NCBI GenBank assembly: GCA_028285305.1
Contig: JANQPV010000032.1
Coordinates: forward strand, 1 to 48,746
Source: Alphaproteobacteria bacterium
Lineage (GTDB): Bacteria; Pseudomonadota; Alphaproteobacteria; SMXP01
Reading direction: 5' to 3'
Length of the DNA stretch: 48,746 bases
The translations under genes were made by a program, and so were the position numbers. This document shows positions 1 to 48,746 of the stretch, piece by piece. The notes beneath the pieces are model-generated. The model did no database searches. It was not told the origin of the DNA and worked only from the letters and a program-made list of their open reading frames with translations. Numbering within the stretch: position 1 is the stretch's first letter; each line of letters starts with the position of its first letter.

Positions 1-1
1 T

Positions 2-99
2 GACGGTGGTGAGGCGCATTCGCGCCGAACGATTCCGTTCGCTTGGTCGATTGATCCTCGATCAATCGACTCTCAAGCTCACACCTGGAAACGCTCTAG
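2..99. repeat. Terminal inverted repeat, left copy (98 bp)
   Basis: Bases 2-99 are an exact reverse complement of 48649-48746. Inside is a perfect 11-bp stem (arm GTCGATTGATC, 46-56, with its complement at 60-70) around a 3-nt loop. It is flanked by a further 5-bp stem (GCTTG at 41-45, CAAGC at 74-78). The outer end reads CTAG-AGCG-TTTCC when read inward, which resembles palindromic intergenic repeats common in alphaproteobacteria. Probably one copy of a dispersed family. Confidence 0.9.
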
Positions 100-551
100 A
101 ACGGGCGGTCAAGCTTGCCAAGTGGCGTGAACAGATCCTTTTTGAGACCGAGCGGCCCGCGATAAATAAACTCCAGTCTGCGCTCCGCGAACCGCCACGT
201 GCCGTCCTCGCAAGCATATGTATCCTCGTAAACCCCCAAGAAGAGCATGCTGGATCCATCGGGGGCGCAAAGCGTTTCGGTGATTTGCCACCTGCCTTCT
301 GCCTTTTGGCCCTTAATGCGCAAGATGGGATTGTGAGCCAAGTGGCGGACATGGGGCCAGCCGCCGGTCTGCTTTTGATAAAAGGCGATGATCTCGTCCC
401 TACCCCGCAAGTGGTTGCCCGCCACATGCCAGGCGGCGTCCTCCGTCCAACAGTCCCTGCAGGCTTCTATATCTTCACGCACGATTGCGTCCGTATACCG
501 ACTTGTGAGCTCAAGTATCCCTAAACGAGCGGAAATCTCAGTAACGTCCAT
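96..551 (-). CDS. SnoaL-like / NTF2-fold domain protein
   Basis: The 151-residue product has the pattern of the SnoaL-like branch of the NTF2 fold: an N-terminal helix with ELTSRYTDAIVRED, then WTEDAAWHV, a GRDEIIAFYQ helix, and paired strands ending in WRFAERRLEFIYRG. Members are small alpha+beta cone proteins, either isomerases/hydratases or binding proteins; the substrate cannot be read here. The ATG at 551 is preceded by a G-rich stretch. The TAG stop is supplied by the CTAG end of the terminal repeat, so the repeat abuts the reading frame exactly. It points the same way as the next gene, but the 75-bp gap gives no proof of an operon. The fold call is fairly safe; the function is unknown. 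Confidence 0.75.
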   Translation of the reverse strand: MDVTEISARLGILELTSRYTDAIVREDIEACRDCWTEDAAWHVAGNHLRGRDEIIAFYQKQTGGWPHVRHLAHNPILRIKGQKAEGRWQITETLCAPDGSSMLFLGVYEDTYACEDGTWRFAERRLEFIYRGPLGLKKDLFTPLGKLDRPF

Positions 552-626
552 TGATCGGTCCCCCAGTTGCCTTATGAGACATATACAACCTTTTAGGGAT
601 TGAGTTCAAAGACTCATTCACGCACG

Positions 627-2336
627 TTATGATTGTGGAGCGCGGTCCAAATCGCGGATGACTTCTTTCACGAGAGCCGCAAGTGTCTCGCCTTCCGTTC
701 GAGCCCGAACGTCGGGGGGGAGCTGTTCCAAAAGCGTCCCCGGAATCGGCTCCGGCCAGGGCCATGCCCTCTCCGGATCCAGATCGTAGAGCTGGGCCCT
801 CATTTCCTTTAGCGCTTTGCGGGCCTTGGGAAGATCGTCCATCGCATAATGGGCCAGAATACGAGGTAGATGGGCTAGGAAGTTGCCGGGGTCAAGCAAG
901 ATGCCTTGCTCGCCCGCTTGAGCGGCGGCCTCGAAATCGCCCAAGGCGATGTGAATGAGGCTTTCAAAGCCAAGGAAGGTGGCGATCGACATGTCTCGCG
1001 GGCTCAAGCGCTTGGCGCGTTCGATCAACTTCAGCGCTTGTTCGTTTTTTCCGGCCACCTGATAGGCCTTTGCAGCGCCCGATATGAGCACTGCATTTCC
1101 TGGATTGATGGTGACCGCCTGATCGGCCAGAGCGACGGCCCGGCTCACCTCATTCTTGACGAGAAGGAGAAGGATTTGACACGAGCATGTTGAAGCATCG
1201 AATGGGCTGAGTGCGTGGGACTTGGCCGCATTCCTCAGAGCACGGTCTAACGCCTGCATACGTTCTTCCGGTGTGACCTGCATATGCAGCAACACAACGT
1301 ACACACCGTCAATGTGGGTCAAGAGAGCGTACGCAGCGGCAAAATTGGGGTCCAACGCCAAGGCTTGGTGAATCAAGTCCCGCGCTTCCTCATGCTTCTC
1401 GATTGTCAACGGTTCGCCGTTTATCGTCTTAAACGCATAATGCTCAGCGGACAGAGAGCGTGCCTTCAAATAGAGATCCCAAGCCTGCATATTGCTGGGA
1501 GGGCTGGATTGCATTTTTGCAGCTTCCGACGACATAACTTCCGGAACAACCGCAGCGGCGATCCGGTGCGTAACGTCGTCCAGTCCCTCCATCACTTTGT
1601 CCCGGTTCAGATCAATACTCTCGGCCCAAACTTGCGTTCCGTCCGCGCCGATCAATTGGGCGGTCACCCTTGTTCTGGTACTCAAGACGCGGACCGATCC
1701 GGACACCACATAACCAGCGCCCAACTCCTCCGCGATCTGAGGGATCGGCTTGTTTGAATTCTTGTATCCGAAGGTCGACGTGCGGGCGATTACGGGGACA
1801 GACCGGTACGAATAGAGCGATGTGATAATGTCCTCGGTGATCCCATCGGCGATGTAGTCGCCACTGACATCGTCCGACATATGCACAAATGGCAAAACAG
1901 CGATCGCCGATCTGCCGTCATATCCGGGAACCGGTGCAGAAACATCGGTTGCTTGAGCGAATACGTCCGCATGGGCCGGAGAGCTTGGCTGTAACAAAGA
2001 CGCCCCTTGCCAGCCAACGATAGCGATCAACACGAGGGTGCACGCCCCGTAGAGCATATTGTTGCGGAATCGATGAACGCCGGCCTCCCCTTTCACAGGA
2101 GTTCCCGTTGCGGACCGCACGCCATCCGGTGTGATCTCAAGGGCGTACGCCATGATCATAGCAACGGGGAAACTAAGCGCGAGGAATGCAATAATCGAAG
2201 GTGTGAACCATTCAGGAAGTTTCAATGGCCCAGCGATGGCCACCGCGACCTGGATGAGCAGCCACGCGGTGACCGCATATATTATGGCGACACGAAAAAC
2301 ATGGCGCTGGCGCAGGTCCTCCAGCAAGTCTCGCAT
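627..2336 (-). CDS. Membrane protein with TolB-like domain and TPR repeats
   Basis: The start is placed at the ATG at 2336, behind a GAGAGAGGG ribosome site; the frame stays open 43 codons further upstream but without a better site. The protein (569 aa) opens with RDLLEDLRQRHVFRVAIIYA, a conserved start seen in a large family of TPR proteins often annotated as adenylate-cyclase-like. Three hydrophobic segments lie in the first ~130 residues. A segment with IAVLPFVHMSDD and DGITEDIITSL matches the TolB N-terminal/FlgO-like domain. The C-terminal half is TPR-like (LDPNFAAAY, INPGNAV, LDPGNFLAH). No cyclase catalytic motif is visible. Inference: a membrane-tethered assembly or sensing protein; the partner is unknown. 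Confidence 0.75.
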   Translation of the reverse strand: MRDLLEDLRQRHVFRVAIIYAVTAWLLIQVAVAIAGPLKLPEWFTPSIIAFLALSFPVAMIMAYALEITPDGVRSATGTPVKGEAGVHRFRNNMLYGACTLVLIAIVGWQGASLLQPSSPAHADVFAQATDVSAPVPGYDGRSAIAVLPFVHMSDDVSGDYIADGITEDIITSLYSYRSVPVIARTSTFGYKNSNKPIPQIAEELGAGYVVSGSVRVLSTRTRVTAQLIGADGTQVWAESIDLNRDKVMEGLDDVTHRIAAAVVPEVMSSEAAKMQSSPPSNMQAWDLYLKARSLSAEHYAFKTINGEPLTIEKHEEARDLIHQALALDPNFAAAYALLTHIDGVYVVLLHMQVTPEERMQALDRALRNAAKSHALSPFDASTCSCQILLLLVKNEVSRAVALADQAVTINPGNAVLISGAAKAYQVAGKNEQALKLIERAKRLSPRDMSIATFLGFESLIHIALGDFEAAAQAGEQGILLDPGNFLAHLPRILAHYAMDDLPKARKALKEMRAQLYDLDPERAWPWPEPIPGTLLEQLPPDVRARTEGETLAALVKEVIRDLDRAPQS

Positions 2337-2519
2337 CTTTGCGCCCTCTCTCTTATTTGTTCGCTCAATATCAACTGAGCGCATGCTTTGCCTTAGTTTA
2401 ACATCTACGCTGAAGGCCAGCAAATCCGCGTTAAAGTGGCCAGAGTGTAACGCCTCCCTCGACACGGGAACCGCGGTCCTTCACACTCGTGCCTCCCAAT
2501 AATCCGACGAAAGCCGCTC

Positions 2520-3203
2520 ATGACAGGTACCGCCCTCGCTTACGAAACACTCGACGTTTCCGACATCGGTCCGACTGATATTACCGGCCTCTTGGAGCTG
2601 TTTGACGCGAACTATGATCAAGCAAACCATGATTATCTCCTCGCCTCGTTTGATGTCCTCAAATGGATCAGCGTCGCGCGCGACGACGACCGCATTGTTG
2701 GCTTCGCCTTAGGCGAAGGCCGCGTCGCCTCCTTGCCACGGCTCGAAGAGCCCCAACCCGTCGCTCTGGCGGGCATCAGCTGTATCGATCCTGAGTTCCG
2801 CAATCAGGGCCTCTTCGTTCGATTATCGTTCGACTCTCTGACGGCGAGCGGCGCTGTGGACCCGTCCCAGCGGATGTTGTTCTGTGGCCGGATGGCTCAC
2901 CCTGTCACCTATCGTACGATGAGAAAGTCCGCGACCAATGCCGTCCCGGATCACGGCCAAGATCTCACCGATTGGCACCGCGAGGTCATCACATGTGTCG
3001 CTTCCCTCTATCAGGTCGAGGTCGACCCGGAGACATGTGTCGTCATCGGCAAAGGCGAACCGATCGGGTATCCCAAGATCGAGTATGAGGCGACGGCCGA
3101 AGAGGAGGCCCTTTTCGCCCCCGTCATCCGGGACCGGGGAGATTCGCTGCTCGCCATTTCATGGATGCCCGGTGAGCCGCCCGCCGGGTGGTTGTCCTCG
3201 TAA
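2520..3203 (+). CDS. GNAT-like N-acetyltransferase
   Basis: 227 aa. The central part has the look of a GNAT acyl-CoA transferase: a strand with DDDRIVGFALGEG, a strand with VALAGISCIDPEF, then RNQGLFVRLS in place of the acetyl-CoA-binding R/Q-x-x-G-x-G/A loop. The loop is not perfectly canonical, so acetyl-CoA binding is likely but unproven. No substrate can be named. The gene converges on the EamA transporter with two bases between the stops, so the two transcripts must overlap at their 3' ends. It is divergent from the TPR gene across ~180 bp that should carry both promoters. Confidence 0.65.
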   Translation: MTGTALAYETLDVSDIGPTDITGLLELFDANYDQANHDYLLASFDVLKWISVARDDDRIVGFALGEGRVASLPRLEEPQPVALAGISCIDPEFRNQGLFVRLSFDSLTASGAVDPSQRMLFCGRMAHPVTYRTMRKSATNAVPDHGQDLTDWHREVITCVASLYQVEVDPETCVVIGKGEPIGYPKIEYEATAEEEALFAPVIRDRGDSLLAISWMPGEPPAGWLSS

Positions 3204-3205
3204 GG

Positions 3206-4066
3206 TCACGAAGGAGTAGCCGATCTCGACACCCAGACCCCTGCGACGATTACAAGAAGGGCCAGCCACACGTGACTGCCGACCGCTTCGCCTAACGCAG
3301 CGTCGATGATCAGTAGGGAGAGGAAAGGGGAGAGGAAGATCAGTTGGCCAATGCGGGCCACCTGATTCGTGAATCGGAGTGCCCGTTGCCAACACAGAAA
3401 CGCTATTCCCATCTCGGCAACGCCGATCCATGTTCCAAAAACCAAAGTGTTCCACTCGAGCGGCGGCCAGCCCGGCCCAAGCCAACACAGGATCGCCAAC
3501 ACCGGGACCGCCACACTGAAACTGGTTGCCATCAGCGCATCGGGGGCTAGGGAAGTTCGCGTGTTGAACAGCCAGTACCCGGCCCAAACGAGGGTGCTCG
3601 CTAAAGCGAGGGCGATCCCCAAAACATCAAGGCGTTGTTCGCCGGCGCCGCCAGATAGAAGGATGACAACGCCCGCATAACTCAACAGGATTCCGCCCGC
3701 CAGCCGCGCCGTTAAAGGCTGTCCCAACGTGGGGACCGCCAGAATTGCCAACACGATCGCCCATGTATAATTGATGGGCTGGGCGATGTGGGCCGGTAAG
3801 CGCGCATAAGCTTCAAACAGGATAAGGTAATAGAGGACGGGGTTGAGAAGGCCGAACGTGACCCCCTCGCCTAGTTTGAAGTTCCTGCCCGGCCATCCTG
3901 AGGGTAGCGCTGTTACAACGAAGATGAGCCAAGCGAGAACGCTGGCGACAAAAAGAAGCTGAATGGGCTCCATCTCGCGCAAGCCCAACTTGAACCCGGT
4001 CGCTACGGTCGACCATAAAGCGACCGCGATCATCGCATAAATCACTGCGCGCCGTTCGTTCGTCAT
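3206..4066 (-). CDS. EamA/DMT-family transporter
   Basis: 286 aa, strongly hydrophobic, about ten membrane segments in two similar halves, as in the drug/metabolite transporter superfamily (EamA, RhaT-like). The first half starts AVIYAMIAVALWSTVATGFK and the second begins near LGIALALASTLVWAGYW, each the typical opening of an EamA repeat. Length is normal for the family (280-310 aa). The ATG at 4066 follows GAGGCAGGATC. Family members export amino acids, purines or small metabolites; no substrate can be inferred. The stop is TGA, showing UGA is an ordinary stop codon in this genome. Confidence 0.85.
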   Translation of the reverse strand: MTNERRAVIYAMIAVALWSTVATGFKLGLREMEPIQLLFVASVLAWLIFVVTALPSGWPGRNFKLGEGVTFGLLNPVLYYLILFEAYARLPAHIAQPINYTWAIVLAILAVPTLGQPLTARLAGGILLSYAGVVILLSGGAGEQRLDVLGIALALASTLVWAGYWLFNTRTSLAPDALMATSFSVAVPVLAILCWLGPGWPPLEWNTLVFGTWIGVAEMGIAFLCWQRALRFTNQVARIGQLIFLSPFLSLLIIDAALGEAVGSHVWLALLVIVAGVWVSRSATPS

Positions 4067-4083
4067 GATCCTGCCTCACATGA

Positions 4084-4110
4084 TTGACAAGACCCTGTAA
4101 AGTCTATGCA
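4084..4110 (+). promoter_or_regulatory. Possible promoter of the 4163-7864 operon
   Basis: A perfect TTGACA lies at 4084-4089. The best -10 candidate is TATGCA at 4105-4110 with a short 15-bp spacer. It sits between the divergent EamA gene and the operon. The -35 is good, the -10 poor. Confidence 0.3.
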
Positions 4111-4162
4111 GACTGCGCCGATGGGCGTATCAACACATGTTTAAATGAGAGGAGTTGGGACC

Positions 4163-5344
4163 ATGGCTGAAACATCACACACGTCGGCGCTGCAATATCT
4201 CGATCGCGCGGTTGGTGAACTGCGCGCGATGGGGTTCAAAGACGAAAGTGGTGAGCCTGAGCCCATCGTTGCCCTTTTAAAGCAGATCGCGGATCTCGAC
4301 GAAGATAGGATCGCAGCCATCGCACGAACTCTCGACCAAGCGTCCTATTTTAACGATGTGGTCCGGGAAGAAGTCTCCGGCATGAAGATCGCTGAACGCT
4401 ATGAAGGTATCACCGCCGCTTTTGATTCCATCCGCGACGATGCGCGCAGCCTCGTCGATCAGTATGCCGATGGTAAAGTCTCCACTATTGAAAGGGTATC
4501 CAACGCCTGGATGAAAATGACGCGCGGGGACATTGCAACGCGCTTTGACAAAATCAAGGACCTCTATCTTGAGGTCGCGAAAGATACCAACGATCAAGTG
4601 GAGCGCGAGGGGCGGATTTTGGAAGCCTACCGGGATTTTCGAGGCGCCCTGAAGCAATCAGAGGTGCTGGCGCTCGAAGTGTTGGAAATCGCCGAAGGAC
4701 ATTTGGATGGCGCAAAAACGGCCGTGAGCAAGGCTGTCGATACGGTCACCGCCTTCACGGCTGACGATCCGGCGGAACGGGCAAAGTTGGAACTGGCCCG
4801 GGATGAAGCGCTCAGGGTCTTGCAACGGGAGGAGAAACGCTACCAAGTCGCGAAGGACCTGTCCGATAATCTCACCATAGGCTACAACACCTCCGAAGTT
4901 ATCATGACGCGTCTGGTGCAAACGACCAACGCCAAGGACCGGGTTTATGCCCAGGCGGTTTCTTTTTTCAGCACCAATGAAACGGTTCTCACGGCGCTTA
5001 CGGCCACCTTTACCGGCATGCACGGGCTCCATGAATCCACTCAAACCCTCGAGGCCATGAAAAAGGGCATCAATGAAAGTTTGGAGACCCTCTCGGACAT
5101 CGGCGGCAAGGTGCAAGAGGCAGCGGTCGAGGCCGGGTACGGTCCCACCGTGTCCGCGGCGGCGGTCAAGAAACTCGTCGACTCGGTGGTCAATTATCAA
5201 GAGCGCAGCCAACAGATCATTGCTGAAATGCGGGCTGCAGCAACTCAGAACTCAAAAGAAATTCGGGAAGCGGTGGAAGATGGAAAGACGCGTCTCGCCC
5301 GGCTTGTTGAACAAGGTGCTGGAAACGCGCTTATAGGCTCCTAA
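4163..5344 (+). CDS. Uncharacterised helical protein, first gene of a three-gene module
   Basis: 393 aa from the ATG at 4163, chosen over the ATG six codons upstream because GAGAGGAG sits at the right distance. The sequence is almost entirely helix-forming and hydrophilic, with no signal peptide and no membrane segment. It ends in a long charged helix (EIREAVEDGKTRLARLVEQG). In size and helix pattern it recalls TelA/toxic-anion-resistance-like proteins, but I do not see the C-terminal signature of TelA, so this is a loose likeness only. It is followed after 18 bp by the membrane-anchored protein and then the coiled-coil protein, all co-oriented. Function unknown; probably cytosolic and acting with its two neighbours. 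Confidence 0.7.
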   Translation: MAETSHTSALQYLDRAVGELRAMGFKDESGEPEPIVALLKQIADLDEDRIAAIARTLDQASYFNDVVREEVSGMKIAERYEGITAAFDSIRDDARSLVDQYADGKVSTIERVSNAWMKMTRGDIATRFDKIKDLYLEVAKDTNDQVEREGRILEAYRDFRGALKQSEVLALEVLEIAEGHLDGAKTAVSKAVDTVTAFTADDPAERAKLELARDEALRVLQREEKRYQVAKDLSDNLTIGYNTSEVIMTRLVQTTNAKDRVYAQAVSFFSTNETVLTALTATFTGMHGLHESTQTLEAMKKGINESLETLSDIGGKVQEAAVEAGYGPTVSAAAVKKLVDSVVNYQERSQQIIAEMRAAATQNSKEIREAVEDGKTRLARLVEQGAGNALIGS

Positions 5345-5362
5345 TTCCTCCGTATAGCCCTG

Positions 5363-6304
5363 ATGCCCGAAACCCACTCAAAGGCGGAGCCAACGGAGTT
5401 CGATGATGTCATGATCGCCATGGACATTGTCGATACGCTGCGCCATCAAGATCTCATCGTCGAGCGTGAGTTGAACGAAGAAGACCGTGAGCGTGCGCTC
5501 GTTCAGCGGTTGCGTGAGATCTATGACGCGCAAGGGATTGACGTGCCCGATCATGTCTTGCGCGATGGCGTTAAGGCGATGGAAGAAGATCGTTTCCATT
5601 ACCAACCGCCGGCGCCCAGCCTTCAGGTGAGTCTGGCAAAGTTCTACGTGCGGCGCGACCGGTGGCTGAAGCCCGTCTCCGTTGCCGCTTTGGTGCTCGG
5701 CGTGGGCTGGGGCGCCTATCACTATGGTTATGCGCAACCAAGGACTCAGCGCGCCGAACGCCTTACCTTCGAACTCTCAACTGTGATTCCGCAGGATCTC
5801 GCTTCTCATCGGGATAAAGCTCGATCGCTGTCCCTCACGGACCGGGCTCGGGAATATATCGAGGCCACCTACCAAGACGGGCTCGCGGCGGCGACCGAAG
5901 GCGATGAAAGAAGAGCAAGATCCGCCGTGGAGGCTCTTGAAGCAATGCAAACAGATTTGAATCGATCTCTCACGGTGCGGATCGTTTCACGGCCCGGTGA
6001 GTATTCGGGGGTCTTCCGCATCCCTGACGACGCACCGACCACACGGAACTACTATCTCATTGTGGAGGCCGTCGACCTTAGGGGTGAGGCACAATTGGTT
6101 GAGATAAGCAGTGAAGAGGATCAGCGAACTGAAAAAGTCAAGAAGTGGGGCGTGCGCGTCTCGGAAACTGCGTTCAACCGGGTGATGCGCGACAAGCAAG
6201 AAGATCAGATCGTGCAAAATGCGGTGGTCGGACAAAAGCGGCGCGGCGCACTCTTTCCAGAATATTCGGTCGAGACGACCGGCGGCGCCATCTTGGATTG
6301 GTAA
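5363..6304 (+). CDS. Membrane-anchored DUF6384-like protein
   Basis: 313 aa. Residues 1-100 are charged and helical with no signal peptide. A single hydrophobic segment at about 101-123 (after RRDRWLKP) anchors the protein. The remaining ~190 residues follow, probably outside the cytoplasm by the positive-inside rule. The last ~80 residues carry a compact conserved-looking block: RNYYLIVEAVD, WGVRVSETAF, RDKQEDQIVQN and GGAILDW. From memory this ending resembles the family listed as DUF6384; this was not checked. It is the middle gene of the 4163-7864 module and the only one with a membrane anchor, so it may tether the other two. No enzymatic motif is visible. Confidence 0.7.
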   Translation: MPETHSKAEPTEFDDVMIAMDIVDTLRHQDLIVERELNEEDRERALVQRLREIYDAQGIDVPDHVLRDGVKAMEEDRFHYQPPAPSLQVSLAKFYVRRDRWLKPVSVAALVLGVGWGAYHYGYAQPRTQRAERLTFELSTVIPQDLASHRDKARSLSLTDRAREYIEATYQDGLAAATEGDERRARSAVEALEAMQTDLNRSLTVRIVSRPGEYSGVFRIPDDAPTTRNYYLIVEAVDLRGEAQLVEISSEEDQRTEKVKKWGVRVSETAFNRVMRDKQEDQIVQNAVVGQKRRGALFPEYSVETTGGAILDW

Positions 6305-6337
6305 GCCGTTCATGACCCCTAGATTGGAACGACCCCA

Positions 6338-7864
6338 ATGACAAGCGGCCAACAAGCTTTGCGCCGGATCGATGCGGCGTTGAGCGATCTTCGCCAAGAC
6401 GTCGCGGACCTGACCTCAGCTTCGGCACACGACGCAAAGGTCCTCGCAGAATTGGAAGCCGAAGAGATTGAGCTTTACACTGCGATGGCTTCCGTGCGGA
6501 TGGACCATTTGAGTGAGGACGAGCCATCTGGAGGGGCCCTGCGGCGGGCGGATCAAGCGGTCTATCGGCTCATCGAAGAACACCAGAGCTCCATTGATCA
6601 GCTGAACTCCGACCGGACGAGCCTTGAGGACGGCCTTACTAGTCTCGAGTCGCGGCGCAGAGATTTGGAAGACGCCCACCGAACAGCGATCAGTGCCCAC
6701 GACGCGGCCGCTGTCAAAACACGCGAACGAATTGAACAAGAGGATGCGTATCAAAGTCTGGCAACCGTGCTGGAGGAGGCCAATGCCAAACTTCGCCGCT
6801 CCGTACAAAAGCTGGAAACGGCACAGGCGACTGAAAGAGAGAAAGGCTCCCCCTACCGGGCTGATCCCCTCTTTCGCTATCTGTTCGACCGGGGCTTCGG
6901 GACCAAAGCCTACAAGGCCTTTCCCCTCTTTGCCATGCTCGACCGATGGGTGGCGTCCCTCATAAACTACAAAGAGCACAAACTGAATTACGATCGCTTG
7001 TTGGAATTGCCAAAGTTCTTGGAAGCCCATGTTGCCCGATTGGAAGAGGAAGCAGACGCGGCGGACGAGCAGCTTGAAGCCTATGAGCGAGATGCACTCA
7101 CAGAAGATGGGGTGGACAATCTCAAGGCCACCGTGGAGTCATTTGGTGCGGACCTCGACAGTCTCGATACGGAGATTGATCAGACAGAGGCTCGATTGAA
7201 CGAATTGGGGACAAAGATAGAAGAGGCCTCTCTGGGCAACACGGACCAACTCAAGGAAGCGCGACGGCTTATGTCGAAGGCGATAGCGGGGCGCGGCCTG
7301 AACGAATTGTACCGTCTTGCTTCGGAGACAACTTCCCTCGAGGATGAAGAGCTGGTGGACTCGCTTGCCGAAATCGCCGAGCAAAAGGCGGAACTCGAGG
7401 AGGCGCAACGGGAAGCACAACGCACCATTAAACGCGAACGGACCGCGCTCAGCTCTCTGGAAGATGTGCGTCGGCGCTTTAAGCGGTCGCGTTTTGATAG
7501 TCCTTACTCTGAATTTTCAGGAAAGCGGGTCATCAGATCTTTGCTGAAGGACTTTCTTCAGGGGGAGATCACCGGCGATCAGTTGTGGCGCCAATTCGAG
7601 CGGCGGCACAGAACGCAGCGGCGCGACTGGGACAACGGCATGGGCGGCCACAAATGGAAGGATGGCTTCGGACTGCCGAAGGAATGGGGGCGCGGAGGTT
7701 CCGTTGATTGGGCTGATGTTTTGATGGAGGGTGCCTCGCGGTTGCCTCGGCGCCGCCGAGGTGGCATGAGGATCCCCCGCGCGCCTCGGCCCAGGCGGCA
7801 AAGCCCCTCGCGGCGACGGCGATCATCCGGACGCGGCGGTTTCAAAACCGGTGGCGGCTTTTAG
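6338..7864 (+). CDS. Large coiled-coil protein with basic, glycine-rich tail
   Basis: 508 aa. Most of residues 1-400 is heptad-rich and highly charged (for example LEAHVARLEEEADAADEQLE and LAEIAEQKAELEEAQREAQ), so long coiled coils are likely. Near residue 170-220 lies a less charged block with YRADPLFRYLFDRGFGTKAY. After a small folded segment (SLLKDFLQGEITGDQLWRQF) the last ~45 residues are an Arg/Pro/Gly-rich tail ending FKTGGGF. There is no ATPase motif, so it is not an SMC protein. It is third in the operon, 33 bp behind the anchored protein. The basic tail could bind nucleic acid or an acidic surface (inference). Function unknown. Confidence 0.7.
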   Translation: MTSGQQALRRIDAALSDLRQDVADLTSASAHDAKVLAELEAEEIELYTAMASVRMDHLSEDEPSGGALRRADQAVYRLIEEHQSSIDQLNSDRTSLEDGLTSLESRRRDLEDAHRTAISAHDAAAVKTRERIEQEDAYQSLATVLEEANAKLRRSVQKLETAQATEREKGSPYRADPLFRYLFDRGFGTKAYKAFPLFAMLDRWVASLINYKEHKLNYDRLLELPKFLEAHVARLEEEADAADEQLEAYERDALTEDGVDNLKATVESFGADLDSLDTEIDQTEARLNELGTKIEEASLGNTDQLKEARRLMSKAIAGRGLNELYRLASETTSLEDEELVDSLAEIAEQKAELEEAQREAQRTIKRERTALSSLEDVRRRFKRSRFDSPYSEFSGKRVIRSLLKDFLQGEITGDQLWRQFERRHRTQRRDWDNGMGGHKWKDGFGLPKEWGRGGSVDWADVLMEGASRLPRRRRGGMRIPRAPRPRRQSPSRRRRSSGRGGFKTGGGF

Positions 7865-7964
7865 CGCGACTTGCGCCCGATTTCATCGAATTGACGATAC
7901 ACGTCCTTGCGTTAAGAATGGCGTGTCCAGCATTCGTTTAGGATTGAGTGGGGAGCGTTCGATA

Positions 7965-10115
7965 ATGAATTACGTTCGTTGGTTTGGCCTCTTGGTCTTG
8001 CTGAGTGTCGTGGGGCTCGGCCTGTGGTTGTGGAACCCGCTGCCCGCCAATCCGACACCGGAAGAGCTCGCGTTGGGCGCCTCTGAGTATGATGTGGAAA
8101 TACTCCGGGACAGTTGGGGTGTGCCCCATATCTTTGGCAAACGCGATGCCGACGCCGCGTTCGGTTTGGCTTATGCGCATGCAGAAGATGACTTTCAAAC
8201 CATTCAAACAACCGTCGCGGCGGTACGCGGCGTTCTCGCCCGATATCAAGGCGTGGAGGCAGCGGTCACCGATTATCTGGTCTCTCTGTTTGGCGTGTGA
8301 TCCACAATCGATGAGCGTTACGAAGACGATGTCCCCGAGGATGTGAAGGCCATTGCCGAAGGCTATGCGCAGGGATTAAATCTTTATGCCTCCAAACACC
8401 CGGACCTGACATGGCGCGGATTGGCGCCCTTTACAGCGGAAGATATCATCGCCGGGTTTATCTTCCGTACACCCTTCTTCTATGGGCTTGACGAGGCACT
8501 GCTCGACCTTTCCGGTGACGAACGACAGGCGCAAGTGTCCCTCGATCCTGGAACCGGCGTTCGGGCCTGGCATGTGGGACCGAAATCGGCCACCGAACGG
8601 GGGTCCAATGCGATCGCTGTTGCGCCAATCCGTTCGGGCGACGGGACCACTCGCCTGTTAATCAATTCGCACCAACCGATGACCGGCCCCGTCGCTTGGT
8701 ACGAAGCCCATTTGGTGTCGGAAGACGGGCTTGACATTACGGGCGGTGTATTTCCGGGCTCGCCGCTCATATTACATGGGTTCAATCAAGACTTAGGGTG
8801 GGCGAATACCGTCAGCAAACCGGATCTTGTTGATATCTATCGCCTGACCCTCAATCCGGACAACCAGAAACAGTATAAGCTCGGCCAAGAATGGTTGAAC
8901 TTTCAAGTCGCGTTCGCCCCCCTCACCATCAAGATATTCGGTCCGTTTGCTTTCAAGATGAAACGTCAGGTCTTGCGGTCCGTTCACGGACCGGTCATTG
9001 AAACGCAACACGGTACATATGCATTCCGTTATGCCAATATGGGCGAGATTCGGCATTTGGAGCAGAACTACCGCCTGAACCGAGCCTCTAGTATTGATGC
9101 ATTCATGGAAGCTATGGCGATCGGCGCCTGGCCAAGCTTGAACTATGTCTATGCAGACAAACAGGGAAATGTGGCCTTTATCCATAACGGGCAATATCCG
9201 GTCCGCCGGGATGGCAGAGATTGGCGGGAGGACCTACCAGGGGACGCACCGGACTTGATCTGGCAAGACTATCTTCCATTTGACCAAGTGCCCAAGCTCG
9301 TCAATCCATCTTCGGGCCTCGTCTTTAATGCGAACAACACACCCTTTAGCGCCACGGACGGAAGCGACAATCTGCGCCCAGATGAGCTCCCTGAATGGAT
9401 GGGACTTCAAACAAAACAAACCAATCGTTCGTTGCGGCTCATGGAATTGACGGACGGGTCTTCCGCCATCGGACGAGATGAGCTTCTCGCTCTCAAGTTC
9501 GACGATGCCTATGCCGTTGGGTCCGATGCGGACCAAGTAATCCAGACTGTTCTTGCTCATGATTGGAGCGGCGAGCCCGAGATGGCGGAAGCTGCGAAAC
9601 ATTTGGCCGCGTGGGATCGCCGGATGAACAAGGAAAACAGACACGCAGCCTTGGGCGGCCTTACCGTTCTCCGAGAAGTCACCGCCGGGCTCACACGGAC
9701 GCCGGCACCTGATCCGCTCACCGCCTTTCGCGAAACCGTTCAGTACTTGACGGAACATCACGGACGTTTGGACGTGCCTTGGGGGGACGTCAATCGCCTC
9801 GTCCGGGGAGAAATCAATATACCCATTGATGGGGGCTCCGACACGCTCCGGGCGATTTATCCAGCCGAGATTCGCGAAGATGGGAAGCTGCATGCCAGTG
9901 CAGGGGATACATGGATCGCCCTTGTGGAATGGGACGAAAAAGGCACTCAGTCTGCGGACGTCATCCATCAATTCGGCAGCGCAACACAGGACTCAACCTC
10001 CCCCCATTTTGCCGATCAGGCGCCTTTGTTTGCAGAGAAAAGGTGGCGAAAAGCGCTCCTAAATCGGCAAGCGATTGAGGCGGACGCCACTCGGCGCTAT
10101 CGCCCAAATGACTAA
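7965..10115 (+). pseudogene. Penicillin-acylase-family amidase interrupted by an in-frame UGA
   Basis: One reading frame of 717 codons runs from the ATG at 7965 to 10115, broken only by TGA at 8298-8300 (codon 112). Before it: an N-terminal membrane/signal segment, then DSWGVPHIFGKRDADAAFG, the usual start of the alpha chain. After it: ERGSNAIAVAP, where Gly213-Ser214 would be the autocleavage site and Ser214 the catalytic N-terminal nucleophile (N-terminal hydrolase fold). Length is normal for the family, which cleaves amides such as acyl-homoserine lactones or beta-lactam side chains. The broken position reads FGV-stop-STIDERYE, where relatives, as I recall, often have Trp, so a TGG-to-TGA change is the simplest explanation. 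A GTG at 8343 with GAGG upstream could restart translation, but without signal sequence or most of the alpha chain. Confidence 0.8.
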
Positions 10116-10131
10116 AAATTTTGCAACTATT

Positions 10132-10148
10132 TGCACATAAATTGTGCA
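10132..10148. promoter_or_regulatory. Inverted repeat upstream of the acidic protein
   Basis: TGCACA-taaat-TGTGCA is a perfect 6-bp inverted repeat. It lies in the AT-rich 137-bp gap before the gene at 10253, with further TTGCA half-sites on both sides (10121 and 10149). It looks like an operator; the regulator is unknown. Confidence 0.4.
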
Positions 10149-10252
10149 TTGCACGCAAGCGGGCTTTATAGCTGGGCTTTAATCATGTAATATTTTCCTC
10201 ACAGATTGAACGCTATAGTCAACTGAACCTACGGTTGTAGGGGGAGGGAAAA

Positions 10253-10816
10253 TTGGGATCACTTTTGAGAGTAGTATTGCTTTGGGGGGGCCTGTTCACC
10301 CTAGGGTGGCTGAGCGGGGACCGCTACGGCACATATGATTGGCTTTCCGGTGCAGTCGCGCCGGTCTACGGGATAGCCGAGACACAAATCGGTACACAGC
10401 TGAATGCTGTTGCGCCTGACATGTTTCCACTCGAAGAGGAAGAAGCGCCGGTAGAAGAAGCGGCCGAGGAACCTGTTCCAACTGAGACGGAAACGGCTGT
10501 CGAAGAAGCTGTAGAAGACGCGGTTTCTGAAGCGGAAGAAGCACTTCAAGACGCCGTCGAAGATGTGACCACGGTGGAAGAAGCCGAGGCGGCGGTCGAA
10601 GATGCGGCTGAAGCCGTAGAGGGTGCAGCTGAAGAGATTGCTTCGGAAGCGGAAGCAGCTGTTGAAGACGTTGCGTCGGATGTAGAAGCCGTGGCCGAGG
10701 AGGCTGCGTCGGACGCTGAGGCAGCGACCGACGCTGCTGCTGACGAAGGTATCGACCTGCCGTCCACAGACGAAATGATGGACGCTATCGGCGGTATAAA
10801 CGGCGGCGGCAACTAA
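10253..10816 (+). CDS. Membrane-anchored, extremely acidic Ala/Glu-rich protein
   Basis: 187 aa starting at TTG 10253, directly behind a strong GGGGGAGGG ribosome site; no ATG is available nearby. Residues ~4-20 form one hydrophobic helix (LLRVVLLWGGLFTLGWLSG). From ~60 to ~170 the protein is nearly all Ala, Glu, Val, Asp and Thr in irregular short repeats such as EEA, EDA and AEAAVEDA. This gives a very negative, disordered or coiled-coil rod. The end (STDEMMDAIGGINGGGN) is different and may be a small motif. No domain recognised. It has its own leader with an inverted repeat and its own terminator, so it looks like a single-gene unit. Function unknown. Confidence 0.7.
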   Translation: MGSLLRVVLLWGGLFTLGWLSGDRYGTYDWLSGAVAPVYGIAETQIGTQLNAVAPDMFPLEEEEAPVEEAAEEPVPTETETAVEEAVEDAVSEAEEALQDAVEDVTTVEEAEAAVEDAAEAVEGAAEEIASEAEAAVEDVASDVEAVAEEAASDAEAATDAAADEGIDLPSTDEMMDAIGGINGGGN

Positions 10817-10887
10817 TCTCTGCACGAAACATAGACATTTAGGTTACTGATGTAACAACGCCGTTCAATCTGTTATTTCGGCGATTT

Positions 10888-10920
10888 GGGGCTGGACCTT
10901 GTGTCCGGCCCCTTGCTTTT
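10888..10920 (+). terminator. Rho-independent terminator after the acidic protein gene
   Basis: GGGGCTGGAC (10888-10897) pairs with GTCCGGCCCC (10903-10912), with one G-T wobble and a 5-nt loop, followed by TTGCTTTT. It could also act on the convergent lipoprotein transcript only weakly, because the T-run is on this strand. Confidence 0.8.
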
Positions 10921-10939
10921 GGAGGTCTGGGGCCCAGCC

Positions 10940-11617
10940 TCAATCGAGCTTGATCGGATCACCGTTCTCTCCGTCACGAGCCAGAACCGTATCGATCACT
11001 TTGGGAACAGAATCGAGTGCATCGCCAGTCCCACTCTTGCTAAGCGTTTCGCCTTTGTAAAAGAAGAAAATTTGTGTCCTCGGAGTATCCGACGCCCGAC
11101 TTAACAAGACATAGGGCAACGCCGTCCCTTGCTCCGCCGCCCCCTTTTCAATGGCGGCTTCGAGTGAGGCCGCTAACGTTTTTGCAGTTAAACGCTCATT
11201 GGCCTGTTCTGAGTCTTGTGAACTGACATCCTTGCCCACGTCCAACGCCACGATGAGATCCGAGGAAAAAACGGAACGGGACCAGGCGCGATCAACAAAT
11301 TCGTTGTGCGGGTGCTCCTCCTCAAATACTGCGTGCGATATTCGATCATCGATCGATCCATCGCAATCATGATCCACGAACACACCGTCTTTCGCATCAA
11401 GCCGGAAATTATCATTGCTATCGGCGAAGTGGAAGCACCCGTCATGGCGTTCCCGGCGCACGAGCAGTTCGCCATGCTTCCCAGAGAATAACTCTTCCTC
11501 AGTCTTCGGGAGATCCGATCCGCATGCTGATAGGCTTATAGTATTCACAAGTATGCAGGCAAAAGTGACAAGCATCCGAAGGCGCGACCTACGTGTTAAC
11601 GGGCCTTCGTCTCTCAT
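10940..11617 (-). CDS. Predicted lipoprotein, unknown function
   Basis: 225 aa with an N-terminal Arg-rich stretch, a hydrophobic segment (LVTFACILVNTISLSAC) and a lipobox LSAC with Cys32, so it is probably a signal-peptidase-II lipoprotein exported to the periplasmic side. The mature part holds two Asp-rich loops (DSNDNFRLDAKDG and DHDCDGSIDD) reminiscent of Ca-binding dockerin/thrombospondin-3 repeats; that is a visual likeness only. A second Cys lies in one of these loops. The ATG at 11617 has a GGGAGAGAG site. Its start lies 15 bp beyond the end of the TPP-enzyme gene on the same strand, so it may be the last gene of the phyH-TPP transcript. Confidence 0.65.
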   Translation of the reverse strand: MRDEGPLTRRSRLRMLVTFACILVNTISLSACGSDLPKTEEELFSGKHGELLVRRERHDGCFHFADSNDNFRLDAKDGVFVDHDCDGSIDDRISHAVFEEEHPHNEFVDRAWSRSVFSSDLIVALDVGKDVSSQDSEQANERLTAKTLAASLEAAIEKGAAEQGTALPYVLLSRASDTPRTQIFFFYKGETLSKSGTGDALDSVPKVIDTVLARDGENGDPIKLD

Positions 11618-11632
11618 TTTTCAACTCTCTCC

Positions 11633-13369
11633 CTAGTTCACGGGGATGTTTTCATAGTACGGAATAGCGATTTCGTTTTCGGCGTTGACGTCGCCGACCA
11701 TGGATTGGGTAACGGGATGGCCGATCTCCGGATCCGTTATGATGTTGAGACAACTCGGCACGCCCGACGTCTGTGCGCGCTCGATCGCTGGCGCGATGTC
11801 TTCGACGCGGTCTATTCGTTCCCCCGCTGCGCCGAACCCCGCGGCGACTTGATCATAGTTGGTGTCGTTGAGCGCCACGACACTCCGCCTGTTGGGCCCA
11901 TAGACAATGTCCTGGCCTTGCTTCGACATGCCCCAGCCTGAATTGTTCATCACAATCGTCAGTATGGGAAGACGGTGTCGCACCATGGTATCGAATTCTT
12001 GGATATTGAATCCGACCGCACCGTCCCCTGTAATCACGGCGACCGGTGTACCCGGATGTGCGATGGCGGCGCCGATGGCGAGCCCTGGCCCCACGCCCAG
12101 GCAGCCGAGATAGCCGTTGGTCATGAAACGGCCGGGGCCGGACGACTTGAGATGCATCGAGGCCCAGGCGATGGCTTCGCCGCCATCGCACGACAGAATC
12201 GTCTCCGGGTGAAGCGCTTCGGCCACTGCCTTTGCCGCATGGTAGGGATGGATCGCGGATGATTTGGATTGCGCCGGCGCTTCTTCGAAGAGGGCGTTCA
12301 CGGCACTCCGGGCGGTCTTGAGCGCGCTTACCCACTCGGACTTGTCGGTCCACGAATAGCCTTGCGCACCATCCGCCAGAAGTTCGAAGGTTGCCGCACA
12401 GTCGGCAACAAGGGGGACATCGGCAGGCCGGAGACGCCCCAACTCGCCCGCGTCTGTATCGATTTGGATCAATTTGGCGTTTGCGGGGATCACGGCCCCG
12501 CTCCGTCCGCCCGTAAAGAGGCCCTGCCGCGCCCCCGCAAGCATCACAACATCCGGTGCCTGACCGGACATGGCGGCAATCCCCATCGCATCGACACCGC
12601 CGCAATACAGAGGATGGTCGTGGGGCACAACGCCGTGGGCCCGGGAGTTGGTCAAGACCGGCACTCCGGATGCTTCGATGAACTTCCGCAGAGGCTCACT
12701 TGAGGGGGACAAAATCGTCCCTCCTCCGGCGACAATCGCCGGCCGCTTGGCCATACTCAATATGGTCAGTATTTCTTCGCTCACGGATGGACTTGGCGCG
12801 GCCCGCTTGAGTCCCGTCACCCCTATATCGGATGAGACCGGCAGCATGATTGGCGGAGACGGCGCGAACATGATATCAATGGGTACTTCCAAAAACACGG
12901 GGCCGGGCCGCCCGGTGGTCGCGACGCGGATGGCCTTTTCGATAAGGTCCGGAATTCGCTCGACATTGGTAATGCGGTGTGCCCATTTGCATGCCGGGGC
13001 AGCCATGGCCACTTGATCAAACCCACCTTGCAGCGGATTGGTTTCCGTTTCGCGCAACGGCGGGGCACCGGCAAAGAAAAGGGTGGGTATGGCATCCAAA
13101 TAGGCGCTCGCCATGGGGGTGAGGCCATTGGTAAAGCCCGGGCCGGCGGTGATCACAGCGACACCAACCTTCCCGCCCGTCGCCCGTGCATAGCCATCGG
13201 CCGCATGTCCGCACGTGGCTTCGTGGCGCGTGTCGATGAGTTCCAGACCTTCTTCAGGCGCCGCGACGAGAAACGCATCAAGGTGACCCCCATGTAGTGC
13301 AAAGACGTGCTTTACACCGAGAGTGGCCAGCGTTTTGGCCATAAGTGCCCCGCCATTTAAATCGCTCAT
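11633..13369 (-). CDS. Thiamine-diphosphate-dependent enzyme, acetolactate synthase / 2-hydroxyacyl-CoA lyase type
   Basis: 578 aa, the normal length for the TPP family that includes acetohydroxyacid synthase, benzaldehyde lyase and 2-hydroxyacyl-CoA lyase. The N-terminal pyrimidine-binding domain has HGGHLDAFL and the catalytic Glu50 in DTRHEATCGHAADGYAR. A central Rossmann-like domain spans ~190-340. The C-terminal domain has the TPP/Mg motif, GDG at 448-450 and NN at 475-476. The start overlaps the stop of the upstream PhyH-like gene by ATGA, so the two are translationally coupled. Because PhyH-type hydroxylation followed by TPP-lyase cleavage is alpha-oxidation in peroxisomes, a 2-hydroxyacyl-CoA lyase role is plausible (inference). 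A small-subunit partner of a true acetolactate synthase is absent. Confidence 0.8.
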   Translation of the reverse strand: MSDLNGGALMAKTLATLGVKHVFALHGGHLDAFLVAAPEEGLELIDTRHEATCGHAADGYARATGGKVGVAVITAGPGFTNGLTPMASAYLDAIPTLFFAGAPPLRETETNPLQGGFDQVAMAAPACKWAHRITNVERIPDLIEKAIRVATTGRPGPVFLEVPIDIMFAPSPPIMLPVSSDIGVTGLKRAAPSPSVSEEILTILSMAKRPAIVAGGGTILSPSSEPLRKFIEASGVPVLTNSRAHGVVPHDHPLYCGGVDAMGIAAMSGQAPDVVMLAGARQGLFTGGRSGAVIPANAKLIQIDTDAGELGRLRPADVPLVADCAATFELLADGAQGYSWTDKSEWVSALKTARSAVNALFEEAPAQSKSSAIHPYHAAKAVAEALHPETILSCDGGEAIAWASMHLKSSGPGRFMTNGYLGCLGVGPGLAIGAAIAHPGTPVAVITGDGAVGFNIQEFDTMVRHRLPILTIVMNNSGWGMSKQGQDIVYGPNRRSVVALNDTNYDQVAAGFGAAGERIDRVEDIAPAIERAQTSGVPSCLNIITDPEIGHPVTQSMVGDVNAENEIAIPYYENIPVN

Positions 13370-14157
13370 AGTCCCATCTCCCGCGTTTTGCTCATCAACT
13401 CCGTACCCGTTTTAAAATTAGCGGCCGGCCCCAACCCCAACAGGTCGACGAGTTCCGGGCCAAGGTTCGATTTCGTTTCTTCCGAAAGCGTTGCGTTCCA
13501 ATTGGTTTGTGGGCGCACAAAGTCTTTTGAATAGTAGCCAAAGAGCAGAGCTCTGTCTTCTTCTGCTGTCCGGTTTTCGCCCGACGTGTGCCAGACTCGC
13601 CCGTCCATGGCGATGATCGAGCCTTGCGATGCACAAAGTGGTTTCATTTGCTCCCGCGCTCCCAAGGGGAGATCGGAAAGGCTCTTGATGTTGTGACTTC
13701 CAGGAAGATAAAGAGTGGCGCCATTCTCAGCCCGCGATTCGTTCAGGCACCACATAATATTCATAGACCATGGCTCGAGCCACGGCTCGGGCACCACAAC
13801 GCCCTGATCCGAATGGATGGCCATGGATTTACTCCCCGGCCGCGCAATGTTCGCTGTGAAATTCGAGATTAGGAAGCCCTCCCCTAAAAGATGTCTCACG
13901 AGAGAAAGGGCCAAAGGATGTATGATCAGCTCGCGGAAGACCTCGTCCAGATCGAGCAGATTGAAGACGCGCACATTCGCCTCGTTCGGATCCAGACTCT
14001 CGATATATGTCGATTGGCCCCGTTGTCGTGAGGTTTCTGCCGCTTGCCATAAACGACGACGGACTTCGGCGCTGTGCTCTGGGGAGAGTACGTTTTCTAC
14101 GATACAGTATCCGTCACGCGCCAACTGGTCCAAGTGCGTTTGGGTTGGAGTGGGCAC
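13366..14157 (-). CDS. Phytanoyl-CoA dioxygenase (PhyH)-family protein
   Basis: 263 aa, Fe(II)/2-oxoglutarate dioxygenase of the PhyH type. Visible metal ligands are His115 and Asp117 in AIHSDQG and the distal His190 in GRVWHTSGENRT, with Arg196 as the likely 2-oxoglutarate-binding residue. The N-terminal segment (DQLARDGYCIVENVLSPE) is the family's usual opening. It starts with GTG at 14157 behind a strong GGGGAGGCAGGT. The family hydroxylates diverse small molecules (phytanoyl-CoA, ectoine, natural products), so the substrate is open. The 4-nt coupling to the TPP enzyme argues that the two act in one pathway. No acyl-CoA ligase is next to them. Confidence 0.8.
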   Translation of the reverse strand: MPTPTQTHLDQLARDGYCIVENVLSPEHSAEVRRRLWQAAETSRQRGQSTYIESLDPNEANVRVFNLLDLDEVFRELIIHPLALSLVRHLLGEGFLISNFTANIARPGSKSMAIHSDQGVVVPEPWLEPWSMNIMWCLNESRAENGATLYLPGSHNIKSLSDLPLGAREQMKPLCASQGSIIAMDGRVWHTSGENRTAEEDRALLFGYYSKDFVRPQTNWNATLSEETKSNLGPELVDLLGLGPAANFKTGTELMSKTREMGL

Positions 14158-14384
14158 ACCTGCCTCCCCTCTTTAGCAATAGGATCTTTGCTCCGCCACC
14201 ACTCGGCCTCGTCTTCCATCCACAGATCACGAAGTCTTGGGCGACACGAAGTTCTTACGCCATAGCGGCGCGCAGGACAAAACATTCATCAGAAGTGATG
14301 CAGTGACCCCGAACACAAAGGAACGCTGGTGCGTCGCAGCGGCGTTCGAATCTTTCCGTAAAGGCTAGCGTATCTTCGAGCCCC

Positions 14385-15320
14385 CTACAGAGCCCTTCGG
14401 GCCTGTTGCCCATCTCGCAATCCAACCAGGGCCCACACACTTTCGGGCGTATGATCCTCCACATAAGGTTTGCATCCAGCCCAGCGTTGCTGGAATCTGT
14501 CATCAACTTCCCGAAAGGTTCGTGCTCCTCCTAAAGACCCGTAGAAGATACCGCGATTGGCCTTCGCGGCCCGCGGGAACGTTTCTGCCGCGACGGCAAA
14601 CGGGCGCGATGCCAAATTTTGGAAGAACGTTGTCGCTCCGGTCACTCCCAAAAAATGAGCGACGTAGAGTTCGTAGTCAGAGATGGACCGGCCGAGATTG
14701 GACTCGAGGATTTTCTTGTTTTCCCGGGCAAACTCAGCCGCCAAGTAAGTTGAGCTGGGGCCATCCAAGCGAAGGTCTAAGATTTCTTTGCGTATGTTCG
14801 GATCCGCGACACTGCAGCGTCCCCCATTGCAGTTGATCTGTCGGGCAAAACCGCCCAGACCATAATCGGCTCCGTGTTTTTTGACCAATGTCAACCACGT
14901 GTTGTCGATCACCTGAAAGAGCCCGGTTGCAGATGACGTAGGCGCTTTTACATCGGTGCGGAAATTACTTTCCAAATGGGCGGTATTTGCCAGATAAAGA
15001 TAAGACAGATCGGACTTTTGACTGGCAAGCGCAAAAGCCCAGACAATGTCTTCATCCAGAGCTTTCAGCGTTTTCGGCGTCTCGGCCAATACGGCATCGG
15101 AGGCGATGACCGCCACATTCTCGACACGGTTCGCAACTTGGCTCACGAAATCGAAGCCTTGTTGCAAGAGGTCGGGCAATTCGCGTGAGCCTTCGATGAG
15201 CCGTTCGGCCAACGTGAGAGAACCGTTAAGCGCTACGGAATTCTTGAGCCCCGAATAATGGATATCCCATGCCAGGGCCGCCACGGCGAACCAGAAAACT
15301 CCTCTTCCTAATATGAACAT
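14385..15320 (-). CDS. Lytic transglycosylase (SLT domain) protein
   Basis: 311 aa from the ATG at 15320 (AGGTG site); the frame extends further but that part has no matching site. The N-terminus is a membrane anchor or uncleaved signal (LGRGVFWFAVAALAWDI). The catalytic part, about residues 130-270, shows the SLT-type pattern: TAHLESNF with the catalytic Glu, ATGLFQVIDNTW (the G-L-x-Q motif), then YVAHFLGVTGATTFFQ. Such enzymes cut the peptidoglycan glycan strand to 1,6-anhydro products in the periplasm. A C-terminal part with cell-wall or unknown role follows. The 227-bp gap downstream to the phyH start shows no gene. Confidence 0.85.
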   Translation of the reverse strand: MFILGRGVFWFAVAALAWDIHYSGLKNSVALNGSLTLAERLIEGSRELPDLLQQGFDFVSQVANRVENVAVIASDAVLAETPKTLKALDEDIVWAFALASQKSDLSYLYLANTAHLESNFRTDVKAPTSSATGLFQVIDNTWLTLVKKHGADYGLGGFARQINCNGGRCSVADPNIRKEILDLRLDGPSSTYLAAEFARENKKILESNLGRSISDYELYVAHFLGVTGATTFFQNLASRPFAVAAETFPRAAKANRGIFYGSLGGARTFREVDDRFQQRWAGCKPYVEDHTPESVWALVGLRDGQQARRAL

Positions 15321-15500
15321 TTCACCTAATCCACAACATTTGGTTGGGCCGCATACTTGACTGTGAGAACGATCCTGCCCATTCGTGTCTGAACTCGGGC
15401 TGAACACGCAACGCAACTTACGTTCATGTCACGCCCTTATTCCGGACGAATTTCGGAGGAGGAGTTCGAAGGATTAGGGGCCGTTGTTTGGCCAAACCCT

Positions 15501-16295
15501 TTAGAGATTGTCTTCTAGGTAGTCGACGATGCGCGCGGAAGACGGCCGACCTTCGACGCCCAATTCCGGGGCGACGGTGATCGTGAGCGTTCCCTCATTC
15601 AGCCGAATCCCAGGTCTTATTCCCCGTTCCACACGGAGATTATTGATCTGTGTGGTGATCGCATCCCGGCTGAGCGGATCTTGCAGCATCTGCAAGAGAG
15701 CAATGCGAAGCAGCTCAAAAGCGTCTTTGGCGCTCGCCCGAAACATTTCGTCCGCCGCGGCTTTTCTTTTGTTGTACCGCATGTCAATCGAAGACTTTAG
15801 AGAGTCGATTAGTTCCAACTGGATCGAGCGAACGCGCTTTTCGAGGAGAGACTGATCGACCACCGTGAGCTCCAGCGGCTCTCTTTCGCCGTCAGACGAA
15901 GTGGGTGCACCGTCGGGATAGACACGATTGTAGAGCGTGAGATTTCCCCGGACATCCTCGCGGAGAATGATGGATCGGGTTTCCATGCGATAGACTACGC
16001 CGCCACGAGCTGCTGGACGCGCCCGGAGCAACAGAATTTCCCAAGACGTATCGTATTTGAAGCGAGGAGGCTCACGGGTTAAATCTAATGTGAAGCCGAC
16101 ATTGACCTTGCCTTCCGCATAGAAGTGCATTGCCTTTGCGTCTGCCTCTTGGCCGACCGCCTCCAGCGGTACGAGCATCGCCAGAAGGATCGATGCCAAC
16201 CTGATTGAGGGCCAAAGTCCACGCTTGTGCGCTTTTGCAAAAAACTTTGTCAGCACGTTATAACGACTCTTCAGTTTTGTGCCGAAAGCCCCCAC
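15501..16295 (-). CDS. Exported protein, possibly DUF4908-like
   Basis: 264 aa, starting at GTG 16295; the start is uncertain because no inner Met fits. A hydrophobic stretch (RLASILLAMLVPLEAVG) preceded by Arg/Lys is a likely signal sequence. The mature part begins MHFYAEGKVNVGFTLDL and has PRFKYDTSWEILLLRARP and VYRMETRSIILREDVRGN. This order recalls an alphaproteobacterial exported family I know as DUF4908, but I am not certain. The rest is helical. It is a single gene, flanked by the PHA block terminator upstream and the lytic transglycosylase downstream, 180 bp away. Function unknown. Confidence 0.6.
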   Translation of the reverse strand: MGAFGTKLKSRYNVLTKFFAKAHKRGLWPSIRLASILLAMLVPLEAVGQEADAKAMHFYAEGKVNVGFTLDLTREPPRFKYDTSWEILLLRARPAARGGVVYRMETRSIILREDVRGNLTLYNRVYPDGAPTSSDGEREPLELTVVDQSLLEKRVRSIQLELIDSLKSSIDMRYNKRKAAADEMFRASAKDAFELLRIALLQMLQDPLSRDAITTQINNLRVERGIRPGIRLNEGTLTITVAPELGVEGRPSSARIVDYLEDNL

Positions 16296-16336
16296 TCACG
16301 CCACGTTCCCCAGTTTGCTAGGAGCCGTTCGTGACC

Positions 16337-16380
16337 AAAAAAAGGCACACACCCGTAGCGATAGCAGGTATGTGCCTTAA
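16337..16380 (-). terminator. Rho-independent terminator downstream of phaB
   Basis: Read on the minus strand, AAGGCACATACC pairs with GGTGTGTGCCTT (one G-T wobble) around a ~13-nt loop and is followed by a run of T. It closes the phaB transcript about 60 bp after its stop. Confidence 0.85.
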
Positions 16381-16436
16381 ACTTCTTACTGTGGCGTTAC
16401 CGCCTCATAAAAGGGCCGCTGAAGGCAGAAGCCCCC

Positions 16437-17162
16437 CTAGCCGGTAATGTATTGCGCGCCGTTCGCGGTCAAAGTGGATCCCGTAATAAAGGCGGACTCA
16501 TCGGCTGCTAAGAACCTCACGCAATGAGCAATTTCTTCTGACTTGCCCAGGCGGCCAACGGGGATGGTGGCGATGATCCCTTTGAGGGCTTCTTCGGGAA
16601 CGTCGGCGACCATATCCGTGTCGACATATCCAGGAGCGACACAATTCACCGTGATTCCCTTGCGAGCGGTTTCTTGTGCAAGCGCCTTGGTAAAGCCAAT
16701 GATGCCCGCTTTTGCGGCCGAGTAGTTGGTTTGCCCAAGTTGACCCTTTTGGCCATTGATCGAAGTGATATTTATGATCCTGCCGAAACCGGCATTGCGC
16801 ATGTCGTCGATCACTTGACGGGACATGTTGAAACAACTGTCGAGATTGGTGCGAATGACCGCGTCCCAATTGTCTTTGTCGAGTTTGTGCAGCATAGCAT
16901 CTCGCGTAATCCCGGCATTGTTGACCAAGATCTCAACCGGACCGAGTGCGCCTTTGACCTCGGACACGCCTTCTTGACAGGCTCCGAAATCCCCAACGTC
17001 CCATTTGTACGTGGCAATGCCGGTTTCGGAGTTAAACTTCGCCGCGGCCTCATCATTGCCGCCATAATTCGCCGCTACAGAGTAGCCGGCATCCCTTAAA
17101 GCGATGGAGATGGCGGCGCCAATACCGCGCGTGCCTCCCGTTACCAGTGCGACCCTACCCAT
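16437..17162 (-). CDS. phaB: Acetoacetyl-CoA reductase
   Basis: 241 aa short-chain dehydrogenase. ATG 17162 is chosen because AAGGAG lies just upstream. The Rossmann motif TGGTRGIGAAIS is at ~8-19; NNAG follows at about 85; the catalytic Ser is in NITSINGQKGQLGQ and the Tyr-x3-Lys in NYSAAKAG. GQKGQLGQTNYSAAKAG, with EIL in VEILVNNAG, is typical of PhaB rather than FabG. It reduces acetoacetyl-CoA to (R)-3-hydroxybutyryl-CoA with NADPH, the second step of PHB synthesis. It lies 258 bp downstream of phaA on the same strand and probably has its own promoter or a processed leader. No PHA synthase (phaC) is in the window. Confidence 0.93.
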   Translation of the reverse strand: MGRVALVTGGTRGIGAAISIALRDAGYSVAANYGGNDEAAAKFNSETGIATYKWDVGDFGACQEGVSEVKGALGPVEILVNNAGITRDAMLHKLDKDNWDAVIRTNLDSCFNMSRQVIDDMRNAGFGRIINITSINGQKGQLGQTNYSAAKAGIIGFTKALAQETARKGITVNCVAPGYVDTDMVADVPEEALKGIIATIPVGRLGKSEEIAHCVRFLAADESAFITGSTLTANGAQYITG

Positions 17163-17360
17163 GATTTGCTCCTTATCGTGACTGATTTCCGTTTCGAATA
17201 AACAATTTGCATTCCCACTCGCCCGTGACACGGGTTCGTGGCGATACTGTGGCGGACGTGTGGTTGCTCCCTGACGGCTTGGTTTTGCCGTTCTTACATT
17301 CGGTCCGCGAAGATTGACTTGACCTTCATCAATGCGAGTCAGGGTTTCAGCCGGAACGTT

Positions 17361-17415
17361 CGATCAGTGAGCTGATCGCAGTTCGCCCCGGCTAAGTTAG
17401 CCCTGTCTAAGCCGG
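17361..17415. other. Two hairpins in the phaA-phaB spacer
   Basis: CGATCAG-tgag-CTGATCG (17361-17378) is a perfect 7-bp stem. CCGGCTAAG (17388-17396) pairs with CTAAGCCGG (17407-17415) with one mismatch, and ends 5 nt beyond the phaA stop. Neither has a T-run on the minus strand, so these are more likely mRNA-stabilising or processing elements than simple terminators. Confidence 0.4.
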
Positions 17416-17420
17416 TACAT

Positions 17421-18599
17421 TCAATCCCGTTCAACGCACATAGCGACGCCCATACCACCGCCGATGCAGAGCGTTGCCAGACCCTTTTTGGCGTCGCGGC
17501 GGCTCATCTCATGCAGCAAAGTAGTGAGCACCCGGGCCCCGGATGCTCCGATGGGATGACCAATGGCGATGGCACCGCCGTTGACGTTTACTTTGTCCGT
17601 GTCCCAACCCATATCCTTGTTCACAGCGCAGGCTTGCGCCGCGAACGCCTCATTGGCTTCAACCAAATCCAAATCAGCAACGGTCCATCCGGCCTTTTCC
17701 AAAGCTCTCCTGCTTGCCGGGATCGGCCCGGTGCCCATGATAGACGGATCCACCCCGGCTTGGGCCCATGAGGCTATGCGCGCCATAGGTTCGACGCCGC
17801 GCTTGTTTGCTTCGTCTGCTGACATTAAAACAATGGCCGCCGCCCCATCATTGATGCCGCTGGCATTCGCGGCGGTTACCGTGCCGCCGTCCTTTTGGAA
17901 CGCAGGTCTCAGGCCGGAAATGCTGTCGATGGTCACGCCTTTGCGGATGTATTCGTCCTCATCGACGATGGTATCCCCTTTGCGGCCCTTAATGGTCACA
18001 GGAACGATCTCGTCCTTGAAGCGGCCGGCACCTTGCGCGGCTTCCGCTTTGTTTTGGGACGCAACCGCAAAGGCATCTTGCTGCTCTCTGGTGATTTGCC
18101 ATTGCTCCGCAACGTTCTCGGCGGTCTGGCCCATATGGTAGCCGTTAAAGGCATCCCACAAGCCATCCTTAATCATCGTGTCGATGAATTTCATGTCGCC
18201 CATTTTTTGGCCATTGCGAAGATGCGCACAGTGAGGGGCTTGGCTCATGCTTTCCTGGCCGCCGGTAACAACAACGCTCGCGTCGCCGTTCTTGATTGCT
18301 TGAGTACCTAGGGCAACCGAGCGAAGACCGGAACCGCACATCTGATTTACGATCCAAGCCGGTACCTCTTTTGGAACACCGGCGTTCATGCTCGCTTGAC
18401 GGGCCGGATTCTGTCCCTGCCCAGCTTGAAGGATTTGCCCCATGATCACTTCCGAAACATCGGCGCCCTCTACCTTCGCACGCGACAGTGCTTCTCTGAT
18501 GGCGACTTCGCCCAGATAATGCGCGGAAACCCCGCTCAATGAGCCGTTAAATGACCCGACCGGGGTTCTTGCACTCGATGCGATTACGACGTCCGTCAC
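17421..18599 (-). CDS. phaA: Acetyl-CoA acetyltransferase (beta-ketothiolase)
   Basis: 392 aa from GTG 18599, chosen because a near-perfect AAGGAGG precedes it by 6 nt; the longer frame starts inside that ribosome site. Thiolase hallmarks: the nucleophilic Cys in [14 protein letters not shown] near residue 88, NEAFAAQ, the His of [16 protein letters not shown], and the second Cys in [10 protein letters not shown]. Length fits biosynthetic thiolases (~392). It condenses two acetyl-CoA to acetoacetyl-CoA, the first step of PHB synthesis; it works in reverse in ketone or fatty acid breakdown. It is divergent from phaR with the operator-bearing spacer between, and phaB follows. Confidence 0.95.
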
Positions 18600-18767
18600 G
18601 GAAACCTCCTTCCAAATTGCCAAAATATTGGGTTTGACCTTGCTGTGTCTTTGGCCTTCTTAAGGATTTCGATCGGGAGATACAATTGAGAAATTGCTGC
18701 TGTTTAGCGGGATTGGTGCCTAAAAACCGTCCATTTTGATCTTTTTGCAGATGCGAAAAACATTTAG

Positions 18768-18792
18768 CTGCTCCGCAGCGCTGTGTTATACT
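18768..18792 (+). promoter_or_regulatory. Putative PhaR operator with overlapping -10
   Basis: CTGC-TCC-GCAG at 18768-18778 matches the TGC-rich palindrome (CTGC-N3/4-GCAG) known for PhaR repressors. A -10-like TATACT lies 9 nt downstream (18787-18792), so a repressor here would block a promoter for phaR. The -35 is weak. Autoregulation is inferred. Confidence 0.5.
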
Positions 18793-18915
18793 GATGTTTC
18801 AGAAAGAGTGCTTGACACATAAAGTAAATTGGCTGCGCTGATTCGATCTGAGTTGGGATGCGGGAAGTAAAAGCGTTTCGATCAGCGCTCGCAGCGAAGA
18901 AGAGCAAGGCAAACT

Positions 18916-19524
18916 GTGACCGAACAACTAAACGCTTCGAGCGATCCCGTTACCATAAAGAAGTATGCCAATCGGCGGCTCTACAACACTGCGACGAGCA
19001 GCTATGTGACGCTCGACCACCTCAGCAAAATGGTCAAACAGGGCCAAGACTTTCAGGTCGTGGATGCCAAGAGCGGCGCAGATATCACGCGTTCTGTTCT
19101 GACGCAGATCATCTTCGAAGAAGAGAGCAAAGGGCAAAACCTCTTACCCATCGATTTTCTCAGGCAGCTGATAAAGTTTTATGGCGACAGCATGCAAACC
19201 TTTGTTCCGGGTTACTTGCAAATGAGCATGGAACAGTTCACCCGGAATCGAGATCACTTTCGAAAGCTGCTCGCCAATGCGGCAACAGCCCCGCTCGCTC
19301 AGTTCGAAGAGCAGATCCGGCAAAATTCCGCAATCTTCGAGAAAGCGCTCTCCATGTTTTCGCCCTTCACCGGTCCTGCCACACCGGTCAAGCCTTCGCC
19401 ACAAGGCGCTGAGCCTGAAAGTTCTGCCGAGAGCAGTGAAATCAGCGAGCTAAAGCAGCAGCTAAGGCAGATGCAGGATCGGCTTGATGCTATGGACTCA
19501 AATGGCGGAGAGAAAACGGACTAG
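18916..19524 (+). CDS. phaR: Polyhydroxyalkanoate synthesis repressor PhaR
   Basis: 202 aa, GTG start. The N-terminal DNA-binding domain is unmistakable: VTIKKYANRRLYNTATSSYV, then DHLSKMVKQGQDFQVVDAKS and ITRSVLTQIIFEEE. The second domain (LLPIDFLRQLIKFYGDSMQ) binds PHB granules in characterised PhaR proteins. The C-terminus is a Pro/Ser/Glu linker and a short coiled coil (ISELKQQLRQMQDRLD). PhaR represses phasin and its own gene and is released when PHB forms. It is transcribed away from phaA. Its TAG stop shares the palindrome CTAG with the stop of the convergent EAL gene. Confidence 0.95.
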   Translation: MTEQLNASSDPVTIKKYANRRLYNTATSSYVTLDHLSKMVKQGQDFQVVDAKSGADITRSVLTQIIFEEESKGQNLLPIDFLRQLIKFYGDSMQTFVPGYLQMSMEQFTRNRDHFRKLLANAATAPLAQFEEQIRQNSAIFEKALSMFSPFTGPATPVKPSPQGAEPESSAESSEISELKQQLRQMQDRLDAMDSNGGEKTD

Positions 19525-21251
19525 GCGCTGCGCTTTAGAGGTTCCGACTCGGGCTTGCCTCCGGGCCGTGCCAAATTCAGATCCATCTTCGGCTCACCGA
19601 TGAAGAAGCCTTGCAGATAGTCTACTCCGTATTGCCGCAAAAGCTCTGCCTGTTGTGCGTTGCCCACCCATTCGGCAACTGTTTCGAGTTCAAAGTTCTT
19701 AGCCAAGTCGACCAAGGTTCGAACGAAGAGTTGATTGTCCTGACTGCTCTCAAGCCCGCGGATGAATGCACCGTCGATCTTGACTGAATCCACCACAAGC
19801 GCTTGTAGATTTCGGAACGACGTATATCCGGCCCCAAAATCATCGATCGCAATCTGACAGCCAAGATTGCGTAAACGCGTCAAAAACCGGGCTGACTCTT
19901 CGAGGTCGCGAATCGCGGATGTTTCGGTGAGTTCGACAGTCAACCGGTTCGCGATCCCGCGATTGGCCTCCAGATGATCAATGTACCCTTCAAGGCAGGC
20001 CGATTCCGTCGCCGTCATGCCCGACACATTGAGGGCTAAGTTCACATCCGGATTATCGTGAAGACACTCGACAACAAGTTCGAGCACGCGCCTATCAAGC
20101 AACCGGATCAGCCCCAACTCCTCAGCGACTGGAATGAAGTCACCGGCTGGCACTACGCTTCCGTCCGGCTCCACCATCCGAATTAGACATTCGTACTGAT
20201 CGACTTCGAGAGTGGATGCGCACACAATAGGTTGAAACGCTAATTTGATTCGGCGATCATTCAGTGCCGAGACAACTTGATCAGCAATGAATGCATTCCG
20301 CTTGCGGATGGACTCAGTCTTCGCAGATTTGTTGAAAATGGAAATCCGGGACTGGGCAGAGTGTTTGGCTTGATCCAGGGCCTCTTCGGCATGGATCATG
20401 GCCTTTTCGGCGTCCCCCACACCGTTCGGTAAGCTCACGCAACCCATCGAAATCGTCGTGGGGATGGGGCCCGCAGTGGTCGCAATTGCGCTGGAGCCGA
20501 CACGATCGACAATTCGTTCTGCGAGCAGACTCATTTGCTCGGGCGAAGTCTCAGCCAAAACGATACCGAACTTGTTGCCGGAACACCGGCCGACCAGATC
20601 CGATTCTTTAATGCAGGATCGAATGCGCTCGCCAACGCCAATGATGACTTCATCCGCGACATCAAATCCGTAGTCGCCGTTAATAATCGAAAGGTCATTG
20701 ATGCCGGCGATCAAGTACGCCCCTTGTCCGTTGGCACGCACCAAGTTGGACAGCAACTGATCCAATCGATCGCGCAGCTGCGAGCGATTGAGGTGGCCCG
20801 TCAATTCATCGTACGTCGCCAGGTAACTCAGTTTGGCTTCTCGCAGTTTTCGGCCGGTTATAACCCGTACGACACCAACGATTCGGGTCGGTTTTCCTTC
20901 TTCAGAAAATAGTCTTTGTCCGCGATCTTCGAGCCAGCACTCATCGCCCTGGATGGTTTGGAATTTGTACTCCAATTTGAATATGGAAAAGTCGCGAGAT
21001 TCGTTTGTTCTCAGGTCCTCGCGTGCGGATACGCCGTTGGCGTCGAGGTACTTACAGTATCCAGCCCCACTCGAAATGACGTCGGTGTCCTCAATATCCA
21101 GCAAGGAGTGAAGCGCATCGTCCCATTCAATCCGGTCTTCTTCCAGAGACCAACTGTACAAAATGGCATCGTCAGCTTGAAGCGCGAGCCGCAAAACATC
21201 TGTTTCGGTGAGGGGGGAAAGGGCCATGCGCCGGTTGGAATTCACGGTCAT
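19521..21251 (-). CDS. PAS-GGDEF-EAL protein, probably a c-di-GMP phosphodiesterase
   Basis: Taken from the ATG at 21251 (576 aa); the open frame extends ~240 codons further but that part does not look like protein. There is no strong ribosome site, and ATG 21227 is an alternative. A PAS-like domain (~20-130) ends in RIVGVVRVITGRK. The GGDEF domain (~145-310) has SGNKF at 224-228 instead of GGDEF, so cyclase activity should be lost. The EAL domain (~315-570) keeps the metal/catalytic set: ECL (354-356), Asn408 in LNVSG, Glu440 in VELTE, DDFGAGYTS (470-478) and Lys491 in VKIDG. Net effect: hydrolysis of c-di-GMP, perhaps tuned by the PAS and degenerate GGDEF domains. Confidence 0.88.
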   Translation of the reverse strand: MTVNSNRRMALSPLTETDVLRLALQADDAILYSWSLEEDRIEWDDALHSLLDIEDTDVISSGAGYCKYLDANGVSAREDLRTNESRDFSIFKLEYKFQTIQGDECWLEDRGQRLFSEEGKPTRIVGVVRVITGRKLREAKLSYLATYDELTGHLNRSQLRDRLDQLLSNLVRANGQGAYLIAGINDLSIINGDYGFDVADEVIIGVGERIRSCIKESDLVGRCSGNKFGIVLAETSPEQMSLLAERIVDRVGSSAIATTAGPIPTTISMGCVSLPNGVGDAEKAMIHAEEALDQAKHSAQSRISIFNKSAKTESIRKRNAFIADQVVSALNDRRIKLAFQPIVCASTLEVDQYECLIRMVEPDGSVVPAGDFIPVAEELGLIRLLDRRVLELVVECLHDNPDVNLALNVSGMTATESACLEGYIDHLEANRGIANRLTVELTETSAIRDLEESARFLTRLRNLGCQIAIDDFGAGYTSFRNLQALVVDSVKIDGAFIRGLESSQDNQLFVRTLVDLAKNFELETVAEWVGNAQQAELLRQYGVDYLQGFFIGEPKMDLNLARPGGKPESEPLKRSA

Positions 21252-21354
21252 ACGCTGAATCTTACTGGGTACTCTATTACGCCAACTCATGCAGCGTACG
21301 CGGCAACCCTCAAAAAAGCCTAAAAATTTACGTGCACTCTCCACCTGGGGAAGT

Positions 21355-21385
21355 GGCCGATGTTCCAATCCGGAACATCGAGGCC
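21355..21385. promoter_or_regulatory. Strong inverted repeat in the EAL / 21555 spacer
   Basis: CGATGTTCC (21358-21366) and GGAACATCG (21372-21380) form a perfect 9-bp stem with a 5-nt loop, and GGC/GCC extends it outside. No T-run follows on either strand. It sits in the 303-bp divergent spacer 21252-21554, where nothing else was recognised, so an operator is more likely than a terminator. Confidence 0.45.
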
Positions 21386-21554
21386 CCAAATCAGCCGCCA
21401 GAAACCCTGGTTGCGTCGATATGCGCCGTCCGAGGATCAGGTATCGGGGTGCAATGAGTTCTGTTTTCAGGCCTAAAGCCCTTGGTTTCGTCCCCTTTTC
21501 TTCAACGACACCCTCAGACGCGAAGTTGGCCGCGTCTTTGCACCTGAGGCGGGC

Positions 21555-21917
21555 ATGAGCCAGATTGTTCAAATACGTCATCACGTCGCACTGCGGTCCA
21601 ACATTTACCGGGTTGCACCCATTGCGAAAACGCAGATCCAGGACAGCCCCAATACGGGCACCGATTGGGTTACGCCTGAACCAGAAACGAATGACGTTCG
21701 CTCCAACGACGATACGGTTGTGGAATTTGTTCCTGTTGAAAGAGCCACCGACCAACCGCACATCATGTTCACAGGCGCGTTTGCCGCTCAGGTCATTGGT
21801 CAGATGAGTGCAGATGCGCTTTCTCCGGCTAACGAAAATCAGCGCCTGCGAGCAGTGAAGACTTATACACAAGCGGGATCCACAGAAAATGCAGCTTCCT
21901 GCGACGTGAAGCTCTAG
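21555..21917 (+). CDS. Small hypothetical protein
   Basis: 120 aa, ATG with GAGG nine bases upstream. No signal sequence or membrane segment. The N-terminal and middle parts are polar and probably disordered (DSPNTGTDWVTPEPETND). The C-terminal third has a helix-like conserved-looking block (FTGAFAAQVIGQMSADAL then NQRLRAVKTYTQ). I have a vague memory of similar short alphaproteobacterial proteins but cannot name a family. It is followed 114 bp later by the hydrolase gene on the same strand. Real-gene status rests on the ribosome site and lack of a better frame. Confidence 0.5.
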   Translation: MSQIVQIRHHVALRSNIYRVAPIAKTQIQDSPNTGTDWVTPEPETNDVRSNDDTVVEFVPVERATDQPHIMFTGAFAAQVIGQMSADALSPANENQRLRAVKTYTQAGSTENAASCDVKL

Positions 21918-22031
21918 TTTCCCCAGCGTTCTCCACACACCGTCCACTTCATTTCCCAATAGGGGCCGGATTGATCGCACCTACCGCCCGTGAGACACTC
22001 TCATTGGGTCTAAAGGTTTCGAGGTGTGGCC

Positions 22032-22994
22032 ATGGGCATCTTCATTCGCGGCCTGGCACTTGTTGTGTTGGCATTGTTGGCGAGCTTTTACATTGCGGGC
22101 GCGATCCAACCTTCGCTTTCGCCAACGGAGCGTGGGCGCTTGCAGTCGGACGGACTCGCGCACGGATTTGTTGAACTTTCCGACGGCGTTGTTCATTTTC
22201 GCGCGGAGGGCCCCCAAGAGGCTCCGACCATCCTCTTTGTACATGGCTTCTCCACTCCTTCGTTTGTTTTTGATGATTACTTTGCCCCCCTGGTCGCGGC
22301 TGGGTACCGCGTCATTTCATTCGATACCTATGGAAGGGGATTGTCTGACCGTCCGGAAACGGATTATAATACCGACCTGTTCCTTAGACAGATTAATGAT
22401 CTTAGGGCCGCTCTTAATGTGCGTGAACGTGTCCAAATCGTTGGTTATTCTATGGGAGGAGGTGTTGTCACCGACTACGCCGCAGCATTTCCCGATATGG
22501 TCGACTCGATAACTTTGCTCGCGCCCCTGGGCTTTTCCGAAGTGGGCGGCGGCACATCCATCCTTTCCGCCCCAGTTGTTGGGGACTGGGTCATGCGCGT
22601 CGCGGGCCCAATCATTCTTCGAAGTTATTTGGAAGACGGTTTCGAAGCAGCGCCGGATCCGGACGCATTTCTTGAACAGTTTCGGGCGCAGTCCAGGTAC
22701 CGCGGATACTACGACGCGCTCTTGTCAACCATGCGGAACTATCCGTCTTCTGAACGAGAACGGGAACACAAAAAGATTGCTTCCGCGGGAATAGAGGTGA
22801 GATCCTTTTGGGGCGATACGGACGAAGTAATTTCGATTGACGGTGCAAATAATCTCAGAGAATGGAATCCTGGCGCGGAGATAACGGTCCTTGCCGGGGG
22901 GACGCACGCGATCACCTATGCGCGATCCGCTGAGATCATTCCTAAGCTGTTGGCAGGACTTGGCGGCCAAGTAACTGCTTTGCCTACAGACTAA
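22032..22994 (+). CDS. Alpha/beta-hydrolase with N-terminal membrane anchor
   Basis: 320 aa from ATG 22032 (GAGGTG site; a GTG two codons earlier is possible). An N-terminal hydrophobic helix (LALVVLALLASFYIAGAI) is an anchor or signal. The hydrolase fold has the oxyanion motif HGFS (71-74), the nucleophile elbow GYSMGG with Ser140, a likely acid in WGDTDEV (Asp262 or 264) and His292 in GGTHAIT, in the usual order. The substrate is unknown; related proteins are esterases, epoxide hydrolases or haloperoxidase-like. The stop TAA overlaps the stop of the convergent XRE gene. Confidence 0.85.
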   Translation: MGIFIRGLALVVLALLASFYIAGAIQPSLSPTERGRLQSDGLAHGFVELSDGVVHFRAEGPQEAPTILFVHGFSTPSFVFDDYFAPLVAAGYRVISFDTYGRGLSDRPETDYNTDLFLRQINDLRAALNVRERVQIVGYSMGGGVVTDYAAAFPDMVDSITLLAPLGFSEVGGGTSILSAPVVGDWVMRVAGPIILRSYLEDGFEAAPDPDAFLEQFRAQSRYRGYYDALLSTMRNYPSSEREREHKKIASAGIEVRSFWGDTDEVISIDGANNLREWNPGAEITVLAGGTHAITYARSAEIIPKLLAGLGGQVTALPTD

Positions 22995-23359
22995 GTCTTG
23001 GGCGATTTCTCCAACATCATCGCCTTTATGTCCTCTACGCCGCGCTCAAGTTTTTGCAGCCGGCCGTTCAACTCCTCGATCTGAAGAGAGAGGCTGTCCA
23101 TGGATGCCGCGCCCGCAGCAGGAGCGGAGAGCGACGGAACCGGCGTCGAGACACCAGCGCGATCGACAATTTCTTCCGCGGTCACGTTTAAAAATTCGGC
23201 TATTTGTTTGACCTGATGGGTCATGAGTTCGCGCTGATCTTTCCAGATTTCCTCTAGTTGAGCCGCATCCATTTCGAGGTGCGTTGCCAGCTCCGCCTTT
23301 GTGTACCCCATCTCGTCCAACCGGCGGTCGAACCACGTCGTGTCAAAAAACAAAGCCAA
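22991..23359 (-). CDS. XRE-like DNA-binding protein
   Basis: 122 aa from TTG 23359 (GGGAGA upstream). Residues ~8-65 look like a Cro/C1-type helix-turn-helix: FDRRLDEMGYTKAELATHLE, then LMTHQVKQIAEFLNVTAEEI. The recognition region departs from the standard spacing, so DNA binding is likely but not certain. After a Pro/Ala-rich linker the C-terminus is a short coiled coil (LSLQIEELNGRLQKLERGVE), suggesting a dimer. It may control the neighbouring genes, but no matching operator was recognised. Its end overlaps the convergent hydrolase gene. Confidence 0.65.
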   Translation of the reverse strand: MALFFDTTWFDRRLDEMGYTKAELATHLEMDAAQLEEIWKDQRELMTHQVKQIAEFLNVTAEEIVDRAGVSTPVPSLSAPAAGAASMDSLSLQIEELNGRLQKLERGVEDIKAMMLEKSPKT

Positions 23360-23455
23360 TTCTCATTCTCCCGGGAGCTGCGGCGCAGAGATTGCGACGA
23401 CTGACCTTTTAGCCGGCGCGATTGCGCCATTTCGGCACAACGTAGCAAACGGACC

Positions 23456-23782
23456 ATGGTCGCCGCAATCGATCTGGACATGTGGAAAGAAGCGGAACTT
23501 GAGCTGGCAGACTGTGCGCTCGAGGACTGGGACGAGCGCTTTCACGAGATTTTTTCCGACGGCCGAGATGATATCGAGCTAGAGCGCCCAATTGGTGCAC
23601 CATCGACGGACGGGCATGATGACGGCGAGCGGTCTCTGGAGACTGATTTCGCGGAGTATGAGGCCGTTGATCACCCGCCCCGCGAAACTTCGGTACCTAC
23701 TGCTCCCCCAAAACGTATAGGTGCCATTCAGCGCTGCGCAGAGATCGCGCTTGCGGCACTCATCTTGTTCTTGTTCATGTAG
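23456..23782 (+). CDS. Small acidic protein with C-terminal membrane tail
   Basis: 108 aa. Residues 1-85 are strongly acidic (ELELADCALEDWDERFHEIF and DDIELERP). The last ~18 residues (IQRCAEIALAALILFLFM) are a hydrophobic helix ending at the stop, the layout of a tail-anchored protein. No family recognised. The ATG at 23456 has no good ribosome site; ATG 23480 is an alternative. It converges on the membrane protein at 23790-24215 with 7 bp between stops. Moderately likely to be real. Confidence 0.45.
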   Translation: MVAAIDLDMWKEAELELADCALEDWDERFHEIFSDGRDDIELERPIGAPSTDGHDDGERSLETDFAEYEAVDHPPRETSVPTAPPKRIGAIQRCAEIALAALILFLFM

Positions 23783-23789
23783 TCGTGGC

Positions 23790-24215
23790 TTACGAGCCGC
23801 CGAATACCCCCTCACCGACACCGAAGTCACGGCGTGCGGCTCTGATTGTCACAGTATACCCGGCGACAACATCCATCAGAGTCATCAACAAAATCATGAA
23901 AAAGGTATCGTTCCCGAATCCCTTCACGATGATGAATTCGATCAGACAGATGATGAAAACGCCAAGAGAGAAGGCGTGATTCAGCTGCGACGATCCGTGG
24001 GTATCGGTCGCTTTGATCAGTTCGATGAAGAGGAGAAACAGTCCGACGATCACAAACAGGCCGCCAAGGGTCATTTCCCAGGGGTCGCCAGAGGCCATGG
24101 GCAAATTGAACACGACTTCCTGGAAGACTTCGGGCCCGGCCCCACCCGCAAAGACAACAATATTGTACGCGATGACAATCAGAAATAAGAGAGGAAAGGC
24201 ACCCAGCAGCGACAT
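23790..24215 (-). CDS. Small integral membrane protein, unknown
   Basis: 141 aa from ATG 24215 with AAGGGGT upstream; an in-frame start 16 codons earlier lacks such a site. Four hydrophobic segments are visible: LLGAFPLLFLIVIAYNIVVF, LGGLFVIVGLFLLFIELI, AFSLGVFIICLIEFIIV and FFMILLMTLMDVVAGYTVTI. A short cytosolic tail rich in Arg, Gly and acidic residues follows. The segments place it in the inner membrane. I do not recognise a family or function. It stands alone on its strand, with a 228-bp gap to the next gene. Confidence 0.7.
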   Translation of the reverse strand: MSLLGAFPLLFLIVIAYNIVVFAGGAGPEVFQEVVFNLPMASGDPWEMTLGGLFVIVGLFLLFIELIKATDTHGSSQLNHAFSLGVFIICLIEFIIVKGFGNDTFFMILLMTLMDVVAGYTVTIRAARRDFGVGEGVFGGS

Positions 24216-24327
24216 GTTTGACCCCTTGTGTTCAGCCCCCAGTGGTAGATAAGTCGAGGCCAAATTATCAAGGCCAAGATTCGAAATATAGCCTGAATCT
24301 GGTTAGGACGTGTGGCTTTTCTGTGTC

Positions 24328-24441
24328 TCAGGCATGATTCGTTGGCTCAAATGCCAATGGGAACTGATGAATCTCCAGCACGTCGCTCGGGAGCCGCACC
24401 ATAACGTGGCCTTGGAGGTCGAGCCCGGGAGAACGCCGCAC
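24328..24441 (-). CDS. Possible 37-aa small ORF after the isomerase-like gene
   Basis: A GTG-started frame begins 2 bp after the isomerase-like gene's stop codon and encodes GLDLQGHVMVRLPSDVLEIH in its middle, followed by QFPLAFEP. The residue mix looks protein-like, but there is no clear ribosome site and the length is too short to judge. It could also be a frame-shifted remnant of an older, longer C-terminus. Confidence 0.2.
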   Translation of the reverse strand: MRRSPGLDLQGHVMVRLPSDVLEIHQFPLAFEPTNHA

Positions 24442-24443
24442 GC

Positions 24444-25229
24444 CTAATTCGCCAGAAAGTGGCGCGTCGCCTCCAGGATCGACTTGGCCCTTTCTGCGGC
24501 GTCCGGATAGGTCTCTCGTACGGCAGCAGAGCGAATTTCCGGGCTGATGGGCAGGCCCGGCGCCAGATACTTCAAAACATCGCGGATCGGAAGCTCGCCC
24601 TCACCGGGCAACAGGCGGCCATCGACCGCTTCATGCATCAGGTTCTCGAACGTGGGTTCAGCGATTTGGAGGGGCGCGTCGGCGATCTGGACATAGGGAA
24701 ACCAATCCGAACTCATTTCTTGAAGCTCGGCAAGGGTCGTGCCGCCCCGTTGGAAGTGGAGCGTGTCGATTAGGAGTTTACCGCTGGGGTGTCCGACATC
24801 CGAAACGATCTCAAGCGCAGCCGCCAGGTTTTTCACCTCGGTGATGGGCAGAGGTTCTAAGACGAGCACAAGTCCAACTTGCTCAGCGTGTTTGCATAAG
24901 TCTTCGAAGCCACGTTTGGTGTTTGCGGGATTTGGGTCGCTTGAAACCACGAGACCAAATTGCGCCCCGAGTTCGGCGCCGATGTCGATTGTTCGCTTCA
25001 AACCCTCAACGCTTTCTCCAGGCTGGATCCACATGACCTCGACGTCCAAGATCCCAACATCGCTGTCGTCCAACGCTCGTTTCAGCTCCTTGGTTGTCTC
25101 ATCGGTCCAGGTTGTAAGGTCCACCCACATTCCCGATAGGTCATAGCCCGCCGTAACCGCCGCATTGTAGATTTCGCGGGGCGCGAATTCAGGCAGATTT
25201 CCGGCTGCAAGTGAAATGGGATAGGTCAC
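24444..25229 (-). CDS. Sugar phosphate isomerase/epimerase-like TIM-barrel protein
   Basis: 261 aa, GTG start behind GGAGGTTCTC. The pattern is that of the xylose-isomerase-like/AP-endonuclease-2 TIM barrel: short strands ending in metal-ligand residues, such as VLVLEPLPITEVKN (Glu), LLIDTLHFQRGG (Asp, His), YVQIADAPLQ (Asp) and GEGELPIRDVLKYL (Glu). These fit the metal set of the IolE/IolI-like branch. Substrates in this family are sugars, inositols or hydroxypyruvate-like compounds; none can be chosen here. It is transcribed alone, upstream of nothing obviously related. Confidence 0.75.
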   Translation of the reverse strand: MTYPISLAAGNLPEFAPREIYNAAVTAGYDLSGMWVDLTTWTDETTKELKRALDDSDVGILDVEVMWIQPGESVEGLKRTIDIGAELGAQFGLVVSSDPNPANTKRGFEDLCKHAEQVGLVLVLEPLPITEVKNLAAALEIVSDVGHPSGKLLIDTLHFQRGGTTLAELQEMSSDWFPYVQIADAPLQIAEPTFENLMHEAVDGRLLPGEGELPIRDVLKYLAPGLPISPEIRSAAVRETYPDAAERAKSILEATRHFLAN

Positions 25230-25300
25230 GAGAACCTCCGTAAATGAGCGTTGGCTGTTTACAGGTTACGCGGTTGTTGGCTGATTCGTAAGAGAAAGAG

Positions 25301-26029
25301 TTAGATCTCATCGATCGACGTTGGAATGCGGCCACGGCTCTGAAGCCACATCACGCCAAACAAATCACTGATCGACACCCACAGACGGTCAAATACGCCG
25401 TAATTCGACTTGCCGTGAAGCCGAGGCCGATGGTTCACATCAACAAAGCGCACTTCGTATCCTTCTCGCAAAACCAGCGCCGAGATGAAACGGTGCATAT
25501 GGTCGAAATAGGGAAGACGCAAAAAAACTTCGCGCGGAATCAGTTTCAGACCGCATCCAACATCCTGTGCTTGATCCCTCAGCAGCGTGCGACGGATTCG
25601 ATTTGCGAGCCGCGATGCAAACATCTTAATTTGACTGTCTTGGCGCTTCACCCGGCGTCCGCCGATCATGCCCAGCCGTTCATGTCCGGTCAGTTGCTCA
25701 TACAAATCCAACAGTTTTGGGATATCTGCCGGATCATTTTGGCCGTCGCCGTCGAGCGTCACCACCACCGGCGCCTGGGCGGCCAAAACACCCGTGCGAA
25801 TTGCAGAACTTTGTCCGCAATTCTTGGGATGAGAGAGGACCCGCAGCTTGCCGAACTTCTGTTTGGCGGACTTCAGGGATCCGATCGTGTCATCGTCGCT
25901 GTGATCATCAACGAATAGGATTTCGTATTCGATGCGGCCTTCCAAAGCCGACGAAATCTCCTCGATCAAAGGAAGGACATTTTCTTGTTCATTATGAACC
26001 GGGACAACGACTGAAATGGCGAGTGACAT
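25301..26029 (-). CDS. GT2 polyprenyl-phosphate glycosyltransferase (dolichol-phosphate-mannose synthase type)
   Basis: 242 aa. GT2 fold with VVVPVHNEQENVLPLIEEI at the N-terminus, the DDHSDD nucleotide-binding motif (41-46) and DGDGQNDP (93-100), the counterpart of the DxD metal motif. RPRLHGKSNYG near the C-terminus is characteristic of DPM1/ArnC-like enzymes. These enzymes load a sugar from a nucleotide donor onto undecaprenyl phosphate on the cytoplasmic face; flipped product feeds GT39/ArnT-type transferases, two of which follow on the opposite strand. It lacks the C-terminal membrane helices of ArnC. Sugar identity unknown. Confidence 0.88.
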   Translation of the reverse strand: MSLAISVVVPVHNEQENVLPLIEEISSALEGRIEYEILFVDDHSDDDTIGSLKSAKQKFGKLRVLSHPKNCGQSSAIRTGVLAAQAPVVVTLDGDGQNDPADIPKLLDLYEQLTGHERLGMIGGRRVKRQDSQIKMFASRLANRIRRTLLRDQAQDVGCGLKLIPREVFLRLPYFDHMHRFISALVLREGYEVRFVDVNHRPRLHGKSNYGVFDRLWVSISDLFGVMWLQSRGRIPTSIDEI

Positions 26030-26226
26030 ATGAAAGAATTGGCCCGGCCTGGTGAGTTACTAAAGTCATTGCGTGCATTGACTTTCCAAAGCGCGTGCTT
26101 CTATCTCATGCAAACTCTGACCTCGCAAGTTAAAGGTTACTCGCGTGTGTGAAGAAGCCCCTTCTCAACGCACGAATCCGGTAAGATTCGTTCCTGCCCC
26201 CCTCAAAACCCGAGAATGACCTATCG

Positions 26227-27957
26227 ATGAATATCATCAGCGCTCATCCCTTTAAGTTGCTCACCATAGTGACCTTGGTCATGCATTTTGCCGGTCTTTT
26301 TGCGATGCCTGTCTTGGACCGGGATGAAGCGCGCTTTGCTCAGGCCACCGCTCAAATGCTTGAGTCGGGCAATTTCGTCGAAATCAACTTCCAAGATGAG
26401 CCCCGGAATAAAAAACCGATTGGTGTACATTGGTTTCAAGCGGTTTTTGTCGGTATGCTGACCGACTCGCAGGATAGAACCGTTTGGCCGTACAGAATCC
26501 CTTCTCTCTTAGGCGCGCTCGCGGCCGTCCTGTTCACGTTTTGGGGGGGGCGTCAGATTTTTAATGAAGACATCGGTTTCTTGGCTGCGTTGTTTCTTTC
26601 CAGCACTCTTGTGTTGGCTGGTGAAGCCACAATTGCGAAGACGGATGCGGTCCTGCTCGCCTGCATCACGGCGTCGCAACTCGCTCTTGCCCGAATCTAC
26701 ATGAGTGCGCATGTGCCCGCCGGTCAACACGCCAACAAAGGTATGTTTTCCGTTCCTTCTCTTCCGCAATTCGTTTTGTGGCTTGGGTTGGCTCTGGGAA
26801 TTCTCGTCAAGGGACCCGTTGCTCCCCTCCTGTTTTTGCTGACGGCGGGTACTCTCACCATCATCGACCGGAACGTCAGATGGCTGTTTGGCACATCTCC
26901 CATTTGGGGTGCCGCTATTTTGGCAATCGTGACCCTGCCCTGGACCATCGCGATCTCATCCGCCTCCGGCACGTCGTTCTTTTCTGAAGCCTTTCTCGGG
27001 GATATCGGCCCCAAGGTCGTTGGTGGCCAAGAATCTCATGGATTTTGGCCAGGCACATATTTGTTGGCAGCGTGGGTCCTCTTGTGGCCGGCATCGCTCT
27101 ACCTCATGCCGGCATTGCGGTCCGCCTGGCTCACACGAAACACATTGGGGATAAAATTCTGTCTCGCGTGGATTATCCCTTTTTGGATCGTGTTTGAACT
27201 TATCCCTACAAAACTGCCACACTATGTGTTGCCCACGTTTCCAGCCATAGCCTTGTTGAGCGCTGTCTATGTCTATCGATATGTCAACAGCATCCGGCAC
27301 TCTAATCCGCACGATGACCAGATCATCCGGTGGGTGAATTCCGTCATTTGGCTCGGGATTGGAGTTTTGATTGCTGCAAGTATTGCCTTCTTGCCGCCGT
27401 TTCACAGCGCGGAGGCTTTGGAGCCTGTGTTCTATGGAGCATGTGCGATTGCCGTCGGATCGCTCATCATATACATTTTGCACATCCTCAATCGGCACGT
27501 CACAGCGTCTCTGGCGCTCGTGGTCCTCGCGACAGTGACCTTCTACTCGTTGCTGAGCTTCACGCTTCCTGCACTGACAAACCTTCAGGTCAGTCACCGC
27601 TTGGAGAAAAAAATCGACGATTGGGCCGAAAAACAAGGATTGGAGGATCGCCCGCGGGTTGTTGCATCGGGGTATTCCGAGCCCAGCATGGTCTTTCTTC
27701 TGGGAACTGAGACGCAACTCGGACCAGCCGACGTTGCGGCCCAAGCGATCGCGAGCGATCCAGGGGTCGTTGCTGTCGTAGAAAAAGAGCATCAAAGAGA
27801 CTTTCAGAAGGCAATTGAGATCCAGGGAGTTGCGGTTGAGAAAATTGATGAAGTCGAAGGGTTCAACTATTCAAGAGGCAAAACCGTCGTTTTGTCTTTA
27901 TACAGACAACGCCTGGTTCGTGAGCAAGCCGAATTGAACGCCAGTCAGCCGCGATGA
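26227..27957 (+). CDS. ArnT-like GT39 membrane glycosyltransferase
   Basis: 576 aa, about ten to twelve membrane segments. The first periplasmic loop has VLDRDEARFAQATAQML, the conserved acidic motif of PMT/ArnT enzymes, followed by the GNFVEINFQDEPRNKKPIG stretch typical of the ArnT side of the family. A ~100-residue soluble C-terminal part follows the membrane block (from about HRLEKKIDDW). The enzyme transfers a sugar from undecaprenyl phosphate to lipid A, another lipid or a protein in the periplasm. It lies ~200 bp downstream of and divergent from the DPM1-like gene. A second GT39 gene follows 50 bp later. Confidence 0.88.
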   Translation: MNIISAHPFKLLTIVTLVMHFAGLFAMPVLDRDEARFAQATAQMLESGNFVEINFQDEPRNKKPIGVHWFQAVFVGMLTDSQDRTVWPYRIPSLLGALAAVLFTFWGGRQIFNEDIGFLAALFLSSTLVLAGEATIAKTDAVLLACITASQLALARIYMSAHVPAGQHANKGMFSVPSLPQFVLWLGLALGILVKGPVAPLLFLLTAGTLTIIDRNVRWLFGTSPIWGAAILAIVTLPWTIAISSASGTSFFSEAFLGDIGPKVVGGQESHGFWPGTYLLAAWVLLWPASLYLMPALRSAWLTRNTLGIKFCLAWIIPFWIVFELIPTKLPHYVLPTFPAIALLSAVYVYRYVNSIRHSNPHDDQIIRWVNSVIWLGIGVLIAASIAFLPPFHSAEALEPVFYGACAIAVGSLIIYILHILNRHVTASLALVVLATVTFYSLLSFTLPALTNLQVSHRLEKKIDDWAEKQGLEDRPRVVASGYSEPSMVFLLGTETQLGPADVAAQAIASDPGVVAVVEKEHQRDFQKAIEIQGVAVEKIDEVEGFNYSRGKTVVLSLYRQRLVREQAELNASQPR

Positions 27958-28007
27958 CTGGATAGTATCTTGGTTCGCGTAAGATTCGACCCTCGGGGGA
28001 GCACTAG

Positions 28008-29489
28008 ATGAGACCAGCAAAGAGCTTAGCTCTGGGTGCTGATGAGCGGAATTTTTTGCGCCTGCTTTTGCTTGTTGTAGCTGCAATCACCATTGTTCGC
28101 GGCGTTGTGCTGTTTTTATCTCCCCTCGAACTTGCGCCTGACGAAGCTCAGTATTGGGATTGGAGCCGCGACTTCGCTTTCGGTTATTTCTCAAAACCTC
28201 CGATGATCGCTTGGGTGATCGGACTCGCCTCCTCCGTTTGCGGCTCTGGAGAGGCCTGTCTGCGCCTACCTTCGCCGCTTCTTCATGGGGCCACGTCTAT
28301 CGTTCTGTTCTTTCTGGCCAGGTCTTTGTTCGATACAAAGACGGGATTTTGGGTAGGTGTCACATACTGTCTCTTGCCGGGAATCTCCTTTTCATCGGGA
28401 CTGATTTCAACGGATGTGCCGCTTCTCTTCTTTTGGTCGGTTTCGCTCTTGAGCTTCGAGCGCGTCTTAGCAACGAGGAAGCCCGTCTGGTTCGCTGTGT
28501 TCGGCGTCGCCCTCGGTCTGGGCTTCATGTCGAAATACGCCATGATCTACTTTCCCTTAGGTATGGCGCTGTTTGTGCTCGTCTCTCCGGCGGACCGAAA
28601 AATCTTAGCTGATTTTCGTCTTTATGCTGCGTTAGGGTTGGCGTTGCTCATCTTAGCTCCGAATCTTTTGTGGAATGCTAACAATGACTTCACCACATTC
28701 TCCCATACCGCTGCGAATGCAAACTGGCGCGATGTCACGTTCAACTTTGAAGGCACATTTGATTTCTTAGCAGATCAAATTGCTATTATCGGTCCCCTCT
28801 TCTTCTTGGCCTTGATCTATCTTTCCTTCCGGACGCTGGCTAACTTCGGCGCGCAAGAGCGCGGCGTCTTGTACGTCTTGCCTTTCGTCTTGCCGCCCCT
28901 CGTCATCATTTTGGGCCAGGGCTTCATATCGCGCGCGAATGGAAATTGGGCAGCCGTTGCGTATCCGGCTGCGACCGTTCTCGTGGTCGCTTTGCTCATT
29001 CAGCTTCGTGCATGGTGGGTCATTCATGGGTCCACGGCCCTTCATGCGGTCGCCGCCCTCTTCCTTTACGCCCTCTCCGTCAATCTGACCCTGGTAGAGC
29101 AGGTGGGAATGGAAAACGCATTCAAGCGCGTGCGCGGTTGGAGCACGTTTGGCGAATACGTTAACGGGCTGACGATGGAGCACAACATAGATGCTCTGTT
29201 GATTGATGATCGTCTCTTTGCCGTCGAACTCTTGTATTACGGCCAGCCCGCCAGCGACCACATGTATATGTGGGATTACAATGGGGTTCCAGACAGCCAC
29301 TATGAACTTAAGGCAACATACGCTGGGCAAACGGATGGTCCCCTGTTGCTGATCAGCCGGGGTGAAACCCCTCCCGGCGTCGTACAGAGGTTTTCACAGA
29401 GTGAACGATTGGCGCCGCTGACAGTTCCCCTCGGAGGCACGAAAGAGCGCGTTGTGCACTTTCACATCGTCGAGGGATTCGACAAATAG
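28008..29489 (+). CDS. Second GT39-family membrane glycosyltransferase
   Basis: 493 aa, many membrane helices. ELAPDEAQYWDWSRDFAFGY carries the Asp-Glu pair of GT39 enzymes, and YFSKPPMIAWVIG is the following conserved loop motif. A ~120-aa soluble tail after the last helices ends GGTKERVVHFHIVEGFD. It is less ArnT-like than its neighbour and closer to PMT_2-type glycosyltransferases. GGGGGAG precedes the start. Being co-directional and 50 bp away, it probably shares a transcript with the first GT39; they may add different sugars or act on different acceptors. Confidence 0.88.
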   Translation: MRPAKSLALGADERNFLRLLLLVVAAITIVRGVVLFLSPLELAPDEAQYWDWSRDFAFGYFSKPPMIAWVIGLASSVCGSGEACLRLPSPLLHGATSIVLFFLARSLFDTKTGFWVGVTYCLLPGISFSSGLISTDVPLLFFWSVSLLSFERVLATRKPVWFAVFGVALGLGFMSKYAMIYFPLGMALFVLVSPADRKILADFRLYAALGLALLILAPNLLWNANNDFTTFSHTAANANWRDVTFNFEGTFDFLADQIAIIGPLFFLALIYLSFRTLANFGAQERGVLYVLPFVLPPLVIILGQGFISRANGNWAAVAYPAATVLVVALLIQLRAWWVIHGSTALHAVAALFLYALSVNLTLVEQVGMENAFKRVRGWSTFGEYVNGLTMEHNIDALLIDDRLFAVELLYYGQPASDHMYMWDYNGVPDSHYELKATYAGQTDGPLLLISRGETPPGVVQRFSQSERLAPLTVPLGGTKERVVHFHIVEGFDK

Positions 29490-29500
29490 GAGCGCACTCG

Positions 29501-29517
29501 AACCGTTCATCGGTTTT
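29501..29517. terminator. Weak hairpin between convergent glycosyltransferase genes
   Basis: AACCG-ttcat-CGGTT followed by TT lies 11 bp after the GT39 stop. The stem is short; possibly a weak terminator. Confidence 0.25.
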
Positions 29518-29549
29518 CCCACATCAGCGCTCCCAAGGCACCTTACGGG

Positions 29550-30842
29550 TCATACAAGCGAGCGGCGCATCGTTCTGGTCGTGGAGACAGCCAGTTCCTT
29601 TGCCTTTAGCACGCAATAGAGGCTGCCATAGAGCGCCCATGACCCAGCCACACCCAACCATAAGACAAGGAGCGGATAGCCCTTGACACGGTTTGAGATG
29701 AAATAGCGGGGGAGAATCTTCATTTTCTCATACGCTGCAAACGATCTTCGCCGCGTTTCCGAGGCCGGTTGCTGAAGTACTTCTAAGCCGGGTACGAAGC
29801 AAATGCGACCACCTGCGTCGGCGAAGCGATCACAAAAATCCGAAGATCCCAGATACTCCTGATAGCGCTCATTCATCCCATCAATGGACCAATAATCGCT
29901 TATCGGCATCATCAGAGGCGCCCCGGACAGGACCGGCACTTCTTGGGTTTCATCTGGACACGTCTCTTCAGGTTGACTGAGCCCGCGGAACGCGGGATGG
30001 GAGCTGAACCGCGCCAGTCCAAGCGCATCCACAGCCGCGCGCCAAGGCGTCAGCTTTTCTCTGCGGTAGCCGGTCTTCTCGAACCCTTCTGGGGTAATCA
30101 ATTTCGGACCTAAGATCCAAGGTTTCTCTAGGCTGAGGCCTTCAAAGACCAAATCCTTCAAGGCCGTGCGCGGCAATATGCTCTCTGGAGTCAGGATACA
30201 AATATAATCGCCTTTCGCCGCTTTCGCCCCCAAATTGCACGCTTTGGAGTAGCCGACATCGCCGTGGCCTGTTATCAGGACAACCCGCGCATCCCGGTCG
30301 GCAAGGGCAAAGAGCCCCGCCGTAACCTCCGGCGCATTGCCATTGTCGACCACGATGAGTTCGAACGGTTGGGTTTGCGACAGTACTGCGGCTAGGCACG
30401 CGTCCAAAGCGTCACTGCTGTGGCGGGTGACGACAACGACACTCACAATCGCCTTTGCCGCTTCGAGGCGCGCTGAGGGCGCAACTGCAGTCCGATCGAG
30501 CGCTTGCTCTTGCTTGCGCCGTTCCAACTCTTCTGCAGCCGCCGCTTCAGCCCGGACAAGAATGGATTTCAGTTCGGGTTTTTTGGGCGAATCGGCTGGT
30601 TCGGATTTGGCAGCAGGCCCCGCGTCCCGCCCGGTGTCCGCTCGCTTTCCCAAAATGTGTTCTTTGAGGGACGTATGCGGCTTCTTGGATTTGGGCTTAA
30701 GCTCTGCAGACTTCGCAGCCTCAGGTTTCGCTTCTTTCGAAGCGCCGCTGTCCTGCTGGTCCCGCTTCGCCGCCGGCGCTTCGGCTACCTGTTCGACTTC
30801 TTCTTCGAGGGCGGACTCTTTTACCTTTGCCTGACTTTTCAT
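29550..30842 (-). CDS. GT2 glycosyltransferase with long disordered N-terminus
   Basis: 430 aa from ATG 30842 (GTG two codons upstream is possible). Residues 1-~125 are low complexity, rich in Ala, Lys, Glu, Pro and Ser, ending in a helix with VRAEAAAAEELERRKQEQAL. The GT2 domain starts at IVSVVVVTRHSSDALDACLA; LIVVDNGNAPEV and GYSKACNLGAKAAKGDYICI follow. The acidic residue of the DxD motif appears as LTPES, so metal binding is uncertain. The C-terminal ~45 residues hold membrane segments (YPLLVLWLGVAGSWALYGS). It resembles rhamnosyl-type transferases of cell-wall polymers. It is co-oriented with rmlA/rmlB, 67 bp downstream of rmlA, so it may use the dTDP-sugar made there. Confidence 0.75.
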   Translation of the reverse strand: MKSQAKVKESALEEEVEQVAEAPAAKRDQQDSGASKEAKPEAAKSAELKPKSKKPHTSLKEHILGKRADTGRDAGPAAKSEPADSPKKPELKSILVRAEAAAAEELERRKQEQALDRTAVAPSARLEAAKAIVSVVVVTRHSSDALDACLAAVLSQTQPFELIVVDNGNAPEVTAGLFALADRDARVVLITGHGDVGYSKACNLGAKAAKGDYICILTPESILPRTALKDLVFEGLSLEKPWILGPKLITPEGFEKTGYRREKLTPWRAAVDALGLARFSSHPAFRGLSQPEETCPDETQEVPVLSGAPLMMPISDYWSIDGMNERYQEYLGSSDFCDRFADAGGRICFVPGLEVLQQPASETRRRSFAAYEKMKILPRYFISNRVKGYPLLVLWLGVAGSWALYGSLYCVLKAKELAVSTTRTMRRSLV

Positions 30843-30909
30843 GCGCACGGAGACTCAAAATTGCCAAAGGAATCAGTGCAACTCTACGTGAGTCGCCCCG
30901 CGTGCGTCA

Positions 30910-31788
30910 TTAAAATATCGTTCCCGGTTCCAACAATCTGAACAAGTACTGTCCATAGGAACTTTTTTTGAGGGGTTCGGCCCACTCGACGAGCTCTTCC
31001 CGTGAGATCCAACCGGAGCGAAGCGCAATTTCCTCCGGACACGCAATGCGCAGGCTTTGGCGCTGCTCCACTGTTTTCACGAAATCGGCCGCTTCAACAA
31101 GGGCCTCGTGGGTGCCTGTATCGAACCAGCAATAGCCGCGCCCCAACAATTCGACCTCCAACTGTCCCTTCTGAAGATAGAATTCGTTAACGCTGGTGAT
31201 CTCCAGCTCACCGCGATCGGACGGCCGAATGTCCTTTGCAATGTCAACCACTTGATTGTCATAGAAGTAGAGCCCGGTGACCGCCCAATTCGATTGTGGA
31301 TTGCTTGGCTTTTCTTCGATCGCGATTGGTTTGGCGTCGCTATCGAGTGTTACGACACCGAAGCGTTCGGGGTCGGCGACGGAGCATGCAAATATGGTTG
31401 CCCCTTCGTCGCGGCCAGCAGCGCGCCTGAGAGAAGAGGTCAGCCCATGACCGTGAAAGATGTTGTCCCCTAAAACCAACGCGCACCCGTCTCCGTCGAC
31501 GAAGTTTTCACCGATGATAAAGGCCTGCGCCAAGCCTTCGGGAGCGGGCTGCACCGCGTACTGAAGGCTTATGCCCCATTGGGATCCATCACCCAGCAGA
31601 CTATGAAAAAGGGGCTGATCGTGCGGTGTGGTGATGATGAGGATGTCCCTGATTCCGGCCAGCATAAGGGTGCTCAGGGGATAGAAGATCATCGGTTTGT
31701 TGTAGACCGGCAGAAGTTGCTTGCTGACGACTTGGGTCACGGGGTAAAGGCGGGTGCCGGAGCCGCCTGCCAGAACGATCCCTTTCAT
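30910..31788 (-). CDS. rmlA: Glucose-1-phosphate thymidylyltransferase
   Basis: 292 aa, normal for RmlA (RfbA). The nucleotide-binding signature [11 protein letters not shown] starts at residue ~8, followed by [20 protein letters not shown], the strongly conserved core. [13 protein letters not shown] carries the Asp that binds the metal-nucleotide. It makes dTDP-glucose from glucose-1-phosphate and dTTP. Its ATG overlaps the rmlB stop by ATGA, so the two are coupled. The rmlC and rmlD genes of the rhamnose route are not in the window, so the end product may be another dTDP-6-deoxysugar or they lie elsewhere. Confidence 0.95.
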
Positions 31789-32852
31789 AAGGCGCCTCTC
31801 GTTAGCCCGAGGCGCTCGCCTGCATAAATGTCCGGTTCAGTTTGCCAAGCGCCGGTGCCCAGATACCAAAGAATAGTCTTCCGCAGTCCGGTTTCAAACG
31901 TTTCTCGGGGTTTCCATCCCAGTTCCTGTTCGATTTTTGAGGACTCAACCGCGTACCGAAAATCATGGCCAGGCCGGTCCGTGACGAACGTGATTTGGTC
32001 GCGAAAATCGCTTTGGACGCACGGCTGACATTCGTTCAAGACATCGCAAATGGCCTCAACCACTTGTAAATTGGTGCGCTCGGCACTGCCCCCGATGGTG
32101 TAGGTTTCGCCGATCTTTCCCTTCTCCAAAACCAGCCTTAACGCTCTCGCATGATCTTCGACGTGAAGCCAATCGCGCACATTCTGACCATCGCCATAAA
32201 CGGGGAGAGAATCGCCCGCCAACGCCTTGGAAATCATCAGAGGAATGAGCTTCTCGGGAAACTGGTGAGGGCCGTAATTGTTGGAGCAATTGGTCAGGAC
32301 CACAGGCAGACCGTAGGTTTCATGCCAAGCCCGTACAAAATGATCGGCGGCCGCTTTGCTCGCTGAATAGGGCGAATTGGGCGCATAGGGACTTTCCTCC
32401 GTAAACACGCCATCAGGCCCAAGGGAGCCGAACACTTCGTCTGTTGAAATGTGATGGAAGCGGAAGCGGTTCTTTTCCGCCGCATCCAGATCCGACCAAT
32501 ACCAGCGCGCGGTATCCAGGAGAATTTGTGTTCCCACCACATTGGTGCGTACGAATTCGCCGGGGCCGTCGATGGAGCGGTCCACATGGGACTCGGCGGC
32601 CAAGTGCATGACGGCCTCAGGGCGGTGGCGTTCGAAAACGCGTTTGAGGGCCGTGCCGTCGCAGATATCGATCTGCTCCAGGACATAGCGATTGGCGCAG
32701 CGTGTATCGAGGCCCTCCAAGGCGCCTAAATTCGCAGCGTAGGTGAGCTTGTCCACATTGATAACGGAGACGTCCGTTTCGCTGAGATATTGGCGCACAA
32801 CCGCCGAGCCGATAAAGCCTGCCCCGCCTGTGACGAGCACCCGCACATCCAT
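31785..32852 (-). CDS. rmlB: dTDP-glucose 4,6-dehydratase
   Basis: 355 aa. NAD-binding Rossmann motif [12 protein letters not shown] at the N-terminus; [15 protein letters not shown]; catalytic [10 protein letters not shown] with the Asp-Glu pair; and [13 protein letters not shown] with Tyr-x3-Lys. [10 protein letters not shown] and the ENVR-like segment complete the SDR-extended RmlB set. It converts dTDP-glucose to dTDP-4-keto-6-deoxyglucose. The ATG at 32852 follows TTGGGAGA. It is first in the rmlB-rmlA-GT2 run. The spacer to thrS holds palindromic repeats. Confidence 0.95.
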
Positions 32853-32939
32853 TCTCCCAAGGTTTTCTTTTGGGACGAGTATGGCGGAGAGGGGTTAGAA
32901 TTTGTTTACCGTAAGGGGGTGCTGGCAGAGTGTCTTTCA

Positions 32940-33043
32940 TTTCCCCGCCAAGCGAGCAAAGCGAGCGCTGAGCGGGGATCTAGAGCGACCCCGAAACAGT
33001 GTGGGCCCCCGGTCTCGCGCTGCGCGCGGCCGGGGGAATGACG
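32940..33043. repeat. Palindromic dispersed repeats between rmlB and thrS
   Basis: Two adjacent imperfect hairpins: CCCCGC...GCGGGG around 32943-32977, and GGCCCCCGG...CCGGGGG ending in the AATGACG motif around 33003-33043. Both have the look of the 'GTCATTCCCCG' class of dispersed bacterial palindromes also seen at 35965-39840. Confidence 0.7.
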
Positions 33044-33063
33044 GTGTTGGGTGGATGTCGGAG

Positions 33064-34998
33064 TTACCGCAAATCGGGCGGCGTCGCCTCCGTTACCAAA
33101 TCCTTAATGGCCTGATCGAGGGACACGACCTTCTGGTCCTTTTGGCCGAGGCGGCGCAGCGAGACGGCGCGGTCTTCGGCCTCTTTTTTGCCGACCACGG
33201 CGATCACCGGCACTTTGCCGACGGAGTGCTCGCGGACTTTGTAGTTGATCTTTTCGTTGCGCACGTCGAGATCGACAAGAAGACCGGCCTTTTCCATTTC
33301 CGCCATGACCTCGCGGGCATAGGGTTCGGCCTCGGACGTGATCGTCGCCACCACCACCTGGCGTGGGGCCAGCCAAAGGGGGAACTTGCCCGCATGGTGT
33401 TCGATCAAGATGCCGAGGAACCGCTCCATCGACCCCAGGATCGCCCGGTGGAGCATCACGGGCCGGTGCTTCTCGCCGTCTTCGCCGATATAGTTCGCAT
33501 CAAGACGTTCCGGCAGGACGAAGTCAAGCTGGAGCGTGCCGCATTGCCACGTGCGGCCGATGGCGTCGCGCAGATGAAACTCCAGCTTCGGCCCGTAAAA
33601 GGCGCCTTCATTCTCGAGCTTTTCAACTTCGACGCCGGCCGCGATCGCTGCTTTTTCGAGCTGCGATTCCGCCAGGTCCCAGACTTCGTCAGTACCCGCG
33701 CGTACATCCGGGCGGAGCGCCAGTTTGACCGAATGGAGTTCGACTTCCAACTCCTCGTAAACGAGATTCAGAAGCTCGATGAACTTTCGCGTTTCGCCTT
33801 CGACCTGGTCTTCCGTACAGAATATATGCGCATCGTCTTGCGCCATTTGCCGGACGCGCATGGCGCCGTGCAGCGCGCCCGAAGCTTCGCAGCGGTGGAG
33901 GCCGTCGAACTCGGCGTATTTCAGCGGAAGATCCCGGTAGGACTTAATGCCCTGGTTGAAGATCTGGATATGGCCGGGGCAATTCATGGGTTTCACGGCG
34001 AGCGTCTCCCCCTCCTCCGTGTTGGCCACAAACATATTGTCCCGGAACTTCTCCCAGTGACCGGATTTCTCCCACAAAGAGCGATCCATGATCTGGGGCG
34101 TCTTAACCTCAACGTAGCCTTCCCGCTCAATCCGTCGGCGGACATAGTCCAGCACCGTCCGGTACAAGCGCCAGCCTCTGGGATGCCAGAAGATCATGCC
34201 TTTGGCTTCTTCCTGGATGTGAAAGAGATCCATTTCTCGGCCGAGGCGGCGGTGATCGCGCTTTTCGGCTTCTTCCAGCATGTGAAGGTGCGCTTTGAGC
34301 TCCTTCTCGCTGGCCCAAGCCGTGCCGTAGATGCGCTGGAGCATCTCGTTGTTGGAGTCGCCGCGCCAATAGGCGCCTGCAAGCTTCGTCAGCTTAAACG
34401 CTTTGCCGAGCTTGCCCGTGGAGGGCAGATGGGGGCCGACGCAGAGATCGAGCCACTCGCCTTGACGGTAGACACTGATCTCTTCATCTGCAGGCAGATT
34501 TTCGATGATCTCCGCCTTGTAGTGCTCGCCGATCTCTTTGAAATGGGCGATCGCCTTGTCCCGGGTCCAGACCTCGCGGATGATTTCCAGATCCCGGTCG
34601 ACGATTTCCTTCATGCGCACCTCGATCTGTTCAAGATCTGCCTCGCTGAAGGATTCTTCCCTCGCGAAGTCGTAGTAGAATCCGTGTTCGATGACCGGCC
34701 CAATCGTGACCTGCGTGCCGGGGAAAAGTTCCTGGACCGCTTGGGCGAGCACATGGGCGGCGTCATGGCGCAGGACTTCTACGCCATCGTCCGTGTCCTT
34801 CGTAATGACCTCGACGGCAACATCGCTCGCGATTTCCGTCGAAAGGTCTTTCATTTGACCATCGACTTTGAGGGCGATGGCTTTCTTGGCCAGGGATTTG
34901 CTGATGGATTCGGCGAACTCAAACCCGGAAATCGGTTGATCGAATTCGCGTTTGGATCCGTCGGGCAACGTTACATTTATCATTGTATTCTCATTCAC
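33064..34998 (-). CDS. thrS: Threonine--tRNA ligase
   Basis: 644 aa, full length. N-terminal TGS domain ([19 protein letters not shown]), then the SAD editing domain with [17 protein letters not shown] and [19 protein letters not shown]. The class II core has [12 protein letters not shown] with the zinc Cys, motif 2 ([20 protein letters not shown] then DDAHIFC), and the C-terminal anticodon-binding domain. It charges tRNA-Thr. ATG 34998 overlaps the yidD stop (ATGA); ATG 34983 five codons in is the start closer to the family norm, and neither has a strong ribosome site. Confidence 0.97.
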
Positions 34999-35330
34999 TT
35001 TGCTTCGGGTGCAGCAGCTTTATCCGTGTGCTGTGCACTCTTACGTTCCTTATTTGACCAAATCCCGTATTTCCAACCCTGCCAGATAGGGTGCGTTTCG
35101 TATATGTGCTCCGGCACCGGATCAAAGCCCGAAGAGCCGCCGGGACGACAGCGGCAGATGCGCGAGAGCATGAGCCACCCGCCCCGCCAGGAGCCGTGAC
35201 GGTCGAGCGCCTCCAAGGCATATTCCGAACAGGTCGGCAGGTGCCGGCATCGGCGCCCCAAAAAGTAAGACGCCGTGTAGCGATAGAAATAGATGCCCGC
35301 CTTAAGCACCGGGCGACCAAAGTCCATCAT
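34995..35330 (-). CDS. yidD: Membrane protein insertion efficiency factor YidD
   Basis: 111 aa. The core is typical: [39 protein letters not shown], then the Cys-rich RICRCRPGG and GFDPVP. YidD assists YidC/Sec-dependent insertion of inner-membrane proteins and is membrane associated through an amphipathic helix. The ~25-residue charged tail ([12 protein letters not shown]) is extra. It overlaps thrS by 4 nt, an unusual functional pairing but seen in related alphaproteobacteria as I recall. Confidence 0.93.
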
Positions 35331-35364
35331 GGCCCACTCAACTCACATCACCTAGAGAGGCGTT

Positions 35365-35391
35365 GGTTAACATAAATTGGGAAAAGGTTAA
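35365..35391 (-). promoter_or_regulatory. Paired TTAACC sites upstream of yidD-thrS
   Basis: On the minus strand TTAACC occurs twice with a 15-bp gap (35386-35391 and 35365-35370), two helical turns apart. TTAACC is the half-site of the cell-cycle regulator CtrA, but the usual spacing is 7 bp, so this is weak. Confidence 0.2.
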
Positions 35392-35430
35392 GATTTTATG
35401 CGCGCGCGCCACATAGCACGGCCCCGGGTC

Positions 35431-35895
35431 TTAGCCGAGACCGGTGATAGTCGACGTGGGTGTCTCGCCTTGCGCCTCCAGCTCGTCGAGAGCTTTGACC
35501 ACCGCATCAAACGTCAAGAGCGTTGAGGCATGGCGGCCCTTATAGTCGCGCACGGGCGTGAGGATCTCCAAATCTGCCCATTTGCCCGTGGGCGGGTCGC
35601 CGTTTTCCTTGATCATGGCGTGCATGGTCTTTTGCAGCTCGCGCAATTCCTTGACCGTTGAGCCGACCACATGGCGGGCCATAATCGAGGAAGAGCTTTG
35701 TCCAAGCGCACAGGCTTTGACATCATGGGCAAAGTCCACAACGACGCCGTTTTCGACCTTCAGATCGACCGTCACCTTAGAGCCACACAAGCGGCTGACG
35801 CACGTCGCCGTCGCATCGGGGTCGTCCAGACGCCCGATGCGCTCAATATTCCCCGCAAAATCGAGGATCCGCGCATTGTAAAGCTCGTCAATCAT
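35431..35895 (-). CDS. IscU/NifU-like iron-sulfur scaffold protein
   Basis: 154 aa. The N-terminal core of the NifU/IscU fold is visible: LYNARILDFAGNIERIGRL, then Cys32 and Cys37 in TCVSRLCGSKV, and Cys62 in VKACALGQSSSSIMA, the counterpart of the Cys-Gly-Ser loop. The position of the third ligand Cys in canonical IscU reads GRHASTLL, with Ala. It lacks an HscA-binding LPPVK motif. A role in Fe-S cluster delivery is inferred from the fold. It is a single gene 101 bp upstream of yidD on the same strand. The ligand set is atypical. Confidence 0.8.
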   Translation of the reverse strand: MIDELYNARILDFAGNIERIGRLDDPDATATCVSRLCGSKVTVDLKVENGVVVDFAHDVKACALGQSSSSIMARHVVGSTVKELRELQKTMHAMIKENGDPPTGKWADLEILTPVRDYKGRHASTLLTFDAVVKALDELEAQGETPTSTITGLG

Positions 35896-35964
35896 GGGGA
35901 CAATTTAGGGGGTAATCGTCAAAATTTCTAGAAACAATGTGGTGGAGGGTATTCAACCCAGACC

Positions 35965-36230
35965 CTCACCCACGAACGGGGGATCCAGTATCCCAGAGCC
36001 TTCGTCCGAGACGCGAACGCGATACCCGCGTGTCCTGGATCCTCGCGACGGAGCGCGAGGATGACCGGGTAATCTGAAAGGACCGCTTACACTTGTCATC
36101 CTTGGGCTTGTCCCGAGGAGCCATGTTTCTGAGCATGAAGACTCCAGACCGCGTTCAGGCCCCACTCGTTTCCATCAGCGCGATATTTGTTCGCTTGTCG
36201 GGGATGACGCAGCAGATTGGAAAACGAGGC
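35965..36230. repeat. Dispersed palindromic repeat cluster
   Basis: Contains GGATCCTCGCG...CGCGAGGATGAC (~36040-36065), GTCATCCTTGGGC...CCCGAGG (~36094-36119), and a GTTCGCTTGTCGGGGATGACG unit (~36190-36210). All are variants of GTCATCC-type dispersed palindromes. No gene recognised in this stretch. Confidence 0.7.
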
Positions 36231-36301
36231 CAAACGTGATCCCCGTCACTCAGCATGCGCCCGTCCCTTCCCATATGGGCTCCAGACGAAAGGAGCGCAT
36301 C

Positions 36302-36694
36302 ATGAAAGCAACGATCAGCAAATGGATGTTCTTCGGCGTGTTGGTTGGGATCGCCGCGCTTACCCTCGTCCACAACATCCTGCCGGATCATCAGATCAGC
36401 ATCGGGCAGGACGCCGCCGGGTGTTACTGGTACAAATCCTGGTTCGACGAAGTGCGCTGCCAGAATTTTTGGGGCGCCGGCGCCCTGGGCGGTCTTTTCA
36501 CCACGTTGCAGTGGTTCTTTATCTATGGGCCGATGATGTTTTTCGTCATCCTTTTGCGCCCTGTCATGTATGGCTCGGTGTTTGAGACGCCGGTCTTGTT
36601 TTTCGCGTCACTCTTTTGTTTTTCGGTCCTCGCATTTTCGCTCTATTGGCCGTTCACGAAGATGCGTGAGCTGATCAGGCAACCGCATAGATAG
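36302..36694 (+). CDS. Small membrane protein, unknown
   Basis: 130 aa from ATG 36302, with AAAGGAGCG just upstream; the frame is open earlier without a site. Hydrophobic segments: WMFFGVLVGIAALTLVHNIL, then LGGLFTTLQWFFIYGPMMFF running into VILLRP, and VLFFASLFCFSVLAFSLYW. Between the first two lies a loop with two Cys (GCYWYKSWFDEVRCQ) that would be in the periplasm and could form a disulfide. No family recognised. It stands between repeat clusters. Confidence 0.65.
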   Translation: MKATISKWMFFGVLVGIAALTLVHNILPDHQISIGQDAAGCYWYKSWFDEVRCQNFWGAGALGGLFTTLQWFFIYGPMMFFVILLRPVMYGSVFETPVLFFASLFCFSVLAFSLYWPFTKMRELIRQPHR

Positions 36695-36794
36695 GTCTTG
36701 TGAGGCAGACGCTCACTCGGTTGAAGGGACGCCTTCCGTGGCGTAAGCTATCGGAACAGATTTGCCATTCGCGAAAAAAGGACGCTGCGGTCGC

Positions 36795-37199
36795 ATGCTT
36801 AGAGAAACCAAACGCGTTGCCTTACTTGGCCTTCATTTCTTGCTTCTTTCGTATGCCTTCGGAACGCCCGCACACACGTGGGAAGACCATTGTCTTATGA
36901 AGAGCAAGGATCAGTTTTCATACGAATATTACGACTTCGGCGAGACGAGCACCAGCCTTGAAATAAGCTTCCCTAAGGAAACCCGCGCGGCGCTCACAGA
37001 GATACATGTCCGCTTTGATTCCGACAGCGAGATCGTTTTCTTCCCTAGTTATCATGAAGCTGATGGTGCGTATCATGCAAAACTGTATTTGCAGCGGGAT
37101 CATCCCTTGTTGACCGTTAGCGGCAATTACCAATTTGAGGTAGGGTGTGTTGGCCGGATCATTGTCCGCTTTGAGAACGGCAAAAAGTTAGCTGACTGA
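36795..37199 (+). CDS. Small exported protein, unknown
   Basis: 134 aa from ATG 36795. An N-terminal signal-like segment (RVALLGLHFLLLSYAFG) is followed by a soluble region with beta-strand character (SLEISFPKETRAALTEIHVR). One Cys lies after the signal (WEDHCLM) and one near the C-terminus (FEVGCVGRI), a possible disulfide pair. The start is not certain; ATG 36762 and ATG 36897 are alternatives, and the last would remove the signal. Codon use looks less GC-rich than in neighbours. No relatives recognised. Confidence 0.5.
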   Translation: MLRETKRVALLGLHFLLLSYAFGTPAHTWEDHCLMKSKDQFSYEYYDFGETSTSLEISFPKETRAALTEIHVRFDSDSEIVFFPSYHEADGAYHAKLYLQRDHPLLTVSGNYQFEVGCVGRIIVRFENGKKLAD

Positions 37200-37202
37200 T
37201 GT

Positions 37203-37285
37203 TTACGCCCGCGGATGCGGGGATGACTCGGTCAGTTTGATTTTCCTTCGCGTCATTCCCGCGCAGGCGGGACTCCAATCAAATC
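37203..37285. repeat. Dispersed GTCATTCCCGC-type repeat
   Basis: ACGCCCGCGGATGCGGGGATGAC and its following inverted partner GTCATTCCCGCGCAGGCGGG (~37254-37273) form imperfect palindromes of the same class as those at 39230-39840. Confidence 0.65.
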
Positions 37286-37300
37286 GGGCCTTGGGGTAGG

Positions 37301-37774
37301 TCAATCCAACGGGACCCCCAAGTGCCGCGAAACAGTTCCCATCGCTGCTTCAACAGCCAACACACTGCCTTCTTCAGCTCGCCTCTGATCTGGGGTCGGA
37401 TTGAGACGACGGTAGGCCTTAAGAGCGTCGGTTCCGACGGAGAGGTAGCTCTCTAAGAACTCATCAATTTCAACGTCAAACTCCTCAAGAACTGTATATC
37501 CACTCATACTTCTTTCTTTACCGCACCTTGCGAAGTAGACGTTCTTTCTACGGAGTACTTCTATGAGATATGGGCCTTCCATAAACCAAAACACGCCTTT
37601 GCCTCTAGAAAGCAAGTCCGAGATTGCCCCGCCCCACATCCCAAGGACCCCAAACCCGATCTCCCACCAATTGTCATCTGGAAACACAACGGTCTGGTGT
37701 TGAACAAATAGCGGGAAACTCACTGTACCGTAGTCGGACACTTCCATCTGGCTTACATGTGCGACTACTCGCAT
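37301..37774 (-). CDS. Hypothetical protein (orphan)
   Basis: 157 aa from ATG 37774; the frame is open upstream into the VOC gene's strand but that part is a shadow of it. The ribosome site is weak. It is soluble with aromatic-rich segments (DDNWWEIGFGVLGMWGG, VFWFMEGPYLIEVL) and an acidic stretch (YTVLEEFDVEIDEFLESYL). No motif or family recognised. It lies 19 bp downstream of the VOC gene on the same strand and may be co-transcribed. Confidence 0.5.
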   Translation of the reverse strand: MRVVAHVSQMEVSDYGTVSFPLFVQHQTVVFPDDNWWEIGFGVLGMWGGAISDLLSRGKGVFWFMEGPYLIEVLRRKNVYFARCGKERSMSGYTVLEEFDVEIDEFLESYLSVGTDALKAYRRLNPTPDQRRAEEGSVLAVEAAMGTVSRHLGVPLD

Positions 37775-37793
37775 GACATTCAATTCACTCTGC

Positions 37794-38324
37794 TCACACC
37801 CGCCGTATCGGATCCGTTCCGTCCCAGGCCTTGGCCGCTTCGCGCACCATGTCAAAAAACTCTTTGGTCGGCGGTGCCAGATCCGCCATTTCGTAGATCG
37901 TCCCGAAATCGAGGCCCGTGTCGAAATAGATAAAGCGCGTTGCGCCGGCGCGGCCTTGAAACAAGATCTCGCCGCCGGGCGCCTTGAAGCCCTCCACATA
38001 TTGGTCGTAGGCGGAGGAGTCCGGCCAGGAGGACACATGCTGCAAGCCGCCCTTCCCGCCCGTTGCGTCCAGAAACTCGCGGTAAAGGGAAGGCGCGTCG
38101 TTTATGGGTTCGATGAGCTCGATCTGCAAATCGCCGCTGTTGGCGAAGGCATAGAGCGCCTTCATCTGAGACGGCCGGCCGCGATAGATCATGTCCGTGA
38201 ACTGGCTCTCGCCGGTATAGAACCAGGGACCGACGCCCAGCCTCTCCGCCCAATGGGCCATGGCCGCCTCGATGTCGGGAACCACATAGCCGTTCTGAGT
38301 GATGGGGCCGAATTTGATGCTCAT
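37794..38324 (-). CDS. VOC (glyoxalase-fold) family protein
   Basis: 176 aa from ATG 38324, behind AAGGGAGG. Two beta-alpha-beta-beta-beta modules of the vicinal-oxygen-chelate fold: ITQNGYVVPDIEAAMAHWAE then LQIELIEP, and GLQHVSSWPDS with FIYFDTGLDFGTIYEM. Candidate metal ligands are Gln/His and Glu in these strands (IELIE, LQHV, TIYEM). The layout resembles methylmalonyl-CoA epimerase-like or related VOC enzymes; the substrate is open. It is divergent from the enoyl-CoA hydratase-like gene across ~117 bp, so shared control or a shared pathway is possible. Confidence 0.75.
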   Translation of the reverse strand: MSIKFGPITQNGYVVPDIEAAMAHWAERLGVGPWFYTGESQFTDMIYRGRPSQMKALYAFANSGDLQIELIEPINDAPSLYREFLDATGGKGGLQHVSSWPDSSAYDQYVEGFKAPGGEILFQGRAGATRFIYFDTGLDFGTIYEMADLAPPTKEFFDMVREAAKAWDGTDPIRRV

Positions 38325-38441
38325 GGCGCGCCTCCCTTGGGGTTGGTTGGACATAGCTTAGCCCGAAACGCGGGCGTGACAATCCCCTCGGCAGAAGGCA
38401 GAGTGCGGGCCAAACAGGAAATCAAACCAGAGGGGACACCC

Positions 38442-39224
38442 ATGTCAGACCTTATTCTTTACGCCGTGGAGGACGGCGTTGCCACGCTCACCATCAACCG
38501 GGCGGAGAAGAAGAACGCCATGACCTACGCCATGCTGGGCGAGTTCATCCAAAAGGTGGGCGAGATCGGCAAGAACCCGGAAGTCCGTGTGCTCATCATC
38601 ACAGGCCAGCCCGGCGCTTTTTGTGCGGGAACGGATTTGGCGGATCTGGCGACCATTCCGGGCGAGGAGCGCGGCCTGCGCGGCTCGGCCGAAGACCGGG
38701 ACCATTGGTGGCCCATTGTCGAGTGCCCGGTACCGGTGATCGCCGCTATTGACGGGCCGGCCGTGGGCATGGGGGCCGAGTTCGCCACTCAATGCGATAT
38801 TCGCCTCGCCTCCCCGAATGCGCGTTTCGCTTGGAACTTCGCCCAGCGCGGTCTGGTGCCGGATACGGGCGCGGGCTCTTATCTTCTCCCCCGTCTCATC
38901 GGGCATCAGAACGCCTTGCGTCTTCTTTACACGGCGCAGTTTTTGTCCGTGGAAGAAGCCCATGGGCTGGGCTTTGTCCATCAGATCGTCGAGTCTTCTG
39001 AGTTGCTTGAGACGGCCAACGCCCTCGCCCGCTCCATGCTCGCGAGCTCCCCGTTCTCCCTCCGGCGGATCAAGTCATTGGTGTACGAAGGGCTCGGCGC
39101 CACGGTGCCCGAACATATGCAGCGCCACACCACCGCCATGGCGGAGTGCTTCAAAAGCGACGACCACCGGGAAGGCGTGGCGTCATTCTTGGAGCGGCGC
39201 CCGGCGGCGTTTACGGGGAGATAG
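38442..39224 (+). CDS. Enoyl-CoA hydratase/isomerase-family protein
   Basis: 260 aa from ATG 38442 with GAGGGG upstream. Crotonase fold: ATLTINRAEKKNAMTYAML, the oxyanion-hole segment GQPGAFCAGTDLADLA, then IDGPAVGMGAEFATQCDI, where Glu matches the first catalytic Glu of hydratases. The second catalytic Glu, normally in a PEI motif, is replaced: the region reads FAWNFAQRGLVPDTGAGSYL. A true hydratase is thus uncertain; isomerase, dehalogenase or another crotonase reaction is possible. It is divergent from the VOC protein gene. Confidence 0.8.
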   Translation: MSDLILYAVEDGVATLTINRAEKKNAMTYAMLGEFIQKVGEIGKNPEVRVLIITGQPGAFCAGTDLADLATIPGEERGLRGSAEDRDHWWPIVECPVPVIAAIDGPAVGMGAEFATQCDIRLASPNARFAWNFAQRGLVPDTGAGSYLLPRLIGHQNALRLLYTAQFLSVEEAHGLGFVHQIVESSELLETANALARSMLASSPFSLRRIKSLVYEGLGATVPEHMQRHTTAMAECFKSDDHREGVASFLERRPAAFTGR

Positions 39225-39229
39225 CCTCT

Positions 39230-39840
39230 CGTCGCTCCCGGAGTCGTCCTCGGGCTGGTCCCGAGGACCCAGTGTCCAACGGCACGACTCATCGATTGCT
39301 CTCGACAACACGCGCGTACTATTCATGGATCCTCGCGACGGTGCGCGAGGATGACATTTGATTGTTTCGCCAGCCTTCGCAAAAGACTCCGTCATCCCCG
39401 CACCCGCTTTCGCGGGCGTAAACTGCATCGGTGATCCAGAACCCCTGCGGTCATCCCCGCGAAGGCGGGGATCCAATACGTCGTGCACTTTCATTTCTAG
39501 TCTTGGTTCTCACCTAACCCGGTGTCGCCTGGATCCCCGATCAGCGCGAACTCCGTTCGCTTGTCGGGGATGACGGTGAAGCTAATGAGGCGAAAACATG
39601 AAAACCGTCATTGCGAGGAGCAACGCGACGACGCAATCCAGAGCCGCTCACGCATGGGAATGTCGCCCTGGATCGCCGCGCCGGCGGCTCGCGATGACGA
39701 GGCTGGACCCCCAGTCGAGCTGGGGTGTTGAAACTATATTGAGACAGAGACCAAAAACTGATGGTCATTCCCCCGCTTTAAGCGGGGGTCCACCAAACCT
39801 GGATCCCCGATCGAGCCGGGGATGATCCGCAGACGATTGA
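39230..39840. repeat. Mosaic of dispersed palindromic repeats (~610 bp)
   Basis: No gene here. At least six units of two or three families follow each other: a GTCCTCGGGCT...CCGAGGACC hairpin (~39242), a GGATCCTCGCG...GCGAGGATGAC unit (~39328), GTCATCCCCGC...GCGGGCG (~39391), GTCATCCCCGCGAAGGCGGGG (~39451), a GGATCCCCGATCAGCG...TTGTCGGGGATGACG unit (~39531), a GTCATTGCGAGGAGC...GCGATGACG unit (~39603-39701), and TCATTCCCCCGCTTTAAGCGGGGG (~39764). These are recognised classes of intergenic bacterial palindromes. Confidence 0.85.
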
Positions 39841-39843
39841 TCG

Positions 39844-41217
39844 TCAGCGGATCACCTTCCACGTGGTCCCTTCCGGCCCGTCATCGAGCTGGACACCCAT
39901 GTCAGTCAACTGGTCGCGGATCTCGTCGGCCTTAGCAAAGTCTTTGGCTTTGCGGGCGGCGGCGCGGTCAGCGATGAGGGCTTCGATCTGGGCCGCATCC
40001 ACGTCGCCGGAGCCCGGCATGTCTTTGAACCAGGACTCCGGCTCTTGGCCGAGGACACCCAGCAGCCCGCCGGCGGCCAGCAATTGGCCTTTGAGTTGCG
40101 CTTGCTCACCCGCCTCAGTTGCCACGTTCAGCTTGCGGACTGTATCCGAGACTTCGGCAATGGCTTTGGGCGTGTTCAAATCGTCCTCCAACGCCGCGAC
40201 AAAAGCCTCCGGCGCGCCTATATCCGCCGCCTCGATCCCCTGCACGTCGCGCAGCGCCTGGTACCAGCCGTCGAGCGTGCTTTGGGACTGAGCCACCAAT
40301 CCGTCCGTCCAATCGATGGGCTGACGATAGTGGCCCGACAGCAAAACAAGGCGCAGCGTTTCACCGGGATGGTCTTTCAGCAGGTCATGGGGAAGCAAGA
40401 CATTGCCAATGCTCTTGGACATCTTTTCGCTGTCGACGTTTAGAAAGCCGTTGTGCATCCAATAGCGGGCAAAGACCTTGCCGCCATGGGCGCAAGTGCT
40501 CTGGGCCCGTTCATTCTCATGATGCGGAAAGGCGAGATCGATGCCGCCGCCATGGATGTCGATGGTCTCGCCCAAATGTTTCTCCGCCATGGCCGAGCAT
40601 TCGATATGCCAGCCCGGCCGGCCGCGGCCCCAGGGACTGTCCCAGCCCGGTTGATCCTCCGATGACGGCTTCCATAAGACAAAGTCGCCGGGATCTTTTT
40701 TGTAAGGGGCAACCTCCACCCGGGCCCCGGCCAGCATCTCTTCCGGGTCCCGCTTTGAGAGTTCGCCATATCCGTCATAGGTGCCCACCTGAAAAAGAAC
40801 ATGGCCTTCGGCTTCATAGGCTTTGTCCAATGAGATAAGCGTTTCGATCATCGCTATGATCTCAGGGATCGTTTCCGTCACTTTAGGCTGGACGTCCGGG
40901 TCGAGAGCGCCAAGCGCTGCGGCATCTTCCTGATACACCCGCGTAAACTTCTCGGTTATATCGGTGAACGGAACACCCTGCTCGGCGGCCCGGTCCATAA
41001 TGCGGTCGTCAATGTCGGTGATGTTGCGCACATAGGTGACGCGCGGGTATTTCGTCTTCAGGAGCCGGTAGAGCACATCGAAGACAGCAACGGGGCGGGC
41101 GTTGCCGATATGGGTGTAGCTGTAAACGGTCGGCCCACAGACATACATGGTCACATGAGCCGGATCGAGGGGAATGAACTCTTCTTTTTGGCGCGTGAGC
41201 GTGTTGTAGATCTGCAT
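39844..41217 (-). CDS. cysS: Cysteine--tRNA ligase
   Basis: 457 aa. Class I synthetase: YSYTHIGNARP carries the HIGH motif, preceded by MYVCGPTVY with the zinc Cys; WHIECSAMAEKHLG carries a second zinc Cys; and EKMSKSIGN is the KMSKS motif. The C-terminal tRNA-binding part ends DDGPEGTTWKV. It charges tRNA-Cys. The gene is solitary; a ~400-bp regulatory gap separates it from the divergent folE. The downstream side is the repeat mosaic, starting 4 bp after the stop. Confidence 0.97.
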   Translation of the reverse strand: MQIYNTLTRQKEEFIPLDPAHVTMYVCGPTVYSYTHIGNARPVAVFDVLYRLLKTKYPRVTYVRNITDIDDRIMDRAAEQGVPFTDITEKFTRVYQEDAAALGALDPDVQPKVTETIPEIIAMIETLISLDKAYEAEGHVLFQVGTYDGYGELSKRDPEEMLAGARVEVAPYKKDPGDFVLWKPSSEDQPGWDSPWGRGRPGWHIECSAMAEKHLGETIDIHGGGIDLAFPHHENERAQSTCAHGGKVFARYWMHNGFLNVDSEKMSKSIGNVLLPHDLLKDHPGETLRLVLLSGHYRQPIDWTDGLVAQSQSTLDGWYQALRDVQGIEAADIGAPEAFVAALEDDLNTPKAIAEVSDTVRKLNVATEAGEQAQLKGQLLAAGGLLGVLGQEPESWFKDMPGSGDVDAAQIEALIADRAAARKAKDFAKADEIRDQLTDMGVQLDDGPEGTTWKVIR

Positions 41218-41356
41218 GGGGCCTGGTTGATTTGGGTTGAGTAGATTTTGTAGGGTCGATTAGCGCAGCTGTATCCACCGCCGCAACCTCGCATATGGGG
41301 CATTCGGCTTTGTTAATACACCCCACTTTGGCAATCCGGGATTCCGTAACTCTCTC

Positions 41357-41405
41357 TTGACGCGGCGCGCCCTCAATGCTCCAATCCCACTGACAATTTG
41401 TCAGT
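41357..41405 (+). promoter_or_regulatory. Putative promoter with palindromic operator, cysS-folE spacer
   Basis: TTGACG (41357-41362), 17-bp spacer, TCCAAT (41380-41385), then ACTGACAA-t-TTGTCAGT (41389-41405), a perfect 8-bp inverted repeat at the expected start site. It is ~215 bp upstream of folE, in the 403-bp gap 41218-41620, and could also serve a leader RNA. The rest of the gap shows only a lone TATACT at 41468. Confidence 0.4.
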
Positions 41406-41620
41406 CCTATTGGCGAGGCGCATACCTGATCACTTCTAAAAGGATGAAATTGGCTTTTTGTGCGATATATACTAAACCGTGACCGGTGATATGACGTTAT
41501 TGCGTTGAGACTTATCGCCCGAATACCACCGGTCTCGGGGAGGTTTTCTTCAGATAGGATTTAGTGATCTTGGCGTCTGAAGGTTGCCCATAACGACAAA
41601 AGCGAAGAAGGTAGAACGAG

Positions 41621-42277
41621 ATGGATGCACTTAGAGAAGGTGCTGCCATTGAGAAGGACGCGGATGCCGACTCCTCAATTGGGCAGGAGAAGGAGAGCGC
41701 GATGGTCACGCGTCCGAGCAAAGAAGAAGCAATGGCAGCGGTGAGGACCCTTATCCGCTGGGCAGGAGACGATCCTGAGCGCGAAGGCTTGCTCGACACG
41801 CCGGACCGGGTCACCCGGGCTTACGAAGAATTTTTTGCGGGCTATTTGGAAGAGCCCGAAGACGTGCTGGGCCGCACGTTTGAAGAGGTCGAAGGCTATA
41901 GCGATATGGTCATGCTGCGCGACATCGACCTGGAATCCCATTGCGAGCATCACATGGTGCCCATCTTGGGCAAAGCCCACGTGGCGTATGTCCCGACGAA
42001 TAAAGTCGTTGGAATCAGCAAGTTAGCCCGCGTGGTTGAGATCTTTGCGAAACGCTTGCAGACCCAGGAAACGATGACGGCGCAGATCGGTGAAGTGATC
42101 CAACGGGTTCTGGATCCGGCCGGCGTCGCGGTTCTGGTCGAAGCCAAGCACCAATGCATGACCACGCGGGGCATTCACAAGACCAAAGTGGCGACCATCA
42201 CGTCTCATTTTACAGGTGTGTTCCAGACCGAAGAACGGATGGAGCGCCGATTCCTTGAGATGGTCAGAGAAAAATAG
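41621..42277 (+). CDS. folE: GTP cyclohydrolase I
   Basis: 218 aa, normal length. Active-site and zinc residues are seen in [20 protein letters not shown] (Cys and two His) and in [12 protein letters not shown] (second zinc Cys). [19 protein letters not shown] is the conserved helix. It makes dihydroneopterin triphosphate from GTP, first step of folate and biopterin synthesis. It may start at ATG 41621 or at 41702 (MVTRPSKEE), which would drop a 27-residue extension. hisI follows after 12 bp in the same direction. Confidence 0.96.
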
Positions 42278-42289
42278 GCCAGGCGGGGC

Positions 42290-42775
42290 ATGAGTCAGCA
42301 AGCGGATAATCTCTTTGCCGAACGGGTGAGTATCGAACAGGTGGAAGAAGGCAACAGCCTTGCCCCCAAGTTCGGTGCCGACGGCCTGATCCCCGTGATC
42401 ACCACCGATGCCGAGAGCGGCGACGTTCTTATGCACGGCTATATGAACGCCGACGCCCTTCGCAAAACAATCGAGACCGGCGAAGCGCACTATTGGAGCC
42501 GAAGCCGCGAGATCATCTGGCACAAAGGGGCAACGAGCGGGCTCGTGCAGCACATTGTGGAAATGCGGATCGATGACGATCAGGATTCTGTTTGGCTAAG
42601 AGTGAATGTGGCTGGCAACGGGGCCTCCTGTCACGTCGGGTATCGCTCGTGCTTTTACCGGGCGGTCCCAACGGGCAAAGCGGATGCTCCTCTGGAATTG
42701 TCCTTTACCGAAACCGAGAAAGTCTTTGATCCCAAAGAGGTTTACGGCGACGCGCCCAATCCGACGAAACTCTAA
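42290..42775 (+). CDS. hisI: Phosphoribosyl-AMP cyclohydrolase
   Basis: 161 aa. The HisI signature is clear: [38 protein letters not shown], then [15 protein letters not shown] with the metal-binding Asp residues and [14 protein letters not shown] with the zinc Cys pair. It opens the purine ring of phosphoribosyl-AMP in histidine synthesis. The 12-bp gap to folE implies a common transcript. No hisE fusion is present. An extra ~45 residues at the C-terminus are normal variation for alphaproteobacteria. Confidence 0.96.
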
Positions 42776-42788
42776 ATCCGCCCATACT

Positions 42789-43169
42789 CTAGGGAATGGC
42801 TTTTTCTTCCTGAAACGTCACCGTGCTGAGCACAATACCGGCCTTCGCGTCGATCACCGTCATCTGATAGGTCCCGTCCGGCAGAAGGTGGCGAATGGTG
42901 AGGTAGCGTTCGGACAATTGGGTCTCGATCAATTTAGCGCCCGGCGGGACCGAAACCGAGATCTCCCGGCCGGATCCTTCGACAAGAGTTTGCGTGACGC
43001 CGGTTTGGGCCTGTTCGTCGGCATTCGACACCCTGTAAATGATTGTACCAATAACCAAAGCAAAGCCGCCCACCAGTAAGATCCCGAGAAAGATCACGAT
43101 GGCCTTCAAGATGGTATAGTTGGGCACCTCTTCGGGGGCGTTAGGGCTTTGCGGCGAGACTTGAGACAA
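42789..43169 (-). CDS. DUF6476-like single-pass membrane protein
   Basis: Taken from TTG 43169 (126 aa); the frame is open to 43208 but that part overlaps the divergent rluD start. The ribosome site is poor, so the start is uncertain. One membrane helix (ILKAIVIFLGILLVGGFALV) follows a short N-terminus; then a ~75-residue soluble domain with the pattern GSGREISVSVPPGAKLIETQ and ERYLTIRHLLPDGTYQM. I recognise this as resembling a small family called DUF6476, in proteobacterial rluD neighbourhoods; unverified. Function unknown. It converges on hisI and is divergent from rluD. Confidence 0.65.
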   Translation of the reverse strand: MSQVSPQSPNAPEEVPNYTILKAIVIFLGILLVGGFALVIGTIIYRVSNADEQAQTGVTQTLVEGSGREISVSVPPGAKLIETQLSERYLTIRHLLPDGTYQMTVIDAKAGIVLSTVTFQEEKAIP

Positions 43170-43186
43170 GGTGAAAGTTCCGTTTG

Positions 43187-44197
43187 GTGACCGACAACGG
43201 CGACACAACTAGCATTGAAATCACGGCAGAGGAAGAAGGGGGCCGTCTCGATCAAACGCTGGCGGCTCGATTGAACGGGCCTAGCCGGTCCCGGATCAAA
43301 AAACTCATCGAACAGGGGCACGTGTCCCTCGCTGAGGGCGCGATGACTGATCCCTCCTACCGCGTGAAATCCGGCGACTGGTTCCGCGTTGAGCTGCCCA
43401 AGGCGGAACCGGCGGTTCCCAAAGCCCAGCGCATGGACCTGAAAGTCGCTTACGAGGACGAGGATGTGATTGTCGTCGACAAGCCTGCCGGGATGGTTGT
43501 GCATCCGGCCGCCGGAAATTGGACCGGAACGCTCGTCAACGCCCTCCTCTATCATTGCCGGGACAGCCTTTCGGGCGTGGGCGGTGTTTTGCGTCCAGGC
43601 ATCGTGCACCGGCTCGACAAAGATACAACCGGCCTCATCGTGGCGGCCAAGAACGATCAAGCTCATGCGGGGCTGAGGGATCAATTCGACCGCCACACGA
43701 TCGACCGAGCCTACCAAGCCATTATCTGGGGGTCGCTCCGGCCCCTTGTGGGCACGATTGACGCGCCGCTGATGAAAAAGGAGACCGACCACAAGCGTGT
43801 GGTGGTGGCACAGAGGGACGATCACCCCAACGCGCGGAGGGCGGTGACCCATTACAAAACGCTCAAGAGATACGGGGACTTAGCGGAGCCAGCTGCCAGT
43901 CTGGTGGAATGCCGCCTTGAAACCGGACGCACCCATCAAATTCGGGTTCACCTGTTTCACAAAGGCTGTCCCCTCATCGGTGACGCGGTTTACGGCCAGG
44001 GACGAAAACTGCTTGCCAAACCGGAAAAAATGGAACATAGTGAGAACATTACAAAAACAGTGGAGAACTTTAGACGGCAAGCCCTGCACGCATATCAGCT
44101 CGGCTTCCGCCACCCAATAAGCGGCAAGAAAATCGAACTGGAGAGCACTTTTCCGAAAGATATCAAGCGTTTATCACAACTATTGGACTCTTTGTGA
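43187..44197 (+). CDS. rluD: 23S rRNA pseudouridine synthase RluD family
   Basis: 336 aa from GTG 43187 (AAGGTGAAAG upstream; a TTG one codon earlier is an alternative). The N-terminal S4 RNA-binding domain (GRLDQTLAARLNGPSRSRIK) is followed by the pseudouridine synthase core. HRLDKDTTGLIVAAKN holds the catalytic Asp, and LETGRTHQIRVHLFHKGCPL is the conserved C-terminal motif. The RluD group makes three pseudouridines in helix 69 of 23S rRNA; the exact site specificity here is not proven. It is upstream of rpoH with the same orientation, a common alphaproteobacterial order. Confidence 0.92.
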   Translation: MTDNGDTTSIEITAEEEGGRLDQTLAARLNGPSRSRIKKLIEQGHVSLAEGAMTDPSYRVKSGDWFRVELPKAEPAVPKAQRMDLKVAYEDEDVIVVDKPAGMVVHPAAGNWTGTLVNALLYHCRDSLSGVGGVLRPGIVHRLDKDTTGLIVAAKNDQAHAGLRDQFDRHTIDRAYQAIIWGSLRPLVGTIDAPLMKKETDHKRVVVAQRDDHPNARRAVTHYKTLKRYGDLAEPAASLVECRLETGRTHQIRVHLFHKGCPLIGDAVYGQGRKLLAKPEKMEHSENITKTVENFRRQALHAYQLGFRHPISGKKIELESTFPKDIKRLSQLLDSL

Positions 44198-44224
44198 GGC
44201 GCGCGTGAGGAGCCCTTCTTTTGC

Positions 44225-44258
44225 CCCAAATAGTCCTTATATGTTGTAAGGATTTGGG
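44225..44258 (+). other. Long imperfect hairpin in the rluD-rpoH spacer
   Basis: CCCAAA-tag-TCCTTA (44225-44239) pairs with TAAGGATTTGGG (44247-44258): twelve base pairs, a 3-nt bulge and a 7-nt loop. No T-run follows, so it is not a standard terminator; it could be part of a leader RNA of rpoH or a processing signal. The rest of the spacer shows no clear promoter. Confidence 0.45.
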
Positions 44259-44479
44259 CGCTGGCGCTTCGCGACTTCATGGTGGTGTCGATCGCGGGGT
44301 CGTTCAGAACAAAACCGGTATCTTCGGTTTTACGTTATTCAAGGGAAAGGCAAACAACTTTGGCCGGGACCGAACGTGCTTCTGAGTAAGGAGGCAATAT
44401 TCGGAAAACACCTGGCAGCGCGTTCCGCGCGGAAATCGCTGGCCCTTGTGTGGGACAGCACAAGAGAGAGGATGTAATC

Positions 44480-45382
44480 ATGGCAAACATTTCGACCAAT
44501 CGTCTGCCTAGTTTGACTCCGGACGGGAGTCTGTCGAGCTATCTTTCGGAGATCCGCAAGTTTCCGATGCTCGAAAAGGAAGAAGAATATATCCTCGCCA
44601 AGAATTGGACAGAACAGGAAGACACGGAGGCTGCCCATAAGTTGGTAACAAGTCACCTCCGGCTCGTGGCAAAAATCGCTATGGGATACCGAGGTTACGG
44701 GTTGCCGATCGGAGAGGTCATCTCCGAGGGAAACGTCGGCTTGATGCAAGCTGTAAAGCGTTTCGATCCGGAAAAAGGGTTCCGCTTGGCGACCTACGCG
44801 ATGTGGTGGATCCGAGCCTCGATTCAAGAATATATCTTGCGATCCTGGAGCCTTGTAAAGATGGGCACCACGGCCGCGCAAAAGAAATTGTTCTTCAACC
44901 TGCGTAAGGTGAAAGGCCAAATCGACGCGATCGAAGAAGGCGATCTCAAGCCGGAGCACGTGGCGAAGATTTCTAAGAAACTCGGCGTGACCGAGGATGA
45001 AGTCATCAGCATGAACCGCCGTATGGCAGGTCCCGACAATTCTCTCAATGCACCGCTCAAAGCGGACAGCGAAGGGGAATGGCAGGATTGGCTGGTCGAT
45101 GACACGCCCGATCAGGAAACCACACTCGGCAAAAACCAAGAGCTGGCCGAGCGGATGGAGATGCTGACCGCAGCGCTCGAGAAATTGAATGATCGGGAAC
45201 GGGACATTTTCACTCAGCGCCGGCTCACCGACGAACCGGTGACGCTCGAAGAGCTGAGCGGCCAATACAATATCAGCCGCGAACGGGTTCGCCAAATCGA
45301 GGTGCGCGCTTTTGAGAAGATTCAAAAAAGCATTCGCGCCGCTGCTCGCGATAAGACAATGGCGCAGATGACCCCTCAATAG
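44480..45382 (+). CDS. rpoH: RNA polymerase heat-shock sigma factor RpoH (sigma-32)
   Basis: 300 aa from ATG 44480 (GAGAGGATG site). Sigma-70 region 2 is clear: SHLRLVAKIAMGYRGYGLPI, then EGNVGLMQAVKRFDPEKGFR and LATYAMWWIRASIQEYILRS. The RpoH box, AAQKKLFFNLRKVKG, identifies the heat-shock sigma factor. Regions 3 and 4 follow, with LNDRERDIFTQRRL and ISRERVRQIEVRAFEKIQ. It directs RNA polymerase to heat-shock promoters and is normally controlled by its own translation and by degradation. It is followed by a terminator. Confidence 0.97.
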   Translation: MANISTNRLPSLTPDGSLSSYLSEIRKFPMLEKEEEYILAKNWTEQEDTEAAHKLVTSHLRLVAKIAMGYRGYGLPIGEVISEGNVGLMQAVKRFDPEKGFRLATYAMWWIRASIQEYILRSWSLVKMGTTAAQKKLFFNLRKVKGQIDAIEEGDLKPEHVAKISKKLGVTEDEVISMNRRMAGPDNSLNAPLKADSEGEWQDWLVDDTPDQETTLGKNQELAERMEMLTAALEKLNDRERDIFTQRRLTDEPVTLEELSGQYNISRERVRQIEVRAFEKIQKSIRAAARDKTMAQMTPQ

Positions 45383-45424
45383 GCCCCGCGCTTCATGAAT
45401 TAGCCAGATGATCCCAAACTTGAG

Positions 45425-45450
45425 AGCCGGCGCAGAGCCGGCTTTTTCTT
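45425..45450 (+). terminator. Rho-independent terminator of rpoH
   Basis: AGCCGGC-gcaga-GCCGGCT is followed by TTTTCTTT, 43 bp after the rpoH stop. The rest of the 309-bp gap 45383-45691 holds nothing else recognisable. Confidence 0.9.
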
Positions 45451-45691
45451 TGGGGCGGGTGTCAGACTCTCAACTGAGTTCCCTTTCCAACCGATCTCCT
45501 GCGTCGATCTTGTGCTCAGTCGCGAGGCCCTACACCACCTCCAATTCATCGGGATTGTAGTATCTTGGCTACCTCCGCCCTGGCTCGGGCAACCTTGTAC
45601 GAGGATGATCATCTAGACATTCGACCGACGTTCTTGAGTTCACTCCGTGGTCGGATCTTAGATTTTAGATCGCCTTTATGACGGGTTTGGC

Positions 45692-46432
45692 TCACGATCC
45701 GAAAGGCCAACCCAAACACCAAACGGCAACGGGTACCGGGGCGACGGCAAAGGCAACGCTGACCAGGAACCGGCCGAAGGGCATCAATCTCCCAACGCCG
45801 ACTGCGAGCGCAATCCCTCCCCCGCCGCCGAGCGCGGAATTGCCAGGCGTGTTGATTAGTACGGCCAGCACGAGAGATCGATGTTTCGACACTCGGCGCA
45901 GCGCGCGTTGCCAGATCTTCAGCGGGCGCGCTGTGGATTGACCGATCCGGGGATCGGAGCGGCGCGCAAATGCCGTTTCCTCAACGTGTTCCAAACCCAG
46001 GCGCCGAAGCAGCCATGCGGTGGCCCGCGCTGGCACGAAGCGTCCTATACTGAACGATAAAGACAAGGCGCCCACGGTCGCCAAATAGACAAAGGGGGCA
46101 GCATCGGCGCCGAAAAGAACGAGTAAGCCAAGTCCAATTTCGGCGCCGGGGACGAAGGGACAGGCCAACAGAACCATGTAGACCAAGAGAACCGCAATCA
46201 GGCCCGGAGAGCAAAGGTCCACATCCCTCAGAGCCCCCAAATCGAGCGCAACTGTTACACGATCCGCGATGCCAAACGCACCCAAAGCAAGTACGATACA
46301 AACGGCGGCGATAAGCAAGGCAATGCCCTTTTCGGCGTCCGGCAATCGTACGGCCCGCGAAAGCGACTGCTCCTGAAAACCGTCGACGTTGATTTCGTTT
46401 CCCGTTTGATATTTTGGCGTGGGATCCGTCAC
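45692..46432 (-). CDS. Membrane protein, possibly DedA/TVP38-like
   Basis: 246 aa from GTG 46432, chosen because it overlaps the TGA of the upstream lipoprotein gene as GTGA; a GTG five codons earlier is possible. About five hydrophobic segments: LLIAAVCIVLALGAFGIAD, SPGLIAVLLVYMVLLACPFV, IGLGLLVLFGADAAPFVYLA, LVLAVLINTPGNSALGGGG and FLVSVAFAVAPVPVAVWCLG. The motif ACPFVPGAEIGLG and NTPGNSALGGG-like loop recall the VTT/DedA or TVP38 family, but that is a loose likeness. Inner membrane; function unknown. Confidence 0.6.
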   Translation of the reverse strand: MTDPTPKYQTGNEINVDGFQEQSLSRAVRLPDAEKGIALLIAAVCIVLALGAFGIADRVTVALDLGALRDVDLCSPGLIAVLLVYMVLLACPFVPGAEIGLGLLVLFGADAAPFVYLATVGALSLSFSIGRFVPARATAWLLRRLGLEHVEETAFARRSDPRIGQSTARPLKIWQRALRRVSKHRSLVLAVLINTPGNSALGGGGGIALAVGVGRLMPFGRFLVSVAFAVAPVPVAVWCLGWPFGS

Positions 46433-46746
46433 TGCTTTTCCAGCCACATGGCGGCAAGATAGCCGTATTGCGAGTCTTTATGCTGATCCTTTAGATACTC
46501 AAAGAGTGTCGTTGCTTTCTCGTTCTGGCCTAGTTTTGAGAATGTGTGAGCCTTTAAGTGGGTGAGTTCCGCTTTTAACTCCGGCGTGACCTTGCTGATG
46601 TTTTCGGCTTGCGTGATCAGCTTCAGCGTACTTGCATACTCTTGGTTTTCGTACGCTTCGTACGCTTTCGATATTGAACCTGTCTGCATAAGACCTGTGC
46701 AACCGGCAAGGAAGACCATCATTCCAATGAGTGCTATCTTTTTCAT
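46429..46746 (-). CDS. Small TPR-type lipoprotein
   Basis: 105 aa. ATG 46746 with GGAG upstream begins MKKIALIGMMVFLAGCTGL, a clear lipoprotein signal with the lipobox LAGC (Cys16). The mature part is helical with TPR-like spacing: ISKAYEAYENQEYASTLKLI, KAELTHLKAHTFSKLGQNEK and ATTLFEYLKDQH. It probably sits in the outer or inner membrane facing the periplasm and binds a partner protein. It is coupled (GTGA) to the membrane protein gene downstream, so the two likely act together. Confidence 0.8.
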   Translation of the reverse strand: MKKIALIGMMVFLAGCTGLMQTGSISKAYEAYENQEYASTLKLITQAENISKVTPELKAELTHLKAHTFSKLGQNEKATTLFEYLKDQHKDSQYGYLAAMWLEKQ

Positions 46747-46808
46747 TTCGTTCTCCAGCTTACGTTGTGGGATCCCAATCCATGCTTGGGCATCATTGTC
46801 GTCCTGAG

Positions 46809-46883
46809 TCATAAAGTTGTCATAGGCAGTAGAAAGAACAGCCATAGGATCAGGAGCTTCGTGTTCGCATCGATCATCCACAT
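46809..46883 (-). CDS. Possible 24-aa hydrophobic small protein
   Basis: ATG 46883 is preceded by AAAGGCG at proper spacing and encodes MWMIDANTKLLILWLFFLLP then MTTL and a TGA stop. It would be a single membrane helix. It is 62 bp upstream of the lipoprotein gene. The better ribosome site than the lipoprotein-frame extension supports it, but the length makes this tentative. Confidence 0.35.
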   Translation of the reverse strand: MWMIDANTKLLILWLFFLLPMTTL

Positions 46884-46949
46884 CGGGTCGCCTTTCTTAT
46901 TGTATTCCGTTTGTATAGGGATTTCTTTTTGAGGTCGTCCGGACTTGCA

Positions 46950-47594
46950 TCAGAAGGCCGGTCGGCGCGCGACGATGAACGGGTTCGAGCGGTTGTTGCC
47001 GAAATAGCAAGTCTGCTCGATTTCGAATCCCGCTTCTCGCAAGAGTCTGTTGAGGTCGTCTGTGCTCAAAACGGTCACACGCGGCGCAATGCCCACTGCA
47101 GTGAGCACGGGCACAAGAGCGCGCATGAGAAAAGTCCGGTTTTGCAAACACTCCGTTTTGGAGATGAACAAGCCGCCTGGCTTTAGTTGTTCGCGCACAC
47201 TCTTCAGAACGCGCGGAATGTCGGCGATCAAGTGCAAAAGGCTGAAGGCGGTGATGACGTCGAAAGGGTGGCCCTCAACCGTATCCGCAGCTTCGGCTTG
47301 GCAGAATTTGACGTTGGTCACGGCCTCCTTCTCGCGTTTCGTCTGAGCGATCTCGATCATTTTGGACGCGAGATCTGTTGCGGTCATATGGGCGACACAA
47401 GGCGCAAGCCGCAATGCGGTGGTCCCTGTCCCGCAGCCGATCTCTAAAACTCGGTCCGTGCTCCGCAACAGGGAGCTGACGCGCGCCAGCTTTTCTTCGT
47501 AGGCCGCCAGATCGGGCACGGGCTTTTGGGCATATTTCGGCGCAATGTTGTCCCAAAAGGACTGGGCGCGGGGGTAGGAAATTGTTGTTTGCAT
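46950..47594 (-). CDS. Class I SAM-dependent methyltransferase
   Basis: 214 aa from ATG 47594 (AAAGGCG upstream); the longer frame lacks a site. SAM-binding motif I is VLEIGCGTGTTALRLAP; motif II-like ATDLASKMIEIAQTK; motif post-I VITAFSLLHLIADIPRVLKS, then LKPGGLFISKTECL. This is the methyltransferase domain of the UbiE/Methyltransf_11 type. The substrate is unknown. It is divergent from the LysR regulator with 89 bp between starts, a usual arrangement for a LysR target gene. Confidence 0.85.
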   Translation of the reverse strand: MQTTISYPRAQSFWDNIAPKYAQKPVPDLAAYEEKLARVSSLLRSTDRVLEIGCGTGTTALRLAPCVAHMTATDLASKMIEIAQTKREKEAVTNVKFCQAEAADTVEGHPFDVITAFSLLHLIADIPRVLKSVREQLKPGGLFISKTECLQNRTFLMRALVPVLTAVGIAPRVTVLSTDDLNRLLREAGFEIEQTCYFGNNRSNPFIVARRPAF

Positions 47595-47648
47595 GGTTCG
47601 CCTTTCTGATTTCCAGGGCGATATAGCTATGCGCAGATAAACCGTGAA

Positions 47649-47683
47649 TTGCCGAAATCCGTGCAACTGTTATACGTTTATGT
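47649..47683 (+). promoter_or_regulatory. Possible promoter of the LysR gene, close to its start codon
   Basis: TTGCCG (47649-47654), 16-bp spacer, TATACG (47671-47676). The expected start site would lie at or within one or two bases of the ATG at 47684, so the mRNA may be leaderless. No ribosome site is visible before this ATG. Both boxes match the consensus at only four positions. Confidence 0.35.
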
Positions 47684-48622
47684 ATGAACTGGGAGGCGAT
47701 CTCTTTTGATTGGAACCAAGTGCGGGCGTTTCTTGCAACCGCCGAAGAAGGTTCGTTCAGTGGTGCGGCGCGCGCGCTGAAGACCACTCAGCCCACGATC
47801 GGCCGCCAGATCTCCGCCTTGGAGGGCGCGCTTGGCGTGACGCTGGTCGAACGCAGCGTGCGTGGCCTCGTTCTCACTGAAGCAGGGCGGGAACTGCTCG
47901 ATCATGTGCGCGCGATGGGTGAAGCAGCATCCCTGATTTCGTTGACGGCCAAGGCGCAATCACAGGACGTCTCCGGCGAGGTGACCGTGACGGCGACGGA
48001 CCTGTCCTCCGCGACAATCCTGCCCGTAATCCTTGCACCGCTGCGTCAGTCCGCACCGGGCGTACGTGTGCGGATCGTCTGCTCGAACGACATCAAAAAT
48101 CTCATGAAGCGTGAGGCAGATATTGCGATCCGCCATTCACGTCCCGACCAACCGGAGCTGATCGCCCGACATGTGGGTGACTTCCGCGCCAGCCTCTTTG
48201 CCGCAAGCGCATATCTCGATGAGGCGGGCCGCCCACGGAATCCGCGTGACATAGCCGATTACGCCTTCGTTGGAAACGCTGACCCGGAGCGCCTCATGGC
48301 GCCCTTGCACGACATGGGCATTCCCGCCCGTGAGCAGAGTTTCGTGATGTCGTCCGAAAATGGTGTGGTCGCGTGGGAACTCGCGAAATCCGGCTACGGT
48401 GTCTCGATGCAGCCCGATTTTTTGGGCGATGCGGAGCCAGGCATGGAGAGAGTGCTGCCGGGCTTGCCCTCGCTGCAGTTTCCGATTTGGCTGGTCACGC
48501 ACCGCGAGCTGAGAACCAATCGCCGGATTAGGGTCGTCTTCGATACGATTGCACGCGGATTGAGGGAGATAACGCGTGCGGCTCCGCCTTCAAGCGACAC
48601 CGGCCAAGCTGCTGGAGAATAA
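47684..48622 (+). CDS. LysR-family transcriptional regulator
   Basis: 312 aa, normal length. The N-terminal winged helix-turn-helix is clear: DWNQVRAFLATAEEGSFSGA, then ARALKTTQPTIGRQISALEG and LVERSVRGLVLTEAGRELL. The C-terminal substrate-binding domain begins near residue 95 (VSGEVTVTATDLSSATILPV) and ends ELRTNRRIRVVFDTIARGL. It likely regulates the divergent methyltransferase gene and itself, with the target metabolite unknown. The stop is followed directly by a hairpin and by the right terminal repeat. Confidence 0.92.
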   Translation: MNWEAISFDWNQVRAFLATAEEGSFSGAARALKTTQPTIGRQISALEGALGVTLVERSVRGLVLTEAGRELLDHVRAMGEAASLISLTAKAQSQDVSGEVTVTATDLSSATILPVILAPLRQSAPGVRVRIVCSNDIKNLMKREADIAIRHSRPDQPELIARHVGDFRASLFAASAYLDEAGRPRNPRDIADYAFVGNADPERLMAPLHDMGIPAREQSFVMSSENGVVAWELAKSGYGVSMQPDFLGDAEPGMERVLPGLPSLQFPIWLVTHRELRTNRRIRVVFDTIARGLREITRAAPPSSDTGQAAGE

Positions 48623-48650
48623 AGGAGCCCGGCGGGAGATGCGGGCTCCT
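48623..48650 (+). terminator. Hairpin directly after the LysR stop
   Basis: AGGAGCCCG pairs with CGGGCTCCT (9 bp, 10-nt loop), starting at the base after TAA. No T-run follows: the last bases of the hairpin run into the repeat's CTAG. It may terminate with help of the repeat's hairpin. Confidence 0.55.
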
Positions 48651-48746
48651 AGAGCGTTTCCAGGTGTGAGCTTGAGAGTCGATTGATCGAGGATCAATCG
48701 ACCAAGCGAACGGAATCGTTCGGCGCGAATGCGCCTCACCACCGTC
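48649..48746. repeat. Terminal inverted repeat, right copy (98 bp)
   Basis: Exact reverse complement of bases 2-99. It starts CTAGAGCGTTTCC and contains the same 11-bp stem (48678-48702). It touches the LysR terminator hairpin and reaches the end of the window. Confidence 0.9.

Follow-up and report, generated by a model that had tools for sequence, protein, structure and literature searches.

Do three neighbouring genes, two of which belong to no named family and the third only to a domain of described sequence and no described role, make up one functional unit, and what might that unit do? The question is raised by a locus in the contig JANQPV010000032.1 of Alphaproteobacteria bacterium (assembly GCA_028285305.1), of which positions 1 to 48,746 of the forward strand, 48,746 nucleotides in all, were analysed and are called the window here.

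Layout and inheritance of the cassette

The locus has the following features.

4150..4154, + strand: AGGAG, read directly just upstream of gene 1, a probable ribosome-binding site
4163..5344, + strand: gene 1 (ATG at 4163, stop at 5344), 393 aa, predicted to be all-helical and soluble, without a Pfam family
5363..6304, + strand: gene 2, 313 aa, a DUF6384 protein ending in Trp
6338..7864, + strand: gene 3, 508 aa, coiled coil, without a Pfam family
7835..7861, + strand: GGFKTGGGF, the conserved C-terminal peptide motif of gene 3, found by comparison of homologues

The genes are co-oriented and separated by gaps of 18 and 33 bases, as a preliminary description of this DNA had it, and none of them matches an enzymatic family, in agreement with the absence of enzymatic motifs reported there. 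The change in gene 1 relative to its relatives is 0.17, 0.11 and 0.59 at codon positions 1, 2 and 3. As third positions vary far above first and second positions and some 90 loci carry the cassette, the genes are real; judged by its codons, gene 1 is under strong purifying selection. Some of the cassette proteins bear misleading annotations, e.g. ‘merozoite surface protein 3b’.

The order 1-2-3 is kept in each of the 79 related loci, on chromosomes or viral contigs, whose DNA extends far enough, the whole cassette is present on all 11 plasmid records (large plasmids), and the lytic Yersinia jumbo phage phiR1-37 carries the three genes in the same order. Methylorubrum extorquens AM1 and Stappia sediminis are among the carriers, and one search returned at least 423 relatives. 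The preliminary description had staked its reading on the three families being commonly found together, and all three are present in every sufficiently long locus except that of cyanophage Dfl-JY45. This phage has genes 2 and 3 only, with gene 1 undetectable, so that gene 1 is not strictly required everywhere. Across the cassette loci there is no conserved fourth partner gene, nor does a regulator or another envelope gene regularly stand beside the three. The divergences of the proteins run strongly in parallel, their pairwise distances correlating with r between 0.86 and 0.90 against a permutation maximum of 0.27. What is inherited is a set of three sequence families in one order. Given such fixed co-inheritance, the three very likely share a function, and the conclusion that genes 1, 2 and 3 act together is well supported. 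The literature searched yielded no study of the three-gene cassette.

The distribution of the cassette is patchy; its prevalence by order rests on five genomes of the window's order and says little. The window's genome has a second, divergent copy within a high-G+C segment, and other sampled parts of the contig bearing this copy show the usual G+C of the genome. Such a placement may reflect either transfer or an assembly join, contamination also having been considered. One viral-contig cassette adjoins an integrase gene, and genes 2 and 3 used as queries gave no matches in viral contigs. With regard to a virion role in phiR1-37, the notes in the phage record mark structural proteins, and g190-g192 carry no such notes; nor are g190-g192 mentioned by number in the main text of the phiR1-37 RNA-seq paper.

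Predicted structures and conserved features of the three proteins

The assignment of gene 2 to DUF6384 was correct. The protein matches Pfam PF19911 with an E-value of 1.6e-116 (389 bits, where the curated cut-off is 25), and the match spans the whole protein, residues 8-313 aligning to positions 3-308 of a profile of 308. The description of a single-pass protein with an extracytoplasmic part is likewise borne out by the model, which has one predicted transmembrane helix and periplasmic domains at high confidence. The predicted parts are as follows.

residues 15-96: cytoplasmic helices
about 100-124: transmembrane helix
to 199: periplasmic helices
203-313: beta domain

The charge pattern is that of an N-in/C-out protein, being N-in in 89 of 90 homologues, and the terminal Trp is kept in 84 of 90. 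In the searches made, no solved structure resembles the beta domain convincingly. The sole significant viral match in the structure searches with this domain is a protein of 440 aa, the same length as g191 of phiR1-37. DUF6384 is named in no paper of the literature searched and the family has no described function.

Gene 1 encodes the best conserved of the three proteins. The predicted structure agrees with the all-helical product claimed for it (mean pLDDT only 75) and takes the form of a long helical bundle, in which two long helices are linked by a short polar loop, 198-202, with the tip among the least conserved parts. No segment of transmembrane strength occurs in any of 92 homologues, the best 19-residue hydropathy being 0.7-1.37. 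Residues from about 271 to 300 are conserved (identity 0.71-0.80) yet have a pLDDT of 43-68 in the monomer model. The structural matches are mostly membrane-acting long-helix proteins, of the ClyA family or with BAR domains, and the top 15 are all ClyA-family components with Z from 12.0 to 15.0, although helical models commonly reach Z near 14 and matches between helical-bundle folds are weak evidence. Matches of gene 1 to GatB, ApoLp-III and TetR_C were rejected, being weak and absent from most homologues.

The account of gene 3 as a coiled-coil protein with a basic tail holds in part. It is a coiled coil and it ends in FKTGGGF, but the Arg-rich part of the tail (in the window the tail has 33 basic and 13 acidic residues) is lineage-specific and is replaced by Ser/Gly-rich sequence in the plasmid and phage versions. 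The conserved feature is the C-terminal GGFxTGGxF, the final Phe of which is present in 80 of 82 homologues; a conserved middle block lies at about 168-230. Apart from this gene, the one place in the genome with the terminal pattern is the end of gene 3 in the second copy. Segments of transmembrane strength are seldom seen (7 of 82 homologues). Kinship with SMC/Rad50 was rejected, the matches being weak, far under the cut-off and confined to the coiled coil, as was a defence reading of the gene, the PADLOC matches being to coiled-coil parts of large proteins.

Known systems and rival explanations

The cassette can be compared with several known systems. LiaI anchors and recruits LiaH (PMC9239133), and the LiaI-LiaH and PspA systems resemble the cassette in that adjacent genes encode a membrane anchor and a soluble effector of coiled-coil or helical build (PMC9239133). 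Descent is another matter: genes 1 and 3 and their homologues have no PspA_IM30 match and no sequence relation was found, the cassette lacks an adjacent Psp or Lia regulator, and it includes one more coiled-coil protein, which bears an aromatic motif at its C terminus. TelA (PF05816), from the Ter systems, is also a helical soluble protein carried by plasmids and jumbo phages; in jumbo phages it is described as a component lying beneath the membrane (PMC7824862). The likeness of gene 1 to TelA suggested in the preliminary description does not, however, extend to sequence, and kinship is not supported: there is no Pfam TelA match among 54 homologues and profile–profile comparison by hhalign gives a probability of 2-3%, against 100% for a TelA control; the models of gene 1 and phage TelA proteins share only a weak, fold-level likeness (TM 0.26-0.34). 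In the DUF6384 family only gene 2 finds a place; its constant partners, genes 1 and 3, belong to no family. The best reading of these comparisons is that the cassette would work like LiaI-LiaH or TelA-type envelope protection while belonging to neither.

A different use of the membrane would be superinfection or entry exclusion, in which the cargo of a mobile element alters the membrane and bars rival phages or plasmids. Such a role has been proposed for Ter/TelA components, including TelA on jumbo phages and plasmids (PMC7824862), and it would suit the 11 large plasmids, lytic phiR1-37, the viral contigs with their one integrase neighbour, the patchy distribution and the second copy in its high-G+C segment. 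On two Pseudomonas megaplasmids a StiP-PELOTA gene of the Ter type lies upstream of the cassette, only a few genes away, an arrangement limited to one plasmid lineage; TelA, TerD and StiP are all missing from the window's genome. We consider exclusion unlikely, though the likeliest of the rivals, because most known copies lie on contigs of ordinary bacterial genomes and the neighbourhood is not rich in defence genes: only a handful of 87 immediate neighbours match defence models, each family once, and the three genes themselves match none beyond coiled-coil similarity.

ClyA-like toxins carry a membrane-active region at the tip joining their long helices (PMC6162564), and the long-helix bundle modelled for gene 1 raises the prospect of an alpha-pore-forming system, with gene 1 as the pore-forming or lytic component and genes 2 and 3 as membrane partner and chaperone or immunity protein. 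The 15 best structural matches, all in the family that includes XaxA, AhlB and ClyA, and a weak match of gene 3 to a MakE model (E 0.021) would fit. Given how usual such Z values are, however, and as a profile search of PDB chains and a Pfam scan of 54 homologues relate gene 1 by sequence to no ClyA-family chain or family, this is improbable; the model of gene 1 moreover appears to lack a hydrophobic membrane-active head between helices 4 and 5, the polar, poorly conserved loop standing at the tip. Tethering of DNA to the membrane, for the placement of plasmid or phage DNA, would have the SMC-like gene 3 protein hold nucleic acid with its Arg-rich tail and gene 2 serve as anchor. It would account for the coiled-coil similarity to SMC/Rad50 models, the basic tail in the window and the presence on megaplasmids and jumbo phages, but it is improbable too: gene 3 has no ATPase head, its tail is not conserved in this respect, SMC matches so far under cut-off are typical of any coiled coil, and many copies reside within ordinary bacterial genomes. 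Least probable of all is that these are passenger genes with separate functions joined by common transfer alone. Mobility, patchy distribution and the loss of gene 1 from view in Dfl-JY45 could be so explained, but not an order that Alphaproteobacteria and a Yersinia jumbo phage have in common and to which no fourth gene was ever fixed, the selection on gene 1 or the correlated divergence of the three proteins.

Proposed function and significance

The reading we favour, if tentatively and by analogy, is that the cassette encodes one mobile inner-membrane complex that may protect or seal the inner membrane when the envelope is stressed or attacked. The StiP-PELOTA gene upstream of the cassette on two megaplasmids counts in favour here too. 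The scaffold or stress/envelope complex first suggested is compatible with the data. We infer a physical complex, oligomerisation and a role in the envelope. In such a complex, gene 2 would be the anchor and probably a sensor, with the helix bundle and beta domain of its C-terminal part in the periplasm and its N-terminal domain in the cytoplasm. The gene 1 protein would be cytoplasmic and probably oligomerise at the inner face of the membrane, with segment 271-300 as a likely interface with a partner or with other copies. Gene 3 would be a coiled-coil adaptor whose C-terminal GGFxTGGxF docks on a partner. Plasmids and prophages, as well as a lytic jumbo phage, would be well served by protecting or sealing the inner membrane.

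More speculatively still, DUF6384 and two unnamed families may together constitute an undescribed mobile machine for inner-membrane protection or exclusion, unrelated by descent to Psp, Lia or Ter/TelA, with its parts joined via conserved C-terminal aromatic peptides and exchanged among chromosomes, megaplasmids, prophages and a lytic jumbo phage. Although two of the families are unnamed and the other is known just as a DUF, the set stays whole between Alphaproteobacteria and a jumbo phage, and three hypothetical proteins become one testable system. If the cassette protects or closes the membrane, a DUF family would be explained and a new type of cargo recognized for megaplasmids and jumbo phages.

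The cassette and its distribution

Three co-oriented genes lie in the window where the preliminary description had placed them, and a re-reading upholds both the observation and the coordinates:

4163-5344, same strand as genes 2 and 3: gene 1, helical soluble protein, 393 aa
5363-6304, same strand as genes 1 and 3: gene 2, membrane anchor, 313 aa
6338-7864, same strand as genes 1 and 2: gene 3, coiled-coil protein, 508 aa

The gaps are 18 bases (genes 1 and 2) and 33 bases (genes 2 and 3), and the set is flanked by an EamA-type transporter gene on the opposite strand and a penicillin-acylase gene. Against the nearest relative (locus L015), gene 1 has changed at 17, 11 and 59% of first, second and third codon positions and gene 3 at 45, 37 and 73%. 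This is the pattern expected of coding genes under purifying selection, and it marks gene 1 as the slow and gene 3 as the fast part. The penicillin-acylase gene 3' of the cassette (7965-10115, +) has an in-frame stop at 8298-8300 that divides it into two pieces, both matching PF01804 (profile 1-68 and 86-675); this is either a pseudogene or a sequence error. A further gene (10253-10816, +) encodes a 187-aa protein, without a family match, that has a membrane segment at its N-terminus and a long region rich in Glu and Ala.

Scanning genomes with a profile of gene 1 gave at least 423 relatives; the best 80 were read, with 4 more from viral contigs. Among these 84 loci, all 79 with enough DNA keep the order 1-2-3 on one strand, and the other five stop at a contig end. 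The co-occurrence on which the preliminary description had staked its module thus holds strongly. Departures are small and occasional: a 1.8-kb gap separates genes 1 and 2 in L057, and gene 3 lies in two frames in L077. There is no fourth constant neighbour in these loci; immediate neighbours are of mixed function, and the next most widespread cluster, once antisense reading frames are left out, is present in 12 loci and at no fixed distance. The proteins' pairwise distances are correlated (0.86-0.90, where permutations reached no more than 0.27), in part a reflection of the common ancestry of the loci. Sequence comparison shows genes 1-2-3 to be inherited together as a single cassette that encodes one anchored protein and two soluble ones.

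Each of the 11 plasmid records that contain gene 1 has the full set (0.3-1.4 Mb; Bradyrhizobium, Microvirga, Methylorubrum, Rhizobium and Pseudomonas); dCTP deaminase genes lie 3' of it on three Pseudomonas megaplasmids. The lytic jumbo phage phiR1-37 carries a full cassette, g190-g191-g192 (L106 8974-12805), with no virion-protein mark in the phage record. Over 97% of its length, g190 shares 40% identity with gene 1; g191 fits the DUF6384 alignment, and g192, which ends in FSSSDSF, aligns with the profile of gene 3 (hhalign 97.9%). The cyanophage Dfl-JY45 (L013 9020-11751) has genes 2 and 3 only, with no detectable gene 1. In viral contig L095 (5151-11696), the cassette has a phage integrase gene on one side and a helix-turn-helix gene on the other, a frequent position for cargo genes.

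Of 398 genomes sampled from the phylum, only two contain DUF6384; one is the window's own, and it has a second full cassette on contig C24. The protein identities between the copies are 79% (gene 1), 55% (gene 2) and 43% (gene 3). The second copy groups with Marinicaulis (L020), and the window copy forms a separate branch beside Parvularculaceae copies. The second lies in a stretch of ~30 kb (C24, about 202-231 kb; L009, L121 and L122) with G+C near 0.63, against ~0.55 in other sampled parts of C24, and about 11 kb of it is colinear with Marinicaulis DNA at 80-83%; it reflects either transfer or an assembly join. No cassette was found in the four other genomes examined from the window's taxonomic order, three of them <90% complete.

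The membrane anchor and the coiled coil

Gene 2 matches DUF6384 (PF19911) over its whole length, so the likeness named in the preliminary description is sound; the literature searched yielded no mention of this family. The gene 2 model (pLDDT 87) has cytoplasmic helices, a transmembrane helix, a periplasmic three-helix bundle and a 110-residue beta domain, the last with no convincing relative among solved structures. Judged by the charge pattern, 89 of 90 homologues have their N-terminus inside, and 84 of 90 end in Trp. The inside and outside parts of the anchor, like the helical folds of the proteins, are predicted.

Gene 3, a coiled coil, has a conserved block in its middle (DPLFxYLxxRxFGT...) and a C-terminal GGFxTGGxF; Phe is the final residue in 80 of 82 homologues. 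Within the window's genome this ending is seen nowhere but in the two copies of gene 3. The Arg-rich stretch preceding it is not general among relatives. Searched singly against Pfam, NCBIfam, PADLOC, PHROG and PDB, genes 1 and 3 gave nothing beyond weak matches or coiled-coil noise, as did their sets of 54 and 64 homologues. Public annotation names some gene 1 homologues 'merozoite surface protein 3b' or 'cell surface protein' (L010 10013-11146; L012 10001-11179); no support for these names was found here.

Gene 1, TelA and the ClyA family

Gene 1 had been likened to TelA, and phage TelA models do appear among its weak structural matches. Two Pseudomonas megaplasmids also have a StiP-PELOTA gene, a Ter-system component, a few genes 5' of the cassette (L128 2585-3652; L127 2471-3541). 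Against seven TelA proteins, however, gene 1 scored 2-3%, whereas a split-TelA positive control scored 100%. No other cassette locus read has StiP-PELOTA, and TelA, TerD and StiP were not found in the window's genome. By these tests, gene 1 is not TelA, and the likeness is not supported; gene 1 may still work in a similar place.

The gene 1 model (pLDDT 75) starts with short helices, continues in a long hairpin (124-197/203-284) and a stretch that is poorly settled (285-330), and closes with a long helix. Among solved structures, its best matches are without exception ClyA-family components (XaxA, Z 15.0; AhlB, 14.5; ClyA, 12.7; MakA, 12.0), with BAR domains ranking below (about 9 to 11); the tool itself warns that helical models often reach Z 14. 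ClyA-like toxins carry their membrane-active part at the hairpin tip (PMC6162564), whereas the tip in gene 1 is short and polar and one of the protein's most variable parts (identity 0.36-0.40 over 181-200). No gene 1 homologue has a stretch of transmembrane strength, which likewise argues against a pore former. Residues 271-300 are among the most conserved (identity 0.71-0.80) yet uncertain in the monomer model, and so may form an interface with a partner or within an oligomer.

A possible assembly beneath the membrane

For the function of the cassette we infer an anchored assembly. Gene 2 would recruit genes 1 and 3 to the membrane's inner face and relay a periplasmic signal; gene 1 would assemble there, and gene 3 would bridge via its terminal peptide. 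LiaI-LiaH of Bacillus, where the anchor LiaI recruits LiaH (PMC9239133), has the division of labour proposed here. TelA, which jumbo phages carry, is described as building structures beneath the membrane (PMC7824862). Of the possible uses, protection of the envelope and exclusion of phages or plasmids would be the likeliest two. The cassette is a good candidate for bench work: it is compact and mobile, and harmless bacteria such as Methylorubrum extorquens AM1 carry it.
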